Shown here: one piece after another, positions 1 through 64,000 of the stretch
How positions within the stretch are numbered: position 1 is the first letter of the stretch
How the letters are laid out: the number at the start of each line of letters is the position of its first letter
Source: Natrialba asiatica DSM 12278
Lineage (GTDB): Archaea; Halobacteriota; Halobacteria; Halobacteriales; Natrialbaceae
Direction: 5' to 3'
NCBI RefSeq assembly: GCF_000337555.1
Contig: NZ_AOIO01000040.1
Location: 1-64,000 of the forward strand
DNA: 64,000 nucleotides
Notes under the pieces: model-generated
What the model was told of the DNA's origin: nothing
Databases searched by the model: none
Seen by the model: only the letters and a program-made list of their open reading frames with translations
Made by a program: the position numbers and the translations under genes

Positions 1-24
1 CTCAGAGATGTGTATAAGAGACAG
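1..24. other. Illumina Nextera adapter remnant (not genomic)
   Basis: Positions 6-24 are the 19-bp Tn5 mosaic end used in Nextera libraries, and the bases before it match the end of the read-2 adapter with one difference. Translating it gives the peptides MCIRDS (forward) and VSYTHL (reverse), which are familiar artefacts in automated protein predictions. The true genomic sequence should begin at base 25. No gene start should be placed in this stretch. Confidence 0.93.
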
Positions 25-484
25 CCCAGGTGCCGGCCACCGCCCCGGCCTGCAGGCCGTCGACGAACTCGACGTGCACTCGCCGCTGCTCGCCCACGAC
101 ATCGCGAAGGACGAGGTTCGAACGATCGCCGAACACTACGACCTCTCGGTCGCCGACAAACCCTCGATGGCGTGTCTCTCCTCGCGCATCCCGACCGGGC
201 TCGAAGTCACCGACGACCGACTCACGCGCGTCGAACAAGCCGAAGCCCTGCTTCGACAGTGGGGCTTTGACCAGTTCCGCGTGCGCGATCACGACGGCCT
301 CGCCCGCATCGAGGTCGCCCCGGACGAACTCGACCGTGCGCTCGAGCGCGAGTTCGTCGAAACGGTACGCGACGCGCTCTCGGACCTGGGTTTCGAACAC
401 GTCACGCTCGACCTCCACGGCTACCGAACCGGGAGCGTGAGTCCGGCGACGGACGCCGCTGCCACGACCGAATCCGACGACTGA
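25..484 (+). CDS. larE: LarE-type ATP-dependent sacrificial sulfur transferase, C-terminal part
   Basis: This is the last ~150 residues of a PP-loop ATPase of the LarE family. LarE gives up a cysteine sulfur to build the nickel-pincer cofactor of lactate racemase, or acts in related thiolation reactions. The segment KPSMACLSSRIPTG, followed by the RQWGFDQFRVRDHDGLARIE region, is characteristic of the family C-terminal half. The ATP-binding N-terminal half is lost beyond the contig edge, and the apparent ATG at position 8 belongs to adapter sequence. No larB or larC is visible in the window, so whether the product is truly the nickel-pincer cofactor is open. The call rests on recalled family motifs. 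Confidence 0.8.
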
Positions 485-743
485 CTCCCCGTCTCGGACG
501 ATCTGCCGTACTGGTTTCCCGGCCAACCGCAGACGGCCGCGGGTGCGCCGGAACCGACCGCCAGCGGTCCGTCTCGGACGAGATTACTGATCTGACGAAT
601 CGAGCGAGGACAATCGCACGTTCGACCACAATATAATCCGATTCTCTCTCCGTAATACACCAATAGTACAGATACTGCGAGAGGGACAGACAATATTGCA
701 CAATACGATACGAACGTAGCATCTCCCCGAGTATCACGGATCG

Positions 744-1100
744 ATGGCTGCCGACGTACCGCCCGACTGGACCGTCCACGTCTCCCGGACGTACACGCCC
801 GCCGACACCGACCGAGAATTAGAATACCGTATCTACCGCCACGAATCGGACGACCTGCGGGTAAAGGTCGCCCCCGCCTCCCTCGACGGCGACGACCGGC
901 CGGGATACGCACTGACGGCCACGAGCTACCCCGAACTCGAGTTCAGCGAGACACACCGGATCAGGACCGTCCTGACGTTCGAACGCTGCGCTGAACTCGC
1001 GCGGGATTTCATGGTGCTGTTTTCGACCAGTTACGACGGGGCGGGGTCGCTCGAGACGGCGCGAGAGTATGCGGCCGAGCGGACGCGGTCGCATCGTTGA
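744..1100 (+). CDS. Haloarchaeal hypothetical protein, 118 aa
   Basis: An acidic 118-residue soluble protein with no signal peptide or membrane segment. I do not recognise a domain. Codon use is typical of the genome (strong third-position GC), and the 260 bp upstream shift sharply to AT-rich sequence, as expected for a promoter region. The short C-terminal part (RDFMVLFSTSYDGAGSLETA) and alternating charged and aromatic residues suggest a compact fold. It is transcribed away from larE with no operon partner nearby. A real gene is likely; no function can be given. Confidence 0.7.
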   Translation: MAADVPPDWTVHVSRTYTPADTDRELEYRIYRHESDDLRVKVAPASLDGDDRPGYALTATSYPELEFSETHRIRTVLTFERCAELARDFMVLFSTSYDGAGSLETAREYAAERTRSHR

Positions 1101-1224
1101 GATCCCGCTCGGGGAGGGATCGACGGCGATTCCTGACGGTCAATCGCCAGTGGTAGTGCCGGATCGGAGACAACCACGAGCGCGCAATTGTCCCGTGTGC
1201 GAACGGTTCGCAACACCGAGAGAC

Positions 1225-1232
1225 TTTTTACT
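1225..1232 (+). promoter_or_regulatory. TATA box, leaderless promoter
   Basis: TTTTTACT is centred about 27 bp before the ATG at 1255, which puts the expected transcription start at or next to the start codon. This supports the 1255 start for the membrane protein. Confidence 0.5.
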
Positions 1233-1254
1233 CATAACCGAGTAAGCGATTACG

Positions 1255-1638
1255 ATGATGGAAATGATGTGGCAAGATCTGGTCTTTCTCGCAGGGAGCG
1301 TTCTCTCGATCATCTTCCTCGCACCGACAGTCAAAGATACCTCCGCACGCGTCCCGCTCGGATCAAGCATTCCGTCGATGACGATCGGCGCGATCTACGC
1401 GCTTACGTACGGTACGATGGGGATGACGTTCTCGGCCGCTGGTTCGTTCGGCGTCGCCACCATGTGGTCGCTGGTCGCGTGCTATCGCTCGCCCGGCGAG
1501 CAGAAAGGCGTCCTGAACATCCTGCGGTTTGCTCGAACGATGACCCGGCGCCTTCGCGATCTCGTGGGCACCGCCGTCCCCGGACTCGAAGGCGGACGGA
1601 GCAACGCGCAGTCGGGCCACCAGCAATCCGCTGACTGA
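1255..1638 (+). CDS. Small haloarchaeal membrane protein, 127 aa
   Basis: The N-terminal 80 residues hold about three hydrophobic segments (LVFLAGSVLSIIFLAPTV; the SIPSMTIGAIYALTYGTMGM region; the SFGVATMWSLVACY region). They are followed by a basic, cytoplasmic-looking tail (RFARTMTRRLRDLV) and a polar end. The gene begins with two in-frame methionines, at 1255 and 1258; the TATA box about 27 bp upstream favours a leaderless start at one of these. It resembles small conserved haloarchaeal membrane proteins of unknown role. No partner gene suggests a function. Confidence 0.7.
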   Translation: MMEMMWQDLVFLAGSVLSIIFLAPTVKDTSARVPLGSSIPSMTIGAIYALTYGTMGMTFSAAGSFGVATMWSLVACYRSPGEQKGVLNILRFARTMTRRLRDLVGTAVPGLEGGRSNAQSGHQQSAD

Positions 1639-1720
1639 CGCTCGTTGCACGTTACGATCTTTTCCCTTCGAACTCGCGAATCGATCGCGCGTTCGAACTC
1701 TCGACGGTATCCCGACGACG

Positions 1721-3505
1721 TTAATCGTCCGACGATACCGGGGTTTCACTCGCCGCGGATGACCCCGCCTCCGCGAACGGATACCACGCCTGTTTCCCGT
1801 CCGTCATATAGGGAGCCTCGAAGTCGGTCTCCTCGGGCTCGCAGAACTCGACGAGTTGTTCCTCGGCCGTCGCGTCGACCCACTGGCGGAACGTCTGTCC
1901 CCGAGCGGTTTCCGTTTGCGAACTCTGTTCGCGATGAGCCGCGTAGGCCTCGAGCAGGTTCCGGATCGCGCCGGGAGCCTCGTCGGCCGGCACGCGTTGA
2001 CGCACCCAGTCGATGAAGGACGGATCTTCGCCGACACCGCCGCCGACGCCGATGTCGAAGGCCTCGACCATCTCGCCGTTCTTCCGGGCGCGCATCCCCT
2101 GGAGTCCGATGTCGGCGGTCATCGCCTGTCCGCAGTCGGCGGTACAGCCGGAGTAGTGTATCTTGATTTTACCGACGTCGTCGGGGAGGTCGACGGTCTT
2201 GTTGAACCAGCGCAGCATCCGCGCCATCCGCCCCTTCGTCTCGGTCAGCGCGATCGAACAGAACTCGGTGCCGGTACAGGCCATCGCACCGCGCTCGAAC
2301 GGACTCGGCTCGGCGGGGTACGCCTCGAGCAGCGGTTCTGCGAGCAGCCCCTCGAGTTCGTCGTCGGCCACGTCGACGATGACGGGGTTCTGCCGGCGGG
2401 TGAGCCGTACCTCTCCGGAACCGTACTCGGCGGCGAGGTCGGCCAGTTCGACGGCATCGTCGGCCGGCAGGCGACCGACGGGGACGCTCAAGCCGACGTA
2501 GTTGCGGCCGTCCCGCTGGTCGCCGACGCCGACGTGGTCGTGCTGGCCGTCTTCGACGGGGCGACCGGCGTTGTAAGTGTACCCCGTCCGGAAGTCCTCG
2601 CCCGCGGTGTGCATCTCGAAGCCGACGTACTCGTCCTGAAGCGTCTCGCGGATCTTCTCCATACCCCAGTCCTCGGCGAAGAACCGGGCGCGGTTCTTCG
2701 AGCGGTTCTGGCGACCGCCGTACTCGTGGTAGAGTTCGACGAAGCCGCGGCCGACCGCGTAGGCGTTTTCGGGTCGGACGAACACGTCGAGCGGGGTCGC
2801 CGCGCGGGGCTGACGACCGCCGAGACCGCCGCCGATGCGGACGTTGAACCCGCGGACCCGCTCGCCGTCTAACTCCTTGATCGCTGGCTCGAACCCGATA
2901 TCGTTGATCGAATCCTGTGCGCAACCGACCGTACACCCCGACACGCTGATGTTGAACTTTCGGGGCATGTTCGCGAGTTCGTCGTCGCCGCGCAGTTCCT
3001 CCTCGAAGCGCTCGAGGAGGGGCCCCGACTCGACGAACTCCTCGGCCTTGCCGTGGAGCGGACAGCCGGAAATGTTGCGCATCGTGTCCCCGCCCGAAGA
3101 GCGCGTGTGGACGCCCACCGACTCGAGCGTCTCCCAGATTTCGGGGACGTCTTCCAGATCGATCCAGTGCAACTGGACGGACTGGCGCGTCGTCAGGTCG
3201 AGCCACCCGTTGCCGAACTCGGGGTTCTCGACCGGGCCCGTCGCGTAGTCGCGGGCGACCTCGGCGATCGCGCGCAACTGTCCCGGTTCGAGGACGCCGC
3301 TCGCGTTGGTCAGGCGCATCATGAAGTACGATTCCTGGCCGTCGCGCTGGTGGAACAGCCCCCAGAACTTGAAGCGGGTGAACCACTCCTCGCGCTCGTC
3401 CGCTGGAATCGCCTCGAAGCCGCCGTTTGCGGCGAACTCGAGGATGTGCTCGCGGACCTCGTCGCCGTAGCATCCCTCCTTGATTCCCTCCTTCTTATGC
3501 GCCAT
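1721..3505 (-). CDS. nasD: Assimilatory ferredoxin-nitrite reductase (siroheme, 4Fe-4S)
   Basis: Reduces nitrite to ammonium with six electrons from ferredoxin in the cytoplasm. The protein has the duplicated nitrite/sulfite reductase layout: a ferredoxin-like half domain (ESYFMMRLTNASG region), a catalytic domain, then both repeated. The four cysteines that hold the 4Fe-4S cluster bridged to siroheme are visible as C-x5-C (CTGTEFC, about residue 408) and C-x3-C (CTADC, about 452). I start at the ATG at 3505 (MAHKKEGIKEG). The frame stays open to 3565, but the extra 20 residues are not family-like. It lies downstream of nasA on the same strand with a 376-bp gap, so it probably has its own promoter. 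Sulfite reductase is the alternative; the nasA neighbour makes nitrite more likely. Confidence 0.88.
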   Translation of the reverse strand: MAHKKEGIKEGCYGDEVREHILEFAANGGFEAIPADEREEWFTRFKFWGLFHQRDGQESYFMMRLTNASGVLEPGQLRAIAEVARDYATGPVENPEFGNGWLDLTTRQSVQLHWIDLEDVPEIWETLESVGVHTRSSGGDTMRNISGCPLHGKAEEFVESGPLLERFEEELRGDDELANMPRKFNISVSGCTVGCAQDSINDIGFEPAIKELDGERVRGFNVRIGGGLGGRQPRAATPLDVFVRPENAYAVGRGFVELYHEYGGRQNRSKNRARFFAEDWGMEKIRETLQDEYVGFEMHTAGEDFRTGYTYNAGRPVEDGQHDHVGVGDQRDGRNYVGLSVPVGRLPADDAVELADLAAEYGSGEVRLTRRQNPVIVDVADDELEGLLAEPLLEAYPAEPSPFERGAMACTGTEFCSIALTETKGRMARMLRWFNKTVDLPDDVGKIKIHYSGCTADCGQAMTADIGLQGMRARKNGEMVEAFDIGVGGGVGEDPSFIDWVRQRVPADEAPGAIRNLLEAYAAHREQSSQTETARGQTFRQWVDATAEEQLVEFCEPEETDFEAPYMTDGKQAWYPFAEAGSSAASETPVSSDD

Positions 3506-3881
3506 CGCAAACCACCGCCGGAGGAATTGAACGATCGAACCCGACGACACGGGATTTGTCACCAAACATATTTCGAGTCACGGTAGAACGACACGATAGT
3601 GAGGAATATAATGCTAATCGTTGACATACATCTCTTTTTCGCCCCGTTTAATCGAATAGCGCAGATGTTCAATCGAATATGGTCTGTATTAGGGTGTATA
3701 TCCGAAGGAAGTGGCCCACTCTTTTGGGATTGGGCAGCACTCGCCACGTGGCGAATACGCCTCGTTGGACGGAGAACGCGACACCTATCGACGGAAAGAT
3801 CCACTCACGAGAACGGTCGGTTCGGAAGCGACAGTGGAGACACGTCCCCGTCGAAAACCGGCCCGCAGTAACGGACGATCG
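3506..3881. other. nasA-nasD intergenic region, AT-rich
   Basis: No gene is supported in these 376 bases. Composition shifts to AT-rich between about 3590 and 3720, typical of a haloarchaeal control region, and holds the 13-mer direct repeat described at 3646-3679. On the minus strand, candidate TATA-like runs occur near 3602-3613 (rc of GGAATATAATGC) and 3565-3575. The part nearest nasA (3740-3881) has ordinary composition. Confidence 0.5.
3646..3679 (-). promoter_or_regulatory. Direct repeat, candidate nitrate-regulator site
   Basis: GTTTAATCGAATA (3646-3658) and GTTCAATCGAATA (3667-3679) match at 12 of 13 positions and are 21 bp apart, two turns of B-DNA on the same face. A related copy in the opposite orientation, TATTCGTTTACAA at 6181-6193, lies upstream of nasA and matches 10 of 13 positions of the reverse complement. 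Regulation is inferred only from position and repetition. Confidence 0.4.
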
Positions 3882-6053
3882 CTATCGTGAACTCGGCGTC
3901 GCAACCGGCCTGTTCTCGCGAGTTCGCGCTGGTTCGAGTCGCACCGCACACTGTTTGAAGTGGGGTTCCTTCGAGCGCGGATCGACGACCGGCAGCGTGA
4001 GGTCGTTGACCGCCGGGTGATGAATAGGAAGCCAGACGACACCGTCGGGAATCGACTCGTCGGGTTCGAGTCTGACGCGGACCGACGCACGCCGCGAGAC
4101 GACGCGGCCGTCCTGAGCGGAGAGAACCGCGTCGTCCGCGGTCGTTGCGTCGGCTTCCGTCGAGGCTTGTCCCTCCTCCCCGAGTTCAGTCGCGAACGCG
4201 AGCGCCGTCGCGGGACTGACGCGGGCGACGGGGGCGTCCGCGTCGGACGAACGGGTGCGAACGCCGGTGTTGTACGCGTCGGGCTGCCGGCCCGTCGTCA
4301 GCGTGAGCGGGAATTCTTCATCGGGCGGCTCTGGAACGGGAGCAGTCTGGCCAGCCGAAAATCGTGCGCGTCCAGACGGCGTCGGGAACGACCACGATTC
4401 CGCGACACCGTCCCGGTCATTGGCCGACAACTCGGATTCGTAGTACCGATAGCCACCCGCCGCGTCCGTCTCGGGCGCGGGCCAGCGGACCGCCACGTCT
4501 CGCTCGAGGCGCTCGTAGCAGATCCCCGAGAGATCGGCGTCGGTTCCCGCGGTCAGTGCCGCGAGTTCGTCGAAGACCGTTTCGGGTGTCGGCGACTCGT
4601 CGAACAGGCCGGGCGCGAGTCGCGACGCGAGCGTGCCGATCAGGTCGAGATCGGATTTGACGCCGGCGGGCGTCTCCGTTGCGGCGCGGACGCGAGAGAC
4701 GGTCCGTTCCATGTTCATCGTCGTCCCCTCGGACTCGCCCCAGGTCGCCGCCGGCAACACGACATCTGCGAGTTCGACCGTCTCGCTGCGGAAGGCGTCC
4801 TGAACGAGGAGGAACGACTCTGCAAGCCGCTCGCGAACGCCCGTCGCGTCGGGCATCCCCGCGGCGGGGTTCGTCGCAACGGCGTAAACGGCCGACACAT
4901 CCTCGCCGATCGCATCGGCGATGCCGACGGGCCCCGGCCCGGGATCGTCCGGGAGTCGCGAGAGGGGAACGTCCCAGGCGTCGGCGACGAACTCGCGGTG
5001 CTCGGGCGCGTCGAACGGCCGGTGGCCGGGCCAGGACCCTTTCGACGAACACACGCGCGTTCCCATCGAGTTCGCCTGGCCGGTGAGCGAGAACGGACCC
5101 GACCCGGGCCGGAGGTTCCCCGTCGCGAGACAGCAATCGATCAGCGCGCCCGCGGTCGCGGTGCCGTTGACGCTCTGGTTGACGCCCATCCCCCAGTAGA
5201 CGAGCGTCGACGCGTCGAACGCCGCCGCGAGTCGATCCACGTCGGCCGTCGAGACGCCCGCGCGCTCGGCTGCCGCGGACGCATCGGGAAGGCGCTCGCG
5301 GAGCTCCTCGAATCCCGCCGTCGCCCTCTCGATGAACTCGTCGTCGAGGCGATCAGTTTCGACGAGTCGCACGAGAACTGCGCGAGCGAGGGCGAGATCG
5401 CCGCCGGGGTCGGGTGCGACGTGGCAGTCGGCAACGTCGGTCGTCTCGCTTGCGACCGGATCGACGACGAGCAGTTCGGAGTCGTCCTCGTCGACCGATT
5501 GCTGAATCCAACGAAACAGAACCGGGTGCGCAGCAGCGGGGTTTGCGCCCCAGACGAGGTGCGTCTGAGCTGCCGGGACGTCGTCGTACGTCGGCGGCGG
5601 CGCGTCGCTGCCGAAAGCGTCGTAGTAGGCGGTGACGGCCGAGGCCATACACAGGGTCGTGTTGGCGTCGTAGTATCGGGTTCCGAAGCCGCCGCGGGCG
5701 AGTTTCCCGAGCGCGTAGGCGGCTTCGTTGGTCTGTTGCCCGCTGCCGAGGACCGCGACGCTGGCGGCGTCGTTTTCGAGCGCTTGGCCGAGTCCGGCCG
5801 TCGCGCGCTCGAGGGCGGTCTCCCAGGTGGTCGGGACGAGTTCACCGTCGCGGCGGACGAGCGGGCGGGTGAGCCACTGGCCGTCGGGATCGGCAGTCTC
5901 GCGGATGCCGCGCTGGCAGGCGAGGCCGCGGTTGACCGGGTGAGCCGGATCGCCGCGGACGATATCGAGTCCGTAGCCCTGTTCGACCGGTTGCTGGACG
6001 TGTCCACAGCCGACGGCACAGCGCATACAGGTGGTTGGAACCGGGTCGGTCAC
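3882..6053 (-). CDS. nasA: Assimilatory nitrate reductase, molybdopterin catalytic subunit
   Basis: Reduces nitrate to nitrite in the cytoplasm with a Mo-bis-MGD cofactor and an N-terminal 4Fe-4S cluster. The cluster ligands are CMRCAVGC followed by the cysteine in GLACQRG. The molybdenum-ligand cysteine is in the TTLCMASAV segment, as in NasA/NapA-type enzymes. The molybdopterin dinucleotide-binding domain closes the protein (LTLTTGRQPDAYNTGVRTRS region). I place the start at the GTG at 6053, which gives VTDPVPTTCMRC, close to the cluster as in haloarchaeal NasA. The frame is open to a GTG at 6167, near a weak TATA, so a longer form cannot be excluded. nasD follows 376 bp downstream. No nitrate transporter or MobA gene is adjacent. 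Confidence 0.88.
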   Translation of the reverse strand: MTDPVPTTCMRCAVGCGHVQQPVEQGYGLDIVRGDPAHPVNRGLACQRGIRETADPDGQWLTRPLVRRDGELVPTTWETALERATAGLGQALENDAASVAVLGSGQQTNEAAYALGKLARGGFGTRYYDANTTLCMASAVTAYYDAFGSDAPPPTYDDVPAAQTHLVWGANPAAAHPVLFRWIQQSVDEDDSELLVVDPVASETTDVADCHVAPDPGGDLALARAVLVRLVETDRLDDEFIERATAGFEELRERLPDASAAAERAGVSTADVDRLAAAFDASTLVYWGMGVNQSVNGTATAGALIDCCLATGNLRPGSGPFSLTGQANSMGTRVCSSKGSWPGHRPFDAPEHREFVADAWDVPLSRLPDDPGPGPVGIADAIGEDVSAVYAVATNPAAGMPDATGVRERLAESFLLVQDAFRSETVELADVVLPAATWGESEGTTMNMERTVSRVRAATETPAGVKSDLDLIGTLASRLAPGLFDESPTPETVFDELAALTAGTDADLSGICYERLERDVAVRWPAPETDAAGGYRYYESELSANDRDGVAESWSFPTPSGRARFSAGQTAPVPEPPDEEFPLTLTTGRQPDAYNTGVRTRSSDADAPVARVSPATALAFATELGEEGQASTEADATTADDAVLSAQDGRVVSRRASVRVRLEPDESIPDGVVWLPIHHPAVNDLTLPVVDPRSKEPHFKQCAVRLEPARTRENRPVATPSSR

Positions 6054-6403
6054 GCCGCCCACCTCGCGGGGCGACGAGGCGTTCGTCCGCGTCCCGAAAG
6101 GGGAGACGCGGAGTACCCCCGTCGGTTCACAATCTCGTACATAGGAACGGAAAGATAGTATAGACACAACACCTAAACGGTATTCGTTTACAAATGATTG
6201 GTTTTGGTGCTATAAGACACATATCCATCGATATAGAAACGGATACCGAGAATATAAGGGGCGAAATCAGACGAAGGCTGCCGATGACTGACCGAACGGG
6301 TACCAGCGGGCGCGTGGGCTGGCGAGAAGAACGTAGAGAAGATGTAGCGTAGGCGCGACTAAACGTCGACTGAAAGGCGGAAAAACGGGACGACCGACCG
6401 ATC

Positions 6404-7396
6404 TCACTCGGTCCCGACCCACTTCAGGATGAACAGCGTTCCCTCGAACAGGAGGATCATCGTGATCCCGACGATAATGGGGGCCATCCCCGTCGGGTCG
6501 AACGTGAACATGAACGCCAGTCCGAAGAAGGCCGCCCAGAAGTACAGCCGCTTGCTGACGAGCCAGCGACGGGTCGTCACGCCCATCATAATCGCGAGCA
6601 TTATAAAGAGCGGAATCTGGAAGACGACGGCGAGAAAGCCGATTAGCGTGATTATCAGGTCGAACGTATCACCGAGTGCATAAGCGATCTCTGCACTGCC
6701 TTCCGCGTAGAACGTGAAGTACTCGAAGAGCACCGGCAACACCAGCACGTAGGAGAACAACATCCCGACGCCGGCAAGAACCACGCTCGTCGGGACAGCC
6801 GCGAGGTAGTACTTGCGCTCGTGCGGATACAGCCCCGGTTTCATGAAGCGATAACACTGGTAGACGAACATCGGCAGCGCTGCCATGATCCCGAGCAGCG
6901 TAGAGACCTTAATTCGTGTCAACCACAGTTCGAGCGGCTGGTAAATATGGGGTAACGGCACCTCCTCTGCCGCGTACGGGAACACGTTGTACCAGATGTG
7001 CTCGATCGCCCACGAGGCACCCAGTAACCCGATCGCCGTCCCCGCAGAACCGAAGAGCAGGACCACGGCAAATCGGAGCACCATCTCCTCGATGTGGTCC
7101 GCAAGCGGCATTTCCTCGTCGTCCGGGGGCGTCGAGATTCCGCCGACATCGTCGTCCGGATCAGGGTACTCGGGGTTCCCCGTTCCCGATCCGGTCCCCG
7201 TCCCCGAGTCGTGGCCACCGCCGACGACTCCCTCACCGTCGGTTTCGACCGGCGGATTGGCATCGGTCCCGGTCGACGCCTCGGGTGAACTCGAAGGCGA
7301 CGCTTCCGATGGCGGGTGCTCCTCGTCGGACCCGCCGTCTTCACGTGGTTCGTCGGGGTCCACACCGTCCCCCGTCTCCGCCGACTCGTCCGGCAT
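6404..7396 (-). CDS. tatC: Sec-independent translocase subunit TatC (single-domain, TatCo type)
   Basis: Membrane component that recognises the twin-arginine signal of folded exported proteins. After a ~100-residue acidic, low-complexity cytoplasmic N-terminus (rich in D, E, S, G, T), the typical six-span TatC core begins at about residue 110 (PLADHIEEMVLRF) with the conserved YQPLELWLTRIKVS loop and the FVYQCYRFMKPGLYPHERK segment. Start is the ATG at 7396, with the TATA-like element at 7423-7429 about 29 bp upstream. Divergent to the double TatC at 7572, an arrangement known from haloarchaea. No TatA gene is in the window. Confidence 0.93.
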   Translation of the reverse strand: MPDESAETGDGVDPDEPREDGGSDEEHPPSEASPSSSPEASTGTDANPPVETDGEGVVGGGHDSGTGTGSGTGNPEYPDPDDDVGGISTPPDDEEMPLADHIEEMVLRFAVVLLFGSAGTAIGLLGASWAIEHIWYNVFPYAAEEVPLPHIYQPLELWLTRIKVSTLLGIMAALPMFVYQCYRFMKPGLYPHERKYYLAAVPTSVVLAGVGMLFSYVLVLPVLFEYFTFYAEGSAEIAYALGDTFDLIITLIGFLAVVFQIPLFIMLAIMMGVTTRRWLVSKRLYFWAAFFGLAFMFTFDPTGMAPIIVGITMILLFEGTLFILKWVGTE

Positions 7397-7422
7397 CTAT
7401 CGGGATATAGATAGGCGGGCGG

Positions 7423-7429
7423 TTATAGG
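7423..7429 (-). promoter_or_regulatory. TATA box of tatC
   Basis: The minus-strand element CCTATAACC is centred about 29 bp before the tatC ATG at 7396, fitting a leaderless or short-leader transcript. Confidence 0.5.
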
Positions 7430-7571
7430 CCTTTTTCTTGTGTGCACTGGGTCATGGTACCAATAGGCACATTTATCAGCGTCGGTCGCCGTCGAATACG
7501 GTGAACGAGCACGACGCGCGGTAGGAGACTCGAAAGGTTGATAACTGGATGTCAGTTACCCATGGTAGTAA

Positions 7572-9986
7572 ATGAGTTCTGCCGTCGACGAGGATACCGC
7601 CCGTGCGATCAATACCGGGCGCGAAACTCTTGGTGCGATGCTCTCGAGCGTGCAGACACACCTTCAGAAGGTGTTTATCGTCTTCGTTATCGGCTTTATT
7701 GGCTCGTTCTACGCGTTGCGCGTCTTCATCTGGGACTTTCTCAAACAGACTGCAAAGGCGGAAATGTCGCCGTACATCGCCGATTCGACGGAGCTTATTA
7801 CGCGGACTCCGTTCGAGGTTATCCTCTTGCAGGCCAAGATCGGGATGCTCGTCGGTATTGTCATGGCGATTCCCGCGTTACTGTACTTCTCGAGGGATAA
7901 GTTGCGCGAACGCGGCTACGACACCATCGTGCCCATCTCTCGGAGCTATATTGTGGGCTTCGTCCTGACCGCGATCACGTTGTTCTGCCTCGGGGTCGTC
8001 TACGCCTATGCGGTGTTCTTTCCGTATACGTTCGACTTTCTCGCCGGAAACGCCGTCAGCGCCCACGTCAAACCGAGCTTCGGAATCACCGAGTTCACCG
8101 AGTTCATCGCGCTGTTGACGCTCTCGTTCGGACTGGCGGCCCAGTTGCCGCTGTTCATGGGTGTCCTCTCGTATACCGAGATCGTCCCCTACGAGACGTT
8201 TCGGGACAAGTGGCGGCACGCGATCGTCGGGATTACCGTCTTCGGCGCATTGTTCTCGCCGCCGGACCCGTTCACACAGATCATGTGGGCGACGCCGATG
8301 GTCGGTCTCTACATCATCAGTCTCAGCCTCGCAAAGGTAGTTGCAAACATCCGCCGGCACGGTGCGGCCGAGAGCGACGGGACCGGGGCCGATCATATGA
8401 AACGAGTCGTCCTCCGATTCGTCGGCGTTCTGGCTGTCGTCGCCATCGGAACCGGCGCGTTCGTGAATCGGGGTGGATTCGACTACCTCGGGGAAGCGGT
8501 CTACCCCGGCCTGCCGGCGTGGCTTCAACCCGGTCCCGAGGGCCCGTTCGGACTCGAATCGCTCGCTGCCGAGTACGGACTCCTCGGTGAGGCCGCTGTT
8601 GGCCTTACCATCGCTGCAGGTGTCGGCGTGCTCATCCTGTTCGCCTATACGATCAAAGTGCTCCAGGCTCCGATCTACCCGCGGGAGGGAGCCATTCGAA
8701 CGGCCGAATCGCCCGACGATGTCGACTTCGAGATGCTCACCGCCGAGGACGTCGAGGAAGTGCCAGCGTCCGTCTTCCTCCAGATGGAAGAGGAACAGGC
8801 GCTCGAGGTTTCTCGACGGGCGATGTACGACGACAACCGGGAGAAGGCTCAGGCGATCTTGAACCGGTTCGACTCGCTGCAAGAACAACGGGCCGAGGCG
8901 GCCCAGAACGACGGCGCAACCGGCGACGGCGAGAGTTCAGCACTCACCCAGACCGATGCCGGTGGCGCTGCCGAGGAGGAGGAAGGTAGCTTCCTCGCGG
9001 GCACGGCCGCCGGGATGCTCGATCCCTTCACCGAGGAAGAGACGACCGAGGACGACATCGGTGGCTACGCCTACGACATCGCCTTCATCCTCAACAGTCT
9101 CACCTCGAAGATGTTCCGCATCGTCGGCGTGTTTATGCTCGTCATGGGCGGAGCCTTCTTCTGGCTTTACCAGGGTGGGATCGGCCAGGTTCTCACGACG
9201 TTCCTCCATCGCGTCCCCGAACCGATCCTCCACGAGGTGGCCGTCCGTAACGGGGTCGACCCGGCCGGGATGACGCTCCAGGAGCTCATCACGGAGATGG
9301 ACATCGTCATCGCGCTCCATCCCGTCGAAGTGCTCATCTTCGAGGTCAAAGTGAGCGTCATCGCGGGGATCATCGCCGCGCTCCCGCTGGTGCTGTACTA
9401 CGGGTGGCCCGCGATGAAAGAGCGCGGACTGGTCCGGGGCGACCGCCGCATCTTCGTCGTCTGGGGAGGGTCGCTGCTGGGTGGGTTCGCGTTCGGAACC
9501 TACCTCGGCTTCTTCTGGGTCGCACCGGCGGTCATCTCCTATCTCGTCTCCGACGCGATCGCCAACGGGATGGTCGTCTCCTACCGGATTAGTAGCTTCT
9601 TCTGGATGGTCATCTTCACGACCCTCGGCATCGGCTTCCTGTTCAACATCATCGTCACGATGGCGCTGTTCCACGTTGGCGGCATCCTCAACTACCGGAC
9701 GATGCTCCGGCGCTGGCGGCCGGCCGTCGTCGGCATCTTCACCGTCGCGGCCATCGCCAGTCCGAAGGGCGTTCTCACCATGCTGATGGTCGCCATTCCG
9801 ATCGCCCTGACCTACATGCTCGGCCTCGGCGTCCTGTATATACTCACCGGCGGCGGGCGGCTATTTGGCGGCAGCGGTGGCGGTGGCGGTGGGAGTGGCG
9901 AACCAAACGATGCAGACGCCGCCGGTACCGCTGCCACTACTGAGGGCGATACCGGCTCCGGACCCCAACCCGACCCGACCACGTAG
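7572..9986 (+). CDS. tatCt: Tandem double TatC translocase subunit (TatCt)
   Basis: An 804-residue membrane protein made of two TatC domains in one chain, found only in halophilic archaea, where the Tat pathway carries much of the exported proteome. The first TatC domain is about residues 20-265 (TRTPFEVILLQAKIGMLVGIVMAIP is the conserved loop). Two extra membrane segments follow (VVLRFVGVLAVVAIGTG and AAVGLTIAAGVGVLILFAYT), then an acidic soluble linker of ~140 residues, then the second TatC domain about 500-760 (LHPVEVLIFEVKVSVIAGIIAALP repeats the loop). The C-terminus is Gly-rich and acidic. Divergent from tatC with a 175-bp shared control region. Confidence 0.95.
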   Translation: MSSAVDEDTARAINTGRETLGAMLSSVQTHLQKVFIVFVIGFIGSFYALRVFIWDFLKQTAKAEMSPYIADSTELITRTPFEVILLQAKIGMLVGIVMAIPALLYFSRDKLRERGYDTIVPISRSYIVGFVLTAITLFCLGVVYAYAVFFPYTFDFLAGNAVSAHVKPSFGITEFTEFIALLTLSFGLAAQLPLFMGVLSYTEIVPYETFRDKWRHAIVGITVFGALFSPPDPFTQIMWATPMVGLYIISLSLAKVVANIRRHGAAESDGTGADHMKRVVLRFVGVLAVVAIGTGAFVNRGGFDYLGEAVYPGLPAWLQPGPEGPFGLESLAAEYGLLGEAAVGLTIAAGVGVLILFAYTIKVLQAPIYPREGAIRTAESPDDVDFEMLTAEDVEEVPASVFLQMEEEQALEVSRRAMYDDNREKAQAILNRFDSLQEQRAEAAQNDGATGDGESSALTQTDAGGAAEEEEGSFLAGTAAGMLDPFTEEETTEDDIGGYAYDIAFILNSLTSKMFRIVGVFMLVMGGAFFWLYQGGIGQVLTTFLHRVPEPILHEVAVRNGVDPAGMTLQELITEMDIVIALHPVEVLIFEVKVSVIAGIIAALPLVLYYGWPAMKERGLVRGDRRIFVVWGGSLLGGFAFGTYLGFFWVAPAVISYLVSDAIANGMVVSYRISSFFWMVIFTTLGIGFLFNIIVTMALFHVGGILNYRTMLRRWRPAVVGIFTVAAIASPKGVLTMLMVAIPIALTYMLGLGVLYILTGGGRLFGGSGGGGGGSGEPNDADAAGTAATTEGDTGSGPQPDPTT

Positions 9987-10036
9987 CGAACTCGTCCGAC
10001 GGCTTAAGATGGGAGGCATGCGAACGCGTCCCTACG

Positions 10037-10213
10037 ATGCCAAAGATCAGCGTCGAAATCCCGCAGGAACTACTCGAGGACTTAGACGACCACGTCGGCG
10101 ACGACGGCAAATTCGTCAACCGAAGCGATGCGATCCGGGCCTCGATCCGAAAAACGCTCGACATTCTCGACGAAATCGACGACCGACACGATCGACTCGA
10201 TTCCGACGAATAA
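10037..10213 (+). CDS. Ribbon-helix-helix (CopG-type) DNA-binding protein, 58 aa
   Basis: A 58-residue protein. A short beta-strand (MPKISVEIPQELLEDL) is followed by two helices (the FVNRSDAIRASIRKTLDIL region), the layout of ribbon-helix-helix regulators, which bind DNA as dimers through the paired N-terminal strands. The ending is acidic (HDRLDSDE). An AT-rich run near 10001-10008 lies about 32 bp before the ATG. It sits between tatCt and rlmE; its target is unknown, but such proteins often control their own promoter. The motif NRSDAIRASIR is very characteristic. Confidence 0.8.
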   Translation: MPKISVEIPQELLEDLDDHVGDDGKFVNRSDAIRASIRKTLDILDEIDDRHDRLDSDE

Positions 10214-10271
10214 GTCCGTATTCACCCGGAAACACGACCGACTAGCAACAGGTCGTTACACGACGTACCGC

Positions 10272-11048
10272 TCAGTCTCGATCGATCCGTTGTGCGAAGC
10301 CGAAATTCGGCTTCACGTCCTCGACTCGAACCGTCACAACATCTCCCGCCTCCGTCGCCGGAACGAACAGCCTGTAGCCATCGACCGATGCGATACCGTC
10401 ACCCTCGTTCCCGACATCGGTGATCTCGACCTCGAGTTCATCGCCCGGTCGCACCGATGCGGTGAGTCGTCCCTTTCCGATAAAGTAGAGTTCGGAGGAT
10501 TCGTCCCGTGAAGCCTTCGGACTCGTGGCGCGAACGTACTGAAACTCCTCTTCGACGTCCGCTCTGAACTCGTCGACGTCGGGGCCTTCGAAGATCTTCA
10601 CGACGAAATCGCCGTCGGTGTCGAGGAGTTCGAGTGCGGTTTCGAAGGCCTGGCGCGCGAGGTGGAGCGAGCGGGCCTGGTCGAGCGAGTACTCGCCGGA
10701 CATGTTGGGGGCCATGTCGGACAGAACAGCGTCGACCTCGCCGCCCGCGGCGTCGATGACCCGGTCGCGCGTTCGTTCTTCGGTCATGTCTCCGCGGATG
10801 GTTTCGATGGTGTCGTGGTCCTCGATATCTTTGATGCGCTGAAGGTCGACGCCGATCACCTGCCCGTCGGGGCCGACGGCTTCGGCGGCGACTTCGAGCC
10901 AACCGCCGGGCGCGGCACCGAGGTCGACGACGGTATCGCCGCGCGAGAGGACGTTCTCGAGTTCGTCGAGCTGCTTGAGCTTGTAGGCGGCTCGGCTCCG
11001 GTAGCCTTCCTGCTTTGCCTTGTTGTAATAATGGTCCTTTCGTGCCAT
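10272..11048 (-). CDS. rlmE: 23S rRNA 2'-O-ribose methyltransferase RlmE (FtsJ) with TRAM domain
   Basis: Methylates a 23S rRNA uridine ribose using SAM. The Rossmann methyltransferase covers residues ~1-195: SAM motif DLGAAPGGWLEVA (~43-55), and the K-D-K-E catalytic set visible as K in RAAYKLKQ, D in SDMAPN, K in VKIFEGP and E in SSELYFIGKG. Residues ~200-258 form a TRAM RNA-binding domain (GDELEVEITDVGNEGDGIAS), a fusion typical of haloarchaea and absent in bacterial RlmE. Start is MARKDHYYNKAKQEG at 11048. It runs convergently to the small RHH gene. Confidence 0.93.
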   Translation of the reverse strand: MARKDHYYNKAKQEGYRSRAAYKLKQLDELENVLSRGDTVVDLGAAPGGWLEVAAEAVGPDGQVIGVDLQRIKDIEDHDTIETIRGDMTEERTRDRVIDAAGGEVDAVLSDMAPNMSGEYSLDQARSLHLARQAFETALELLDTDGDFVVKIFEGPDVDEFRADVEEEFQYVRATSPKASRDESSELYFIGKGRLTASVRPGDELEVEITDVGNEGDGIASVDGYRLFVPATEAGDVVTVRVEDVKPNFGFAQRIDRD

Positions 11049-11168
11049 CTCGGATAGTCAGTTGGCTGTGGTACACGGCGAAGACGGATAGGTGTCGCGA
11101 AGAGGAGTCACGCGTTGTGCGCGTGAAGTCGTTGCGTCGGACTTGCGGAGGCGTCCGGACGAGGCGCG

Positions 11169-12077
11169 TTATCGGGACTCCGAGTCGCCGTCCGCTGTGT
11201 CGGTATCGTCATCGTCGGCTGCGTGCTCGGCGCTCGGATCCGCATCCTCGGTACGCTCTCGTTCCTCGAGATCGGTCTCCTCGTCGACGCCGGCACCCGC
11301 TCCGACCTCGGAGTCGATCCGCTCCGGATCGACGGCCGCGTCGTCCCGTCGGCGTTCGTCGATGTTTCCGGGGGCGAGTTCGGCGTCCGAGCGCTCATCG
11401 AGTTCCATCTCGGGTTCGACTTCGGCGTCCGTGCGTTGGCCGACATCCTCGTCCGGGTCGAGTTCAGCGTCGGGATCGCGGCCGGTCAGTTCGGAGGGGT
11501 CGACCTCGAGCCCGCGGCCGGCTTCTTCCTCGATCGTGTCCGTTTCGTCGGCCGCGGTATCGGCGGTCGGTTCCGTCTCGTCCGGTTGCTCGTCCGGGTC
11601 GATCCGTGGTTCGTCCTCGAGGTCGTCGTAGAACTCGTCGTCGAGCATCGGCTCCGAGCGGTCGCGCGCCGTCGATCCGGGGCCTTTTTCGGTCCCGTCG
11701 ACGCCGGTTTCGGATTCGGTGCTGGTTCCCGTGACTGGGTCGCCAGGGGTGTAGTTGGCGTCTCGTGGGTGTGACTTGCCCGTCGCGTCTGACTGCCCGC
11801 CCACGCGTGCCTCGTCGCTCGCGAGACTTTCTTCGGGGAACGCCGTCTCGAGTCGAATCGTCTCGTCGGTGATTTCGGTGACGGCGTCGTCGGTGAGTGG
11901 CACGGGCTCCTCGGTCTCGTTGCCCCAGTCGAGCGTCGCTTTGATCGAATCGGTAACGCCGGGATCGGGGTCGACGTACACGGTTTCTGGCTCGACGGAA
12001 ACGACGACACCGAGCGGGGCACCGTTCGAACTTTCGACGGTCTTGCCGGCATCGTCGGCGGTGAACGTGGGACACAT
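11169..12077 (-). CDS. Haloarchaeal PRC-barrel-like protein with acidic disordered tail
   Basis: The first ~80 residues (MCPTFTADDAGKTVESSNGA, then GVVVSVEPETVYVDPDPGVTD) look like a small beta-barrel of PRC type, ending with DDAVTEITDETIRLE. The remaining ~200 residues are a low-complexity acidic tail full of DPDE, ELDE and similar runs, probably disordered. The frame stays open upstream to 12548, but that extension runs antisense through pcn and is rejected in favour of the ATG at 12077. It is divergent from pcn with a 177-bp gap. PRC-barrels are often RNA- or protein-binding adaptors; no specific role is shown here. Confidence 0.72.
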   Translation of the reverse strand: MCPTFTADDAGKTVESSNGAPLGVVVSVEPETVYVDPDPGVTDSIKATLDWGNETEEPVPLTDDAVTEITDETIRLETAFPEESLASDEARVGGQSDATGKSHPRDANYTPGDPVTGTSTESETGVDGTEKGPGSTARDRSEPMLDDEFYDDLEDEPRIDPDEQPDETEPTADTAADETDTIEEEAGRGLEVDPSELTGRDPDAELDPDEDVGQRTDAEVEPEMELDERSDAELAPGNIDERRRDDAAVDPERIDSEVGAGAGVDEETDLEERERTEDADPSAEHAADDDDTDTADGDSESR

Positions 12078-12222
12078 GGATGGGCGTAGCGGCGACGGCG
12101 GGAAGCCACTCGTGCCTGCACACCACGGCAGAAAGAATCGAGACGGTCGAGTAGATATCGGGACCGACGGGAGGACAATCGACTCCACGAGCAGCCACCG
12201 AAGACCGATCGTAAAGGGTGCC

Positions 12223-12229
12223 TTTTTAT
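12223..12229 (+). promoter_or_regulatory. TATA box of pcn
   Basis: TTTTTAT in the context GGTGCCTTTTTATGCC, about 28 bp before the pcn ATG at 12255. It overlaps a spurious upstream ATG at 12228, which argues that translation starts at 12255. Confidence 0.65.
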
Positions 12230-12254
12230 GCCAACCGTTCGTACCCCGACGCAT

Positions 12255-12998
12255 ATGTTCAAGGCCATCGTGAGCGCGGAAACGCTCACCAGCGCGCTCG
12301 ATTCGATCAGCGTGCTGGTCGACGAGTGTAAGATCCACCTGGAGGAAGACGGACTCGAAATTCGAGCCGTCGACCCCGCCAACGTCGGGATGGTCGACCT
12401 CTCGCTCGACGCGGCTGCCTTCGAATCTTACGAAGCCGACGGCGGGCTGATCGGCGTCGACCTTTCTCGACTCGAGGACATCGCAGGTATGGCCGAATCC
12501 GGCCAGCTCATCCAGTTCGAACTCGACGAGGAGACCCGCAAGCTCCACATCCAGATCGACGGGCTCGAGTACACGCTCGCGCTCATCGACCCCGATAGCA
12601 TCCGACAGGAGCCGGACATTCCGGATCTGGATCTGCCCGCTGAGGTCGTTCTCGAAGGCAAGGATGTCAACCGCTCAGTTACCGCTGCAGATATGGTCTC
12701 GGACCACATCGCACTCGGCGTTAACGAAGGCGACGACGCGTTCTACGTCAATGCAGAGGGCGACACCGACGACGTTCACCTCGAACTCACCCAGGAGGAT
12801 CTGATCGATCTGCAGCCCGGTCCCGCTCGCTCGCTTTTCAGTCTGGACTACCTGAAGGACATGAACAAGGCGATCCCCTCGAACACCGAAGTTACGCTCC
12901 ACCTCGGCGAGGAGTTCCCCGTGAAGATTTACTTCGGATTCGCGGAGGGCCAGGGACAGGTCACGTACATGCTCGCGCCACGGATTCAAAGCGACTGA
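12255..12998 (+). CDS. pcn: DNA polymerase sliding clamp PCNA
   Basis: Homotrimeric ring that tethers replicative polymerases, Fen1 and ligase to DNA. The 247-residue length is that of archaeal PCNA. The N-terminal domain begins [18 protein letters not shown]; conserved PCNA blocks include [16 protein letters not shown] and [20 protein letters not shown], and the protein ends with the [20 protein letters not shown] strand region. Surface is very acidic, as in halophilic PCNA. The start is fixed by the leaderless promoter 28 bp upstream. The neighbouring priL at 14823 also serves replication. Confidence 0.96.
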
Positions 12999-13204
12999 GT
13001 CCCGGCCACCCTGGCTGGCGAACTGCAACGGATTCACGCCGATCGGCCGGCGTGTGGTGGGACTACAACGGCCCCTCTTTCCTCGACCGCAATCTTGCCA
13101 GTTTTGGCGAAACGTGTTGGGTGCCGAACACTCTCTCGAGTCGGAAATAAAGCCTGCACAGCGACAGGACAGTCATTACGTGGCCACTACTGGAGGACCG
13201 GAGT

Positions 13205-13585
13205 ATGCCCTCCAACGATGATACGCCAGATAGCGCGATCGCTGCAGAGACCGACATCGCGGACGCACCGCACAGGAACGCCAGTTCGTCGCTGGACGAC
13301 CTCGACTACACAACCACGTTCGACCCGACCGTCGACCGTGCAAGCGAAACGGTGATTATCACCGTCGCCGCCCTCACCGACTCGACGCCGGTCGATCTTC
13401 CGGCACTCGCACGCGTTATCGACCCCGATGCGCTCGATGCACTGCTCGATCGCGCGGCACGGGACGACGATCGTGGCGTTCAAGAACTCTGGTTTACGTA
13501 CGCTGGGTTCGATATCGGGCTCCGAAGCAATGGCAAACTCAGAATAACGCGGGCGACTACGTCGACGAATACAACGACGGCTTAG
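13205..13585 (+). CDS. HalOD1 output-domain protein, 126 aa
   Basis: The region SETVIITVAALTDSTPVDLP, ALARVIDPDALDALLDRA and the final FTYAGFDIGLRSNGKLRI strand pattern match the haloarchaeal output domain HalOD1, also found at the end of many haloarchaeal signalling proteins. Here it stands alone after a ~40-residue polar N-terminus. The biochemical role of the domain is not established. Its last four bases overlap the convergent hydrolase gene. Confidence 0.8.
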   Translation: MPSNDDTPDSAIAAETDIADAPHRNASSSLDDLDYTTTFDPTVDRASETVIITVAALTDSTPVDLPALARVIDPDALDALLDRAARDDDRGVQELWFTYAGFDIGLRSNGKLRITRATTSTNTTTA

Positions 13586-14565
13586 GTATTGGTGCTAACC
13601 CGAGCGCGAGTCCGTGAACGGCTCCGAGTTCCGGTATCCTGCTCGGCGAGAAACGACACCAGCGCATCAGAGACGGCGTCGGCCTGTTCGATACACGCCA
13701 GGTGTGAGCCGCCCTCGATCAGTTCGAGTCGAGCATCGGGAATCGCCTCCTCGAGTAGCCGCGCGTTCGACGACGGAACCACCGCGTCGTCGGTTCCGTG
13801 GATCACCAGCGTCGGGACGCGAATGCGATCGAGTTCGGCGCTGGCGTCGAACGCGAGGGTCGCTCCGAGTTGGGCTTCGATCGCCGGTTCGGTCGCGTCT
13901 TGCTCGCGTCGCCACTCGATGATTCGATCCATCAGGTGCGGGTTCCGGTTGGTGAACGACTCGCCGAAGACGGGACGCATCCGGTGGCGGAGCGTTTCCC
14001 GTTCGTTCGCGCCCGAGGGCGTTTCGAGCAGCCGACCGGGAACGTCCGCGGGAATCGCCATCGCATCCGGACCGCCGTGGCTCGTCGCACACAGCGTCAG
14101 CGACGCCGCGCGGTCGTGCCGGATCGCGTACTGCTGGGCGACCATTCCGCCGAGACCGATCCCGACGAGGTGTGCACTTCGAACCCCAGCATCGTCGAGA
14201 ACCGCCTCGAGATCGGCCGCCAATCCATCGACCGAGTAGCCGGCCGGCTTTCGAAGGAGCGGCGACCGAATCCGACCCGGAAGTCGCGGAACAAGCGGTG
14301 GAAGTCCGGCATCCGAGCGGCCGGTCCCCCGCATGTCCGGCGCGATCACGGGCGCGCCGAACTCGCGAGCGACGGCCTCGCGCTGCCAGCGCCACAGCCA
14401 CCGCCCGTAGCCGACGTCCTGAAGGAAGACGACCGGCGTCTCGCTCGTGTGACTCTCATTTCCACCCTCTCCTCCATCCCCATCGGCCGGGTCGCGCGTA
14501 TCGCGCTCGTCGCGCTCGTCGAACTCGTAGTAGATAGACACGCCATCCCGCATCGCCCGTGGCAT
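13582..14565 (-). CDS. Alpha/beta-hydrolase fold protein lacking the usual nucleophile serine
   Basis: A 327-residue alpha/beta-hydrolase: cap and core with the oxyanion strand VVFLQDVGYGRWLW, the DMRGTGRSD block, the acid in VIHGTDDAVVPSSN and the histidine in EGGSHLACIEQ. At the nucleophile elbow, where the family has G-x-S-x-G, the sequence reads LVGIGLGGMVAQQ, so glycine (codon GGT) replaces serine. It may therefore be non-hydrolytic, use other chemistry, or reflect a single-base change from AGT. A ~20-residue acidic insert (ERDTRDPADGDGGEGG) sits near the N-terminus, and a basic tail (RSRSRTRARV) closes the protein. Confidence 0.85.
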   Translation of the reverse strand: MPRAMRDGVSIYYEFDERDERDTRDPADGDGGEGGNESHTSETPVVFLQDVGYGRWLWRWQREAVAREFGAPVIAPDMRGTGRSDAGLPPLVPRLPGRIRSPLLRKPAGYSVDGLAADLEAVLDDAGVRSAHLVGIGLGGMVAQQYAIRHDRAASLTLCATSHGGPDAMAIPADVPGRLLETPSGANERETLRHRMRPVFGESFTNRNPHLMDRIIEWRREQDATEPAIEAQLGATLAFDASAELDRIRVPTLVIHGTDDAVVPSSNARLLEEAIPDARLELIEGGSHLACIEQADAVSDALVSFLAEQDTGTRSRSRTRARVSTNT

Positions 14566-14822
14566 ACTCGACCCAACGGTCCGGTCCCTCTTGAAATCGA
14601 GCCTCCCGTTCCCGCACGTGCACCATCGGACGGGATGCCTGCGAACGATAGTCGCCGTTGAAAGTCAGTGCACAACTCTCGTACGAGAGCCGTGCAACCA
14701 GTGTACGCAGTTCCGGTCGGTACTGTCGCAACGGCGATAGGCGGTAATCATGTCTTATCGACACTATCGCACTCGATCGACAATCAGTGGACTTAATCCA
14801 TCAGAGCAGCTTTCAATTACCG

Positions 14823-16016
14823 ATGCAGCGACTGCACGCTCGGTACCCGTTTCTCGAAGCCGCCCGCGAAACCGTGGCGACGGAGACGGTCGATTTGGCA
14901 ACCGTCGTCGAGCAGGAGCGGGCAGTCGTCGAGCGCGCACGGAAACGCGTGATTACCGCGCTCGAAGACGGCGAAATCGGCGAGCCACACCGCGATCCCC
15001 GTACCGAACTACTCTCTTACCCCGTCGCTCGCGTCCTCGTCTCGATGGTCGACGAACGCGTCCTCGTCCGCAAGTACGCCCGCGCCGAGGCGGCCACCGC
15101 TCACGAGCGGTTTACCGCCGACCTCGAATCGACGACCGAACTCAAAAGCGTCGAGTCGACCGGCCTCGAACTCGAGACCGTCCTTGACGAGTTCAGCCTA
15201 CAGGAGGCGGTGACTCCCGCACCCGCGAGTGCTTCCCGCGGGGCTGGGACCGCCGCCGCGGCCGCCGACGGCGACGACGTCGATGACGTCGACGAGTTCA
15301 GGATCGATGTCGGCACCTACCTCCCGCTGGCTGCGGACCTCTGGGACGACGAGTGGGGGCTGGTCAATCAGCCGCTGACGAACGGCGAGGTCCCGGTCGC
15401 GCGAGACGACCTCCTCGTGCTGTTACGGGAGGCCATCCGCGACCGAATCGAAGAGGGTCTTCCCTTCGAGGTTCCCGACCCGATCGCGACGAGGCTCGAA
15501 GACGACGTCGCCGCCGTCCGGGACGTCCTCGCCGACCTCGATCTCACGCGCGACATCGATACCGTCGTTCCCGAACTCTTCCCGCCGTGTATGCAGGCGC
15601 TGTTGGATCAAATCCAGAAGGGCGAGCACCTCCCCCACCACTCGCGGTTTGCGATTACGGCCTTCCTGTCGAGCATCGGGATGACGACCGACGAGATCGT
15701 CGAACTCTATCGCGTGAACTCGTCGTTCGGGGAGGAGATGACCCGTTATCAAACCGATCACATCCGCGGCGAAACGTCGCCGACGGAGTACTCGCCGCCG
15801 TCGTGTGCGACGATGCAGTCCTACGGCGACTGCGTGAACAAGGACGACCTCTGCGAGCGCATTCCCCATCCGATGGCCTACTACGAGGAACGGATCGACG
15901 AGGCCGACGAGGACGAACTCGAAGACTGGCGCACGGAGGACGCAGAGGCGGACGCAGACGGGAGCGGGAAGCGCGAGGAGAGAAGCGAGGGGACGGGAAC
16001 GGTCAACAGCGACTGA
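14823..16016 (+). CDS. priL: DNA primase large subunit PriL
   Basis: Regulatory subunit of the archaeal-eukaryotic primase; partners with PriS, which is not in this window. The N-terminal helical domain begins MQRLHARYPFLEAARETV. The C-terminal 4Fe-4S domain shows four cysteines: FPPCMQALLDQ (~255), PPSCATMQSYGDC (two) and KDDLCERIPHPMAYY. An acidic, low-complexity tail follows. The ATG at 14823 is preceded by a TATA-like ACTTAATC about 27 bp upstream; the in-frame ATG at 14787 precedes that element and is rejected. A short Ala/Asp-rich insertion lies at ~145-160. Confidence 0.93.
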   Translation: MQRLHARYPFLEAARETVATETVDLATVVEQERAVVERARKRVITALEDGEIGEPHRDPRTELLSYPVARVLVSMVDERVLVRKYARAEAATAHERFTADLESTTELKSVESTGLELETVLDEFSLQEAVTPAPASASRGAGTAAAAADGDDVDDVDEFRIDVGTYLPLAADLWDDEWGLVNQPLTNGEVPVARDDLLVLLREAIRDRIEEGLPFEVPDPIATRLEDDVAAVRDVLADLDLTRDIDTVVPELFPPCMQALLDQIQKGEHLPHHSRFAITAFLSSIGMTTDEIVELYRVNSSFGEEMTRYQTDHIRGETSPTEYSPPSCATMQSYGDCVNKDDLCERIPHPMAYYEERIDEADEDELEDWRTEDAEADADGSGKREERSEGTGTVNSD

Positions 16017-16042
16017 GAGCGGCCGGCCACCACCGCTCGTAC

Positions 16043-16303
16043 TTAAATAGCGTTCTGTGTCTCGAAGTCGTTGTCGTCATCGCCGTCCTCGGGGTCGTTC
16101 AGCATGTAGGCGACGCCGAATCCCGCCGACGTAATCACGAGAATAAAGCCGACGATTGCACCGACGAGCAACTGTGCGCCGCTGGGGGAGAGAGTCCCAT
16201 CATCACCGCCGTACATCATTCCGATGGCGATCATCGTACCGAGCAATAGCAAAACGGCGGAGACGGCAACGACCAGTTCGATGAGACGCTCACGCTCGAG
16301 CAT
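16043..16303 (-). CDS. Small two-span haloarchaeal membrane protein
   Basis: An 86-residue protein with two hydrophobic helices (IELVVAVSAVLLLLGTMIAI and LLVGAIVGFILVITSAGFGV) joined by a short polar loop, and an acidic C-terminal tail (DPEDGDDDNDFE). I start at the ATG at 16303 (MLERERLIEL); another ATG at 16330 would add nine residues. Such proteins are common and uncharacterised in haloarchaea. It converges with priL and lies downstream of htpX on the same strand. Confidence 0.7.
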   Translation of the reverse strand: MLERERLIELVVAVSAVLLLLGTMIAIGMMYGGDDGTLSPSGAQLLVGAIVGFILVITSAGFGVAYMLNDPEDGDDDNDFETQNAI

Positions 16304-16400
16304 TACTGCTACTTTTATCGGGGCCGTCAAAAGCGCTTCGAAGGGGCAACGGGGAGAGCGCGACGAGCGCCCGACCGGGTCGTGATTCGACGCGGATCGG

Positions 16401-17288
16401 TTACGCCGTTGCGACCGTTCGCTCGAGGTCGCGCAACTGTTCGATGCGGCGTTCCGTCGAGGGGTGAGTGCTGAACAGGCGACCGACGATGCCGGACTTT
16501 AGCGGGATGATAAAGAAGGCGTTCATCTCGGCTTCCTCGCGCAGGTCCTTGTCGGGAACGTTGTCGACCTCGCCCGAGATTTTCAGGAGTGCGGAGGCGA
16601 GGGCGGACGGATTGCCGGTGATCGCCGCAGCGCCGCGGTCGGCGGCGAACTCGCGGTAGCGCGAGAGCGCGCGGATGAGCAGGTAGCTGATGATCCAGAC
16701 GACGAGCGAGACGAGGATGGCGACGAAAATGCCGCCACCGCCGCGGTTGCCGCCGCGGCCGCGACCGCCGCCGAAGAACGCGCCCCAGCGGACGATCATG
16801 AACGCGATGGTCGAGAGGAACGAGGCGATGGTCATGACCATCATGTCCCGGTTTTTCACGTGGGCGAGTTCGTGTGCGAGGACGCCGTCGAGTTCGTCGC
16901 GGTCGAGGGTGTTCAGGAGACCGGTCGTGACGGCGACGACGGCGTTGCGCTGGTTGCGACCGGTCGCGAAGGCGTTCGGAACGTTCGAATCGACGACGGC
17001 GACCGACGGTTTCGGGAGGTCGGCCTGTTGGGAGAGGCGTTCGACCGAGCCGTGGAGTTGCGGGTACTCGTCGGCCGAGACCTTCTTCGCACCCATACTC
17101 CGGAGTGTGAGCGTGTCGCTGAAGTAGTACTGGACGAGCGAGAAGCCGCCGAACAGCAGCGCGATCATCCACAATCCGCCGTCGATGTACAGCGTGAGTA
17201 CGCCGGCGAAAACGATGTACAGTGCAAACAGCAGGAACATCGTCAGGAACATTCGAGCGCGAAGCCCCCAATCCGACTGCCAGTTCAT
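16401..17288 (-). CDS. htpX: HtpX-like membrane zinc metalloprotease (M48)
   Basis: Membrane protease for quality control of misfolded membrane proteins. Two N-terminal spans (LRARMFLTMFLLFALYIVFA, then the LWMIALLFGGFSLVQYYFS region) are followed by the catalytic HELAHVKNRD motif (about residue 138), two more spans, and the third zinc ligand glutamate in YREFAADRGAAAITGNP. A Gly/Arg-rich loop (GGGRGRGGNRGGGG) separates the middle spans, a feature of haloarchaeal HtpX. I start at 17288 (MNWQSDWGLR); a TATA-like ACTTATTT (rc of 17309-17316) lies about 25 bp upstream. Confidence 0.92.
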   Translation of the reverse strand: MNWQSDWGLRARMFLTMFLLFALYIVFAGVLTLYIDGGLWMIALLFGGFSLVQYYFSDTLTLRSMGAKKVSADEYPQLHGSVERLSQQADLPKPSVAVVDSNVPNAFATGRNQRNAVVAVTTGLLNTLDRDELDGVLAHELAHVKNRDMMVMTIASFLSTIAFMIVRWGAFFGGGRGRGGNRGGGGIFVAILVSLVVWIISYLLIRALSRYREFAADRGAAAITGNPSALASALLKISGEVDNVPDKDLREEAEMNAFFIIPLKSGIVGRLFSTHPSTERRIEQLRDLERTVATA

Positions 17289-17710
17289 AGCCTCCCCTAG
17301 GGGCTCTGACGAAATAAGTATCATGACCGTGATGGGCGGTTCGTCGGTCGAGTCGAACTAAACGTGTTACTGACAGGGCCGCGAAACGGACCGCCGCTGC
17401 AACCCCTTCGTTTCGCATGGAAACCCTGCGACGGAGGCCGTTCGATCCGAAGGGACCAGACGGCCGTCTGACGGGCGACTGACGCCGCACGTGAACTCGT
17501 CGAACCCCCTCGTTTCGTGTCGAGTTTTCACACCGTGAGATGCGATTCGGAAATTCCCAAAAGGAAAGACGGGGCGTCACAGTGGAGTGTACTGCAATCG
17601 TCGGTCGACAACGCTTGTGCCTACGCGAACGGAAGCCGCCGGCTGTTCGGGCAGAGAAACGGTACTACCGATCGGATAGAAAAGTGGCGACCCGTCCGAG
17701 AACGGGTCAC
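17289..17710. other. Intergenic region, no gene seen
   Basis: These 422 bases carry the htpX promoter at one end and the promoter of the beta-propeller gene at the other. Open frames here are short or run into known genes without domain support. Just before the ATG at 17711 there is a perfect 7-bp inverted repeat, GACCCGT-N6-ACGGGTC (17689-17708), lying between a weak TATA (GATAGAAAAG, 17676-17685) and the start codon. It could be an operator or a leader hairpin. Confidence 0.4.
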
Positions 17711-19327
17711 ATGGTCGAACATGATCGGCGGAACGTCCTGAAGTACGCCGGCCTTGCGATGACCGGCGGAGCGCTCGCAACTGGCGGTGCAGTTGCTGAT
17801 ACCACTGGGTCCGGGACCGGGGTTACCGGGACCGACGGACCGGCGGCTGAATCGCGCGGCTGGTCGTCGATCGGCGGGAACGCGGGCAACAACCCGGTCG
17901 TTTCGGCGGGCGATGCGCCCGAGACGCCGGTTACCGTCGCCTGGGAGTACGACCAGGGCGGGCCGACGGCGGTCGTCGACGGTACCGTCTACCTGACGAC
18001 CGACGGCGAGGTCCACGCCCTCGACGCGGCCGACGGCGAGGTCGAGTGGCGGACGGACGCCATCGGCGCGAGCGGTACACCCGCCGTCGCGGACGGCACC
18101 GTCTACGTCGGCGGCGAGCGCCTCACGGTGATCGACGCCGCAAACGGCGACCTCTGCTGTCAACACGATCTGGGCTACGACGAGGACATCGCCTCGCCCG
18201 TCGTCGCGAACGGCCGCGTCCTCACCGTCGGGGACGGAACGCTGTACGCGCTCGACGCCGCCGAACGCGAACTCGCCTGGGAGTTCACACCCGACGGCGA
18301 CCCGCTGTACGAGCAACCCGTCGCCGTCGGCGGCGACGCCGCGGTCGCCGTCAGCGAGTCCCGGGCGTTCGCACGTGAACTCGCGGACGGAACCGAGCGC
18401 TGGCGTCTCGACGAACCGGTCGGCGACGACGAACACGGTCGGTTCGCGAAGCCGAGCCATCGCCAGACGAGTTTCCCCGTCGCGACCGACGACGTGGTGG
18501 CGATCGGCAGCGCGGATACGGAGCCGGAAGCGATGTGGCCGCTCGGCTATACGACGCTGTACGACGTGGAAACGGGCGAGCGACGCGTGAGCAGCGAGCG
18601 TGCAGCGTTCGATCCGGCAGCGATCGCCGACGATGAACTCTACGCGCTTGAGTCGCACAACGTTCGGGGGCACGACCGAGAAACCGGTGACGAGAACTGG
18701 GACACGGCGGTCAGCACGTATCAGGTGTCCTCGCTGGCTATCGGCGACGGCACCGTCTATGCGGGCTTGACGATCGACGGAGAGGGATACGGTCCCGGCG
18801 AGGCACCCGAAGACGAAAACGGCGTGTACGCCTTCGACTCGGAGACCGGCGAGGTCGAGTGGAGCGTCGGAACAGACGAAATTCCGACGATCGCAGTCAC
18901 CGACGGGACGATCTACGCCAGTTCCGGGACCCTGGTCGCCATCCGATCCGAGAACGACGGCCGCGACGCGGAGTCGGCCGACGAGGAAGGGAACGAAGAC
19001 GAGACAAACGGCGAAAGCGACGGAGAGACGACCGATAACGGCACCGAATCCGGCGACTCTGGCTCCACCGGCGGAAACGATACCGACGAATCGGCGACCG
19101 GCGACTCGAACGAATCGGCGTCCGGAGCCGGGAACGGGAATGAAACCGGGGACGGAGGCGGAGATGGCAACTTGGGCGAAGGAAACGTCGAATCGGAAGC
19201 CGACTCGAACGAGGAGAGCGAGGGAATGCCCGGTTTCACCGCCGGTGCAGGTGTCGTCGGTGCCGCGGCGGGGATCGAAGCCCTCCGCCGCCGAACCGAC
19301 GCGGACACGGACGACACGGACGCGTAA
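17711..19327 (+). CDS. Tat-exported PQQ-like beta-propeller protein with PGF-CTERM anchor
   Basis: A surface protein. The N-terminus has a twin-arginine signal (DRRNVLKYAGLAMTGGALA). The middle (~50-415) is a beta-propeller of PQQ-like repeats, each around a VDGTVYLTTDG-type strand followed by LDAADGEVEW. A ~90-residue Asn/Glu/Ser-rich linker, probably glycosylated, follows, and the protein ends with a PGF-CTERM signal (MPGFTAGAGVVGAAAGIEAL, then RRR) that archaeosortase would cleave for lipid attachment. The start is at 17711, directly before the RR motif; the open frame further upstream is not signal-like. Ligand unknown; enzyme function is not implied by the fold. Confidence 0.85.
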   Translation: MVEHDRRNVLKYAGLAMTGGALATGGAVADTTGSGTGVTGTDGPAAESRGWSSIGGNAGNNPVVSAGDAPETPVTVAWEYDQGGPTAVVDGTVYLTTDGEVHALDAADGEVEWRTDAIGASGTPAVADGTVYVGGERLTVIDAANGDLCCQHDLGYDEDIASPVVANGRVLTVGDGTLYALDAAERELAWEFTPDGDPLYEQPVAVGGDAAVAVSESRAFARELADGTERWRLDEPVGDDEHGRFAKPSHRQTSFPVATDDVVAIGSADTEPEAMWPLGYTTLYDVETGERRVSSERAAFDPAAIADDELYALESHNVRGHDRETGDENWDTAVSTYQVSSLAIGDGTVYAGLTIDGEGYGPGEAPEDENGVYAFDSETGEVEWSVGTDEIPTIAVTDGTIYASSGTLVAIRSENDGRDAESADEEGNEDETNGESDGETTDNGTESGDSGSTGGNDTDESATGDSNESASGAGNGNETGDGGGDGNLGEGNVESEADSNEESEGMPGFTAGAGVVGAAAGIEALRRRTDADTDDTDA

Positions 19328-19492
19328 TCCGAGACGCTGCTGCTATTTTCGGTTCCCCTCCCTCGTCCGCCGCTCAGTACTCACTGCCCGCCGCCCACCG
19401 CTTACCGCTCACTGCGTCGGCGGCTTGCTGGACAAACGGGTCGCCGAGTCGACGGCTCGAGGACTCGACCGTCCACACGTACAGAGCGCGCC

Positions 19493-19500
19493 GTTTAACT
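19493..19500 (+). promoter_or_regulatory. TATA box of nmd3
   Basis: GTTTAACT in CGCGCCGTTTAACTCTCC, about 27 bp before the ATG at 19524. Confidence 0.5.
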
Positions 19501-19523
19501 CTCCCAGCCACTAATCGGGGATA

Positions 19524-20672
19524 ATGAGTGATTCTCGCGCGTTCTGTCCCCGATGTGGGGACCCCGTTCCCGAGCGATCGGCCGACGACGCCGACGCCGA
19601 CGCCGCCGACCCACTCCGCCCCGGCAGCGAGGTCGATCTCTGTGATTCCTGCTATTTCGACGAGTTCGACTTCGTGGACGCGCCGGACCGAATCGACGTG
19701 CGCGTCTGCGCCCGTTGTGGGGCGGTCTACCAGGGGAACCGCTGGGTCGACGTGGGGGCACAGGACTACACGGATATCGCGATCGAACAGGTGAGCGACG
19801 CGCTCTCGGTGCACGTCGATGTCGACGATGTCGCCTGGCAGGTCGAACCCGAACAGGTCGACGAGAACACGATCCGAATGCACTGTTTTTTCACCGGTGT
19901 CGTGCGGGGAACGCCGGTCGAAGAGCAGGTCACGGTCCCGGTCAAGATCGCCCGCCAGACCTGCACCCGCTGCGGCCGGATCGCCGGCGACTACTACGCC
20001 AGCATCGTTCAGATCCGCGCTGAGGGACGCACTCCGACGAGCGAAGAAACCGAGCGAGCGGAGGAAATCGCCCACGACATCGTCGCCGACATGGAGGCGA
20101 CGGGCGACCGCAACGCCTTCGTCACCGAAATCGGCGAGACCGACGACGGCCTGAACATCAAGGTCTCGACCAACAAGATCGGCAAGAAAATCTCGAACAA
20201 GATGGTCGAAGAGTTCGGCGGCACGATCAACGACGCCGAAACGCTCGTCACCGAAGACGAGGACGGCAACGAAGTCTACCGCGTCACCTTCGCCGTTCGC
20301 CTGCCGCCGTACACGCCGGGCGACGTTATCGAACTCGATGACGACGACGAGGGACCGGTCCTCGTCCGCAGCGCCCACGGGAACCTCAAGGGTATTCGGG
20401 TGACGACCGGCGAGCGCTACGAGGCCGATTACGAGGAGGGGGCTTCGCCCGACGCCCGCAAACTCGGGGAACACGAGGATGCCGCGGAGACGACCGTCGT
20501 CACCGTCGAAGACGAGAACGCCGTCCAGGTACTGGACCCCGAAACGTACCGGGCCACGACCGTCTCCCGGCCGGACTACTTCGATCCCGCCGCCGAGACG
20601 GTGCCCGTCCTGAAGAGCCGCGCCGGACTGCACATTCTGCCCGACGAGGGCGAGACGGAGGAGGCGACGTGA
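19524..20672 (+). CDS. nmd3: NMD3-family ribosome-associated protein
   Basis: Archaeal relative of eukaryotic Nmd3, the 60S export adaptor. The N-terminal zinc region has CxxC pairs: FCPRCGD, LCDSC, VCARCG, and later TCTRCGR, as in the Nmd3 family. The middle carries the LNIKVSTNKIGKKISNKMVE segment typical of the archaeal proteins, and an OB-like domain (PPYTPGDVIELDDDDEGP) follows. The function in archaea, which have no nucleus, is presumably late 50S maturation. Its stop overlaps the GTG start of taw2 (GTGA), so the two are co-transcribed. Confidence 0.9.
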   Translation: MSDSRAFCPRCGDPVPERSADDADADAADPLRPGSEVDLCDSCYFDEFDFVDAPDRIDVRVCARCGAVYQGNRWVDVGAQDYTDIAIEQVSDALSVHVDVDDVAWQVEPEQVDENTIRMHCFFTGVVRGTPVEEQVTVPVKIARQTCTRCGRIAGDYYASIVQIRAEGRTPTSEETERAEEIAHDIVADMEATGDRNAFVTEIGETDDGLNIKVSTNKIGKKISNKMVEEFGGTINDAETLVTEDEDGNEVYRVTFAVRLPPYTPGDVIELDDDDEGPVLVRSAHGNLKGIRVTTGERYEADYEEGASPDARKLGEHEDAAETTVVTVEDENAVQVLDPETYRATTVSRPDYFDPAAETVPVLKSRAGLHILPDEGETEEAT

Positions 20673-21964
20673 CGGACGACACTCCCGACGGCGGCCCGCG
20701 GAACAGCGACGCCGACGAACTCCTCGACCGAATGACCGCCGACGCGCCGCTCGCCGCCATCGTCGAAAAGCCGCGTGCGGAGACTGCGATCGAATCACTG
20801 CGCGCCGAGGGCGTCTACGACGACTCGCGACGCGTTCGCGAGACCGATACCGAGAGAATCGCGCTGCCGATCACCGAGCCGCCCATCGAGACTGCCGTGC
20901 TCGATGTCGTCCGACAACTCGATCCCGACCCGCGCACGACCGACCTTTCCGACCTGCTCGCCGAGCGCGGCTGGAGCGAGGCCGAACTCGAGTCAGCTCC
21001 GAACTCGTGGGCCGTCATCGGCTCGGTGATCCAGGTCACGGTTCCGGAGGGGGTTCCGGACGACCAAGACGGAACGCGAGAGCGAGAACAGGGACGGGAA
21101 CGGAAACGGGACCGAGAACGGGAACTCGGCGAAGCCCTCCTCGAACTCCACGGCGAGGCCGACAGCGTGATCGCAGACGAAGGCATCGCCACCGAGGGCG
21201 AGGCGGGCCGCGTGCGCGAACCGCGAACGCGACACCTCGCCGGCGAGCGCGATACGGAGACGATCCACACGGAACACGGCACGAAGTACGGTCTCGATCC
21301 GACGGCAGTCATGTTCTCGCCGGGCAACCAGGCCGAGCGCGTCCGGATGGGTGAACGCTGCGCACCTGGCGAGCGCGTCTTCGACATGTTCGCCGGGATC
21401 GGCTACTTCACGCTGCCGATGGCCCGCGCCGGCGCGCAGGTGACAGCAACCGAGATCAACCCCACCGCGTTTCGCTACCTGGTCGAGAACGCACTCTTGA
21501 ACGACGTGAGCGAGCACGTCGACGCCTACATGACCGACTGCCGCGACCTGGCGGGCGAAATCGACGCCGACCGTGTCGTTATGGGCTACTACGGCAGCGG
21601 CGGCCATTCAGATGGGGGAACGAAAACGGGAACGGAAACGGAATCGGGAACGAACGCGGAATCCACCTCCGAACACGAACCCTATTTCGAATCCAAAGTC
21701 GAAGCCGAACCCGAACCCGAGTTCACCGCGAGAACAGACGCCGCCCACACGTTCCTCGACGACGCCCTCGACGCCCTCGTCTCCGGCGGGACCCTCCACT
21801 ACCACGAAGCGACCCCCGAAACACTGCTCTGGGAGCGGCCACTCGAGCGCGTCGAAACCGCGATCGACGCCGCCGGCCGAACGCTCACTGAACTCGAGCG
21901 CCGCCGCGTCAAGAGCCACAGCGCCGGCGTCGACCACGTCGTTCTCGACGCGACCGTCGAGTGA
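20669..21964 (+). CDS. taw2: tRNA wybutosine aminocarboxypropyltransferase Taw2 (Trm5-like)
   Basis: Transfers the 3-amino-3-carboxypropyl group of SAM to the tricyclic base at position 37 of tRNA-Phe. Seen: the VMFSPGNQAERVRMGER block preceding the Rossmann fold, motif I FDMFAGIGYFTLPMARAGA, motif II TATEINPTAFRYLVENA, and the MGYYG segment where Trm5 has NLP, which favours Taw2 over Trm5. Start is a GTG overlapping nmd3. Two low-complexity inserts break the conserved core: an Arg/Glu-rich run (~residues 130-152) and a Thr/Glu/Ser/Pro-rich run (~310-350) right after the MGYYG motif, both coded by near-repeats of ACGGRA hexamers. A Trm5-like role is the alternative. Confidence 0.8.
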   Translation: MTDDTPDGGPRNSDADELLDRMTADAPLAAIVEKPRAETAIESLRAEGVYDDSRRVRETDTERIALPITEPPIETAVLDVVRQLDPDPRTTDLSDLLAERGWSEAELESAPNSWAVIGSVIQVTVPEGVPDDQDGTREREQGRERKRDRERELGEALLELHGEADSVIADEGIATEGEAGRVREPRTRHLAGERDTETIHTEHGTKYGLDPTAVMFSPGNQAERVRMGERCAPGERVFDMFAGIGYFTLPMARAGAQVTATEINPTAFRYLVENALLNDVSEHVDAYMTDCRDLAGEIDADRVVMGYYGSGGHSDGGTKTGTETESGTNAESTSEHEPYFESKVEAEPEPEFTARTDAAHTFLDDALDALVSGGTLHYHEATPETLLWERPLERVETAIDAAGRTLTELERRRVKSHSAGVDHVVLDATVE

Positions 21965-22123
21965 GGGTCCCGCGGGACGTGCTGTCGCTTCTGGTGTAAC
22001 GCTCGCTGCTGACCCTGAACGGTGCAGTGAGGCTCAGCTACATATCCGAAAACCGAGTTTCTAGAGACGGAGTAATGGCTTGAGCGAGATGAGCGGCTGA
22101 AAACGGGAGTAGGCGGTCAGTAA

Positions 22124-22138
22124 CGCGAATTGTTCGCG
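22124..22138. promoter_or_regulatory. Inverted repeat CGCGAA-TTG-TTCGCG
   Basis: Perfect 6-bp arms with a 3-bp spacer, overlapping the upstream edge of the AT-rich promoter of the protease gene. Arm and spacer sizes fit a dimeric helix-turn-helix regulator site. No binding is known. Confidence 0.4.
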
Positions 22139-22187
22139 CGTTTAACCTTATAGCACATATACTTTTTGGCCGATTTCTACCGCAGAT

Positions 22188-22203
22188 AATGGTTATTACC
22201 ATT
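22188..22203. promoter_or_regulatory. Palindrome AATGGT-TATT-ACCATT
   Basis: Perfect 6-bp arms around TATT, just downstream of the TATA-like runs at 22140-22170, where a repressor would block initiation. It could also form a leader hairpin in the transcript. Confidence 0.45.
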
Positions 22204-22267
22204 TAACGAGATATTCATTGGAGTGTGACTGTGTCGCAAAAGGAAACGATGCGACACGAACAGAGAC

Positions 22268-25200
22268 ATGAGTCGACACACATCGAAATCAGCGGTAATA
22301 CGGAGTATGGCAGTCGTCTTTGCCCTCCTCATGATCACGTCGGTCCCGGCGATGGCGGGGATCAGCGGATCGAACGGGGCAACGGAGACAACACAATCAG
22401 CACCAGCGGATGCTATCGAAGAGTCGCTCCGCACGGCGGACGGGACGACCGAGATGATCGTCCGGTTCGAGAGCGCTGACCCCGCCGCTGCGACGAGTTC
22501 AGCCGATGCCATCGAGATGATGCAATCGCAGGCGGACGAGTCGCAGACGAAAGCCCAGAAGTGGGCGGCAGAGACCGACGGCGTCGAGTTCGTCGAGAGC
22601 TTCTGGATCGCGAACGCGGCGCTCCTGGAGGTCGACACGGACGAAGTGTCGCCGAAGGAGGTGCTTCGGTACACCGGTGGCGAACGCCTTCACGAGAACT
22701 TCGAGCTGTCGCTCCCGGAGAGCCAGTCCGACGCTGACGAGAGCTACTCGCCGGCCAACGAGAGCGCCAACGTCACGTACGGACTCGACATGATCAACGC
22801 GACCGAGGTCTGGGACGAACACGGCACCCAGGGCGAGGGCGCTGGCGTCGCCGTGCTCGACACCGGCGTCGACGGCGACCACCCGGACATCGACATCGCC
22901 GACGAGAACTGGCAGGAGTTCGATAGCAACGGCGAGCCGGTCGACTCCGAGCCGAACGACGGCCAGGGTCACGGGACGCACGTGAGCGGCACGGTCTCCG
23001 GATCGGACGATCCGGCCGGTGACGTTCCCGCCTTCGGCGTCGCACCCGACGCTGAACTCTACCACGGGAAGGTGCTCGACGACAGCGGCGGCGGTACGTT
23101 CGCCCAGATCATCGCCGGGATGGAGTGGGCAGTCGACGACACCGACGCCGACGTGGTCTCGATGAGTCTCGGCGCGGCCGGCTACGACAGCCAGATGATG
23201 GAGCCGTCCGAGAACGCCCGCGACGCGGGCGTCGTGCTCGTGACGTCCGCCGGCAACTCCGGTGACGGCGTCAGTGGCACGCCCGGAAACATCTATCCGA
23301 ACTTCGCCAGCGGTGCCGTCGACGCGGAGCACAACGTCGCCTCGTTCTCGAGCGGCGAAGAGATCGAGACGGCCGAAGCCTATCCCGACGCGCCCGAGTA
23401 CTGGCCCGACAACTACACGGTACCGAACGCGGCAGCGCCCGGCGTCGACGTGCTGAGTTCGGTGCCCGGCGGCGGCTACGACGACACCTACTCGGGAACG
23501 TCGATGTCCGCACCGCACCACGCGGGAGCGTTCGCGCTGATGATCGCCGCCTCCGGCGGCGACGCCGACCGCGAGATGCTCTACGACGCGATGGAGGAGA
23601 CCGCCTGGAAGCCCGCCGACTGGGACGAACCCGACGACGAGTACGACACCCGCTACGGCATGGGTATCATCGACGTCGCAGCCGCGACGAACATGGTCGC
23701 ACTCGACAGCGGAATCGACGGCACCGTCACGGACGCCGCCGGTGAGCCGATCGACGGCGCAACCGTCGCCATCGAAGACGGTATCGAGACCGAAACCGAC
23801 GCGAACGGTGAGTACAGCCTGGTCGCTCCGGCCGGCACCCACACCGTCACCGTCGACGGCTTCGGCTACGAGTCGACCGGCGCCGACGTGACCGTCACCG
23901 AAGAAAACACCACCGTCCAGGACTTCGAACTCGCCGACGCGCTCGACGCCGAACTGGCCGACGGCCAGCCCAACGGCGTCGAAGGCGGCGATGCGATCAC
24001 CGTGACGACAACCGTTGCGAACGCCGAAACGGTTACCGTCGACCTCGCGGGCGACTACGACCCCGCGGACGCGACGCTGTACGTCGAGGGCGAGGAAGCC
24101 GCATTCGGCGAACCCGTCGACCTCGACGGACCGATCTCGGACGAGTTGACGATCACCGTCGAAACGACCGAAGATACCGCGGGTGAACTCTCGCTCGAGC
24201 AGACGATCGGCGGCATGGGCGACGAACTGACCGTAAGCACCGGTCCGACGATGGTCTTCGAGGAGTACGTTCCCGTCGCCGTCGTGGACGATGCCGGCGC
24301 CCAGGGAGAAGCCGTCGCCGACACGCTCGACGGCTCGCTTCCGGAAATGTACGACCCCGTCGTGACGACGTCCGACGAGGCGATGGACGGCTACGACGTG
24401 ATCGTCGTTCAGAACATCGAGACGGCGAACGCCGACGAGTTCGTCAGCGCGACCGAAGGGGGCGACACCGGCGTCGTCTACCTCGATCAGTGGGGCGACG
24501 GAAGTAACGGCATTCCGGCCCACTCCAACGCGACCGGCGAGCCGGCATCCACGTTCGAGGACGACCTCGTCTCGCCGCCGCTCGGATACGAACTGACCGC
24601 CGACCACGAGATCTTCGAGGGCGTCGGTGAGGCCGGCGATACCGTCGACCTCCACACCGCGCTCTTCGGCGACCACACCTGGTTCGACGGCACCGAGTAC
24701 GACGTGCTCGCGGAGACGACCGTTACTGGATCACCGGTCGGTTCCGGCTTCGCCGTCGACGACGAGAGTTCAACGATCCTGGCGTCGAACCTGGGATACA
24801 CGACCTTCGTCACCGGCGGTGACTACACGGCCGACGCCGACGCGATTCTGGCGAACTCGGTCGAGTACCTTGTTTCGGGTACTGACGAACCGGAGAGCGC
24901 CCTCATGTTCGGCGAGGGCGACTATATGGGATCCATCGGCGAGACGACGACGGTCGAGATCAACACGACCGCCGAGGCCGTGGCCGGCTACGAGACGCAA
25001 GTCCACTTCGACCCCGACGTCGTGCAGGTCGAGGGCGTCGCCGGCGTCGACTTCGCGGACCCGGTCACGAGTATCGACAACGAGAACGGCACGGTCTCGC
25101 TCGCACAGGCCCAGAGCAGCACCGAAACGATGCCGACCCTCGCCGAGATCGACTTCGAGTTCATCGGGGAGAGCGACAACGAAACCGAACTCGTGTTCGA

Positions 25201-25480
25201 CGCGGACAACACCTACCTCAACGACGAAGCGGGCGAGGTCAACGTCACGCTGGTCGACGGAACGATCGCATCGGCCTGGCCCGGTGACGTGAACGCCGAC
25301 GGGGCGGTCAACCCGCTGGACGCGACGCTGACCCAGCAGTACCTCACCGGCGAGGAACCAACCGGCACCTTCCACGAGGAACTCGCCGACATGAACGACA
25401 ACGGCGAAGTCGACGCCGGCGACGTGACGAACATCCTCGAGGAGATCGTCAGCACGCACGGCATCGAAGCGCTCGCGTAA
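22268..25480 (+). CDS. Secreted subtilisin-like protease with cohesin and dockerin domains
   Basis: A 1070-residue extracellular serine protease. Domains in order: a signal peptide (~1-30, VVFALLMITSVPAMAG, like the haloarchaeal surface-glycoprotein signal); an I9-like propeptide (~55-150, TEMIVRFES... then EVLRYTGGER); the S8 catalytic domain with D198 (VLDTGVDGDHPD), H235 (GHGTHVSG), N330 (TSAGNSG) and S412 (GTSMSAPHHAG); a carboxypeptidase-regulatory-like fold (~483-558); a long region of unknown fold including a Rossmann-like segment (VAVVDDAGAQGEAVADTL); a cohesin-type domain (~876-1000); and a C-terminal dockerin with two calcium loops (DVNADGAVNPLDATL and DMNDNGEVDAGDVTNIL). Neighbour at 25613 is a membrane-anchored cohesin protein. 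The protein is very acidic, as expected for activity in salt. Confidence 0.92.
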   Translation: MSRHTSKSAVIRSMAVVFALLMITSVPAMAGISGSNGATETTQSAPADAIEESLRTADGTTEMIVRFESADPAAATSSADAIEMMQSQADESQTKAQKWAAETDGVEFVESFWIANAALLEVDTDEVSPKEVLRYTGGERLHENFELSLPESQSDADESYSPANESANVTYGLDMINATEVWDEHGTQGEGAGVAVLDTGVDGDHPDIDIADENWQEFDSNGEPVDSEPNDGQGHGTHVSGTVSGSDDPAGDVPAFGVAPDAELYHGKVLDDSGGGTFAQIIAGMEWAVDDTDADVVSMSLGAAGYDSQMMEPSENARDAGVVLVTSAGNSGDGVSGTPGNIYPNFASGAVDAEHNVASFSSGEEIETAEAYPDAPEYWPDNYTVPNAAAPGVDVLSSVPGGGYDDTYSGTSMSAPHHAGAFALMIAASGGDADREMLYDAMEETAWKPADWDEPDDEYDTRYGMGIIDVAAATNMVALDSGIDGTVTDAAGEPIDGATVAIEDGIETETDANGEYSLVAPAGTHTVTVDGFGYESTGADVTVTEENTTVQDFELADALDAELADGQPNGVEGGDAITVTTTVANAETVTVDLAGDYDPADATLYVEGEEAAFGEPVDLDGPISDELTITVETTEDTAGELSLEQTIGGMGDELTVSTGPTMVFEEYVPVAVVDDAGAQGEAVADTLDGSLPEMYDPVVTTSDEAMDGYDVIVVQNIETANADEFVSATEGGDTGVVYLDQWGDGSNGIPAHSNATGEPASTFEDDLVSPPLGYELTADHEIFEGVGEAGDTVDLHTALFGDHTWFDGTEYDVLAETTVTGSPVGSGFAVDDESSTILASNLGYTTFVTGGDYTADADAILANSVEYLVSGTDEPESALMFGEGDYMGSIGETTTVEINTTAEAVAGYETQVHFDPDVVQVEGVAGVDFADPVTSIDNENGTVSLAQAQSSTETMPTLAEIDFEFIGESDNETELVFDADNTYLNDEAGEVNVTLVDGTIASAWPGDVNADGAVNPLDATLTQQYLTGEEPTGTFHEELADMNDNGEVDAGDVTNILEEIVSTHGIEALA

Positions 25481-25612
25481 GCAGCCGACAGCACAGGCTA
25501 CGAGACACACCATCGAATCGCCACGCGGCGATTCCGTCTGTAACCGCGGGTCGAACTGGGACACGACCGCACGGCCGCAGACCGCAGGAAACTCACATTA
25601 TTTCCAGATTCA

Positions 25613-26587
25613 ATGACACGTACGAGACTGACGCCACGACTGTTCGTTCTCACACTGGTCGTCGTCCTTGCGACGACAGCGATGGCTGCGACGGCAGCGA
25701 CGGCGGCGACACCCGTCTCCGAAACCGACGGACACGCACAGCCGACCGTTCACACGACCAGTAGTGACCAGGGCGCACTGCTCACGACCAATGCGGACGA
25801 GACGCTCACGCTCGAGGTCCTGGAGGAAACCGACGAAACCGTCACCGTCGCCATCTCCTCGACGGCCGCCGATACCGCCGGCTTCCAGGCGAACCTGAGC
25901 TACGATCCCGACGCGACGAGCGTCACCGACTTCGAGTTCGGGGACCTCGACGGAACTGCCGACGACAACGTCGATTCCGACACCGGACACCTCTTCCTGA
26001 CCGAATCCGTCGTCGGAGCCGACAGCCTCGACGAACCGACCCTCGCAACGGTGACGTTTGCCGTCGGCGAGGACGGCCTGGACGAACTCGAGTTCGTCGA
26101 CGACGACTCGCTCGTGAGCGATAGTAACGGCGATGTGATCAGCGGCGAAGACGATGGAGACGGTGGCGAGTCGCCACCCGCCGGCGGCGGCGGTGGCAGT
26201 AGCGGTGACGACGACGCCAGCGGCGGGAGCGGCGCTGGAACCGGTGATAACGGCGACGAAAACGGAGACGACACTGACGAGACCGACGGCGGCAACGAAA
26301 CCGATGGCGGAGCGGCGGACGGAACGGGCGACAGCGACGGTGACGGAAGCGTCAGCGACGATGACGACGCTGGAACGACCGATGGCGACGGCGACGACGG
26401 CGACGCGGATAGCGATGGCGACGACGGCGGGGAAAGCGACGACGCGGACGGCGAAACGACCGACGACGGGAACAGTAGCGACGACGAGGGAAGTGACGGA
26501 CTGCCGGGCTTCACCGGTGGCATCACGCTCGGCGTGCTGGTAGCCGTCCTGGCCGTTCTCGGTGCGGCGACGCGCCGGCGAGACTAA
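25613..26587 (+). CDS. Cohesin-domain surface protein with PGF-CTERM anchor
   Basis: A 324-residue surface protein. A Sec-type signal (~1-33, LFVLTLVVVLATTAMAATAA) is followed by one cohesin-like beta domain (~60-185; TVTVAISSTAADTAGFQANL, then LSYDPDATSVTDFEFGDLDG, LATVTFAVGEDGLDELEF). A ~110-residue linker of Asp/Gly/Ser/Thr/Glu follows, with few hydrophobic residues, and then a PGF-CTERM signal (LPGFTGGITLGVLVAVLAVL plus RRRD), for archaeosortase processing and membrane lipid anchoring. It lies 132 bp after the dockerin protease on the same strand and is a plausible docking partner for it. Orientation of the cohesin outward on a long linker resembles a minimal scaffoldin. Confidence 0.85.
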   Translation: MTRTRLTPRLFVLTLVVVLATTAMAATAATAATPVSETDGHAQPTVHTTSSDQGALLTTNADETLTLEVLEETDETVTVAISSTAADTAGFQANLSYDPDATSVTDFEFGDLDGTADDNVDSDTGHLFLTESVVGADSLDEPTLATVTFAVGEDGLDELEFVDDDSLVSDSNGDVISGEDDGDGGESPPAGGGGGSSGDDDASGGSGAGTGDNGDENGDDTDETDGGNETDGGAADGTGDSDGDGSVSDDDDAGTTDGDGDDGDADSDGDDGGESDDADGETTDDGNSSDDEGSDGLPGFTGGITLGVLVAVLAVLGAATRRRD

Positions 26588-26759
26588 CGGCTCCCGTCTG
26601 TGACGGTTTTCGTTGATTCTGCTACGTTGCATTTTCAACGGGTTCGCCTGGGTGACCAACGGATACAGATGGGGTCAGTGCGACGCGACGAGCGACGACG
26701 GGATCGTCGGCGAGACGGCGGACGTGACATTCATACGATCGGAGTGAATCAAGGGAACT

Positions 26760-26843
26760 ATGAACCGAAACCAGATCATCGCGCTCGTCTTCGCGTTCCT
26801 CATGGTGACCTCGGTGTTCGCGGGCGTTCTCGCTGCATTTTAG
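26760..26843 (+). CDS. 27-residue signal-peptide-like micro-ORF
   Basis: An ATG-to-TAG frame encoding 27 residues: a short polar/basic start (MNRNQ) and one hydrophobic stretch (IIALVFAFLMVTSVFAGVLA) that closely resembles the signal peptide of the protease at 22268 (VVFALLMITSV) and the haloarchaeal surface-glycoprotein signal. A TATA-like TTCATAC lies about 26 bp upstream. It may be a genuine one-span membrane micropeptide or the left-over 5' end of a lost secreted protein. Nothing after the stop looks like a mature domain in any frame. Confidence 0.45.
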   Translation: MNRNQIIALVFAFLMVTSVFAGVLAAF

Positions 26844-27082
26844 CGCGGGTGCCGAGTCGGATTCGAAGGCGAAACGCGGACGCCGATCGGACGACGGACG
26901 GGATGAGACGCCCGCGCCGGGCAACGCAGGGCGCATCGCTGGCGGACAGCGATAGGTAGCACGAGAGGGAGCGTCGGCTCTCGGACGAACTGCTGGCAGT
27001 CAGTGCTGGCACAGCCACAACCCGTCCTGTGTCCCGCGGGTGCGCCGGGAAATCAGTACGGTAGTTCGTATCAGTGACCGGG

Positions 27083-28942
27083 TTACGAGCCGTCCGTCTC
27101 CCAGACGTCGGCGAGCGGACTCGACGACGAACTCGGTGAACTCGTCGAGTTCGGCGACCGGTCTGATCGGCGCGATCGGCTCCCGGAACGGCCGCGCCGA
27201 TGCGCGTTCGTTTCCCCGTCCGTTGAACGCTCCGCACCGCTTCCGGCGCGGGCGGCCTGCGGATCGAACGCCGGAAGGTCGGGGCGGGTCATGCGATCGA
27301 CCTGCGCGCTGAACCAGTCCGGCATGTCCGTGCGAGCGCGGTCGAACAGATCGAGGAGACTCGAGTCCGCGAGGTAGGTCGCGCCGTGGTCGTCGGGTGC
27401 GCGAACGACGCGCCCGCAGGCCTGGATGATGGTTCGTAACGCGGTGCGGTAGTACCAGGCCCACTGGCCCTCCTCGAGTCGGTGAGCGACCCGCGAATCG
27501 CCGGTGTTGAGATACGGCGCTTTGCAGAGGACCTGCCAGCGACAGAGATCGCCCTTCAGATCCAGCGCCTCCTCCATCTTCACCGAGAGAAAGACGTCGG
27601 GGCCGTCGCTTGCCTTCCACTCCTCCAGGTCGGCGTCGCGGCCGTCGCGATCGTGAACTCGGATGCGGTCGCCGACGCCGAAATCGCACAGGAGTTCGGC
27701 GAGCCGTTCCTGAATGTTATAGGAGTGAGCGTGAATCAGCCCCTTTTCGTCGGGGTGGCGCTGCATGAGACGGACGATGGTGCGGGCGATGTCCGGCGTC
27801 GTTTCGTCCCGGTGCTTGTAGGTCATCTTCCCCTGCGTCACGTCGTACAGCGGCCGGTTTTCGACGGGAAAGGTGTGGCCCACGTCGACCAACGCGACGG
27901 CCTCGGGGTCGAGTCCGACCTGCCGGCAGAAGGCCGCCTTATTGAGGATGGTCGCCGAGAGGAGGGCGAACTTGTTTCCGCGGTCCCAGACGGTGTGTGC
28001 GAGGTACTTCTCGGGGTTCATCGGTTTGATGGTCAGGGGGCCGCCCGGCGTCTCGTCGGTCCCGTCGTCCGTTTCGTCGCCGGTATCGCCCGCGTGCGGC
28101 TCGGATTGGTCGACCAGCCACGTCGTCGGACTCTGCGGGTCGCGGTAGTCCGAGACGAACCAGTCGAGTTCGCCGATGAGTTCCTGGAGGCGGTCGCGTT
28201 CGCGTACCTCGCGGGGCGACAGCGACTCCTGGGCGAGCAGGTCGTCCTTCCGGCGGGTGCAGGTCTGTTCGAGGTTTTCGGCGTAGCGGACGGCGCGTTC
28301 GATGCCGTCGATCTGCGGGACGCGCAGGTCGTCCCAGAAGGGGACGGTTCGTGGGCCGAGTTGGATCGTCGCGTACATTTCGGCCCACTCGGCGAGGCCG
28401 TGGGCTTCGTCGATGACGACGACGTCGCGCTTGCGAAAGACCTCGCTGCCGGCGGTCTGCATGAAGTACGCGAGCGTCATCGCCGCGATTTCTCGGTTCG
28501 AAGCGATGGCTCGGTCCGAGAAGTACGGACAGCGGTGTTTGACCGAGCAGTCGTAGCCGCGCTCGCGAACGCAGGGTGCCTGGTTGACCGGCGTGGTGCG
28601 TTCCTCGGGGAGGATGCAGGTGTAGTTCGATTTCCCGCGAATGACGTTCAGGTCGGCGAGCAGGTCGTCGGCCGCAACGTCGTCGAGTTGGGATACCTGC
28701 GGCGTCGTGTAGTAGGCTCCCGTGGCCTCGCTCGGATCGGCGTCCTCGACGGTCCGGGCACAGCCGGCGACGGCGCGGGCCAGAAGGGACTTGCCGCTGC
28801 CGGTCGGCGCGCGAACGAGCACCACGTCGTTGCCGGCCGCGAAGGCCTCGCGAATGTCGCGGAGGGCCTGCTCCTGGTTCCCGCGGTAACTGGGGGCTGG
28901 AAAGGCTTCGAAGAGCCGATCGGGATTCACCGTCTGACTCAC
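27083..28942 (-). CDS. XPD/Rad3-like ATP-dependent DNA helicase with 4Fe-4S domain
   Basis: A superfamily 2 helicase acting 5' to 3'. Walker A APTGSGKS (45-52), DEAH box VVVIDEAHG (~178-181), and between them four cysteines C109, C124, C132 and C138 (NYTC, QAPC, DC, RC), the iron-sulfur arrangement of XPD. The C-terminal helicase domain shows ATILNKAAFCRQVG, LIHAHSYNIQERLAEL and the motif VI-like QACGRVVRAPDD. A serine/arginine-rich tail (~50 residues) ends the protein. The likely role is DNA repair or transcription-coupled unwinding; the exact archaeal function of this branch is not known. Divergent to the tRNA-like gene at 29123. Confidence 0.9.
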   Translation of the reverse strand: MSQTVNPDRLFEAFPAPSYRGNQEQALRDIREAFAAGNDVVLVRAPTGSGKSLLARAVAGCARTVEDADPSEATGAYYTTPQVSQLDDVAADDLLADLNVIRGKSNYTCILPEERTTPVNQAPCVRERGYDCSVKHRCPYFSDRAIASNREIAAMTLAYFMQTAGSEVFRKRDVVVIDEAHGLAEWAEMYATIQLGPRTVPFWDDLRVPQIDGIERAVRYAENLEQTCTRRKDDLLAQESLSPREVRERDRLQELIGELDWFVSDYRDPQSPTTWLVDQSEPHAGDTGDETDDGTDETPGGPLTIKPMNPEKYLAHTVWDRGNKFALLSATILNKAAFCRQVGLDPEAVALVDVGHTFPVENRPLYDVTQGKMTYKHRDETTPDIARTIVRLMQRHPDEKGLIHAHSYNIQERLAELLCDFGVGDRIRVHDRDGRDADLEEWKASDGPDVFLSVKMEEALDLKGDLCRWQVLCKAPYLNTGDSRVAHRLEEGQWAWYYRTALRTIIQACGRVVRAPDDHGATYLADSSLLDLFDRARTDMPDWFSAQVDRMTRPDLPAFDPQAARAGSGAERSTDGETNAHRRGRSGSRSRRSDRSPNSTSSPSSSSSPLADVWETDGS

Positions 28943-29122
28943 GGACCGGCCGACTCCTAAAGGCTACGGAGCGTCGCTCGCGCTGAACCGTTCGGCTGCA
29001 GTGACCGAGTTCAGGCGAGCGACCGTGAACACGTCAGTGGGGGTCAAACCGGCGGTAGGCGGTGGATACTCGGGGGTAACTGACCGATTACAAATACGGA
29101 TTCCGTCCTCGGATTGGCGTGC

Positions 29123-29222
29123 GGAAGGGTCGCTCAGCGGTAGAGCACCGCGGTGCCAGTCGACACTGTCCCTGGCCCGCGGCGGCAGCATGCCTCGTGG
29201 CGTTCAAATCCCACCCCTTCCG
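29123..29222 (+). tRNA. tRNA-like gene, identity unassigned
   Basis: Acceptor stem GGAAGGG/CCCTTCC pairs over 7 bp (8 including the C at 29122 with G at 29222), with discriminator G73. T8, the D arm GCTC-AGCGGTA-GAGC (A14, G15, G18G19, A21) and the T loop TTCAAAT are canonical. The T stem GTGG(C)G/CCCAC carries one extra C. A 5-bp anticodon stem CCGCG/CGCGG encloses 25 nt instead of 7. These can fold on as a continuous arm (GCCAG/CTGGC). They could also hide an 18-nt intron after position 37, giving U33 and anticodon GCC, but no clear bulge-helix-bulge splice motif is seen. A variable arm GGCA-GCA-TGCC is of class II type. Upstream TACAAATA (29089-29096) fits a promoter. G73, the variable arm and a near GTGGGTTCAAATCCCAC T arm recall tRNA-Ser, but no serine anticodon fits. 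Confidence 0.5.
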
Positions 29223-29464
29223 TGTCCGGTTGCGGGCAACATGACCGTTCCCGTTGCCATTGCCACCGCCCGACAGGTGGCTTGCGTGTCCATGGCTCGC
29301 GCTCGGTCTGGCTAACACGAGCGCGGGCGATGACTCATGTCTCTTCTGCGGATCGTTCGGTACCGAGCGGTGTTGCGTTGTACCTAACGTTCACGACGTC
29401 CACGTCCGCTTCTACCGCGTCTTCGTGCTCCCCTTCCTGCTCCGCCGTCGCACTCAGATCAAAG

Positions 29465-29734
29465 CTACGGGTGTTTCGAGGACGAACGCGACGCCGGAGC
29501 CACCCGCGAGTTCTCGTGGTCGACCCGTTCGAGCCGAGCGATATCGTCGGCAATCGGGTTGTCGGGAACGACGTCGAGACAGGGGTAACACAGCAGGTGG
29601 TCCGTCCCGTCCTGCAGTTCGAGCGTGATCGCCGAGCCGTCGCTGCCGTCGTTTTCGCCGAAGGTCCAGAGGTTGGCGACCCCGCCGGCAACGGTGACCG
29701 GTCGCCCGCAGCCGTCGCAGGCGTTCGGTGTCAT
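29465..29734 (-). CDS. Small zinc-ribbon protein, 89 aa
   Basis: An 89-residue protein with two CxxC knuckles, CDGCGR near the N-terminus and CYPC about residue 50. Between them is a predicted beta-hairpin (VANLWTFGENDGSDGSAITL), an arrangement of a single zinc ribbon, and a charged tail follows. Start is the ATG at 29734 (MTPNACDGCG). The longer frame continuing to 30373 runs antisense to the YkgJ-like gene and is rejected. Divergent to that gene with a 111-bp gap. Conserved small zinc proteins of this kind are common and unstudied in haloarchaea. Confidence 0.72.
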   Translation of the reverse strand: MTPNACDGCGRPVTVAGGVANLWTFGENDGSDGSAITLELQDGTDHLLCYPCLDVVPDNPIADDIARLERVDHENSRVAPASRSSSKHP

Positions 29735-29845
29735 ATTCGACGGTTGTTCCGAGCGCTGAAAGTCGTTCCCCCCGACCCGTGGAGCGAACGTGGACGGTCT
29801 CCCCGCAGCCGGCGAGTTATACGGCTCGCAACGGTACCACCGACT

Positions 29846-30895
29846 ATGGAGGTCCACTGTGACGGCTGTGCGGGCTGTTGTATGGACTGGACAGCGCTCC
29901 TCGAGCGCGACGGAGACGGGAGCGAGAACGGAGCCGAACTCGAGTGCAACACAGACGACGACAGTGACAGTTCCGAAGCGGCGCTCTCGGAATCGGGTCC
30001 GCGCGGGCGGTTCGGCGATGCGGACGCGATGAATCGAGCCCCGTTCGACGCGGACGCCAACTTCGTTCCGCTCACCCGCGAGGAGGTGCGAACCATGCTG
30101 GACCGGGGGCTTGCTGCCGCGATGACGCCCCGGTTCTGGCACGCCCGCGACGAGAGCGAAGCGGTCGAAATCGACGGTCACGCCGTCGCCGCAATCGCTG
30201 ACCGCCCGGTCTTCTTCGTCGGCCTCCGAAAACCGCCGAAACCCGTCGCCCCCTTCGGCCGCGCGGACCCGACGTGGCTCCCCACCTGCGTCTTCCTCGA
30301 TCCGACGACGCTCCAGTGTCGCATCCACGACGACGAGCACTTTCCGACCGAGTGCGGGGCCTATCCCGCCCACAATCTCGAACTCGACCAGGAAACCGAG
30401 TGCGAGCGCGTCGAAGCGACCTTCGGCGGCGACCGACTGGTCGACGACCGCGTCACCGACGACGAACTCGCAGACGGGCCGCTACTCGGCTCGCAGGCCA
30501 TCGGCGAGAAACTCTTCTGTCATCCTCAGCCAACCGAACTCGAGGGCGTCATCGATCGTCTCTCGACCGGGACCCTCCGGCCGGCCGACCGCGCGGAGTG
30601 TCTCGCGGTGGCAAGCGCCTCGAGTTCAGGAACGCTGGCGATCTCCGAATCCCACTACGAACGGGGGAAAGTGCGGGCGCTCGAGACGATGGACGACGAT
30701 ACCGACGGTGACGCCGCGGCGGGCGAGTCGGAGACACACTCCTGGGTCGGCCCCGCCATCCGCGAGTGGACCCGGCGCTACCGCCACCACCAGCAGTCGA
30801 CACCGGGAGACGACGCCCCGCCAGCCGAACTCGCAGTCGACATCGAGGAGACTCGCGGCGCTCCCGAGACGCCGGGCTGGGACGCACTCGAGTGA
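29846..30895 (+). CDS. YkgJ-family cysteine-cluster protein
   Basis: A 349-residue cytoplasmic protein. The N-terminal HCDGCAGCCMDW pattern, followed far downstream by CVFLDPTTLQCRIHDDEHFP and TECGAYPAHN, matches the YkgJ/Fli-type metal-cluster family, where the cysteines probably bind zinc or an iron-sulfur cluster. In the middle an acidic insert (GSENGAELECNTDDDSDSSE) separates the first cysteines from the rest. Start ATG at 29846 has TATA-like GTTATACG about 27 bp upstream. Longer frames from 29153 run through the tRNA-like gene and are rejected. Role unknown. Confidence 0.82.
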   Translation: MEVHCDGCAGCCMDWTALLERDGDGSENGAELECNTDDDSDSSEAALSESGPRGRFGDADAMNRAPFDADANFVPLTREEVRTMLDRGLAAAMTPRFWHARDESEAVEIDGHAVAAIADRPVFFVGLRKPPKPVAPFGRADPTWLPTCVFLDPTTLQCRIHDDEHFPTECGAYPAHNLELDQETECERVEATFGGDRLVDDRVTDDELADGPLLGSQAIGEKLFCHPQPTELEGVIDRLSTGTLRPADRAECLAVASASSSGTLAISESHYERGKVRALETMDDDTDGDAAAGESETHSWVGPAIREWTRRYRHHQQSTPGDDAPPAELAVDIEETRGAPETPGWDALE

Positions 30896-31045
30896 CCGAG
30901 GGCCGTCGGGTGCGATCGTCGCTGAACTCGCTGCGGCGTCTCCGTGAACAGGCGAGTTCAGGAGCGCAGTATTACAGTGGAGTTCAGCGGGTAGCCGCGG
31001 CTCAGGGGCGCAATTGATGGGAAAACGGCGATGGATCGATCGCCA

Positions 31046-31219
31046 CTAGTCCGACTTAATCTCCTCGAACTGGTCCAACAGATCCTCGGCGGATTCGCCG
31101 GCGTCGTACTCTACGCGGCCGTGATATATCGTTCGTTCGTCATCGAAGTCGGCATCGACTCTCGATGCCTGTTGTTCGCGGCGCTCGTGTTCGTCTTCGT
31201 CATAGGCACCCATTGACAT
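31046..31219 (-). CDS. DUF5786-type small acidic protein, 57 aa
   Basis: Core MGAYDEDEHERREQQASRVD, then DADFDDERTIYHGRVEYDAG and ESAEDLLDQFEEIK. This string is highly conserved in haloarchaea as far as I recall (DUF5786). No membrane segment or metal ligand is present; it is predicted soluble and mostly helical with a central hairpin. I start at the ATG at 31219 (MSMGAYDEDE); the 18 extra residues possible upstream are not family-like. Divergent to the DUF5784 gene. Function unknown. Confidence 0.78.
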   Translation of the reverse strand: MSMGAYDEDEHERREQQASRVDADFDDERTIYHGRVEYDAGESAEDLLDQFEEIKSD

Positions 31220-31349
31220 GGCAAGTATACGCATAGTAGGGACGGTTCGCATATCAATGTAACGGTCGTTCATATCCGAAGTTAATCACGGGGTCGTGAC
31301 GGTTAGCACGTCTCGCAAAACGTATGCACGGCCGGCCCGTAATACGGGT

Positions 31350-32357
31350 GTGGCAAAGCCGCTTCGCTTTCGCTATTCGCCCACATCGTGGAGCGATCAG
31401 CGAGTTCGACAGAAGATTCTCCACCCACTTCGATCGAATATCGGTGCACGTGCAGTGACGCCGCAGTTCGAGATCGGTGCCGACTGGGAAACACACCGCT
31501 TCGAGATGCAAAACGACGACGTCGCCCTCTTTGCGCGTACCGACGACGAAGCCTACTGGATGGGCAACACCGAGACGCCCTCTTCGCTGTGGCGGACGGA
31601 CAAGTACGGTTGGAACGAGATTCCCTATCACGTCTCGCGGTGGGCCCAACGCGAACTCCTCGCGACGCTTCACGAGAGCGATCCGTGGCTCGCGGACTAT
31701 CCGCACCTCTCGTGGTACTTTCTGCCGGTATTCATGTCGAAAGACGGGCGCGAATCGACGCGGGCGTTCTTCCGCCAGCACGCGGCGGGCTTTCCCGACG
31801 CGAGTCGGCGGGAGACGACGCGATTCTTCGAGGAGTTTCTCACGACCGGCGTTCTCGACGAGTATCGGCACGTCATGTCGGGAAAACTCGGCACCAGCAC
31901 CCACGTCGACCGCGTTCGGATGAGCGCCGCGATGGGCGAGTTCATCGCCGCCAAAATCCTCGCCGACGCGGGCTATACGGTCACGCCCGAAATCGAGGTA
32001 ACGACCGGCCACTCGCTGGATTTCCGTGCGGAGGACGAGGAGACGAACGTGCTCGTCGAGGTGACCCGTCCGCAGCCGCCGGGGAATCGAGCCGCATCCG
32101 GGCCGGTCGCAGCGGTCCGTGATACGGCGGAGACGAAGACCAACGGCCAACTCGCGGAACACGGCGGCGGCGCGGTGTTGTTCGTCGATTGTTCGAGTTT
32201 TCGCGACGACGCCTGGGCGGCGGTTCGCGGCGAGCAGCCGGACGTTCGCCACCGACCAGCCGTCGTCTATCGGACCCGTCCGAACGGCCGCGTCGAGGGC
32301 TATCGAAAGGGGTCGGTACCCCTCGAGTTCGGCGACGCACTCGAGTTCGGCGATTGA
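31350..32357 (+). CDS. DUF5784-family haloarchaeal protein
   Basis: A 335-residue protein matching the DUF5784 family as I recall it: PLRFRYSPTSWSDQRVRQ at the N-terminus, the DDEAYWMGNTETPSSLWRTD block, and a C-terminal part TVTPEIEVTTGHSLDFRA, EVTRPQPPG and VLFVDCSSFRDDAW. The last resembles a PD-(D/E)xK nuclease-like core (E..D-x-VEVTR), suggesting a nucleic-acid-related fold; this is inference. I start at the GTG at 31350 (VAKPLRFRYS). Function unknown. hisG follows convergently with a 5-bp gap. Confidence 0.78.
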   Translation: MAKPLRFRYSPTSWSDQRVRQKILHPLRSNIGARAVTPQFEIGADWETHRFEMQNDDVALFARTDDEAYWMGNTETPSSLWRTDKYGWNEIPYHVSRWAQRELLATLHESDPWLADYPHLSWYFLPVFMSKDGRESTRAFFRQHAAGFPDASRRETTRFFEEFLTTGVLDEYRHVMSGKLGTSTHVDRVRMSAAMGEFIAAKILADAGYTVTPEIEVTTGHSLDFRAEDEETNVLVEVTRPQPPGNRAASGPVAAVRDTAETKTNGQLAEHGGGAVLFVDCSSFRDDAWAAVRGEQPDVRHRPAVVYRTRPNGRVEGYRKGSVPLEFGDALEFGD

Positions 32358-32362
32358 GCCGT

Positions 32363-33217
32363 CTACTCGACCAATCGCTCGATTTCCGTCACCAGAATAT
32401 CGCTCGCACCCGCCTGTTTCACGTCCGTGATCGTCTCGAAGACGGCTCGCTCGTCGACGACCGCGTGGACGGCGACCTTCTCGCCGCCACCGTTTGCGAT
32501 GTCCATCACCGTCGGCCCGCCCAATCCGGGAATCACGTCGCGGACGTCGTCCAGTCGGTCCTCCGGCACGTTCATCATCAGGTAGCGCTTGCCTTCGGCC
32601 TGCTTGACCGACGCCAGCGCGGTCCGCACCTCCCGGATCTTTGGCTCCTCGCGGACGTCCTCGCGGGCGAACAACCGCACCGAACTCGAGAGAACCTCCT
32701 CGATGATGCCGAGGCGGTTCATCTTCAGCGTCGTGCCGGTGCTCGTGATGTCGACGATGGCGTCCGAAATCTCGACGTGCGGCGTTAACTCCGTCGCGCC
32801 AGTGACCTCCACGACGTTCGGCTCGAGTCCCCGCTCCGCGAAGAACTCGCGGGTGACGTTCGGGAATTCGGTTGCAACGGTTCCGCCCGCCAGGTCGTCG
32901 ACCGACGTGATCGAGCCGTCCTCCGGCGCAGCGAGGACGAGTCGACAGCGACCGAACTCGAGGTCGAGGAGTTCCGCCACGTCCGTAACCTGTGCCTCAC
33001 GGACCTGGTCGTAGCCGGTGATTCCCATGTCCGCGGCCCCGTCGGCGACGTACTCCGGAATGTCGGCCGCGCGGGCGAAGAGCACGGAGACGTCGGGATC
33101 GACCGTATCGGCGTAGAGCTGGCGGTCCGCACCGTTCTCGAGGTGGAGCCCCGCCCGCTCTAACAGGTCGATCGTCGGCTCGTGCAGGCGGCCCTTGTTG
33201 GGAACGGCGATTCGCAT
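32363..33217 (-). CDS. hisG: ATP phosphoribosyltransferase HisG, long form
   Basis: First enzyme of histidine synthesis: ATP plus PRPP gives phosphoribosyl-ATP. Typical 284-residue long form with a periplasmic-binding-like catalytic core ([30 protein letters not shown]; the PRPP loop [16 protein letters not shown]) and the C-terminal regulatory domain (~205-284, [26 protein letters not shown]) that senses histidine. No other his genes are next to it, as is usual in haloarchaea, where his genes are scattered. Confidence 0.95.
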
Positions 33218-33284
33218 TACCGGTCCCTTCGGTATCGGCAGCCAACTGTCTTTTCATCGAGGCGGGTTTCGCTGGCCGAGACGG

Positions 33285-34133
33285 TCACGGCGTCGTCGGG
33301 ACGGGACCCGGCTGCTGGACTTGCTCCGCAAACAGCATCTCGAGCAGCGCCGGCGTCACGTAGGCTTCGACGACGGCGGCGAGGACCAGCAAGAGCCAGG
33401 CGAACCCGACGAGCGCGGCGGTCCGAGCGAGATACGGCCTGGTGAGAAACGCCTCGCGGGACCCGAGGACGCGCTCGCCGAACCGAGTCACGAGCCGAAA
33501 GCCGACGCCGGCGGCGATGAACAGCGCCGGCAGTTCGAAAATACCGTGGGGGACCAATCCCGCGACGATGAACTCGATCCCGACGAGTTCACCGACGGCG
33601 GCGCCGACGTTGCCGACGATAATGCCGTTGACGACCATGATGAAGGCTGTGAGCAGGCCGAGCGAAAGCGCGCCGCCGATGGCCAGGAGGAACGGAACGG
33701 AGTTGTTCTGGATGAAAAAGGAGGCCGTGAGGTCGAGTTCGAGTTGGCCCTGTCCGTTCCCCGGTCCGGATTCGGGGGCGAGCCCTTCCTGAAGCAGTTC
33801 GGCGAGCAGATCGAGTAAGTTGACGCCGGCGAGCAGGAGGCCGACGCCGAGGAGAACGCCGAACGCGAAGAGGCCGGTCGCAGCCCAGGTGGCGCGACGG
33901 TGTTCGTCCCACGCGGCGCTCAGGGCGTCGAACAGTCCCGGGACGGCGGTCCGCGAGACGACGGCGAGTGCCGCGAAGCCGAACCCGAGCGCCGTCGCGC
34001 CGATGACGGGGCTGTTATCGTGTTGCGTCCCGGCCGTTATCGCGGCCGACAGGAACGAAGCGAGCGCGAGTCCGAGAACGAGCGCCGTCCAGTTTCGCTG
34101 CGCGGTCGGACTGGCGGTGGGGCCGTCGGTCAT
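33285..34133 (-). CDS. SpoIIM/DUF95-type membrane protein
   Basis: A 282-residue integral membrane protein with about six hydrophobic spans. The region SFFIQNNSVPFLLAIGGALSLGLLTAFIMVVNGIIVG, then GLVPHGIFELPALFIAAGVGFRL, is the signature of the stage II sporulation protein M / DUF95 family. In archaea these are probably involved in membrane fusion or stress, but the role is not known. Start is the ATG at 34133; the frame stays open upstream to 34289 without membrane-protein character. Lies 67 bp upstream of hisG on the same strand. Confidence 0.85.
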   Translation of the reverse strand: MTDGPTASPTAQRNWTALVLGLALASFLSAAITAGTQHDNSPVIGATALGFGFAALAVVSRTAVPGLFDALSAAWDEHRRATWAATGLFAFGVLLGVGLLLAGVNLLDLLAELLQEGLAPESGPGNGQGQLELDLTASFFIQNNSVPFLLAIGGALSLGLLTAFIMVVNGIIVGNVGAAVGELVGIEFIVAGLVPHGIFELPALFIAAGVGFRLVTRFGERVLGSREAFLTRPYLARTAALVGFAWLLLVLAAVVEAYVTPALLEMLFAEQVQQPGPVPTTP

Positions 34134-34308
34134 AGCAGTACCGTCACGGAAATCGGGGATAAATCCGCCGACTGTGTCCGGGCGTCCGACCGCGGGGGCC
34201 GTCACGAGCGGTGCGGATCGTTGGTTTCGGTGGTGGTTCCCCGCGAGGCGTCGGCGTGTGCGATCGAAAACCAGAAGAAACATTGACAACTCGGTGGAAC
34301 AGCATTAC

Positions 34309-34734
34309 ATGAGCGGTCGAGTTGGGCCGTCGATGTGGTTCCCGGACCGGCCCCCGACGCGGACGGATATCAGCATGATCGGGGTTGGAGTCGTGCTACT
34401 CCTCGTGAACGTGCCGTTTCACCAGCCGTTATCGTGGCGAGCAATCGCTGTCGGATTGGTCGCGGTTCTCTTCGTACTCGGCCCAGGAGCCAACACGCGA
34501 CTCGCAGCGTCCATCGGTCAGTGGTTCCGAGAGATCGGAGCCGATGGCCGGATGGGCGTCATCCTCCTGTACTGCTGTGCGGTGGTCCTACTACTCGTAG
34601 TCGTTCCGATACGGCTCGCATTCCTCCCGCACGCCTTCATCGGTGGGATACTGGCGAACACGCTGTACGCCGTCGCTTACGTGGCGTGGGCCAAGAAGGG
34701 ACGCGGATGGCGGATTAATCAGGGTACTAACTGA
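34309..34734 (+). CDS. Small membrane protein, 141 aa
   Basis: Starts at 34309 (MSGRVGPSMWFPDRPP) and has four hydrophobic helices (ISMIGVGVVLLLVNVPF; WRAIAVGLVAVLFVLGPGA; GVILLYCCAVVLLLVVVPI; IGGILANTLYAVAYVAWA) and a basic C-terminus (KKGRGWRI). I do not recognise a family. The preceding long open frame (from 33820) overlaps the SpoIIM gene on the other strand and is not used. The start at 34333 is possible. Confidence 0.65.
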   Translation: MSGRVGPSMWFPDRPPTRTDISMIGVGVVLLLVNVPFHQPLSWRAIAVGLVAVLFVLGPGANTRLAASIGQWFREIGADGRMGVILLYCCAVVLLLVVVPIRLAFLPHAFIGGILANTLYAVAYVAWAKKGRGWRINQGTN

Positions 34735-35109
34735 GAGGGGCAGTGGCTGCCATGGGAGTAGAAAGTGGTGTGACAGAGCACTCCCACCGACCGATTCGCG
34801 AGTTCACTGTACCGATCACTAGTGAGTGGAGTCGAGATTTGGGCCGAGACAGGCGACCTCCAAGGGGCGAGCGAAGCCGGCGAGCAGATCAGGGCCCACC
34901 GTGGAGACTGCTGAGACGGTGAGTGCCACGAGAGGAACCCGCCTCGAGTTCGCACTCAAATACGGCGGGAGTGGACCGGCGGTGCTCTCGAACGGGAACA
35001 CCAGTTCCAGTGGAAATGAAGGGGCACAAGCGGCGGGACCAAACGCGACTGGCCACTACCGCGGCGGCGCACTCGTAACCGTTACGCTAACACGGCCGAC
35101 CGCGAAACG
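34735..35109. other. Intergenic region, no gene seen
   Basis: No supported gene in 375 bases. It contains GC-rich sequence with weaker codon bias than its neighbours and a forward open frame (34826-35317) that has no domain and runs into the deaminase gene in another frame. It could contain eroded insertion-sequence DNA, but I found neither terminal repeats nor a transposase motif. Confidence 0.3.
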
Positions 35110-36414
35110 ATGCGTATGGCGACACTCGCGATTACCGGCGGACAACTCCTTCGCCCGGACGGCACGATTTCCCGCGCGGACGTCCTCGTCGATCAAGACG
35201 AGGGGACGATCCTCGAACTCGGCGACGACCTCGCCGGTACCGGCGATACGAACCTCGACGCCTCGAACGCGCTCGTCACGCCCGGCTTCGTCAACGGCCA
35301 CTCCCACGTCGCGATGACCCTCCTCCGCGGCCACGCCGACGACAAGCCGCTCGACGCCTGGCTTCAGGAAGACATCTGGCCCGCCGAGGACGAACTGACG
35401 CCCGAGGACATCCGCGTCGGTGCCGAACTCGGCCTGCTCGAGATGATCAAATCCGGCACCACCGCGTTCGCGGACATGTACTTCGAAGTCCCCGAAATCG
35501 CGGCTGCGGTCGACACGGCGGGGCTTCGCGCCCGCCTCGGACACGGCGTCGTCACCGTCGCAGCCGACGAGGCGGCCGCCCGAGAGGACGCCCAGACGAG
35601 CATCGACGTCGCTCGTGAACTCGACGGCGCGGCGGACGGACGCATTTCGACGGCCTTCATGCCCCACTCGCTGACGACGGTCGGCGAGGAGTACTTAGAC
35701 GAGTTCGTCCCGAAGGCTCGCGAGATCGGGGTGCCGATCCACTACCACGCAAACGAGACGACGGACGAGGTCGCGCCGATCGTCGAGGAGCGCGGGATGC
35801 GACCGCTCGCGTACGCGGCCGAGAAAGGGATGCTCGAACCCGAAGACTTCGTCGCACACGGCGTCCACGTCGACGAGAGCGAGATCGAACTGCTCGCCGA
35901 GGCGGGGACCGGCGTCATCCACTGTCCGGGCTCGAACATGAAACTGGCAAGCGGCATGGCTCCGGTTCAACGGCTGCTCGACGCGGGCGTCACGGTCGGC
36001 CTCGGCACCGACGGTGCGGCCTCGAACAACGACCTCTCCTTGCTCGACGAGGCGCGCGATGCGGCCATGGTCGGCAAACTCGAGACCGGCGACGCGAGCG
36101 CGGTTCCCGCCGGAGCCGTCGCCGAGTTCCTCACGCACGGCACCGCCGACGCGATCGGTCTCGATACCGGCCGACTGGAACCGGGTTCGGCCGCCGATCT
36201 GGCGGTGATCGACCTCGAGACGCCGCATCTGACGCCGCCCCACGACCTCGTGAGCCACCTCGCGTACGCGGCCGCCGCGGCCGACGTGAAACACACAATC
36301 TGTGACGGACAGGTGCTCATGCGCGACCGCGAGGTGCAGACGCTCGACGAGCGTGCAGTGTGCGATCGGGCGCGCGAACACGCTGTGGCACTGGTTGATC
36401 GCGCCGCGGAGTGA
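35110..36414 (+). CDS. mtaD: S-adenosylhomocysteine / 5'-methylthioadenosine deaminase
   Basis: Amidohydrolase of the ATZ/TRZ group with one metal ion: HSHVAM (first His pair, in GFVNGHSHVAMTLLRGHADD), the later His in PIHYHANETTDE, His in EDFVAHGVHVDE, and the Asp in LGTDGAASNNDLSLL. Length and order match MTA/SAH deaminases (434 residues). Substrate is probably S-adenosylhomocysteine or methylthioadenosine, turned into the inosyl derivative. Start is the ATG at 35110 or 35116. The AhcY gene at 37582, which breaks SAH down hydrolytically, lies nearby. Confidence 0.9.
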   Translation: MRMATLAITGGQLLRPDGTISRADVLVDQDEGTILELGDDLAGTGDTNLDASNALVTPGFVNGHSHVAMTLLRGHADDKPLDAWLQEDIWPAEDELTPEDIRVGAELGLLEMIKSGTTAFADMYFEVPEIAAAVDTAGLRARLGHGVVTVAADEAAAREDAQTSIDVARELDGAADGRISTAFMPHSLTTVGEEYLDEFVPKAREIGVPIHYHANETTDEVAPIVEERGMRPLAYAAEKGMLEPEDFVAHGVHVDESEIELLAEAGTGVIHCPGSNMKLASGMAPVQRLLDAGVTVGLGTDGAASNNDLSLLDEARDAAMVGKLETGDASAVPAGAVAEFLTHGTADAIGLDTGRLEPGSAADLAVIDLETPHLTPPHDLVSHLAYAAAAADVKHTICDGQVLMRDREVQTLDERAVCDRAREHAVALVDRAAE

Positions 36415-36540
36415 GGCGGCCGACCGTCTCGGCGTGAACGGAATCCGAACGCTCAGAGGAGCCCATAAACGGTATACTCGTCTTTTGGACGGTCTCGATG
36501 AGCCGAAAACCGACCGAACGACCCCGAACCGCCGGCGGGA

Positions 36541-36547
36541 TTTATTC
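36541..36547 (+). promoter_or_regulatory. TATA box of the repeat-rich secreted protein
   Basis: TTTATTC, about 30 bp before the ATG at 36575, consistent with a leaderless transcript. Confidence 0.5.
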
Positions 36548-36574
36548 GTGATTCTCGAACTGTCACGGCTTGCA

Positions 36575-37330
36575 ATGAGTCGCCACAACCGCGTTGCAAT
36601 CGCAATCGCTGCACTGGTCGTCCTCTCCGTGGCCGCCTTCCCCGGCGCGGTCGCCGCGGACGAATCGACCAGCGAGTCAGCGCTCGAAATCGACGTTGCA
36701 CAGGACGAGACGGTGACCGTCACCGTCACCGAAAACGACGCCGTCGTCGACGAGATGAACCTGACCGTCACCGCGGTCGACGACAACGAAACGTACGCGG
36801 ACGCCGGCACCTACACCGGCGTCGACGGCGAGTTCACCCTTTCGCCTCCGGACGGAAACGAGTCGGTCGAACTCGCGTTCGGCGCGACGGTCGACAATGC
36901 GACGGTCGAAACGACCGAGACGATCGACGGAGCCGCCGCCGAGAACGAGACGCCCTTCGGCGCGCTCGTCTCGCAGTTCGTCGCGGACAACAAGAACGAA
37001 ACCGACGGGCCGTTCGGCCTCGCGGTGGCCAACTTCGTCGTCGAGAACAATCCGGGTAACGCACCCGACCACGCCGGACCGCCCGCACACGCCGGTCCGG
37101 GCAATGACGGCGAGAACGCAACCGACCGACAGGGCCCGCCGGCTCACGCCGGACCGGGCGGCGATAATTCTGCCGACGGCGATGACGATAGCGAGAACTC
37201 GACGGCCGAACTCGACGGGGAAGATGCAGAGACGGTCGACGAGGAGCAAAACAGCGACGATGATACCGAAGACGAGTTCAACGGCGGCGGACCGCCGTCA
37301 CACGCCGGAGCGAACGGCGCCAACCGCTAA
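36575..37330 (+). CDS. Secreted protein with GPPAHAGPG repeats
   Basis: A 251-residue protein with a Sec signal peptide (~1-27, VAIAIAALVVLSVAAFPGAV, cut near AVAAD). A ~70-residue beta-rich region with T/V alternation (TVTVTVTENDAVVDEMNLTV) follows, then a segment NETPFGALVSQFVADNKNET and NETDGPFGLAVANFVVENNP that is an internal repeat. The final third has three or more GPPAHAGPG-like repeats in an acidic background, ending GGGPPSHAGANGANR. No membrane anchor is seen, so it is probably released or held by the cell surface. TATA TTTATTC (36541-36547) is about 30 bp upstream. No family recognised. Confidence 0.75.
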   Translation: MSRHNRVAIAIAALVVLSVAAFPGAVAADESTSESALEIDVAQDETVTVTVTENDAVVDEMNLTVTAVDDNETYADAGTYTGVDGEFTLSPPDGNESVELAFGATVDNATVETTETIDGAAAENETPFGALVSQFVADNKNETDGPFGLAVANFVVENNPGNAPDHAGPPAHAGPGNDGENATDRQGPPAHAGPGGDNSADGDDDSENSTAELDGEDAETVDEEQNSDDDTEDEFNGGGPPSHAGANGANR

Positions 37331-37581
37331 CGACGCCGGCCGTATGCAGTACCGTATCCGCCATCGGACGACGGCTCTCCGTTCAGAGGCACCACCCACC
37401 ACATCGCTCGTCCCGTCGCCGATGCCGGTCTCGACCGCGGCGGTCATCGCCATCGGCCGTCCACGCCGCTGGCACACCGCCGACGTCCGCCGGCCTGAAC
37501 TCGATCCGTATTCGCCGGCAGCGCTCGTTTTGGTTGGTTGCCTTCGGTAGCGTTTTGGCCCCCGTCGCACTTACTCGATGT

Positions 37582-38865
37582 ATGAGCGACTATCAGCGGA
37601 TCAGCGAACAGTTGGACGACGTCGCCGACGCTCGCGAGGAGGGGCGTCGGAAGATGGACTGGGCCGCCCAACACATGCCCATTCTCGAGCACGTTCGCGA
37701 CGAGTTCACCGCGGACCGGCCGTTCGAGGGCGAACGGATCGGGATGGCGATGCACGTCGAGGCGAAGACGGCGATGCTGGTCGAGACGCTCGCCGAGGGC
37801 GGTGCGGAGGTAGCTATCACGGGCTGCAACCCGCTCTCGACGCACGACGACGTGAGCGCGGCCCTGGATAGCCACGAGAACATCACGAGCTACGCGAAAC
37901 GCGGCGTCGACGACGAGGGGTACTACGCCGCCATCGAGGCCGTCATCGGCCACGAGCCAACCATCACCGTTGACGACGGCATGGACCTCGTCGCCGCCAT
38001 CCACGAGGACTACCCCGAACTGATCGAGACCATCATCGGCGGGGCCGAGGAGACGACTACGGGCGTCCACCGCCTTCGCTCGATGGACGACGACGGCGCG
38101 CTCGAGTACCCGGTGTTCGCGGTCAACGACACGCCGATGAAGCGCCTGTTCGACAACGTCCACGGCACCGGCGAGTCCTCCCTCGCGAGCATCGCCATGA
38201 CCACGAACCTCTCGTGGGCCGGCAAGAACGTCGTCGTCGCCGGCTACGGCTACTGCGGCAAGGGCGTCGCGAAGAAAGCCGCCGGCCAGAACGCGAACGT
38301 CATCGTCACCGAAGTCGAGCCACGGCGCGCCCTCGAGGCACACATGGAGGGATACGAGGTCATGCCGATGGCCGAAGCCGCCGAGGTCGGCGACGTCTTC
38401 CTCACGACGACCGGCAACCGCGACGTCATCGTCGACGAGCACTTCGAGAAGATGCAAGACGGCGTCCTGCTGGCCAACGCCGGCCACTTCGACATCGAGA
38501 TCGACCTCGAGGCGCTCGCCGAGCGCTCCGTCGACCACTACGAAGCCCGCGACGGCGTCGACGCCTACGAGATGGCGGACGGCCGCCGACTGAACGTCAT
38601 CGCCCAGGGCCGCCTCGTCAACCTCGCCGCCCCCGTCTCGCTCGGCCACCCCGTCGAAGTCATGGACCAGTCCTTCGGCGTCCAGGCCGCCTGCGTCCGT
38701 GAACTCGTCGACAACGGCGATCAGTACGACCCCGGCGTCCACGACGTGCCCGACGAACTCGATACGGAAATCGCCGAAATCAAACTCGAAGCCGAAGGCG
38801 TCGAGTTCGACTCGCTGACGGAGACCCAACGCGAGTACATGGACAGCTGGGACCAGGGGACATAA
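37582..38865 (+). CDS. ahcY: Adenosylhomocysteinase
   Basis: Hydrolyses S-adenosylhomocysteine to adenosine and homocysteine, removing the inhibitor of SAM-dependent methyltransferases (several are coded here: rlmE, taw2). NAD-binding motif VVVAGYGYCGKGVAKKA (~217-232) and substrate-site blocks MAMHVEAKTAMLVETL, GCNPLSTHDDVSAAL and DGVLLANAGHFDIEID are all family hallmarks. 427 residues, the normal archaeal length. Start is the ATG at 37582 (MSDYQRISEQLDDVAD); further upstream ATGs in frame are not family-like. Confidence 0.96.
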   Translation: MSDYQRISEQLDDVADAREEGRRKMDWAAQHMPILEHVRDEFTADRPFEGERIGMAMHVEAKTAMLVETLAEGGAEVAITGCNPLSTHDDVSAALDSHENITSYAKRGVDDEGYYAAIEAVIGHEPTITVDDGMDLVAAIHEDYPELIETIIGGAEETTTGVHRLRSMDDDGALEYPVFAVNDTPMKRLFDNVHGTGESSLASIAMTTNLSWAGKNVVVAGYGYCGKGVAKKAAGQNANVIVTEVEPRRALEAHMEGYEVMPMAEAAEVGDVFLTTTGNRDVIVDEHFEKMQDGVLLANAGHFDIEIDLEALAERSVDHYEARDGVDAYEMADGRRLNVIAQGRLVNLAAPVSLGHPVEVMDQSFGVQAACVRELVDNGDQYDPGVHDVPDELDTEIAEIKLEAEGVEFDSLTETQREYMDSWDQGT

Positions 38866-39073
38866 CTGCCGAACACCGCGTTCGTTCGGAACAAGCGGGC
38901 CTGCGGATCGAGTGTTCTGGTATCCGAGTGTACCCGTTTGCTGCTGTTCGTTTGCTGCTGTTTCGATGTCCGATGTGGCGGCGTTCGTCCCACCTCTGTT
39001 GCTCTCGTTGCAGAGTCAGTCGAGCGTGACGGCCGTCACCCTGAACTTGGTCGGGTGTGAGGATCACCTATCG

Positions 39074-40018
39074 ATGCCCGAGACCCCGTCAGCGCCCGAT
39101 GAAAGAGCAACCGATTCTACCGGCACAACCGCTGCAGGGACCACGCGAAAGCGCGACGGCAGTCGCACGGATGGGAGAGGGGACGAGACGGGAACAGAGA
39201 CGGCAGTGGGGACGGGGACAGTGGCAGGGGAAGGGGGACGGGCAGAAACGGAAACAGGGACGGGGAGCTCTAAAGCGAACGGGGACCCAACAGACGCCCG
39301 TTCCTACTCGATCGGCCCGCTACTCAAACGCTCACACATCGACTCGGACGGCCAGCTCGAGGTCAGTATCTACGTCGAAGGCAGTGGCTCACTCGACGAC
39401 ATCGACCTCGACGTTTTCCTCAAACGCTCCCGAATCGACCCCGGCGAGCGAATTGAACTCGGTATCTTCGTCTCGGGCTGTGGCTCCGTCGCCGAAGAGA
39501 CGATCAGCGTCTTTCACGACCACGACGACGTGCTCGATCTGACCGATCCGGGAACGGTACGTCGGAACCGCGTCGATTCGGGCCGGACCGCAGACCCAAC
39601 TGAGGCGGGATCGAGTTCAGCGTCGAGTTCGGTCGGAGCCGAAGACACGACTGCACCCGAAACGGCGGCCTCCCACTCGACGCTGTTTCAGTACGGAGCG
39701 GCAACCGACAACCGACAACTTCGACAAAAGCCGCTCGACGGCAACGGTCGGGACGACCCCGCCTACATCCTCGAGTTCAATACGCGAGCGCACGCGACGC
39801 CCGGCAGATATCGGCTGCCGGTCGTGCTCACGTATCGGTCCGAGGCGGGAATCAAACAGGAGAAACACGTCCGGACCGTTCGGGTGAATAACTGGCGCGA
39901 GCGGTGGGAGCCGTGGGTGACTCGCGGTGTGCTTCTGGGCGGTGTCCTCGGTGTCTGTAGCGCGTTTTATGCGAGCGGTCCTGTGCCGGTCCCTGGGGCG
40001 CTGGGCGCGGGAGTGTGA
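39074..40018 (+). CDS. Haloarchaeal protein with low-complexity N-terminus and C-terminal membrane span
   Basis: A 314-residue protein. The first ~80 residues are Thr/Gly/Glu-rich and coded by a purine-rich run of imperfect GGGACR repeats (39165-39270). A beta-rich region follows, with an internal duplication: GPLLKRSHIDSDGQLEVSIY and DVFLKRSRIDPGERIELGIF. A single hydrophobic helix lies near the end (VTRGVLLGGVLGVCSAFYA). The frame continues upstream to 38912; I choose the ATG at 39074 but cannot decide. No known domain; possibly anchored at the membrane with the body in the cytoplasm. Confidence 0.6.
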   Translation: MPETPSAPDERATDSTGTTAAGTTRKRDGSRTDGRGDETGTETAVGTGTVAGEGGRAETETGTGSSKANGDPTDARSYSIGPLLKRSHIDSDGQLEVSIYVEGSGSLDDIDLDVFLKRSRIDPGERIELGIFVSGCGSVAEETISVFHDHDDVLDLTDPGTVRRNRVDSGRTADPTEAGSSSASSSVGAEDTTAPETAASHSTLFQYGAATDNRQLRQKPLDGNGRDDPAYILEFNTRAHATPGRYRLPVVLTYRSEAGIKQEKHVRTVRVNNWRERWEPWVTRGVLLGGVLGVCSAFYASGPVPVPGALGAGV

Positions 40019-40088
40019 AGACGGCGGGCGCGACCGTGTGACAGACGAGAGAGGAACGCCCAAGGGGGCAGCCCGCAAACGTCCTGGT

Positions 40089-40916
40089 ATGGAAACGTCC
40101 ACACGACAGCGGACGGATGGGCCGGTCCGGTCGACGCTCGTCGGCATCGGGCTGGCAGTGCTCGGACTGGTCGCCTCGCAGTTCACGTCGCTTCCGGCCG
40201 CGCTTCTCGACTCGACGTTGCTCACCAACCCGGGTGGTGCATCAAATCTCGCGACGTTCGTCTTTCTCACCCTGAACTTCGCCGGCTTCGTCCTCGTCGG
40301 CGGGGCCTACCTCTGGTGGACGGATCGCGGCTGGGGATGGCTGGATCTCGAGGTGCCGACGCGGCGCGGCTGGGGCTACATCGGCCTCGGCATCGTCGCC
40401 AGTATCGCGTTCGTCATGGCCGTTAACGTGGTCGCGACGGTCCTCGAACTGCCGTCTTCCGAGAACCAAGTCGTCACGCTGGTCGGGGACGATCCGACCA
40501 TGGTCCTGCTCATGATCGTCATCGTCTTTCTCTTTAACGCCCCCGCCGAAGAGTTCCTGTTCCGGAACGTAATTCAAAAGCGCCTGTACGCCGCGTTCAG
40601 CCGGATGGGCGCGGTCGTGGCGACGAGTCTCATCTTCGCGGTGCTTCACATCCCTTCGTACGCCATCGCGATGGACGGCACCTTCGCCCCGCCCGGCGCT
40701 ATCGCCGTCTCGCTCGCCGTCGTCTTCGGCGGCGCGCTCATCTTCGGCACCCTCTACGCGAAGACCGACAACCTCTTGGTCCCGATCGCAGCCCACGCCA
40801 CGTTCAATGCGATCCAGTTCGGCATCCTCTATCTCGTGCTTCGGTACGCCCCCGACGAACTCGAGACCGCGACAACTGTGTCGCTCGAAACCGGACTGGC
40901 AATCCTGCCACTGTAG
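40089..40916 (+). CDS. CPBP-family intramembrane glutamic endopeptidase
   Basis: Membrane protein of the CAAX-protease/bacteriocin-processing group (CPBP). Eight or so hydrophobic spans; the signature motifs are PAEEFLFRNVIQKRL (EExxxR), FAVLHIPSYAIA and HATFNAIQF (HxxxN), in order and spacing as in the family. Actual substrates in archaea are unknown; relatives cleave prenylated or membrane peptides. Start ATG at 40089 (METSTRQRTDG); the longer frame beginning 39927 overlaps the previous gene. Confidence 0.88.
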   Translation: METSTRQRTDGPVRSTLVGIGLAVLGLVASQFTSLPAALLDSTLLTNPGGASNLATFVFLTLNFAGFVLVGGAYLWWTDRGWGWLDLEVPTRRGWGYIGLGIVASIAFVMAVNVVATVLELPSSENQVVTLVGDDPTMVLLMIVIVFLFNAPAEEFLFRNVIQKRLYAAFSRMGAVVATSLIFAVLHIPSYAIAMDGTFAPPGAIAVSLAVVFGGALIFGTLYAKTDNLLVPIAAHATFNAIQFGILYLVLRYAPDELETATTVSLETGLAILPL

Positions 40917-40943
40917 GCCGTCGCCGACCGCGGTCCCGCCCCG

Positions 40944-40950
40944 TTTATTA
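40944..40950 (+). promoter_or_regulatory. TATA box of hjc
   Basis: TTTATTA about 27 bp before the ATG at 40974, fitting a leaderless transcript. Confidence 0.55.
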
Positions 40951-40973
40951 GCTCCCGCCGGTGACCCTTCCGT

Positions 40974-41495
40974 ATGTCTCAGGCGAAGGGCGACCGCCGC
41001 GAACGCGAACTCGTCAACGAACTCGACGAGGCTGGCTTCGCGGTGATGCGTGCGCCCGCGAGCGGCTCGGCGACGGAACGCGAACTTCCCGACGTACTCG
41101 CCGGCGATAGCGAACAGTTCTACGCGATCGAGGCCAAGTCGAGTTCGGGTGACCCGATCTATCTCACCGGGGAAGAGGTCGAGGCGCTGATCTACTTCGC
41201 GCAGAATTTCGGTGCGAAGCCCCGCATCGGAGTTCGATTCGACCGCGAAGACTGGTACTTCTTCCACCCGGCGGACCTCCACGTCACCGACGGGGGAAAC
41301 TATCGGGTCAAAAAGGAGACGGCGCTGGCCGAGGGCACCGACTTCGCCGAGTTCGTCGGCGCGTCCGAGAAGGTGACCCTCGACGAGGTCGGCGCGGCGG
41401 AAGACGACGGACCGGACGAGGACGTGCTCCGGGTACTCAACGCGGTCGAGCAGGGCGTGATGGGAGTCGAGGAGGCGGCCGACGCGCTCGAGTAG
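40974..41495 (+). CDS. hjc: Holliday junction resolvase Hjc
   Basis: Archaeal nuclease that cuts four-way DNA junctions in recombination, where RadA (48545) also acts. The catalytic set of the family is visible: [18 protein letters not shown] (E), [12 protein letters not shown] (D) and [10 protein letters not shown] (ExK). Then comes a C-terminal extension of ~55 residues, acidic (EDDGPDEDV) and ending in a short helix resembling a helical hairpin ([20 protein letters not shown]). Such extensions are common in haloarchaea. Leaderless promoter supports the 40974 start. Confidence 0.93.
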
Positions 41496-41504
41496 GCGAC
41501 GGTT

Positions 41505-43337
41505 CTATTCTGCCGTGATCTCGCGCACCCGGTCGGGATCGATCGGTTCGTAGCGAACGATCGGATCGTACGCTTCGAGCGCGAACCGGTCGCCGCTCGT
41601 GATGCCGCGCGCTTCACGGGCTTCGAGTTCGGTCGAGACGAATCGCTGTGCGACGAGCGCCGGTCGGCCGTTGCCCGCCTCGAGTTCTCGCTGGGCGTTC
41701 TCGAGCAACAGTGCCGCCGTGAAGACGTCGAACACGTAGTGCGCCAGTCGTTTGGCCGACAGTTGCGCGTACTCGGCGTCCTCGCCCGCCAGCGTCACCA
41801 GCGCGGTCTCGAGGTCGCGGAATTCGGCTTCGACCGTCTCCGCGGTGTCCGCAAGCGCCGGGTGCGAGACGCCATCGAGTCGCTTCTCGATCGCGTCCCG
41901 GAGCGGTTCGTGAGCCTCCTCGCGCTCGAGCGCCCGGAGCACGTCGAGCGAGAGGACGTTCTCGGTGCCCTCCCAGATCGGCAGGACCTGCGCGTCCCGG
42001 AGCAGACGGTTGGTGACGAAATCGTTCACGTAGCCGTTGCCGCCGTGGATCTCCATCCCGTAGGAGGCCGTCTCGACGGCCATCCGCGCGGTGCGGGCCT
42101 TGGCGATGGGGATCAACAGCCGCATGAGCCGATAGGCGTCGTCGGCCGTCTCACCCGCGCGCTCGGCTCGTTCGCGTTCGGAAAGCAGCCGTGCCGCCTC
42201 GAAGACGTAGGTCGTCGCGGCCTCGTGGGTGACGGCCATGTCGACGAGATCAGCCCGCATCAGCGGGTACCGATCGATCGTCTCGCCGAAGGCCTCGCGG
42301 TTCGCGGCGTAGATCTTGCTCTCGAGCAGCACCCGACCGATGATCCCGCAGGATGCCGCTGCGTTCGACAGGCGCTCGAGGTTGAGCATCTCGGCCATCT
42401 GTCGGAAGCCGTTCTCCGCCTCGCCCACGAGGAACGCCTTCGCGCCGGTGAACTCGACCTCGCCGGTCGGCACCGAGATGGTGCCGAGTTTGTCCTTCAG
42501 CCGCCGGTAGAGTTGATCGTTGACCGACTCGGGAGAGAGCGGACCATCCTCGAGTCGCTGTCCCTTGGTCAAGGGGCCGTCCTGACCCGAACGATCGGGG
42601 TCGGCGTGGGGAACGAGAAACATCGAGAGGCCCGCAGTCCCGTCGGGTGCGTCCGCGGTTCGGGCGAGCGCGAGCGTCCCTTCGGCGTCGATGTTCGAGC
42701 AGAACCACTTCTCGCCGAAGAGCCGCCAGCAACCCGCTCCGTCGTCCCACTCGGCGCGGGTTTCGTTCGCGCCGACGTCGCTGCCGCCCTGTTTCTCGGT
42801 GAGGAACATCGCCCCCTCGATCAGACCGCCGTACTCGCGGCTCGTCAGTGCCTCGTAGAACAGCGCGTGCTCGTCGCCGCCGAACTTCTCGAGGACGAGC
42901 GCGGCGCCGGCGGTCATCGCGACCGGGCAGTCGAATCCCGGATCGGCATACGAGAGCAGACACTGCATGGCGAGGTTGTGCGCCAGTCCCATCGGCTCGT
43001 CGCGCCCCGGCGGCGCTTCGAACGCGTCCGCGACGATTCCCCGCCCGTAGGCCAGCCGCTCGTTCTCGTACTGGCGTTCCGGATAGCGGACCAAGTTCTG
43101 TACCTCGCCGTCCCTGTCGTAGGGCTCGAGTTCAGGTCCGTGGTCGTCGATGTCGTCTGCGTTGGCCGCGATGGTGTGCCCGACGGTCCCGCCGAAGTCG
43201 GCGAGACGGGACTCGGCCCAGGTGAACTCGTCGTCGGTGTAGACCCGCCGAACTTCGCGTCTGAGCGTTCGGTCGAGGGTCCAGTAGTTGACGTCCCGCC
43301 CGTCGCTGAACTCGGCGTAGTCGATCCCTTCGTCCAT
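41505..43337 (-). CDS. Acyl-CoA dehydrogenase, AidB-like subfamily
   Basis: A 610-residue FAD-dependent acyl-CoA dehydrogenase. It has the N-terminal helical domain, the FAD-binding MFLTEKQGGSDVGANETRAE block (~180), AEGTLALARTADAP, the C-terminal helical domain and the MEIHGGNGYVNDFVTNRLLRD motif characteristic of AidB-type proteins. A ~60-residue C-terminal extension is present. AidB proteins in bacteria respond to DNA alkylation, and their acyl-CoA activity is weak; the archaeal substrate is unknown. Start ATG at 43337 with TATA AATAAAATG (rc, 43361-43369) about 27 bp upstream. Confidence 0.88.
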   Translation of the reverse strand: MDEGIDYAEFSDGRDVNYWTLDRTLRREVRRVYTDDEFTWAESRLADFGGTVGHTIAANADDIDDHGPELEPYDRDGEVQNLVRYPERQYENERLAYGRGIVADAFEAPPGRDEPMGLAHNLAMQCLLSYADPGFDCPVAMTAGAALVLEKFGGDEHALFYEALTSREYGGLIEGAMFLTEKQGGSDVGANETRAEWDDGAGCWRLFGEKWFCSNIDAEGTLALARTADAPDGTAGLSMFLVPHADPDRSGQDGPLTKGQRLEDGPLSPESVNDQLYRRLKDKLGTISVPTGEVEFTGAKAFLVGEAENGFRQMAEMLNLERLSNAAASCGIIGRVLLESKIYAANREAFGETIDRYPLMRADLVDMAVTHEAATTYVFEAARLLSERERAERAGETADDAYRLMRLLIPIAKARTARMAVETASYGMEIHGGNGYVNDFVTNRLLRDAQVLPIWEGTENVLSLDVLRALEREEAHEPLRDAIEKRLDGVSHPALADTAETVEAEFRDLETALVTLAGEDAEYAQLSAKRLAHYVFDVFTAALLLENAQRELEAGNGRPALVAQRFVSTELEAREARGITSGDRFALEAYDPIVRYEPIDPDRVREITAE

Positions 43338-43360
43338 ACTCGCAATTGTTACCGTGACTC

Positions 43361-43369
43361 AATAAAATG
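43361..43369 (-). promoter_or_regulatory. TATA box of the acyl-CoA dehydrogenase gene
   Basis: Minus-strand CATTTTATT centred about 27 bp upstream of the ATG at 43337. Confidence 0.55.
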
Positions 43370-43426
43370 AGTGTCACAAAACGGGGTGTGCGTTTCGCCG
43401 CGTTTTCGCTTGAGGGGGGCCGCTCG

Positions 43427-44059
43427 CTACTGGGATCGCTTCTCGAGGCGTGTTCGCGGGAAGACGTACACCTGTAGCGAGGAGGGGACGACGCCGTTCG
43501 CCTTCACACTCGCGTGTGGATAGATCGCGCCGACGACGGGGACGTCCGGGTCGTACGTCTCGTTCGTCCCGTACTCGGCGACGGTGCGGCCGGTCCTCTC
43601 GATCCGAACGGCATCGGCGCGTCGGTCGGAAACGTCGACGACGGTGAGCCGGTCGCCCGTTTCGCGGTCGACGACCGTGTCGCCCGGCCAGATCGCGTGG
43701 TCATCGCAGTAGACCGGACCGCTATCGACATCGTCTTCGTCGACGAAAACCGCGGTTTCGCAGTCGTGACACTGGACGGCGAGTTCACCCGGCGGCGGGG
43801 TGCGCCCGTCCGTAATCTCGATTGCAACGCGGCGGATGTGCTTACAGCGGACGCCGCGGAAGATGTGATCGGGGCAGGTGCATCGACCGCCGGTGAGATC
43901 GACGAGGTAGGTATGATCGCTGGCTGATTCGACCTCGTAGAGGCCGTCCCCGAGCGGGAGGACGGACATCGGCTCGGTTCGTGCGCGGCGCGAGCGCCGC
44001 TCGAGCGTGTCGGTGGACGGTGCTGGAAGTGTCGCTTTCGGTGACGCTGTTGTTTTCAT
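43427..44059 (-). CDS. SWIM zinc-finger protein
   Basis: A 210-residue protein. A basic N-terminus (KATLPAPSTDTLERRSRRAR) is followed by a SWIM zinc domain: VESASDHTYLVDLTGGRCTC, then PDHIFRGVRCKHIRRVAIEI, giving CxC...CxH. A second Cys set follows (VQCHDCE and VYCDD), perhaps another zinc site, and then a beta-rich domain (GDTVVDRETGDRLTVVDVSD). SWIM domains bind DNA or protein. I start at 44059 (MKTTASPKAT). Divergent to pspAB. Confidence 0.8.
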   Translation of the reverse strand: MKTTASPKATLPAPSTDTLERRSRRARTEPMSVLPLGDGLYEVESASDHTYLVDLTGGRCTCPDHIFRGVRCKHIRRVAIEITDGRTPPPGELAVQCHDCETAVFVDEDDVDSGPVYCDDHAIWPGDTVVDRETGDRLTVVDVSDRRADAVRIERTGRTVAEYGTNETYDPDVPVVGAIYPHASVKANGVVPSSLQVYVFPRTRLEKRSQ

Positions 44060-44292
44060 GGGTGCGTCGAGAGTGGTGCTGATGGTCGGTTTGCTATTCA
44101 ACGAGTGTAGGGGCTCGAGGCCTATAACGGGTGTGTTCGTTCGAATTGCTGACTTTCGAACGCGGCTGACCATCGAGGTTCGTGATAGTATTCGCGACTC
44201 TCCGCGGCCATAACTGACAACCGGGCGGCGCGAGCATCGACCGGCGGCGCACAATAGGTGAGTTCTAAGAGGATGGCACCGTTCTCCTCGAT

Positions 44293-44898
44293 ATGGGACT
44301 GCTGGACGGACTCCGTGCCGCCCTCGGATTGCGCGCCGAGACCGACGCCAGACGCGACGCCGACCCCGAAGACCTCTTCGGGATGAGCACTGCCTACCTG
44401 ACGATGGAGGCGGAGTTGGGCTACCGGTCGCTCGATGTCGGCGCGCTCTGTTTCTCCGGCGTCGACTCGCGAAGCTTTCGCGACACCGTTTCGGAGGTCG
44501 AGTCCATTCTCGAGGCCGGCCGGGAGGACACCGGAACCGAGTTCACCGTCACGGATGACGATCACGGCTATCACTGGGTCGTGCTCAGGGACACCGATCC
44601 GGAGGATCTGATCACGAGTATGCACTTTGCGGCGGACACGTTCATCGAGCGTGATTACGGGTCGCGCCTGCTCGCAGCCGTGTTCGCGTACGAAAACGGC
44701 GACGGGCCGGCGTACTGGATCTACTCGTTCCGCCGCGGCGCGTACTATCCGTTCGCTCCACGCGCCGGCCGAGAGCGTGATTCGAGTACCGAGTTCAAAC
44801 TCGAGTCGACGCTCGACGGCGAATTAGAGATCGAAGGCGAGAAGGAATACTGGTATCCGCTCTGGCCGAGCCAGCAGGGAACCCACCCCTGGGAATGA
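44293..44898 (+). CDS. pspAB: PspA-associated protein PspAB
   Basis: A 201-residue soluble protein. MGLLDGLRAALGLRAETDAR, the DPEDLFGMSTAYLTMEAELGY block, HYVVLxD-like HWVVLRDTDPEDLITSMHFA, FRRGAYYPFAPRAG, and the ending KEYWYPLWPS match the haloarchaeal PspAB family as I recall it, whose members are linked to the PspA/ESCRT-III-like membrane stress response. PspA itself is not in the window. A hairpin at 44905-44924 follows the stop and may end transcription as well as mark an insertion-element end. Confidence 0.82.
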   Translation: MGLLDGLRAALGLRAETDARRDADPEDLFGMSTAYLTMEAELGYRSLDVGALCFSGVDSRSFRDTVSEVESILEAGREDTGTEFTVTDDDHGYHWVVLRDTDPEDLITSMHFAADTFIERDYGSRLLAAVFAYENGDGPAYWIYSFRRGAYYPFAPRAGRERDSSTEFKLESTLDGELEIEGEKEYWYPLWPSQQGTHPWE

Positions 44899-45150
44899 CA
44901 TCCTCCCCGGTGTTCACGCCGGGGTTTCCCGTACCGCGTTGGGATATCATGGTTCGCGGTCCACGACCTGTTCTCGCGGGGCGAAACGGCCCCCGCTACG
45001 ATCGAACAGGCGAACCGCTGGCTGTGTCTCGCTGTTGAAAGAGAGGCGACCGGGTGGAACGCGGCCGCACCAAATATATTTGGCATCACGCACTTGCCGC
45101 ACAAGCCCATAGGAAATGATACGGCAGGCTTGCCACATCATCCCCACCAC
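44897..45150 (-). mobile_element. Probable IS200/IS605-type remnant or MITE
   Basis: The 44905-44924 hairpin CCCCGGTG-TTCA-CGCCGGGG, in the context ACATCCTCCCCGG, looks like the subterminal hairpin at the end of haloarchaeal IS200/IS605 elements carrying tnpB. About 200 bp on, the sequence contains a second AT-rich structured patch (CCAAATATATTTGG palindrome, 45068-45081). The small minus frame (44947-45150) has no intact transposase. I infer a deleted element with both ends kept. The rest to 45330 has no gene; the sufS promoter should lie there. Confidence 0.4.
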
Positions 45151-45330
45151 ACCACTTCACATCCGAACTGCGCCATACACAGTTCGTCGCCTGCCGCATA
45201 CCACTTCCTTTCCATCCCCCTTCGACGCCCTGACTCGATAGTCAGTAGCGGCTCATCGCGCCGTCTCTTGTGACCGGTTCCCAATCGCGGACCGAAGGAG
45301 TGTTTTGCATCGAGGACTTCCTAGAGAGCA

Positions 45331-46572
45331 ATGAGTCACCAACATCTCGAGGCGCTCGACGTCGCGGCTATCCGCGAGGAGTTTCCGATCCTCCAGCGCG
45401 AGTTCGACGGCCAGCAGGTCGTCTACCTCGACAACGCGGCGACGACCCAGACGCCGGACCCGGTCGTCGACGCGATGAGCGACTACTACCGCGAGTCCAA
45501 CGCGAACGTCCATCGCGGCATCCACCACCTGAGCCAGGAAGCGTCGAACGCCTACGAGACGGCCCACGACCGCGTCGCCGAGTTCATCAACGCGGACGGC
45601 CGCGAGGAAGTCGTCTTCACCAAGAACACCACGGAAGGGGAGAACCTGCTCGCCTACGCCTGGGGCCTGAACGAACTCGGTCCCGAAGACGAGGTCGTCC
45701 TCACCGAGATGGAACACCACGCCTCGCTGGTCACCTGGCAGCAGATCGCCGAGCGGACCGGCGCGACGGTCCGGTACATTCGGATCGACGAGGACGGCCG
45801 CCTCGACATGGACCACGCCGCGGACCTGATCGCCGACGACACCGCCATCGTCTCGGCGGCCCACGTCTCGAACACGCTCGGCACGGTCAACCCCGTCGGC
45901 CAACTCACCGATCTCGCCCACGACCACGACGCCCTCTCCTTTATCGACGGCGCACAGGCCGTCCCGAACCGACCCGTCGACGTGAAAGCGATCGACGCGG
46001 ACTTCTACGCCTTCTCGGGCCACAAGATGGCCGGCCCCACCGGCATCGGCGTCCTCTACGGGAAACGGGACCTGTTCGAAGAACTCGACCCGTTCCTCTA
46101 CGGCGGCGGCATGATCCGCAAAGTTACCTTCGAGGACTCCACCTGGGGCGACCTCCCCTGGAAGTTCGAACCCGGCACGCCACAGATCGCCGAAGCCGTC
46201 GGCCTCCACGCCGCCGTCGACTGGCTCGAAGACATCGGACTGGAACGGATCCAGGCCCACGAGGAAGAACTCGCGGCGTACGCCTACGACCGGCTCGCGG
46301 CCGAGGATGACGTCGAACTCTACGGCCCCGACGGAAGCGACCGGGGCGGCCTCGTCAGTTTCAACCTCGACGGCGTTCACGCCCACGACCTGACCTCGAT
46401 CATGAACGATCACACGATCGCCGTCCGCGCCGGCGACCACTGTACCCAGCCGCTGCACGACAAACTCGGCGTTCCGGCCTCGACTCGCGCCTCGTTCTAC
46501 GTCTACAATACCCGCGAGGAGATCGACAAACTGGTCGACGCGCTGGACGACGCCCGGCAGTTGTTCGCCTGA
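45331..46572 (+). CDS. sufS: Cysteine desulfurase SufS
   Basis: PLP enzyme that takes sulfur from cysteine for Fe-S cluster assembly. PLP lysine in FYAFSGHKMAGPTGIG (about K231), catalytic cysteine in VRAGDHCTQPLHDKLG (about C370) in the short loop of group II (SufS) enzymes, and YLDNAATTQTPD at the N-terminus. 413 residues, normal length. SufU at 47878, which activates SufS by zinc-swap, is nearby with two small genes between them. SufBCD is not in the window. Confidence 0.95.
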   Translation: MSHQHLEALDVAAIREEFPILQREFDGQQVVYLDNAATTQTPDPVVDAMSDYYRESNANVHRGIHHLSQEASNAYETAHDRVAEFINADGREEVVFTKNTTEGENLLAYAWGLNELGPEDEVVLTEMEHHASLVTWQQIAERTGATVRYIRIDEDGRLDMDHAADLIADDTAIVSAAHVSNTLGTVNPVGQLTDLAHDHDALSFIDGAQAVPNRPVDVKAIDADFYAFSGHKMAGPTGIGVLYGKRDLFEELDPFLYGGGMIRKVTFEDSTWGDLPWKFEPGTPQIAEAVGLHAAVDWLEDIGLERIQAHEEELAAYAYDRLAAEDDVELYGPDGSDRGGLVSFNLDGVHAHDLTSIMNDHTIAVRAGDHCTQPLHDKLGVPASTRASFYVYNTREEIDKLVDALDDARQLFA

Positions 46573-46761
46573 CGATCGCCGCTCCCACCGAACCGCCCGG
46601 TTCTATTCTGTTGATGAGAGTCACCGGCTATCGGATAGGCTGTTCTCAACGAGTGCACTACGCTGGCGATTGCGCGGGTCGGCTCTGCCATCGACCCGAC
46701 CACGGCCGATCAGCATCCAGCAACGGAGCGCTTATCGGAGTCCCCCGAAAACGCGACCGAT

Positions 46762-47406
46762 ATGCTCGAACTCGAAACCGTCCGTAATCACGCCAAACCG
46801 TACTTCGAGGACGCGCCACCGGCTCACGACTGGCACCACGTCCAGCGCGTCGAGGAACTCGCGGCGACGCTCATCGAACGCCACCCCAAGCCGGAGACGG
46901 TCGACGAACGCGTCGTCTCCCTCGCCGTTCTCCTCCACGATATCGGCCGCGAGCGGGAGGACCGCGGCGAGATCGACGACCACGCGACCTGGGGCGCACG
47001 GGAAGCGGGCGAGATCCTCCGCGAGTTCAGCGCGACCGACGAGACGGTGTCGCGGGTCAAACACTGCATCCGCGCCCATCGGTACTCGAACGACATCGGC
47101 CCCGAGACGGTCGAAGCCGAACTCGTCTCCGACGCGGATAACCTCGATGCGCTCGGGGCGGTCGGCATCGGCCGCGTCTTCGCCCACGGTACCGCAATCG
47201 ACGCGTCGATGTACGATCCGGCGGTACCGGTAGCCGACGACGAGACGACGGCCGGCACGACGCAGTACAACCACCTCCACAAGAAGATCCTCGATCTGCC
47301 GGCGCGCATGTACACCGACGCCGGACGCGAACTCGCGGCCGAGCGCGCGGCGTTCGTCCGCGAGTTCATCGCGCAGTTCGATGCAGAAGTCGCCGGCCAG
47401 CGGTAG
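46762..47406 (+). CDS. HD-domain phosphohydrolase
   Basis: A 214-residue protein with the HD metal-binding set: HDWHHVQRVEELA, LAVLLHDIGRERED and the later DNLDALGAVGIGR aspartate. The family hydrolyses nucleotides or cyclic nucleotides; the closest resemblance is to predicted HD hydrolases of the YedJ type. All three conserved sites are kept, so it should be active. It lies between sufS and sufU but nothing points to a link with Fe-S assembly. Confidence 0.85.
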   Translation: MLELETVRNHAKPYFEDAPPAHDWHHVQRVEELAATLIERHPKPETVDERVVSLAVLLHDIGREREDRGEIDDHATWGAREAGEILREFSATDETVSRVKHCIRAHRYSNDIGPETVEAELVSDADNLDALGAVGIGRVFAHGTAIDASMYDPAVPVADDETTAGTTQYNHLHKKILDLPARMYTDAGRELAAERAAFVREFIAQFDAEVAGQR

Positions 47407-47511
47407 CGTGATCGGTCGGGTCGTTCGCAGATCCTATCAGCCATCCCACTGGAACTGGCACAGCGTTTTTGCGTCTCACGCCAGTAGATTCTCCCGCCGA
47501 GGTGAGAACCA

Positions 47512-47760
47512 ATGTACGAGAAACGTATCGGCAGTCCGCAACGCGATCCGTTCGATGCCCTGGTCGACGGTCTCGCCGCGGCCGATCGGTACGATTTCAT
47601 CCTCGGGATCATTCCGATCGCATTCGCGGTTGCACTGGTCGTCGCGACCGTCGCGAACGTGCCGGTGACGAAGCCGCTCGCCGGCGCCGCGCTCGTCGGC
47701 ATCGTCGCAATCGTCGATGCCTGTTATCGCAACCCGCCGACCGATCAGGGATCGACGTAA
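47512..47760 (+). CDS. Small two-span membrane protein, 82 aa
   Basis: MYEKRIGSPQRDPFDALVDG is followed by two hydrophobic helices (FILGIIPIAFAVALVVATV and KPLAGAALVGIVAIVDACY) and a short polar end. Similar small conserved membrane proteins exist across haloarchaea; function unknown. Located just upstream of sufU, with a 117-bp gap. Confidence 0.7.
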   Translation: MYEKRIGSPQRDPFDALVDGLAAADRYDFILGIIPIAFAVALVVATVANVPVTKPLAGAALVGIVAIVDACYRNPPTDQGST

Positions 47761-47877
47761 CGACGCGGTATCGGCGGCCGACCGCCACCCATTTTCCAGC
47801 GCGCGGCCGCCGGTTTCGTCCCGGCGAGCGCCGCCCCGGAACCCTTTTACAGGGCACTGGCATATCCGTATACACCG

Positions 47878-48297
47878 ATGGGACTGGGTTCGGATATGTA
47901 CCGACAGCAGATCCTCGACCACTACAAGAACCCCCGCAACTACGGGGAACTCGAGGATCCAACGTTTACCCACATCGGTGAGAACCCGATGTGCGGCGAC
48001 GAGATTCGTATGGATGTCAAACTCGATGACGACGAGGAAACCATCGAGCGAGTCGCCTTCTCCGGCGACGGCTGTGCCATCAGCCAGGCCTCCGCGAGCA
48101 TGCTCTCGGGCAAACTTCACGGCAAAACCGTCGACGAACTCCTCGAAATGGACCGCGACGACGTCATCGACATGCTCGGCGTCGATATCTCGCCGATGCG
48201 CGTCAAATGTGCCGTCCTCGCGGAGAAAGTCGCCCAGGACGGCGCGGAAATCTACCAGGGTGAACTCGACGTGGAGAAGACGACGACCGAGGATTGA
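47878..48297 (+). CDS. sufU: Fe-S cluster assembly protein SufU
   Basis: SufU/IscU-fold protein of 139 residues: MYRQQILDHYKNPRNYGELE, the three conserved cysteines in ENPMCGDEIRM, SGDGCAISQASAS and MRVKCAVLAEKV with the aspartate that completes the zinc site. The SufU-type insertion between the second and third cysteine (SGKLHGKTVDELLEMDRDDV) is present, separating it from IscU. Works with SufS as zinc-dependent sulfur acceptor. Confidence 0.94.
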   Translation: MGLGSDMYRQQILDHYKNPRNYGELEDPTFTHIGENPMCGDEIRMDVKLDDDEETIERVAFSGDGCAISQASASMLSGKLHGKTVDELLEMDRDDVIDMLGVDISPMRVKCAVLAEKVAQDGAEIYQGELDVEKTTTED

Positions 48298-48544
48298 AGA
48301 CCGAGAGCTTACCGCGACACACTTGTTCTACCGCCGTTTCGGTCTCGATTCGAATCGGGAACTGGAGAACTCGAGTTCAGTTCGCCACTCCCTGTCGCGT
48401 GGTCACGAGTCGGAAGTGCTGTGTAGCGAGTGCGCTCAATCGGTAATTTCGGACACTGGTGCGTCGCTGGCGGATACCGAAGCACGAAGCGCGACGCGAC
48501 TGTAGTGAACGGAAAGAGATGGCAACGAGACGGCGGTACAGTAG

Positions 48545-49576
48545 CTACTCTTCTTTCAGCCCGCCGTCCTGGACGCGCATGACCGCCTCGCCGTCGGCCA
48601 GGTTCGGTGCGTCGACCAGGCGGACGATCCGCTTGTCACCTTTGGACTTGCGGAGGTACATTCGGAAGGTCGACTTGTGGCCGAGGATGTTGCCACCGAT
48701 CGGCTGGGTCGGGTCGCCGAAGAACGAGTCCGGGTTCGAGGCAACCTGATTCGTCACGATGACGGCCGTGTTGTAGAGGTTGCCGACCTTGTCCAGGTCG
48801 TGGAGGTGCTTGTTGAGTTTCTGCTGGCGCTCTGCGAGTTCACCGCGGCCGACGTACTCGGCGCGGAAGTGGGCGGTCAGCGAGTCGACACAGAGGAGGC
48901 GAATCGGATACTCGGCCTCTTCGTGCTCGCTGGCCAGTTCCTTCGCCTTCTCGGCCAGCAGCATCTGGTGGTTGGAGTTGAACGCTTTCGCGACGTGAAT
49001 CTTATCGAGGATGTCCTCGACGAGTTCGTCGACGGCGGCCTCGTCGGCGGCCGAGCCTTCGATGTCGCGGTCTTCGAGCGTCGCGTTGATAACGTCGTCC
49101 GAGAGACCGCGGACCATGTCGTCGATGCGCTCGGGGCGGAACGTGTCCTCCGAGTCGACGAACATCGCAGCGCCGTGGAGACCGCCGACCTCCTTGGGAA
49201 GCTGGACGTTGACGACCATCTGGTGGGTGACCTGGGATTTGCCCGCACCGAACTCGCCGTAGACTTCGGTGATCGACTGGGTTTCGATGCCGCCGCCGAG
49301 GAGTTCGTCGACCTCGTCGATCTGCCAGCTCAGTTTGCCGATTTTGTTCCGTCGTTCGAGCACCGTCGAGCCGGTTTCGAAGCCGCCAACGTCGGCGGCA
49401 TCGCGAGCGGCGTTGACGATATCGGCTGCGGTGGAGTCGCCGACATCGGCGGTATTCGATAGTTCAGCGGGGGCGGCGACGGCGAGGCTCTGGAAGGAGT
49501 CAAAGCCCGCGTCGTGGAGTTTGTCTGCGGTTGCCGGTCCAACGCCGGGGAGTTCCTCGAGGTCTGCGTCTGCCAT
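48545..49576 (-). CDS. radA: DNA repair and recombination protein RadA
   Basis: Archaeal Rad51/RecA homologue; forms filaments on single-stranded DNA for strand exchange. N-terminal helix-hairpin-helix ([20 protein letters not shown]), Walker [15 protein letters not shown] (~105), Walker B-like [14 protein letters not shown] and the L2-like region. 343 residues, the normal length without an intein. Start at 49576 ([11 protein letters not shown]), 27 bp downstream of TATA TTTATGG (rc of 49601-49607), so the nine residues from 49603 are not part of the protein. Confidence 0.96.
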
Positions 49577-49600
49577 ACTCCGTCGTTGTCCCGGCGACCC

Positions 49601-49607
49601 CATAAAC
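49601..49607 (-). promoter_or_regulatory. TATA box of radA
   Basis: Minus-strand GTTTATG, about 27 bp before the ATG at 49576. Confidence 0.6.
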
Positions 49608-49707
49608 CCTCGTTAACAGGGAAGTGAAAGTGAAAGTGTGAGCAAGCGGCGGGGGAGGCAACGATGTGACCAGAGGTTGAAGAGTGAAGGCGGCGAGAAC
49701 GAGACGA

Positions 49708-50910
49708 TCAACTCGTCGACGCGTCGTCGGATGGCCACTCGAAACAGGTAAGGCGGTCGTCACTGCCGACGTAGAGGCGCTGGTCGGCGAGTGCGGGCGC
49801 GTTTGTGATCGCGCCCTCGAGTGCAGCGTGCCAGCGGTGGCTCCAGTCGTCGGCGAGGTCGATACCGTAGAGCGACCCGGTCGTATCGCCGACGCAGAGG
49901 ACGGTTCCGGCGATGACGGGACTCGCGCTGACGGTGCCGTCCAATGCGACGCCCTTTTTCGAGAACAGCCAGCCGCGGCGCTTTCGCCGGCCGACCGTCG
50001 TGTCGGTAACGTGGGCGTAGCCGTCGGCAGCGCCGACGATTGTCATCCCCTCCTCGGCGAGGACTGCGACGCCGGAGGTGAACTCGTCGGCGATGGAATA
50101 GCTGAACCAGGTTTGGCCGGTGTCGGCGTTCAACGCGAGGAGGGTGCCGCCGTCGTCGGCGACGTAGACGCGTCCGCCGGCGATCGTTGGACCGGCGGGA
50201 ACGTCGCCGTTCGTGGGTGCAGACCAGATTACGGTCCCCGTTTCTGTCCCGAGACACTCGACCGTCCCACCCGCTGTAGCAGCGTAAAGACGGGGCCCGT
50301 CCCAGGTTCGTCGTTCCCGTTCCGAGTGCAACGAGCTGGTGTCCGCGTGGTTTCGGTCGAGTCGTTCCAGTCCGAGATCTCGTATTTGCTGGTCGCGTTC
50401 CAGCTCCCTGTCGTCGCCGATTGCGGGCGATCCCGTCGCGGCTGTTTCGGTCTCGGTAGTCCAGCGCTCCCCTCCCGAAGTACCGTCGAGAGCGGTGAGG
50501 CCGTTCTCGTGGCCGGCGTACAGGTCGCCGGTCGCGTCCGAATAGACGAGCGTAGCCGTGAGTGGGGCGGGTACCGCCGTCGCCCAGTACTGATCACCCG
50601 TCGCCGGGTCGAGGGCATAGATCGTGCCGTCGTCGGTGCCAAAATAGAGGCGATCGCGAGTAACGATTGGCGCCGTCTCGGTCGCCGCGGTCGTCTCGAA
50701 GACCCAGCGACGATGCCCCGTTTCGCGGTCGAACGCGTAGCAGTTGCCACGGCGCGTACCGACGAAGACGGCGTCGCGGTCGAGAACCGGTGAGCCGACG
50801 CGGCCGACGAGATCGGCCGTCCAGGCTGCGTCTATCTGGCGCGGGCCGGTTGCGTCGCGTCGAACGCCGGTGTGGCGATAATCACCGCTGAGCTGTGTCC
50901 ACGAAGTCAC
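49708..50910 (-). CDS. Cytoplasmic PQQ-like beta-propeller protein
   Basis: A 400-residue beta-propeller with repeated blocks such as AVFVGTRRGNCYAFDRETGH, LYFGTDDGTIYALDPATGD and VYVADDGGTLLALNADTGQ. No signal peptide and no anchor, unlike the propeller at 17711, so it acts in the cytoplasm if expressed. A charged, Arg/Glu-rich insert (RELERDQQIRDLGLERLDRN) sits between blades in the middle and would loop out. Ligand and role unknown. Confidence 0.82.
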   Translation of the reverse strand: MTSWTQLSGDYRHTGVRRDATGPRQIDAAWTADLVGRVGSPVLDRDAVFVGTRRGNCYAFDRETGHRRWVFETTAATETAPIVTRDRLYFGTDDGTIYALDPATGDQYWATAVPAPLTATLVYSDATGDLYAGHENGLTALDGTSGGERWTTETETAATGSPAIGDDRELERDQQIRDLGLERLDRNHADTSSLHSERERRTWDGPRLYAATAGGTVECLGTETGTVIWSAPTNGDVPAGPTIAGGRVYVADDGGTLLALNADTGQTWFSYSIADEFTSGVAVLAEEGMTIVGAADGYAHVTDTTVGRRKRRGWLFSKKGVALDGTVSASPVIAGTVLCVGDTTGSLYGIDLADDWSHRWHAALEGAITNAPALADQRLYVGSDDRLTCFEWPSDDASTS

Positions 50911-50987
50911 TGCCAGTGACTACTGAGTGGACCGGGATAATGCATGTGGCCTGTTATCGCCCAGTTCGCCGCAGCGCAGACTCACCG

Positions 50988-51866
50988 CTACTGTCTCACC
51001 TCGAGAATCCGCGCATCACACTCGTTACAGGTGATCGCATAGACCTGATACGACCGACAGCAGGACTCGACCGTCTCTTCGTCCAGCGAAATCGTCCCGT
51101 TACAGCCGGGACACTGCTCGACGAACGCCCGAAGCCCGTTCGCCAACTGACTCCGTTGCTCGAGTGACAGCTGATCCCACTCCGGAACCTGCGTGGCAAG
51201 CGCCCGTGAACTCGCGAGATCGGCGACGAGCGCGGCGTCTGACTCCCACTGGGCGGCGACCCTGTCTTCCACGCGAGCGCGAACCGGCGACGTTGCGTCG
51301 TCGGGTTGGTCGATCGATACCGACGCCGGCTCTGTTTCGAGAAACGCCGCAACCTGACTCGCTCGCTCGCCGTTCTGAATCTCGTCGATCGCCTCCTGCC
51401 AGGTCGTCTCGAGGTCGTCCGCGAGACAGAGGTCTTCCTGCTCTTGCTCGCTATCGTCCGCCGCTCGCGTGCACGGAACGACGAGTTCGTGTTCGAGGAA
51501 CCACTGTTCGGGTTCGATCGGTTCGCCGGCCGCGTGAGAGCGGGCGTCGGCCCCCGTTTCGGCGGCATCGGTTTCGAGCGTCGAACCGCCCGGTTCGGGT
51601 GCCTTGTCGAACTTCGCGAGGAGCCAGTCGGGGAAGTACTGTTTCGTTAGCGTCGGCGTTCCCGGAACGAGGTACCCGCGGAGGCCGATGGCAACAACGG
51701 AAAGAACGAACACGGCGACCGCAGCGATGGGTGATGCGATCGCGACCGCAACGGTCAGGGCACCTGCGATAACGAGATTGACTACGGTGCAGGGGATGCA
51801 GCGATTCTCACCGGTGTATTCGGGGTTGTGTACCTGATCGAGGATCGGAAGCTTCGTGAGTTCCAT
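50988..51866 (-). CDS. Haloarchaeal membrane protein with C-terminal zinc ribbon
   Basis: A 292-residue protein: a CIPC knuckle (GENRCIPCTVVNL) at about residue 23 is followed by two membrane segments (LVIAGALTVAVAIASPIAAV, VFVLSVVAIGLRGYLVPG). A ~150-residue acidic/soluble region follows, then a C-terminal zinc ribbon (QCPGCNG ... ESCCRSYQVYAITCNECD). I do not recognise a family. Structure suggests a membrane-tethered cytoplasmic domain. Confidence 0.7.
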   Translation of the reverse strand: MELTKLPILDQVHNPEYTGENRCIPCTVVNLVIAGALTVAVAIASPIAAVAVFVLSVVAIGLRGYLVPGTPTLTKQYFPDWLLAKFDKAPEPGGSTLETDAAETGADARSHAAGEPIEPEQWFLEHELVVPCTRAADDSEQEQEDLCLADDLETTWQEAIDEIQNGERASQVAAFLETEPASVSIDQPDDATSPVRARVEDRVAAQWESDAALVADLASSRALATQVPEWDQLSLEQRSQLANGLRAFVEQCPGCNGTISLDEETVESCCRSYQVYAITCNECDARILEVRQ

Positions 51867-51955
51867 ATTTCACCCATTGTATGAAATCACAAAAACGTTT
51901 TCCCGCCGGTAATTGCCGGTACTATATCGTGCTTACGATGGCACTCCCGCGGTAT

Positions 51956-51973
51956 ACGCAGTACACGCAGTAC
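51956..51973. repeat. Tandem duplication of ACGCAGTAC
   Basis: Two perfect adjacent copies (51956-51964, 51965-51973), followed closely by a diverged third (GCTCAATAC, 51974-51982), just after the DUF424 stop. It may be slippage or a short regulatory array. Confidence 0.35.
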
Positions 51974-51975
51974 GC

Positions 51976-52269
51976 TCAATACAGCCGCAGCAACTGCGCG
52001 TGGCGCGTCTCCCCGACGTCGAGGACGTTCGCCTCGTCGATGAAGCCTTCCTCGATAGCGAGGGAAACGGCGCGGGTGCCGACGATGTTGGCCACGTCCG
52101 CCCGCGCGAGACTCTCGATGACCGTCTCTTCGTCGACCTCGTCGCCGCCGTAGAACTCGTCGGTGACAGTCAGCGAGAGTTCCTCGGCCTCGAACGTTTC
52201 ACCGAGGATGTCACTGTCGCACACAGCGACGAGCAGTCCCTCCGGAGTCTGTCGTTCAGTCACGCGCAT
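51976..52269 (-). CDS. DUF424-family archaeal protein
   Basis: A 97-residue protein; GLLVAVCDSDILGETFEAEE, SLTVTDEFYGG and VGTRAVSLAIEEGFIDEANV match the archaeal DUF424 family, which is often next to translation genes and is predicted to bind RNA. That prediction is family-level only. Start ATG at 52269 (MRVTERQTPEG). No close partner in the same operon. Confidence 0.82.
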   Translation of the reverse strand: MRVTERQTPEGLLVAVCDSDILGETFEAEELSLTVTDEFYGGDEVDEETVIESLARADVANIVGTRAVSLAIEEGFIDEANVLDVGETRHAQLLRLY

Positions 52270-52385
52270 GATCTTGTCCGCATCTCGTACGTACTGTGGA
52301 GTCGTGACCGTATTTGTGTTTATGGGTGTCGTGCGGTCACGGGCGCTGGAGTTCGTTCGTCTCTCGGGTCACCGGGACGCCGTCG

Positions 52386-53225
52386 TCACTCGAGTTCCCA
52401 CTCGCGATCCGGATCCGTTTCGCGGCCGGGTTCCGCGAGTTCGTCCGTACCGGTCGGCTGGCCCTCCATTTCCCGGCGGTCTTCCATGATCTCCTGTTCG
52501 GCCTGCTCGCGCATCTCGTTTGCCTCCTCGGCGATCTCCTCGGCCTCGTCGTACTCGCCGAGTTCTTCGAGAATCTCGGCCTTTTCTTCCAGGACCTTGG
52601 CGTTTCGCAGGCCGAGTCGGATCGCGTTGTCGATACACTGCAGGGCTTCTTCGGCCAGCCCGCGCTCCGAGAGGAAGAACGCGCGGTTGAACCAGCCCTC
52701 GGCGAAGCGCTCGTCTATCTCGATGGCGCGTTCGGCGTGCTCTAAGGCCTGGGCCGTCTCGCCGAACTCCCAGAGGGCGTAGGCGAGATTCGTCTCGGCC
52801 GTCGCGGCGTGTTCGCTCTGGTCGTCGATGTCGAGCGCCTCGCGGTGGGCACCGATCGCGGCGTCCCACTCCTCGAGTTCGGCGTGGGCGACGCCCTTGT
52901 TGACCCAGGCTTCCTGTTCGAGGCGATCGTCGTCGGCGAAGCGAGCGGTCCGCTCGAAGGCGTCGGTCGCCTGCTCGTAGCGGTTGATCTGCATGTAGTT
53001 CAGCCCGACGTCGAGCAACTCGCTGGCGTCGACATCGTCGCTCGCGATCTGCTGGCTATCGAGCGTATCGGTGACGACTCGAGAGTCCACCGGGTCGACC
53101 TTCGAGGGGTCGATATCCAGTTCCGGCGGATCGAGATCGAACTCGTCGTAGGGGTCGTCGAACCCCTCGCCTTCGGAGAAACGGTGGTCGCGGGGCTCGT
53201 CTCCGTCACCCTCTCGGTCAGTCAT
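52386..53225 (-). CDS. Tetratricopeptide-repeat protein
   Basis: A 279-residue protein. After an acidic N-terminus (~60 residues) come four or five TPR units (MQINRYEQATDAFERTARF; AHAELEEWDAAIGAHREALD; YALWEFGETAQALEHAERAI; FLSERGLAEEALQCIDNAIR; then EILEELGEYDEAEEIAEEAN) and an acidic C-terminal helix. Scaffold for protein-protein contacts; partners unknown. I start at the ATG at 53225 (MTDREGDGDEP); the longer frame to 53321 is not typical. Confidence 0.8.
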   Translation of the reverse strand: MTDREGDGDEPRDHRFSEGEGFDDPYDEFDLDPPELDIDPSKVDPVDSRVVTDTLDSQQIASDDVDASELLDVGLNYMQINRYEQATDAFERTARFADDDRLEQEAWVNKGVAHAELEEWDAAIGAHREALDIDDQSEHAATAETNLAYALWEFGETAQALEHAERAIEIDERFAEGWFNRAFFLSERGLAEEALQCIDNAIRLGLRNAKVLEEKAEILEELGEYDEAEEIAEEANEMREQAEQEIMEDRREMEGQPTGTDELAEPGRETDPDREWELE

Positions 53226-53401
53226 TACCCGAATTTGGCGTCGCGGACTGTTAAGGGCTGCGACCCGGCTACCGACGCCGCGCACGCTGGCGTCTGGACA
53301 CCGTTCATCCGTCGCCATCACAACCGTGCGACCTCGCGACGAGTCGCCCGTTCGACGGATCGTCCGTTACCGTTGAATACCGCGGCCGCGAGTGCACACG
53401 T

Positions 53402-53962
53402 ATGCGCCTCTTCGTCAGCGTCGACCTGCCCGACGACCTCGCGGAACCGGTCGCCGACCTCCAGGACGAGTTCAGCGACGCGAGCGGCCTCGACGTCACC
53501 GACCCCGAGCAGGCCCACGTGACGCTGAAATTCCTCGGCGACGTCGACGGCGAGCGGGTTCCCGACCTCGAATCCGAACTCGAGGGTGCGGTCGCCGACG
53601 CCGGCGTCGACCCCTTCACGGTTCGCTACGGCGGCCTGGGCGTCTTCCCGAGTCTCGAGTACATCAGCGTGGTCTGGTTCGGCACCGAAACCGGCGGCGA
53701 CGAACTCACCGCGCTGCACGAGGCCATCGAGGAGCGAACGACGGAGATGGGATTCGAGGCGGAATCGCACGAGTTCACGCCGCACGTGACGCTCGCGCGG
53801 ATGGAGCACGCGGGCGGGAAGGAGTTGGTGCAAGAACTCGTCCGCGAGCGAGACCCGACGATCGGCGAGACGCGCGTCGAGGCGGTTCGGTTGACCGAGA
53901 GCACGCTCACGGACGAGGGGCCGGTGTACTCGACGGTGGCGCGGTTCCCGCTCGACGAGTGA
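53402..53962 (+). CDS. thpR: RNA 2',3'-cyclic phosphodiesterase (2H family)
   Basis: Acts on 2',3'-cyclic phosphate ends; the archaeal form can also ligate tRNA halves in vitro. The two HxTx motifs are HVTLKFLGDV (about H40) and HVTLARMEHA (about H129), in a two-lobed fold beginning MRLFVSVDLPDDL. 186 residues, normal length. The link with tRNA splicing is of interest because of the tRNA-like gene at 29123, but the two are not neighbours. Confidence 0.9.
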   Translation: MRLFVSVDLPDDLAEPVADLQDEFSDASGLDVTDPEQAHVTLKFLGDVDGERVPDLESELEGAVADAGVDPFTVRYGGLGVFPSLEYISVVWFGTETGGDELTALHEAIEERTTEMGFEAESHEFTPHVTLARMEHAGGKELVQELVRERDPTIGETRVEAVRLTESTLTDEGPVYSTVARFPLDE

Positions 53963-54112
53963 CCGACTCCACGCCAGCTGCGGCCGCCAGTATGCGTCGT
54001 TACGAGTGCGCTATCGGTCGCCTACAGCCGCTGTAGCGCCCGCATACGGCACGATAGCCGAACGATACAGCACCGGGAGTGATAGGGGCCGATCCCGTAG
54101 CCGAACCGGTCG

Positions 54113-55162
54113 ATGGGGAACTCGTCCACGGCGGATCACGGTCCCGATCACCGCGACCACCGCGACCGCACCACCGCGACCGCCCAGCGCCGCTCTCGCT
54201 TCGGGCGAACCGCTTCGGTCAGCCGCCGCGAGTTCATCGCCGCAGTCGGCGGCGTCGGCGCGGCCTCGCTCGTCAGTCCGAGCACGGACGCCGCCCAAAC
54301 CGATACCGGGACGCTCCGCGTGAGCGTCTCTCCGGGACCCATTCCGCCGCCCGTCTGGTTCCGATACGGGATTTCGGGCCTGCGACGCGACTGGCCGGTC
54401 CCCTTTCGGGAGTGTTTCGCTGCGATCGAAGACGCCATGGCACAGCTCCAAACCTACGCCGTCTCCCACTCCGACCGCATCGACGCCGATTTCGACATTC
54501 GCGTCGAGCGCGGCCCATCCGTGCGTTTTCCCCCGCTTGCAACGCCGCGGCCGTCCGAACTCGTCCTTCCCTCGCTGTCGACCGTCCTCGACGTCTTTCG
54601 CGACCGGCTTCGGGACCGCGGTGAACTCGGCGGGCCGGCCTGTCACGTGCTGTTTTGCTGGTCCCCGCTCAACTACCGGGTCGGCTACGGCGGGACGATG
54701 TCGCCGAACGATCTGGTCGGTGCAACGGGTTCCAACGGAACCGCCGCGGAAGGCGCACAGACCGTCGCCAACGTCGGGGCGACCGAAGTCTGGGACTCGC
54801 GGGCGATCAGCCGGAACATCGCCATTCACGAGGTCTTCCACACGTTGCTCCCGCCCGAACTCGTCGAGGCAGTCGGTGGAACGGACTGTGACCACGACCT
54901 CGGAGCCGCGGCTCGAGTTCAGACCAGCGGAGACGAACGAGCGCTCCGCGTGACGCCGATGGCAACCGCCTACGCCGGCCCGGACGAACTCGGCGGCGGA
55001 ACGCGCTTTCACGGCACCGGCTGCTACGACCACGACGAGTTCACCCGCCACGACGGCTACGAGGGCGTCGACCGATTCGAGTACACGACGACGCTGAGCG
55101 AAGCGACGCTCGCGGTGGCGACGCAGTATCTAGAACGAATCCGGGAGCGGCGGCGAGCGTGA
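54113..55162 (+). CDS. Tat-exported protein with HExxH metal site
   Basis: A 349-residue protein. The N-terminal Tat signal has a twin-arginine motif SRREFIAAVGGVGAASLV (about residues 37-54) after an unusually long polar leader rich in His/Asp/Arg; the in-frame start at 54113 is kept although a shorter start nearer the RR would also work. The mature part has NIAIHEVFHTLLP, a HExxH zinc signature (H-E-V-F-H), and a downstream GTDCDHDLG that could supply a third ligand. Probably a secreted zinc protease; family not recognised. Confidence 0.75.
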   Translation: MGNSSTADHGPDHRDHRDRTTATAQRRSRFGRTASVSRREFIAAVGGVGAASLVSPSTDAAQTDTGTLRVSVSPGPIPPPVWFRYGISGLRRDWPVPFRECFAAIEDAMAQLQTYAVSHSDRIDADFDIRVERGPSVRFPPLATPRPSELVLPSLSTVLDVFRDRLRDRGELGGPACHVLFCWSPLNYRVGYGGTMSPNDLVGATGSNGTAAEGAQTVANVGATEVWDSRAISRNIAIHEVFHTLLPPELVEAVGGTDCDHDLGAAARVQTSGDERALRVTPMATAYAGPDELGGGTRFHGTGCYDHDEFTRHDGYEGVDRFEYTTTLSEATLAVATQYLERIRERRRA

Positions 55163-55237
55163 GAGCGGAGAGACGACGAGGTGAACTCGTACCGACCACG
55201 GACCACCGGTCACCGACCGGTCCCGAAAGATGGACAA

Positions 55238-55246
55238 GATTTTAAG
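55238..55246 (+). promoter_or_regulatory. TATA box of the eL39-eL31 operon
   Basis: GATTTTAAG, about 30 bp before the ATG at 55272. It excludes the in-frame ATG at 55230. Confidence 0.6.
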
Positions 55247-55271
55247 CCAGCACGGGCTACGTCCGGCTACT

Positions 55272-55424
55272 ATGGGTAAGAAATCGAAGGGCAAGAAAAA
55301 GCGACTTGCCAAACTCGAGAACCAGAACAGCCGCGTTCCGGCCTGGGTCATGATGAAGACCGACATGGAAGTCCAGCGGAACCCGAAACGACGCAACTGG
55401 CGGCGCAACGACACTGACGAGTAA
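55272..55424 (+). CDS. rpl39e: Ribosomal protein eL39
   Basis: A 50-residue, very basic protein ([20 protein letters not shown], then [10 protein letters not shown] and [14 protein letters not shown]), the exact size of archaeal eL39, which lines the exit tunnel. First gene of the eL39-eL31-eIF6 operon. Start is the ATG at 55272, not 55230. Confidence 0.95.
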
Positions 55425-55428
55425 TACA

Positions 55429-55707
55429 ATGAGTGCAAGTGATTTCGAAGAACGCGTCGTAACCGTCCCGCTTCGGGACGTCAAGAAGGGAGCCAACCAC
55501 GAGGCCGCGGATCTCGCTATGCGACTCGTCCGTGACCACCTTGCGAAGCACTTTGCGGTCGACGGGGACGCCATCCGACTGGACCCCTCGATCAACGAGG
55601 CAGTCTGGTCGAACGGGCGCTCGAATCCACCACGAAAACTTCGCGTCCGCGCGGCTCGTTTCGACGAAGAGGGTGACGCCGTCGTCGAAGCCGAGGTCGC
55701 CGACTAA
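55429..55707 (+). CDS. rpl31e: Ribosomal protein eL31
   Basis: A 92-residue protein (ERVVTVPLRDVKKGANHEAA, LAMRLVRDHLAKHFAV, NPPRKLRVRAARFDEEGDAV), the archaeal eL31. Starts 4 bp after the eL39 stop, so it is co-transcribed. eIF6 follows. Confidence 0.95.
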   Translation: MSASDFEERVVTVPLRDVKKGANHEAADLAMRLVRDHLAKHFAVDGDAIRLDPSINEAVWSNGRSNPPRKLRVRAARFDEEGDAVVEAEVAD

Positions 55708-55716
55708 CCACTACAC

Positions 55717-56382
55717 TTGCAACGCCTCGCCTTCGCCGGGTCGGCCTACGTCGGCGTCTTCGCCCGCGCGACCGACTCGTGCGTGCTCGTTCGTCCCGAT
55801 GTCGACGACGACGCCGTCGCCGACCTGACCGACGAACTCGAGGTGCCCGCAATCGAAACGACCGTCGGTGGGTCCTCGACGGTCGGCGCCTTAGCGACCG
55901 GTAACGAAAACGGCCTGCTCGTCAGCTCTCGCGTCCTCGAGTACGAACGCGAGACGCTCGCCGAAGAGGTCGACGTGCCCGTCGCCGAACTGCCGGGCAG
56001 TATCAACGCCGCCGGGAACGTCGTCCTTGCGAACGATTACGGGGCCTACGTCCATCCGGATCTGCCTCGGGAGGCAACCCAGATCGTCAGGGAGACGCTC
56101 GACGTGCCCGTCGAACGCGGCGATCTCGCGGGCGTCCGAACCGTCGGTACCGCCGCCGTTGCGACGAACGACGGCGTCCTCTGTCACCCCAAGGCAACCG
56201 ACGAAGAACTCGACGTCTTGGAGAACGTTCTCGATGTCCGTGCCGACGTCGGGACGATCAACTACGGCGCACCCCTCGTCGGCTCCGGCCTGCTGGCAAA
56301 CGAGTCCGGCTACGTCGTCGGCCAGGATACGACCGGTCCTGAACTCGGCCGAATCGAAGATGCGCTCGGGTATCTCGACTGA
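55717..56382 (+). CDS. eif6: Translation initiation factor eIF6
   Basis: Anti-association factor that binds the large subunit. A pentein of five repeated ~45-residue units around [18 protein letters not shown] and [18 protein letters not shown]. 221 residues, normal length. The start is a TTG at 55717, nine bases after the eL31 stop: rare, but no in-frame ATG or GTG lies close enough upstream, and the sequence right after it ([18 protein letters not shown]) is the canonical N-terminus. Confidence 0.93.
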
Positions 56383-56768
56383 TCCGTCACGCCACGGCTC
56401 GAGTTGTTTGACGCGGACCCGGACCCGGACCCGGACACTGGACACTGGACACCGGACAGCTAGCATTCGTTTCTGATAGCGTTTCCGTGACTGTATCGCG
56501 TTCGTGATGTGACTCGCAGTGACGGGTAACTCGGTGCGTATCTGGCGAGGGAACGACTACTCGGTCTCAGCGCCGCGATTCCGGTCGCGCTTGCACTGTT
56601 CGGGTCGGTAGCTCGCGGCCTCCGGTGACCGCCGTCCGCGCTAATTGAGAGCGCTCGAACCGACGGAACTCGGCGTGCAGACGGTGGCGGGTGCTGGAGC
56701 AGACTCGATACCACGGGGACCGTCGGAGAACGGACGCAGCCGACTCGCGGGCAGCCGGAATCGCAACG
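56383..56768. other. Intergenic region between eif6 and the ASCH gene
   Basis: 386 bases without a supported gene. Contains the tandem GGACCC/GGACACT repeats near its start and otherwise ordinary GC-rich sequence. In many haloarchaea eL20 would start close after eif6; it does not here. Confidence 0.4.
56414..56459. repeat. Short tandem repeats GGACCC and GGACACT
   Basis: Three GGACCC units followed by GGACACT, GGACACT and a final GGACACC, just after eif6. Arose probably by slippage. The region has no gene. Confidence 0.7.
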
Positions 56769-57080
56769 CTACTGTCGTTCGAATCGGTGGCGGACGACTC
56801 CGCTGGCGTCGTCCCACTCGAAGTCGTCATGAGTGCGGGAGAGCAGTTGCCGATACGCCTCGAGATCGGCCATCCCCTCCGCTCGTGCGTCTTCGTCGGT
56901 CAGGTCGCCGAGCGTACGCTCGGTCACGTCGGTCACTTCGAACGTCGTCTCGCCGATGATAAACGTATCGCCCGTCGACGCGTACTGGTGGCCGCGGTGG
57001 ATCTGGGTGACGTCGCCTTCGAGCACCTGCGTTTGCAGCCGGTTGCTGGGGAGTAACTCGCTCGGGTCGAGTTCGCTCAT
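56769..57080 (-). CDS. ASCH-domain protein
   Basis: A 103-residue protein; FIIGETTFEVTDVTERTLGD, LTDEDARAEGMADLEAYRQL and the N-terminal LPSNRLQTQVLEGDVTQIHR segment fit the ASCH fold (related to PUA), which binds RNA; some members hydrolyse modified nucleosides. Start at 57080 (MSELDPSELLPS); the extra 17 residues in frame are not needed. It is transcribed against the ribosomal operon, separating eif6 from eL20. Confidence 0.8.
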   Translation of the reverse strand: MSELDPSELLPSNRLQTQVLEGDVTQIHRGHQYASTGDTFIIGETTFEVTDVTERTLGDLTDEDARAEGMADLEAYRQLLSRTHDDFEWDDASGVVRHRFERQ

Positions 57081-57185
57081 ACCCGTGCGTACGCGGCCCC
57101 GGACGAAATCGGTTGGCACCGCAGCGGACATCTCGGGCGGTTCATATAATCAACATTTATACTGTCTTCCGACGAGACGTTTCGT

Positions 57186-58136
57186 ATGGTCCTCCAATCG
57201 GTATTCGCCCGGTTTCGAACCGGGTTCGAGATCGCGAAGGCATCCTTCGGAGTCTTGCGGCGCGAGAAGTGGTTACTCGCGTTTCCAGTGTTGTACGGAG
57301 CGTCCTGGCTCGTCGGGTTGATCGGCCTCGTCGGCGGGATCGTCGCGGCGCTCTTCGGCGTTGGCTACGGGATGGAGCTCTTAGAGCAAGTCACGAATGT
57401 CGCTCCCGGAAGCGCCGATGCGGCTGTGACCGTCACGCTGGTCGCCGCCGCGGTCGGGTTCATGTTCGTCGCAACGTCGATTGCGACGTTTTTCAGCGCG
57501 GCGCTCGTCCACGCCGTCGGCACCCTCTTTACGGACGAACCGACGGGGATCCGGGCCGGACTCGGAGGTGCCTGGGAATCGCGCCGGACGATTCTCGCGT
57601 GGGGCGTCGTCGGCGCGGCGGTCGGCCTGCTCTTTCGGGCGCTCGAGAGTCAGGACGGACTGCCGGCCCAGATCATCAGATCGGTTGCCGGCTTTGCGTG
57701 GTTCGCGATGACGTTTTTCATCGTTCCCGTAATCGTCTTTCAGGACGGGAGCGTTCGCGATTCGATGCGCGAAAGCGTCGGCCTGTTCCGCGAGACGTGG
57801 GGGCAGGTCGGTGGCATCAACCTCGGCGTCGGACTCGTACTGCTGCCGCCGATGATCCTCACCGGACTCGCTGGAATCGGCCTGCCGGTGTTCGTCCTCG
57901 CCGATCCCTGGTCGGTTCTCGCGTTCACGCTCGTGCCGACGCTGCTGGTGCTCGGTGCGCTCATGGTCGTCTACCAGGCCGCAACCGGGGTCGCAAAGAC
58001 GGCGCTGTACCAGTACGCACGTGAGGGGACGCTGCCGCCGGAGTTCGACGGTATCGATCCCGATACTCTGACGCGGTCTTCCGGACCGACCGGTGCGCTG
58101 AACCAGCCGCCGAATCAGAAGTCCGGCCAGATATAG
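57186..58136 (+). CDS. DUF6159-type multi-span membrane protein
   Basis: A 316-residue membrane protein with about six hydrophobic segments (WLLAFPVLYGASWLVGLIGL; VTLVAAAVGFMFVATSIATF; TILAWGVVGAAVGLLF; AWFAMTFFIVPVIVFQDGSV; GVGLVLLPPMILTGLAG; SVLAFTLVPTLLVLGALMVV) and conserved-looking VVFQDGSVRDSMRESVGLFR and TAGVAKTALYQYARE-like (TGVAKTALYQYAREG). DUF6159 by recall. Membrane role unknown. Confidence 0.75.
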   Translation: MVLQSVFARFRTGFEIAKASFGVLRREKWLLAFPVLYGASWLVGLIGLVGGIVAALFGVGYGMELLEQVTNVAPGSADAAVTVTLVAAAVGFMFVATSIATFFSAALVHAVGTLFTDEPTGIRAGLGGAWESRRTILAWGVVGAAVGLLFRALESQDGLPAQIIRSVAGFAWFAMTFFIVPVIVFQDGSVRDSMRESVGLFRETWGQVGGINLGVGLVLLPPMILTGLAGIGLPVFVLADPWSVLAFTLVPTLLVLGALMVVYQAATGVAKTALYQYAREGTLPPEFDGIDPDTLTRSSGPTGALNQPPNQKSGQI

Positions 58137-58362
58137 ACGATAGTAGCCGCTGAAAGTCGGTGCATACCTGGTCGCACGGCCGCCGTGCAATCAGCGTGCC
58201 AACAATACCAGTTATCACATAGGAACTCCCTCGGAACCCGACTCACACGGTCCGCCTCCTCCGGAGACGATCGGTCCCGTTGAGACGATCGAGACGCCAG
58301 TGCCGACGGAGAAATGGCTATGGAAGGGAAGATTCTTCCGACTGCCTGCCGGAGTGATAGCC

Positions 58363-58541
58363 ATGAGTCAGTTTGCGGCCACCGGCCGGTTCACCGTTCG
58401 CGACGGCTACGCCGCGGGTGGAACTCGGCTACGGCCGGAAACACGGCTGTTACCAACGAGCACTCCGATACTCGTTTCGACAGTCAGCGTGGACTCACGC
58501 GCACGGAAATCGAATACGACGACTACGACGACGGAGGTTGA
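58363..58541 (+). pseudogene. rpl18a: Ribosomal protein eL20 (LX) relic, frameshifted
   Basis: The start (MSQFAATGRFTVRDGYA) is eL20-like, and the C-terminal half continues in another frame as EHSDTRFDSQRGLTRTEIEY, ending at the TGA at 58539. Joining the frames needs two indels within ~20 bp (around 58413-58427): a stretch RVEL lies in the third frame between them. Each can be either a one-base gain or a two-base loss. Besides the shifts, usually fixed positions differ (GSQHGLKRT reads DSQRGLTRT), so this looks like decay, not a single read error. Its place between eif6 and pfdA is that of eL20 in other haloarchaea. Confidence 0.6.
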
Positions 58542-58547
58542 TGCAGA

Positions 58548-59000
58548 ATGAGCCAACAGCAACTTCAGCAGCTCTCCCAGGAACTGCAAGAGATCGAAGA
58601 ACAGATCGACGCACTCGAAGCAAACGTCGAAGAAATCCAGCAAGAGCAGACCGAAGTCGACGAGGCCATCGACGCGCTCGAAACCCTCGAGAACGATTCG
58701 ACGGTGCAGGTCCCACTCGGCGGCGGTGCCTATCTGCGTGCAACCATCGACGATATCGACGAAGCGATCGTCGAACTCGGATCGGACTACGCCGCGGAGT
58801 TCGAGCACGACGACGCAGTCGATGTCCTCGAACGCAAGAAAGAGACCCTCGACGACCAGATCGACGACCTCAACGACCAGATCGAGGATCTCGAAGGCGA
58901 GAGCGACGAACTCGAATCGCAGGCCCAGCAACTCCAACAGCAGGCGATGCAACAGCAGATGCAGCAACTCGGTGGACAGGGCCAGGAGCCAGACGAGTAA
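58548..59000 (+). CDS. pfdA: Prefoldin alpha subunit
   Basis: Chaperone that hands unfolded proteins to the thermosome. A 150-residue helical protein: two long coiled-coil helices (QQLQQLSQELQEIEEQIDAL and the C-terminal QIDDLNDQIEDLEGESDELE) flank the beta hairpin VQVPLGGGAYLRATIDDIDE. A Gln-rich tail closes it. Start ATG at 58548 is 6 bp after the eL20-relic stop. ftsY follows. Confidence 0.94.
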   Translation: MSQQQLQQLSQELQEIEEQIDALEANVEEIQQEQTEVDEAIDALETLENDSTVQVPLGGGAYLRATIDDIDEAIVELGSDYAAEFEHDDAVDVLERKKETLDDQIDDLNDQIEDLEGESDELESQAQQLQQQAMQQQMQQLGGQGQEPDE

Positions 59001-59140
59001 TCAACACGCAGTAATCAGTCCGCAGTTCGACGACCGATCGATTCCGTTCCCTGTTACGAACGCAGTACGCAGTTACCGGGTCCAAGTCACCACCGACCGA
59101 TCACAGCCACCAACAGTTCCAGTCACAGTTACCGTTACCA

Positions 59141-60580
59141 ATGTTCGATAACCTGAAGGAGAAACTCGGAAGCTTCCGCAAGGATGCCGAGGAAGCAGCC
59201 GAAGAGAACGTAGAGGAAGTCGACGATACAGCAGTCGAAGCTGAAGCCGAAGTCGAAGCCGAGGGAGAGGGGGAAGGAAACGAAGGAGGCGAAATCGACC
59301 CCGACGCTGCCGAAAGCACTGTCGAGGAGGCTCCCCCCACTCGGGACGCTGCCGCCCAGACAACGGACGAGCCCGCCACGCCGGACGACGCTGCGGCCGC
59401 CGCTTCGAGTTCACCCTCGGAACCCAGCGACGGTGGCGAGGAGGCCGTGACTGACTCTCGGTCGGAGCCAGCGCCGGCAACCGACGCGACACCTGACTCG
59501 CCGTTGGGTTCCGGGTCAGCATCGCGACCCGACAACGAGACAGCGACACCGGCAGATACCACTGACGCCGACGCTGAACTCGAAGAAGACGCTGCGTCGG
59601 CGGTCGACGAGACTGAGGACGAAGGCGAGGGAGAGGACGAGGACGAAGACGAGGCAGCAGCCGAAACCGAAGCCGACGACGCCACCGGTACCGGCTTCGG
59701 TCGCAAAGCCAAATCCTTCGTCAAGGGCAAGTTCGTCATCGAAGAGGAGGACCTGGAGGACCCGCTTTACGAACTCGAGATGGCGCTACTGTCGAGCGAC
59801 GTCGAGATGGGCGTCGCCGAGGAGATTCTCGACAACATCCGCGATGAACTCGTCGGGGAGACGCGCACGTTCACGACCTCGACCGGCGACGTCGTCGAAA
59901 ACGCGCTTCGGGAGGCGATCCACGACGTGATCAGCGTCGGCCAGTTCGACTTCGACGAGCACATCGCGGTCGAGGACAAGCCGGTCACGATCGTCTTCAC
60001 CGGCGTCAACGGCGTCGGAAAGACGACCTCGATCGCGAAGCTCAGCCGCTACTTCGAGGATCGTGGCTACTCGACGGTGATGGCGAACGGAGACACCTAC
60101 CGCGCGGGTGCCAACGAGCAGATTCAGGAACACGCCGACGCGCTCGACACGAAACTCATCGCCCACGAACAGGGCGGAGACCCCGCTGCGGTGTTGTACG
60201 ACGCCGTCGAGTACGCCGAAGCCAACGACATCGACGTCGTCCTCGGCGACACGGCAGGGCGACTGCACACGAACGAGGGGCTGATGGACCAACTGGAGAA
60301 AATCGACCGCGTCGTCGATCCCGACATGACGTTGTTCGTCGACGAAGCCGTCGCCGGGCAGGACGCGGTCAACCGCGCCCGCGAGTTCAACGACGCGGCC
60401 GAAGTCGATGGTTCAATTTTGACGAAAGCGGATGCGGACTCGAACGGTGGGGCGGCGATTTCGATCGCACACGTAAGCGGCAAGCCGATTCTGTTCCTCG
60501 GCGTCGGTCAGGGGTACGACGACATCGAGCAGTTCGATCCGGACGAGATGGTCGATCGGTTACTCGAGGAAGACGCGTAG
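59141..60580 (+). CDS. ftsY: Signal recognition particle receptor FtsY
   Basis: GTPase that docks SRP and the ribosome at the membrane. After a short MFDNLKEKLGSFRKD start comes a ~190-residue acidic, Ala/Glu/Asp-rich disordered region, much longer than in bacteria. The NG domain follows: GVNGVGKTTSIAKL (G1, ~287), DTAGRLHTNEGLMDQL (G3, ~369), TKADADSNGG (G4) and the closing GVGQGYDDIEQFDP. Located after pfdA as in other haloarchaea. Confidence 0.95.
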   Translation: MFDNLKEKLGSFRKDAEEAAEENVEEVDDTAVEAEAEVEAEGEGEGNEGGEIDPDAAESTVEEAPPTRDAAAQTTDEPATPDDAAAAASSSPSEPSDGGEEAVTDSRSEPAPATDATPDSPLGSGSASRPDNETATPADTTDADAELEEDAASAVDETEDEGEGEDEDEDEAAAETEADDATGTGFGRKAKSFVKGKFVIEEEDLEDPLYELEMALLSSDVEMGVAEEILDNIRDELVGETRTFTTSTGDVVENALREAIHDVISVGQFDFDEHIAVEDKPVTIVFTGVNGVGKTTSIAKLSRYFEDRGYSTVMANGDTYRAGANEQIQEHADALDTKLIAHEQGGDPAAVLYDAVEYAEANDIDVVLGDTAGRLHTNEGLMDQLEKIDRVVDPDMTLFVDEAVAGQDAVNRAREFNDAAEVDGSILTKADADSNGGAAISIAHVSGKPILFLGVGQGYDDIEQFDPDEMVDRLLEEDA

Positions 60581-60700
60581 CGGGCTCTCTCGCCGCTGAA
60601 CGGGAACTGTACCGCAGAACGGCGATGGATGGCGACCGCGGCTGCACTCGGAATCGACGGCGTGCTTGATTACCGCGGAAAACGGCGATCGAAGACGAAA

Positions 60701-60709
60701 TGTATATTG
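60701..60709 (+). promoter_or_regulatory. TATA box of the lipoprotein gene
   Basis: TGTATATTG, about 27 bp before the ATG at 60732; leaderless promoter. Confidence 0.55.
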
Positions 60710-60731
60710 GTGTTGTGTCTGACATAAGAGT

Positions 60732-61427
60732 ATGCGCCCTCCTCGATCTCGGCGGTCCCTTCTTGCGACAGTTGCGGCGGTGGTCCCATTTACGGCTGGC
60801 TGTTCGGAAGCGTGGTTTGACGATCCCGAAACGCCAGCAGAGACGTCGACGACTGTTACTCCCGAATCGTACGACTGTAGCGATCTCTCTCGACCGGAGC
60901 CCCGTCCCGAGGCCACGTCGTCCGCGTCGACGTTTGAAGACGGTTCGGCGGAGCAGTCGCTCGAACCGCTCGAGTATCCGTCGACGCTCCCGGATGCCGA
61001 AACGACGACCGGGGCAGCCACCCAGTACGCAATCGAGTTCGAGCAGGCGTATCGACAGAACGCGCTGCTCGTCGAATACGGGGAAGCGACGCGCGCGTTC
61101 GATCTCTCAGTCACTGATCGGCAGTCGTCACCGATCGGGGCGGACGGAGAGACGAACGGCAATGTGACCGACGCGAGTTCAGAAGAGACGGGAGAAACGA
61201 ACGGGACCGAGTCGGCAACGGGATCGAACGGCACCCTCGTCTCGCTCGTCTACAACCTGACAACTGAAACGACCGACGATAACCACACCAAGTGGGCTGT
61301 ACGAGCGGTTTATTACGTCGGCGAGGTCGTCCTGCGAGCCGTCTACGGCGGCGTTGCTACTGATCCGACGTTCGATCCAGACCCGCGCGAACAGACGCAC
61401 GGTGAACTCGTCGCCTGCCTCCGATGA
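60732..61427 (+). CDS. Tat-exported lipoprotein
   Basis: A 231-residue lipoprotein: MRPPRSRRSLLATVAAVVPF with RR motif and the lipobox FTAGC ending about residue 24. The mature part is acidic, Thr/Ser-rich, with N-glycosylation-type NxT sites, and a small beta-like core (SLVYNLTTETTDDNHTKWAV). No family recognised. Likely anchored in the membrane facing out. Promoter with TATA about 27 bp upstream. Confidence 0.78.
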   Translation: MRPPRSRRSLLATVAAVVPFTAGCSEAWFDDPETPAETSTTVTPESYDCSDLSRPEPRPEATSSASTFEDGSAEQSLEPLEYPSTLPDAETTTGAATQYAIEFEQAYRQNALLVEYGEATRAFDLSVTDRQSSPIGADGETNGNVTDASSEETGETNGTESATGSNGTLVSLVYNLTTETTDDNHTKWAVRAVYYVGEVVLRAVYGGVATDPTFDPDPREQTHGELVACLR

Positions 61428-61477
61428 ACCGTCGGCGCTTCCTCACGGGCCACGCGGTGGCAAAACACCAATAGCTT

Positions 61478-62227
61478 ATGAACGCAATCGCCATACTCCT
61501 CGATATGTCCCGCGGTATCGGCGTATTCGACCCGATCCAAGCGACCATTCCCGAGTGGGCCGCGATAGTCGTCGCGCTCGTGACGCAACTCGGAGACATC
61601 TGGTTTCTCGCGGTCCTCCTCGGCGTGCTCTACTGGCGTCGCCCATGCGAGCGCGGGGAGGTCCTCGTCGTCGCCGGCCTCGGCCTGGCCGGATTCGCTC
61701 TGATTACAACGCTCAAGTACACCTTCGCGCTGCCGCGGCCGGCACACGCACTCGTTGAACTCGAGATGCTTTCGCCGACGGTCCGCCCGTTGTACGAGTT
61801 CACCGGGACGGCAAGCGGCTACGGCTTTCCGAGCGGGCACGCGCTGGTGACGACGGTCGTCTACGGGAGCCTGGCGGCGCGGCTGTCGCTCTGGACGCTG
61901 AGACGGCGGTTGCTCGCGGCGGGAACGCTCGTCACGGTGGTCTGTCTGTCCCGGGTCGCCCTCGGGGTGCACTTCGTCGTGGACGTGGTCGCTGGAATCG
62001 GTGTTGGACTGGCGTTCCTGCTCGCAGTCATGCGCCTGCCGGCGGGGTATCCGGACGACGAACAGACGGTCGTTTTCGCGGTCGCGGCCGCTCTGAGCGT
62101 CGCTGCGGTTATCGCGAGCAGTGCCACCCTCGATTCGATTCTCGTTCTCTTCGGATCGCTCGGCGCGGTCGTCGGCTGGCGGCTCGTCGGCCGGGAGCGG
62201 CTGGCGGCGGTTCCGGAGAGCCGGTGA
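61478..62227 (+). CDS. PAP2-type membrane phosphatase
   Basis: A 249-residue membrane protein with six spans. The three phosphatase blocks are all present: KYTFALPRP (KxxxxxxRP), GYGFPSGHALVTT (PSGH) and SRVALGVHFVVDV (SRxxxxxHxxxD). The family removes phosphate from membrane lipids such as phosphatidic acid or polyprenyl pyrophosphate. Start at 61478 (MNAIAILLDMSRG); a shorter start at 61505 is possible. Confidence 0.9.
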   Translation: MNAIAILLDMSRGIGVFDPIQATIPEWAAIVVALVTQLGDIWFLAVLLGVLYWRRPCERGEVLVVAGLGLAGFALITTLKYTFALPRPAHALVELEMLSPTVRPLYEFTGTASGYGFPSGHALVTTVVYGSLAARLSLWTLRRRLLAAGTLVTVVCLSRVALGVHFVVDVVAGIGVGLAFLLAVMRLPAGYPDDEQTVVFAVAAALSVAAVIASSATLDSILVLFGSLGAVVGWRLVGRERLAAVPESR

Positions 62228-62284
62228 CAGCGACGCGGTGGCAAGTGACGGCGCGTTTATCACGCCCGACCGAAAACGGAGGGT

Positions 62285-62902
62285 ATGGAATCCATCCGCG
62301 TCGCAACCCGCTCGGACGCGGCCGCCGTCCGGGAAATCTACGCGCCGTTCTGTACGTCCTCGTCGGTCACGTTCGAAGAGACGCCGCCGACCGAGTCCGA
62401 AATGGCCGACCGCATCGAGTCGACGCTCGAACAGTACCCGTGGCTCGTCGCCGAAACCGACGCGGGCGTCGCCGGCTACGCCTACGCGGGGCCGCTGCGC
62501 AAGCGCCAGGCCTACGAGTGGCTCGTCGAACTCTCGGTCTACGTGGCCGAGGACGCCCGCCGGTCGGGCGTCGGTCGCGCGCTGTACGAGGCGTTGTTTG
62601 CGGTTCTCAAGCCGCAGGGCTACTGCGATGCCTACGCAGTGACGACGCTACCGAATCCGGAAACGGTCCGGTTCCACGAGCGACTGGGCTTCGAACGACT
62701 CGTCGACTTTCCCGCGATGGGCTACACGCAGGATGCCTGGCACGACGTCTGCTGGTGGCGACGCCCGCTCGCCGAGAAGGAGGACGAGCCGGACCGGCCC
62801 ACGCCGTTTCCAGCGTTCAGCGAGGCGGTCGACGTGGGTTCGTTGCTCGCGGCCGAAGCAGACGGGGTATCCGACACGGCGGGGCCAACCGAAGTCTCTT
62901 AG
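62285..62902 (+). CDS. GNAT N-acetyltransferase, phosphinothricin-acetyltransferase-like
   Basis: A 205-residue GNAT enzyme; IRVATRSDAAAVREIYAPFC, the acetyl-CoA loop VAEDARRSGVGRALYEALFA and RFHERLGFERLVDFPAMGYT match the phosphinothricin/methionine sulfoximine acetyltransferase (PAT/Bar/YncA) group. The ~40-residue acidic tail is extra. True substrate unknown. Leads into thiE with a 15-bp gap. Confidence 0.88.
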   Translation: MESIRVATRSDAAAVREIYAPFCTSSSVTFEETPPTESEMADRIESTLEQYPWLVAETDAGVAGYAYAGPLRKRQAYEWLVELSVYVAEDARRSGVGRALYEALFAVLKPQGYCDAYAVTTLPNPETVRFHERLGFERLVDFPAMGYTQDAWHDVCWWRRPLAEKEDEPDRPTPFPAFSEAVDVGSLLAAEADGVSDTAGPTEVS

Positions 62903-62917
62903 TGACCGCCGACTGAC

Positions 62918-63595
62918 ATGGTCGCTATGGCACCCTCGAACTGGCGCACCTACCTCGTGACACAGGCCTCGCTCTCCGCGGGCCGGTCGACGGCAGAGAT
63001 CGCCCGCGAGGCCATTGCCGGTGGCGTCGACGCGATTCAGCTTCGGGAGAAAGACACCGACGCGCGAACCCGATACGAACTCGGGCGCGAACTCCGCGAG
63101 ATGACGGCCGACGCGGGGGTCGACCTGGTCGTCAACGATCGGCTCGACATCGCGCAGGCGATCGACGCCGACGGCGTTCACGTCGGCCAGTCCGATCTCC
63201 CGGTCGCCGTCGCGCGCGACCTGCTCGGTCCCGACGCGATCGTCGGCTGCTCGACCTCGACGGTCGCCGAGGCACGGCAGGCCGAAGCCGACGGTGCGGA
63301 CTACCTCGGCGTCGGCTCGGTCTACGGGACGACATCGAAGCGCGTCGCCGAACACAAAGACGGCATCGGCCCCGAGCGCGTCGCCGAGATCACCGACGCC
63401 GTCTCGATCCCGGTCGTCGGCATCGGCGGCATCACCGACGACAACGCCGGCCCCGTCGCCGACGCCGGCGCTATCGGCGTCGCCGTCATCTCCGAAATTA
63501 CCGCCGCCGACGATCCACAGGCTGCGACCCAAGCGCTCTCGGCGGCTCTCGAAGCACCAACGCAAAGCCCTTCGAACACGGAAGGACAACCATGA
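62918..63595 (+). CDS. thiE: Thiamine-phosphate synthase ThiE
   Basis: Joins HMP pyrophosphate with thiazole phosphate. TIM barrel of 225 residues: AIQLREKDTDARTRYELGRE, DLVVNDRLDIAQAIDADGVH, VGQSDLPVAVARDLLG, GCSTSTVAEARQAEADGADY, LGVGSVYGTTSK and PVVGIGGITDDNAGPVADAG. All phosphate- and substrate-binding blocks are intact. Start is the ATG at 62918 or 62927. Its stop overlaps the thiM start (ATGA), so the two are co-transcribed. Confidence 0.95.
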   Translation: MVAMAPSNWRTYLVTQASLSAGRSTAEIAREAIAGGVDAIQLREKDTDARTRYELGRELREMTADAGVDLVVNDRLDIAQAIDADGVHVGQSDLPVAVARDLLGPDAIVGCSTSTVAEARQAEADGADYLGVGSVYGTTSKRVAEHKDGIGPERVAEITDAVSIPVVGIGGITDDNAGPVADAGAIGVAVISEITAADDPQAATQALSAALEAPTQSPSNTEGQP

Positions 63596-64000
63596 CTGAC
63601 TCGATCGACGTATCCAGCGCTGAACTCGCGAATTCCTTACGGGCGATCGACGAGTCAGCGCCGCTCGTCCAGGCACTGACGAACGAAGTGACGATGAACG
63701 ACGTGGCGAACCTTATCCTACACTGGGACGGGCTGCCGGTAATGGCGGACTCGCCCGGCGATGCCGGCGAGATGGCCCACGGCGCGGACGCGCTCTTGCT
63801 CAACACCGGTCAGGTTCCGGCGACGAAGGTCGAGGCCATGCGCGAGGCCGCACGGACGGCGACCGAGCGCGGAATCCCGATCGTCCTCGATCCCGTCGGC
63901 GTCGGGTCGACTCCGACGCGCAAGGACGTCGCACAGACGCTGCTCACGGACGTGACGTTCACCGTGATCAAGGGCAATTACGGCGAGATCAGCGCGCTCG
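63592..64000 (+). CDS. thiM: Hydroxyethylthiazole kinase ThiM, partial
   Basis: First ~136 residues, cut by the window end. Phosphorylates hydroxyethylthiazole for ThiE. Blocks PLVQALTNEVTMNDVANLIL, GLPVMADSPGDAGEMAHGAD, ALLLNTGQVP, GIPIVLDPVGVGSTPTRKD and VIKGNYGEISAL are those of ThiM. Confidence 0.93.
   Translation, partial: MTDSIDVSSAELANSLRAIDESAPLVQALTNEVTMNDVANLILHWDGLPVMADSPGDAGEMAHGADALLLNTGQVPATKVEAMREAARTATERGIPIVLDPVGVGSTPTRKDVAQTLLTDVTFTVIKGNYGEISAL

Follow-up and report, generated by a model that had tools for sequence, protein, structure and literature searches.

How might a haloarchaeon hold a secreted protease on its surface? Two neighbouring genes of Natrialba asiatica DSM 12278 raise this question in the window studied here, a stretch of 64,000 nucleotides. 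The upstream gene encodes an S8 subtilase (P0002) and the downstream gene a cohesin protein with a membrane tail (P0001). A sequence-only reading had proposed that the two form a kit for docking the protease on the cell surface, and the coordinates and reading frames that it gave for both genes (22268, 25613) proved right. We conclude that the protease probably docks on the cell surface via the neighbouring cohesin, the two genes forming a minimal, protease-specific and cellulosome-like display system; we infer the binding, the surface location and the benefit.

Table. Features of the protease-anchor locus and its conserved flanks (window coordinates).
Feature	Position	Strand	Basis
NMD3 family gene, conserved left flank	19524..20672	+	PF04981 E 1e-58; synteny
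TRM5/TYW2 methyltransferase, conserved left flank	20669..21964	+	PF02475 E 3e-47; synteny
S8 subtilase with C-terminal cohesin and dockerin, 1070 aa (P0002)	22268..25480	+	ORF list; Pfam
Sec-type signal peptide of P0002	within 22268..25480	+	
S8 catalytic domain, residues 161-480	22748..23707	+	PF00082 E 3e-39; motifs D198/H238/N330/S412
CarboxypepD_reg beta-sandwich, residues 483-555	23714..23932	+	PF13620 E 1.6e-15
Enzyme-borne cohesin, residues 883-1000	24914..25267	+	own profile; PF00963 six-frame; AlphaFold/Foldseek
Two-loop type I dockerin, residues 1005-1056, 4 aa past cohesin	25280..25435	+	PF00404 43.0 bits
Single-cohesin, TM-tailed anchor protein, 324 aa (P0001)	25613..26587	+	ORF list; Pfam; conserved downstream gene
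Anchor cohesin, residues 66-184	25808..26164	+	PF00963 25.4 bits; model pLDDT 84.6; Foldseek
Acidic low-complexity linker, 106 aa	26165..26482	+	sequence
C-terminal tail: GLPGF motif, TM segment, Arg cluster (PGF-CTERM-like)	26486..26584	+	
DEAD_2/Helicase_C_2 (XPD/DinG-like) helicase, conserved right flank	27083..28942	-	PF13307 E 4e-22; synteny

The Pfam Peptidase_S8 match on the protease covers residues 189-466 (E 3e-39), and the Asp-His-Ser triad motifs (D198, H238 and S412) were found together with the N330 motif, indicating that the catalytic motifs are intact. The dN/dS of the catalytic domain is 0.08-0.10, and orthologues of the protein in two genomes (G004 and G005) are 95% identical. 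As had been read from the letters, the protein ends in a two-loop dockerin: Dockerin_1 (PF00404) matched residues 1005-1054 with 43.0 bits (E 5e-11; cut-off 22.9), and dockerins in the PDB matched at E 7e-11 and weaker. One of the latter, 8x39_A ('Serine protease'), may be the dDoc_0689 module of Clostridium thermocellum. Both loops are 12 residues long and, read from the sequence, follow the calcium-loop pattern (D1007/N1009/D1011/N1015/D1018 and D1041/N1043/N1045/D1049/D1052); the two calcium-loop/helix repeats identify a type I dockerin, whose helices lie at 142-152 and 176-188 (model numbering) in the AlphaFold model. The cohesin that the protease was thought to carry ahead of its dockerin was not picked up by whole-protein hmmscan and was recovered by a six-frame search and by our own profiles. 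The six-frame PF00963 match spans positions 24947-25267 (30.4 bits, cut-off 24.1), and our profile covers residues 883-1000, ending four residues ahead of the dockerin. With the AlphaFold model of this domain, the best solved-structure matches in Foldseek were cohesins, including the archaeal 2xdh, the cohesin structure of Archaeoglobus fulgidus.

The adjacent protein starts with a signal peptide, carries one cohesin followed by an acidic linker, and ends in a TM tail, confirming the earlier description of a single cohesin on such a linker. Pfam Cohesin matched residues 75-174 (E 1.8e-5, 25.4 bits, cut-off 24.1). With phmmer the anchor had no match in the PDB; profile and fold searches did detect the cohesin, and the top Foldseek matches of its AlphaFold model (pLDDT 84.6) are cohesins, again including 2xdh. 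The Foldseek matches rule out an unrelated beta-sandwich for the anchor domain, and by profile, model and fold the two cohesin-like domains of the locus are related cohesins. At the protein level the linker is the fastest-diverging part of the anchor, with 85% identity versus 91% for the cohesin, and dN/dS values of 0.19-0.43 indicate purifying selection on both cohesins and the dockerin. The suggestion of a PGF-CTERM anchor stands in part. By eye, the tail has the layout GLPGFTGG-TM-RRRD (PGF motif, TM, basic end), with a hydrophobic-run score of 17/18; the genome encodes archaeosortase A (ArtA) at another locus (E 1e-93), and one orthologous anchor, that of genome G120, passes the PGF-CTERM model TIGR04126 (25.7 bits, cut-off 24.5), but the Natrialba tail reaches only 11.3 bits. 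TM tails without PGF end the anchors of Haloarchaeobius and of genome G019.

The spacing between protease and anchor is 132 bp here. A cohesin gene lies directly downstream, on the same strand and at a distance of -65 to 244 bp, in every one of the haloarchaeal genomes found to encode an S8-cohesin-dockerin protease (33/33, several families), and the pair is often at one syntenic site. This recurrence rules out a chance neighbourhood. The genome contains only 3 clear cohesins (one per protein) and 3 dockerins, which likewise argues against chance. In two further genomes the cohesin gene directly follows a non-S8 cargo. Other haloarchaea (f4/f5 genomes) encode dockerin-phosphoesterases without a detected cohesin, and the next gene, which overlaps or abuts, codes for a cohesin-TM protein; the anchor is therefore the only partner encoded there, and such pairs point to the anchor as the receptor. 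A second protease copy in Haloarchaeobius iranensis (L047) has no anchor within the region examined. True cohesins, a true dockerin and conserved adjacency support well, on genomic grounds, the idea that the pair may serve as a docking kit.

The dockerins of the Natrialba genome are carried by two S8 proteases and one PhoX protein, and the second S8 protease, on contig C7, has its dockerin without a cohesin. We found neither a multi-cohesin scaffoldin nor a dockerin-bearing carbohydrate-active enzyme in this genome.

The syntenic site is enlarged in three relatives of genus g12 (G017, G081 and G082), each of which has a scaffoldin with several cohesins there. The G082 cluster encodes a scaffoldin with 14 cohesins together with eight S8-dockerin proteases, and that of G017 a scaffoldin with 8; both of these scaffoldins carry PGF-CTERM-like tails and adjoin S8-dockerin proteases, some of which lack a cohesin. 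Some array proteases have two cohesins and one dockerin. We are inclined to think that in these organisms S8 proteases, of which the G082 cluster has eight with dockerins, are mounted on scaffoldins of up to 8-14 cohesins to form an archaeal 'proteolysome', anchored to the cell and similar to a cellulosome, which grew from the simple protease-anchor pair, and that haloarchaea broadly use dedicated dockerin-enzyme/cohesin-anchor pairs as a general surface display for proteases, phosphatases and possibly cellulases. The dockerin clusters of two other genomes (G106 and G028) were ruled out as part of this system, since the dockerins there belong to another class and are carried by GH5/GH9 enzymes.

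We propose that the S8 protease would be exported by Sec and that the anchor, also exported, would stay at the cell surface, held by its C-terminal TM tail (which archaeosortase A might replace with a lipid), the acidic linker serving as a stalk that holds the cohesin outward. The calcium-loaded dockerin would clip onto this cohesin, so that an otherwise diffusing protease would stay on the cell and free peptides close to uptake systems. The protease's own cohesin, of a separate cohesin lineage, may be a receptor for the dockerin of a further protease (the C7 enzyme is a candidate) or may brace its own. In g12, the unit has expanded at the same site, where several proteases cluster with anchored scaffoldins of 8 and 14 cohesins.

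Alternatively, the dockerin may bind the cohesin of another protease, giving surface-bound or free oligomers that the anchor merely caps. Judging from the sequences, chaining through the protease's own cohesin, as the sequence-only reading had suggested, is possible: every protease of the pair has both modules, array proteases with two cohesins and one dockerin exist, and Clostridium perfringens cohesin structures are among the Foldseek matches of the protease cohesin. C. perfringens enzymes form complexes through mutual cohesin-dockerin contacts, according to work cited in PMC12997984. However, enzyme-borne cohesins largely group apart from anchor and scaffold cohesins, suggesting a different ligand, and the dockerin works without an own cohesin, as the C7 protease and several array proteases have a dockerin only; we consider such chains unlikely. 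The enzyme cohesin could instead be a structural brace for the dockerin with no other ligand, like the X module of bacterial X-dockerin dyads. Its constant placement just ahead of the dockerin (linkers of 4-12 residues, 4 in P0002) and the prediction of both as a single confident module (pLDDT 89, pTM 0.75) are consistent with this, but the GY and AQ motifs are invariant in enzyme cohesins, suggesting that a binding face is retained, and the same arrays contain dockerin proteases without a cohesin; we regard the brace as a tentative, rather doubtful reading.

A role of the dockerin as a calcium-dependent stability or substrate-binding domain beside an unrelated adhesin appears very improbable. 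Two studies do call haloarchaeal dockerins substrate binding, as suggested for haloarchaeal glycosidases, but neither mentions cohesins (PMC10963439, PMC13260240). Strict adjacency of dockerin and cohesin genes across genera and cargo types, and 8- and 14-cohesin scaffoldins inside dockerin-protease clusters, speak against such a role. Some observations run against docking on the anchor itself, namely the TIGR04126 miss, the non-PGF tails, the largely separate cohesin groups and the anchor-less L047 copy.

Like the Archaeoglobus fulgidus pair, the Natrialba pair is archaeal and non-cellulosomal, with cohesin and dockerin encoded together and no cellulase context, and the 2xdh fold matches both Natrialba cohesins; it differs in its S8 protease cargo and in the TM/PGF-like tail of its anchor, and it recurs widely, with expanded forms in relatives. 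The Archaeoglobus pair was reportedly described by Bayer in 1999 and Voronov-Goldman in 2011, and its two genes are presumably adjacent. Binding between the Archaeoglobus cohesin and dockerin is reported, and they have served for cell-surface display on E. coli (PMC9705933). The C. thermocellum protein with the double dockerin dDoc_0689 is also an S8 protease thought to be anchored to a cell-bound scaffoldin, but it is bacterial, has two dockerins and belongs to a cellulosome with many CAZymes, and no dedicated neighbouring cohesin anchor is described for it (PMC12484212). ScaO-type scaffoldins of Clostridium alkalicellulosi and Acetivibrio combine peptidase, Coh1 and Doc1 on one chain, the peptidase being S8-like in A. 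mesophilus (PMC6780208, PMC11557425); unlike the Natrialba protein they are bacterial, embedded in cellulosomes and equipped with extra galactose-oxidase/Rhs modules. The g12 loci share with cellulosomes, amylosomes and mucinolysomes the logic of anchored multi-cohesin scaffoldins and dockerin enzymes, but the haloarchaeal cargo is S8 proteases rather than CAZymes and the tail anchor is archaeal; the Natrialba window proteins, moreover, have only one cohesin each. A published summary (PMC9012536) describes archaea with dockerins or cohesins as lacking large multi-cohesin scaffoldins. ANME archaea do have scaffoldin-like proteins, with up to five cohesins versus 14 in G082, and their common cargo is ABC-transporter binding proteins (PMC9012536).

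We found no description of the protease-anchor pair or of the 8- and 14-cohesin scaffoldins in the open literature searched. The earlier remark that the arrangement may be undescribed thus holds for the pair and not for its components, as proteins combining S8, cohesin and dockerin modules are known from bacteria (PMC11557425, PMC6780208), and a haloarchaeal S8 protease with two Dockerin_1 matches, Halobacterium subtilisin NP_280653.1, was noted in 2008; the passage on this protein assigns it to cellulose degradation and mentions no cohesin partner (PMC2605481). The conserved pair and its expansion at the same locus offer a path that can be followed from a pair to a machine, which would extend cellulosome-like assembly to salt-saturated archaea and to protein degradation. 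The modules are small and amenable to purification, and might be used as salt-proof display parts. Our results also suggest that docking may be the role of those haloarchaeal dockerins to which 'substrate binding' has been ascribed.

Gene calling confirmed both genes behind the sequence-only reading of this haloarchaeal genome (49 contigs, 4.40 Mb), in which a secreted S8 protease with a C-terminal dockerin would dock on a neighbouring cohesin anchor. The protease (1070 aa) begins with a Sec-type signal peptide followed by a propeptide region. Domain and six-frame searches bore out its two-loop dockerin end with its own cohesin just before, the two being separated by only four residues. A Pfam scan of the whole protein reported no match for this cohesin; in the six-frame genome search it exceeds the curated cut-off. 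AlphaFold2 models, built from the window sequences plus those of named relatives, reached pLDDT 89.0 for the cohesin-dockerin tandem and 84.6 for the anchor cohesin. Cohesins, including Archaeoglobus 2xdh, were the top Foldseek matches in the PDB for both models, and the tandem profile finds solved dockerins as well as solved cohesins. The anchor (324 aa) starts with a signal peptide. Its single cohesin, acidic linker and transmembrane tail stood as proposed, and the PGF-CTERM label proved weak by profile (11.3 bits, under the cut-off of 24.5). The layout of the tail fits PGF-CTERM, the anchor of genome G120 clears the cut-off, and the window genome encodes archaeosortase A.

Locations of the protease-anchor pair and of related dockerin and cohesin loci
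Feature	Protein or genome	Location	Strand	Remarks
Protease gene	P0002	window 22268-25480	+	
S8 domain	P0002			motifs intact: D198, H238, N330, S412
CarboxypepD_reg domain	P0002	after S8 domain		
Stretch without assigned domain	P0002	residues about 560-880		
Enzyme-borne cohesin	P0002	residues 883-1000		
Two-loop dockerin	P0002	residues 1005-1056		
Anchor gene	P0001	window 25613-26587	+	
Anchor cohesin	P0001	residues 66-184		single
Acidic linker, then transmembrane tail	P0001	C-terminal to cohesin		
PQQ beta-propeller protein	window genome	window 17540-19327		
Second S8-dockerin protease	P0003	L008:1357-6453		contig C7 of the window genome
Second-kit genes	window genome, contig C38	L002:1135-2079	-	
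		L009:12641-15271	+	
8-cohesin scaffoldin	G017	L045:565-4341		
14-cohesin scaffoldin	G082	L052:9161-15424		2087 aa; Pfam: 14 stretches, E 1e-83
Dockerin/cohesin-TM loci	families f4/f5	L093, L094, L095, L096, L097, L098, L099, L108, L109		
Broken protease relative	G035	L051 (C1:2950-2963 kb)		
Large PQQ proteins	G082	L104, L105 (C1:545-575 kb)		
GH5/GH9 clusters		L066 (G106; C3:138-172 kb, shared with L067)		
	G106	L067 (C3:138-172 kb)		
	G028	L068 (C1:2912-2932 kb)		

At family level 125 genomes were scanned and at class level 391, after which the loci were read. The expected conservation of the gene pair held: in each of the 33 genomes where an S8-cohesin-dockerin protease was found, one protease copy or more is immediately followed by a same-strand cohesin gene, with a gap of -65 to 244 bp. 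This gene has a transmembrane tail in 32 of the 33, and in G361 it runs off the contig. Carriers include Natrialba sp. SSL1, Natronorubrum texcoconense, Halobiforma nitratireducens, Halobiforma haloterrestris, Haloarchaeobius iranensis and Haloarchaeobius sp. FL176. In two further genomes the pair carries cargo other than S8 (beta-helix in G039, CBM-like in G210); the fragmented genome G405 encodes a cohesin-dockerin protein with no cohesin neighbour on the contig fetched. Within the family the pair often lies at one site, between the NMD3 and TRM5/TYW2 genes and a DEAD_2 helicase; the Haloarchaeobius pair lies elsewhere. Comparison of close relatives gives dN/dS values of 0.08-0.10 in the S8 domain and 0.19-0.22 in the dockerin; the enzyme cohesin stands at 0.24-0.41 and the anchor cohesin at 0.22. 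Selection thus constrains the dockerin as well as the two cohesins.

The PQQ beta-propeller protein of the window has a PGF-like tail (17.4 bits, under the cut-off), and its gene is kept just upstream of NMD3 in six genomes (G001, G004, G005, G010, G069 and G136). In G035, the C-terminal part of a protease relative is broken by a TGA, cohesin and dockerin are not detectable, and the module has apparently been lost.

The best explanation of the pair, and a probable one, is surface docking of the protease, which would rest on dockerin-cohesin binding. Which cohesin the dockerin would engage can be approached through other cargo. Nine f4/f5 genomes carry a dockerin gene followed by an overlapping or abutting cohesin-TM gene; five of the nine dockerin proteins were confirmed as calcineurin-like phosphoesterases (Metallophos + Dockerin_1), and no cohesin was detected in these five. 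Judging by gene layout, such pairs may follow the same display logic. Because these loci encode no partner other than the anchor, the simplest general rule would be binding of the dockerin to the adjacent anchor. The enzyme cohesin could be a receptor for other dockerins, giving chains, or a brace. Within the window genome, the single candidate for a second client is P0003 (1698 aa), whose dockerin immediately follows the catalytic domain, with no adjoining cohesin. In a tree of 135 cohesins, enzyme-borne and scaffold or anchor cohesins fall largely apart; several changes are needed for both labels, many forks are unresolved, and the anchors of Haloarchaeobius, of G019/G028/G270 and of the phosphoesterases are placed elsewhere. 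Dockerin-bearing ORFs of 1500-1700 aa resembling P0003 occur in many relatives, some of which lack the window pair.

The site of the window pair is enlarged in genus g12. In G017, five S8 proteases carry cohesins; a dockerin was seen with four of them in the stretches read, and the fifth is split across two fetched pieces. The G017 locus also encodes small cohesin anchors, a cohesin-dockerin protein that lacks S8, and an 8-cohesin scaffoldin; at its helicase end are a protease and anchor corresponding to the window pair. G082 encodes eight S8-dockerin proteins across about 34 kb, including the protease of a window-type pair and three without any cohesin, together with two cohesin-dockerin proteins that lack S8 and two scaffoldins, one with 14 cohesins and one with 3. 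In G081, 4-cohesin and 2-cohesin proteins are flanked by two proteases. Scaffoldin tails are PGF-CTERM-like (20-25 bits, one above the cut-off). Judged by per-genome match counts, no genome sampled outside this genus showed a multi-cohesin scaffoldin. Remote from its protease cluster, G082 also encodes proteins of roughly 1900-2070 aa with PQQ beta-propellers and CARDB and/or PKD domains, which end in an array-type dockerin.

The modules themselves are already known. S8 proteases with dockerins occur in bacterial cellulosomes (PMC12484212, PMC6780208, PMC11557425), a 2008 paper lists a Halobacterium subtilisin with dockerin matches (PMC2605481), and an Archaeoglobus cohesin/dockerin pair is reported to bind and has served for display (PMC9705933). 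According to PMC9012536, which describes up to five cohesins in ANME, archaea had been reported as lacking multi-cohesin scaffoldins. Recent haloarchaeal papers term dockerins substrate-binding and do not mention cohesins (PMC10963439, PMC13260240). Searches of the mainly open literature turned up no description of a cohesin-dockerin pair or a scaffoldin from haloarchaea. Two things look new: the conserved pairing of protease and anchor in haloarchaea, and its expansion into protease clusters with multi-cohesin proteins.

A second kit lies on contig C38 of the same genome, where a PhoX-family gene and a single-cohesin gene are about 12 kb apart. A Tat-like signal is present on the PhoX-family protein, whose dockerin is weak (16.8-20.3 bits, under the cut-off) and belongs to a different class; the single-cohesin protein (314 aa) adjoins a gene read as a 5'-nucleotidase tail, and similar small ORFs are present in most genomes of the family. 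Proteins of the GH5/GH9 cellulase-type clusters carry a distinct, PhoX-dockerin-like C-terminal class (DGDGLYDDVDGDGQTTHADV...). The widespread small cohesin protein could be the partner of the GH5/GH9-cluster dockerins, so haloarchaeal cellulases may be surface-docked.

Follow-up and report, generated by a model that had tools for sequence, protein, structure and literature searches.

A frameshifted eL20 relic upstream of pfdA in Natrialba asiatica: a lost gene probably retained for its reading frame

The eL20 relic and its surroundings

In the window, by which is meant the whole 64,000-nt stretch of Natrialba asiatica DNA that was analysed, the prefoldin alpha subunit gene, pfdA, is preceded by the remains of a gene for eL20 and followed by an ORF that we take, by sequence recognition, to encode the ftsY-like GTPase (SRP receptor) (Table 1). 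Comparison of the eL20 of genome G018 (58 aa) with the whole 4.4-Mb genome gives exactly two matches, 58363-58440 and 58425-58532, which are in differing frames and adjoin pfdA. DNA alignments of the relic with four intact eL20 genes score 75-118, the maxima from 1000 shuffles of each being 36-48. An earlier note on this DNA had described N- and C-terminal eL20-like pieces in separate frames, with the start at 58363 and with normally conserved positions altered, and that much stands: intact ...GSQHGLKRT... is represented by ...DSQRGLTRT... in the relic. The two indels within about 20 bp that it deemed necessary are not what multiple alignment calls for; there is a single 1-nt deletion, at 58424/58425, and a net insertion close to the 3' end (+13 nt with respect to G018). 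Jointly, the -1 and the +13 return the frame, so that from the original start to the pfdA overlap there is an uninterrupted leader ORF, overlooked when the relic was considered to end at 58541. Its likeness to eL20 is in the first third, the remainder being frameshifted.

Both similarity to intact eL20 genes and synteny with those located beside pfdA mark the relic as a pseudogene. The relic and pfdA are also arranged as a termination-reinitiation pair, being co-directed, with a -4 overlap (ATGA) and a Shine-Dalgarno within the upstream ORF. The interval (56383-58362) between an aIF6-like ORF (55717-56382) and the relic holds further genes, among them a membrane-protein-like ORF (57186-58136); in several other lineages, unlike the window, aIF6 comes immediately upstream.

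Table 1. Features of the eL20 relic and its neighbors (window coordinates)
Feature	Position	Strand	Remarks
Promoter-proximal motif	58327..58339	+	GGAAGATTCTTCC; conserved; spacing to start codon constant in the family
Start codon	58363..58365	+	ancestral eL20 start, now that of the leader ORF; 23 nt past the motif
eL20-like N-terminal piece	58363..58424	+	in the frame of the start codon; MSQFAATGRFTVRDGYAAGGT; from alignment and eL20 search
Site of 1-nt deletion	58424..58425	+	common to the window, G001 and G006
eL20-like C-terminal piece	58425..58541	+	not in the frame of the start codon; own TGA at end
Leader ORF, 62 codons	58363..58551	+	eL20 start codon to ATGA overlap with pfdA
Proposed Shine-Dalgarno for pfdA reinitiation	58533..58538	+	GGAGGT; derived from eL20 coding sequence
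ATGA overlap	58548..58551	+	pfdA ATG 58548-58550; leader ORF TGA 58549-58551
pfdA (prefoldin alpha subunit)	58548..59000	+	proposed beneficiary
Presumed ftsY-like GTPase gene (SRP receptor)	59141..60580	+	next 3' gene

Loss of eL20

By pfdA, the named records most similar to the window are N. taiwanensis and N. aegyptia, at 93-94% across the segment matched, and comparison of whole pfdA genes places the genomes G001 and G006 nearest (94-95%). In both of these genomes the leader ORF is identical in length and frame to that of the window. As these sister species carry the identical lesion, at the same base, sequencing error, previously regarded as the less likely account, is now excluded. With the PF01775 profile, no eL20 match was found in the organism's own genome (99.78% complete assembly) or in any of 7 Natrialba genomes, and in the window genome there is no match above the curated cut-off that is in an open frame. 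Of the options formerly entertained, that of a second copy is accordingly rejected, as far as 99.78% completeness allows, and that of loss is upheld. The relic is real, and neither a sequencing error nor accompanied by a spare copy. More broadly, the same profile matches eL20 in 82 of 125 genomes of the family and in 306 of 391 Halobacteriales genomes, with 85 of the 391 lacking a match.

The other option was recoding, with programmed frameshifting still yielding eL20 from the relic. The out-of-frame C-terminus is indeed still recognisable in G001 and G006. However, conserved residues have already been replaced in all three species, the C-terminal differences between the window species and these two are mostly nonsynonymous, and other lineages have no C-terminus at all. 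Given the degeneration of the downstream frame, and with no canonical slippery heptamer seen by eye in the relic, this option is rejected as scarcely conceivable.

Loci in other genomes lacking eL20

Regions upstream of pfdA were read in 91 genomes without eL20, 41 of them from the family and 50 from elsewhere in the order. In 90 of these a start codon is present 22-26 nt past the conserved motif, the distance being exactly 23 nt in 81 of the 90, and it is likewise 23 nt in all 44 intact eL20 loci examined. The start codon so positioned is of two kinds. In 36 genomes it is that of pfdA itself, a fused arrangement found in G002-G005 (the N. magadii-like half of Natrialba), most of genus g19 (Natronococcus), G099 and all 23 genomes of family f9. 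The remaining 54 have there the beginning of an open ORF, 12-62 codons long and here termed debris, whose end overlaps the pfdA start by -4 or -1. For coupling to be possible the start-to-start distance must be 2 mod 3, as it is in 54/54 debris loci; the overlap in intact eL20-pfdA pairs is -4 in 34 and -1 in 10 of the 44 examined. Debris that is uncoupled, separated or frame-broken was found in none of the 91 genomes. The sole exception to the two classes is G131 (family f8; locus L257), which is eL20-less, has no promoter motif and is neither fused nor debris. Its pfdA comes after an aIF6-like ORF with a short gap.

The short ORFs of families f4, f7, f10 and f11 have little or no recognisable eL20 sequence left, and it is their position that points to descent from eL20. 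ORFs of 12 or 13 codons, unvarying in length, persist even in genera where the third positions of pfdA have diverged heavily. In genus g10, at loci L045, L039, L051, L052 and L048, the eL20 ORFs are of normal length and without frameshift, with many conserved residues altered and with similarity below PF01775 detection; another member of that genus, G029, has an intact gene. Decay of the same kind may be at an early stage in these altered g10 ORFs.

Independent losses were counted from mixed presence and absence within taxonomic labels, on the assumption that eL20 was never regained, and number at least 10. At least 8 left debris, 7 of those with changed length. Within the family the events are in g9, g10 and g19, with g1 as a separate event; among families f3, f4, f7, f10 and f11 are mixed and f9 has wholly lost the gene. 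By an EF-2 tree the family has 10 loss clades, yet that tree divides several GTDB genera (g1, g3, g9, g19, g21, g23 and g28 among L178-L237), which suggests that EF-2 has been affected within the family by transfer or recombination. Because of these splits the tree was dropped as unreliable for the count.

Promoter motif and repeated start region

The motif GGAAGATTCTTCC is a 13-bp near-palindrome conserved across the order, with the version GGAAGATACTTCC in f9, and without mismatch it has a single occurrence in the genome. ATTCTT within it extends from -31 to -26 with respect to the A of the relic ATG, which would be the position of a TATA box if the transcript were leaderless, with its start 0-5 nt ahead of that codon; the case for leaderlessness is drawn from the constant 23-nt spacing as read in sequence. 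Perhaps the near-palindrome is a core promoter element overlapping the site of a regulator. In 24 of 95 loci of the family the start regions of eL20 and pfdA share 8-9 identical nt (ATGAGTCA...), a direct repeat that may ease exact deletion of eL20, and hence fusion, in one step.

Conservation of frame and not of peptide

In the leader frame of 17 debris representatives there are 0 internal stops in 483 codons. The same DNA read in its other two frames has 21 stops in 966 codons, from which 10.5 would be expected in the leader frame (P about 2.5e-5), a rough null in that it uses alternative frames of the same DNA, antisense-free, and some debris retains ancestral codon bias. Variable columns in nine groups are distributed over codon positions 1, 2 and 3 as 48:51:50 for leader ORFs and 85:58:342 for pfdA, with 21:17:100 for intact eL20 of the same length class. 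Purifying selection on codons was thus not detected in the leader ORFs, and since their variable columns fall evenly over the codon positions they are unlike protein-coding genes. On these comparisons the reading frame is maintained and the peptide sequence is not. The former description of a gene decaying in place holds for its protein content, and is incomplete in that start, frame, Shine-Dalgarno and stop/start overlap have been retained.

Could the open frame of a plain neutral pseudogene with no remaining role be due to chance in GC-rich DNA? Protein content is clearly gone, substitutions are even over the three codon positions, and high-GC DNA is poor in stops, to the extent that 16 of 34 alternative frames among the debris representatives are free of them. 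Against that, every one of the 54 debris ORFs has the coupling frame and a -4 or -1 overlap, and for 7 length-changed losses (at least that many being independent) the probability of the frame is at most (1/3)^7 = 4.6e-4, counting frame alone and not the missing stops. Persistence of 12- and 13-codon ORFs at constant length beside heavily diverged pfdA third positions is also difficult to reconcile with neutrality, a reading that is already disfavoured and that we regard as unlikely.

Functional small peptides, for instance a truncated eL20, are another potential reason for the ORFs being open and long-lived, and in some lineages the initial residues are eL20-like. However, the ORFs are without codon periodicity (48:51:50) and, between lineages, without a common motif, they range from 12 to 62 codons, and about two thirds of the Natrialba ORF is frameshifted sequence. 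We consider a peptide function very improbable.

Before pfdA, 17/17 debris representatives have a Shine-Dalgarno (4-8 nt) but 6 of 7 fused ones do not, which agrees with a role restricted to reinitiation. Its retention in all debris representatives could be taken to mean that the DNA is kept solely as an untranslated sequence signal, be it the Shine-Dalgarno or an element downstream of the promoter. A signal of that kind would require neither a fixed frame nor a stop-free stretch, though, and the Shine-Dalgarno has been dropped in the fused lineages and in Haloferax volcanii fails in de novo initiation (PMC6728339). The signal-only reading too has very little to recommend it.

A proposed leader ORF for termination-reinitiation

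What very probably accounts for the relic is that it serves as a content-free leader ORF handing ribosomes to pfdA by termination-reinitiation. The transcript would begin at or beside the old eL20 ATG, i.e. would be leaderless, and ribosomes would initiate there, translate 62 codons whose content is not conserved, terminate where the TGA overlaps the ATG of pfdA, and reinitiate on that gene, aided by the GGAGGT a short way upstream. Any frameshift or stop breaking the path of the ribosomes would then shut off pfdA, and the survivors would be those with frame-preserving damage only, or with an exact fusion rendering pfdA itself leaderless. The proposal is that the start codon, frame and stop of eL20 have been kept because pfdA depends on them.

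Background for this comes from H. volcanii, where 72% of protein-coding transcripts are leaderless (PMC4983044). There, in 9 of 9 overlapping pairs, premature termination in the first gene reduced translation of the second to almost nothing, and Shine-Dalgarno sequences work in reinitiation and not in 5' UTRs (PMC6728339). Coupling is almost gone at a distance of about 20 nt (PMC10666635). In E. coli the final 15 nt of the upstream gene are enough for coupling. If the H. volcanii rules hold, pfdA would be reachable only via the relic, which must then stay open, with exact fusion as the only clean escape.

Relation to known systems and implications

Archaeal loss of eL20 and translational coupling are each already known. 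The accessible text of Yutin et al. 2012 (PMC3353972) has eL20 (L18ae/LX) in 78 of 87 archaeal genomes with independent losses inferred, and there concerns presence and absence of the same protein, as distinct from what remains at the locus. Haloarchaeal termination-reinitiation at ATGA/TGATG overlaps (Huber et al. 2019, PMC6728339; Huber et al. 2023, PMC10666635) shares with the present case co-directed genes with -4/-1 overlaps, an internal Shine-Dalgarno and a leaderless first gene; in those pairs both genes code for proteins, whereas here upstream coding content is lost and the path of the ribosome alone remains. With leader peptides and upstream ORFs the relic has in common a short ORF, here proposed to be translated, on which downstream expression depends, and differs in its origin from a dead gene, its unconserved peptide content and the lack of any sign of sensing or attenuation. 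Antonov et al. 2013 (PMC3711429), like the present analysis, recognise selected frameshifted genes and coupled pairs, though in the portion of that work consulted these are separate classes and a pseudogene kept for coupling the next gene is not described. A literature search that missed most subscription journals found no description of lost-gene remains kept as a coupling leader, and in the literature searchable the constrained remains of lost eL20 appear to be undescribed.

It is proposed that a lost operon gene is not freely erasable because first genes are leaderless and the Shine-Dalgarno is for reinitiation only. Were this general in haloarchaea, a prospect for which we would put the chances at a little under even, such a gene would either persist as a content-free adapter ORF or go by exact start-to-start fusion, and adapter ORFs would constitute a genome-wide class of short translated ORFs, with eL20 remains the first worked example. 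The leader-ORF reading of the eL20 remains would account for short unannotatable ORFs at the starts of operons, and caution is in order in counting such ORFs as small proteins. The losses document the frequency with which the haloarchaeal ribosome has dispensed with eL20. They also amount to a natural replicate experiment, at least 10 separate losses each being in one of the two states predicted by strict coupling, for a mechanism previously known from reporter assays, and they point to a dead gene being under selection for its reading frame and not for its sequence.
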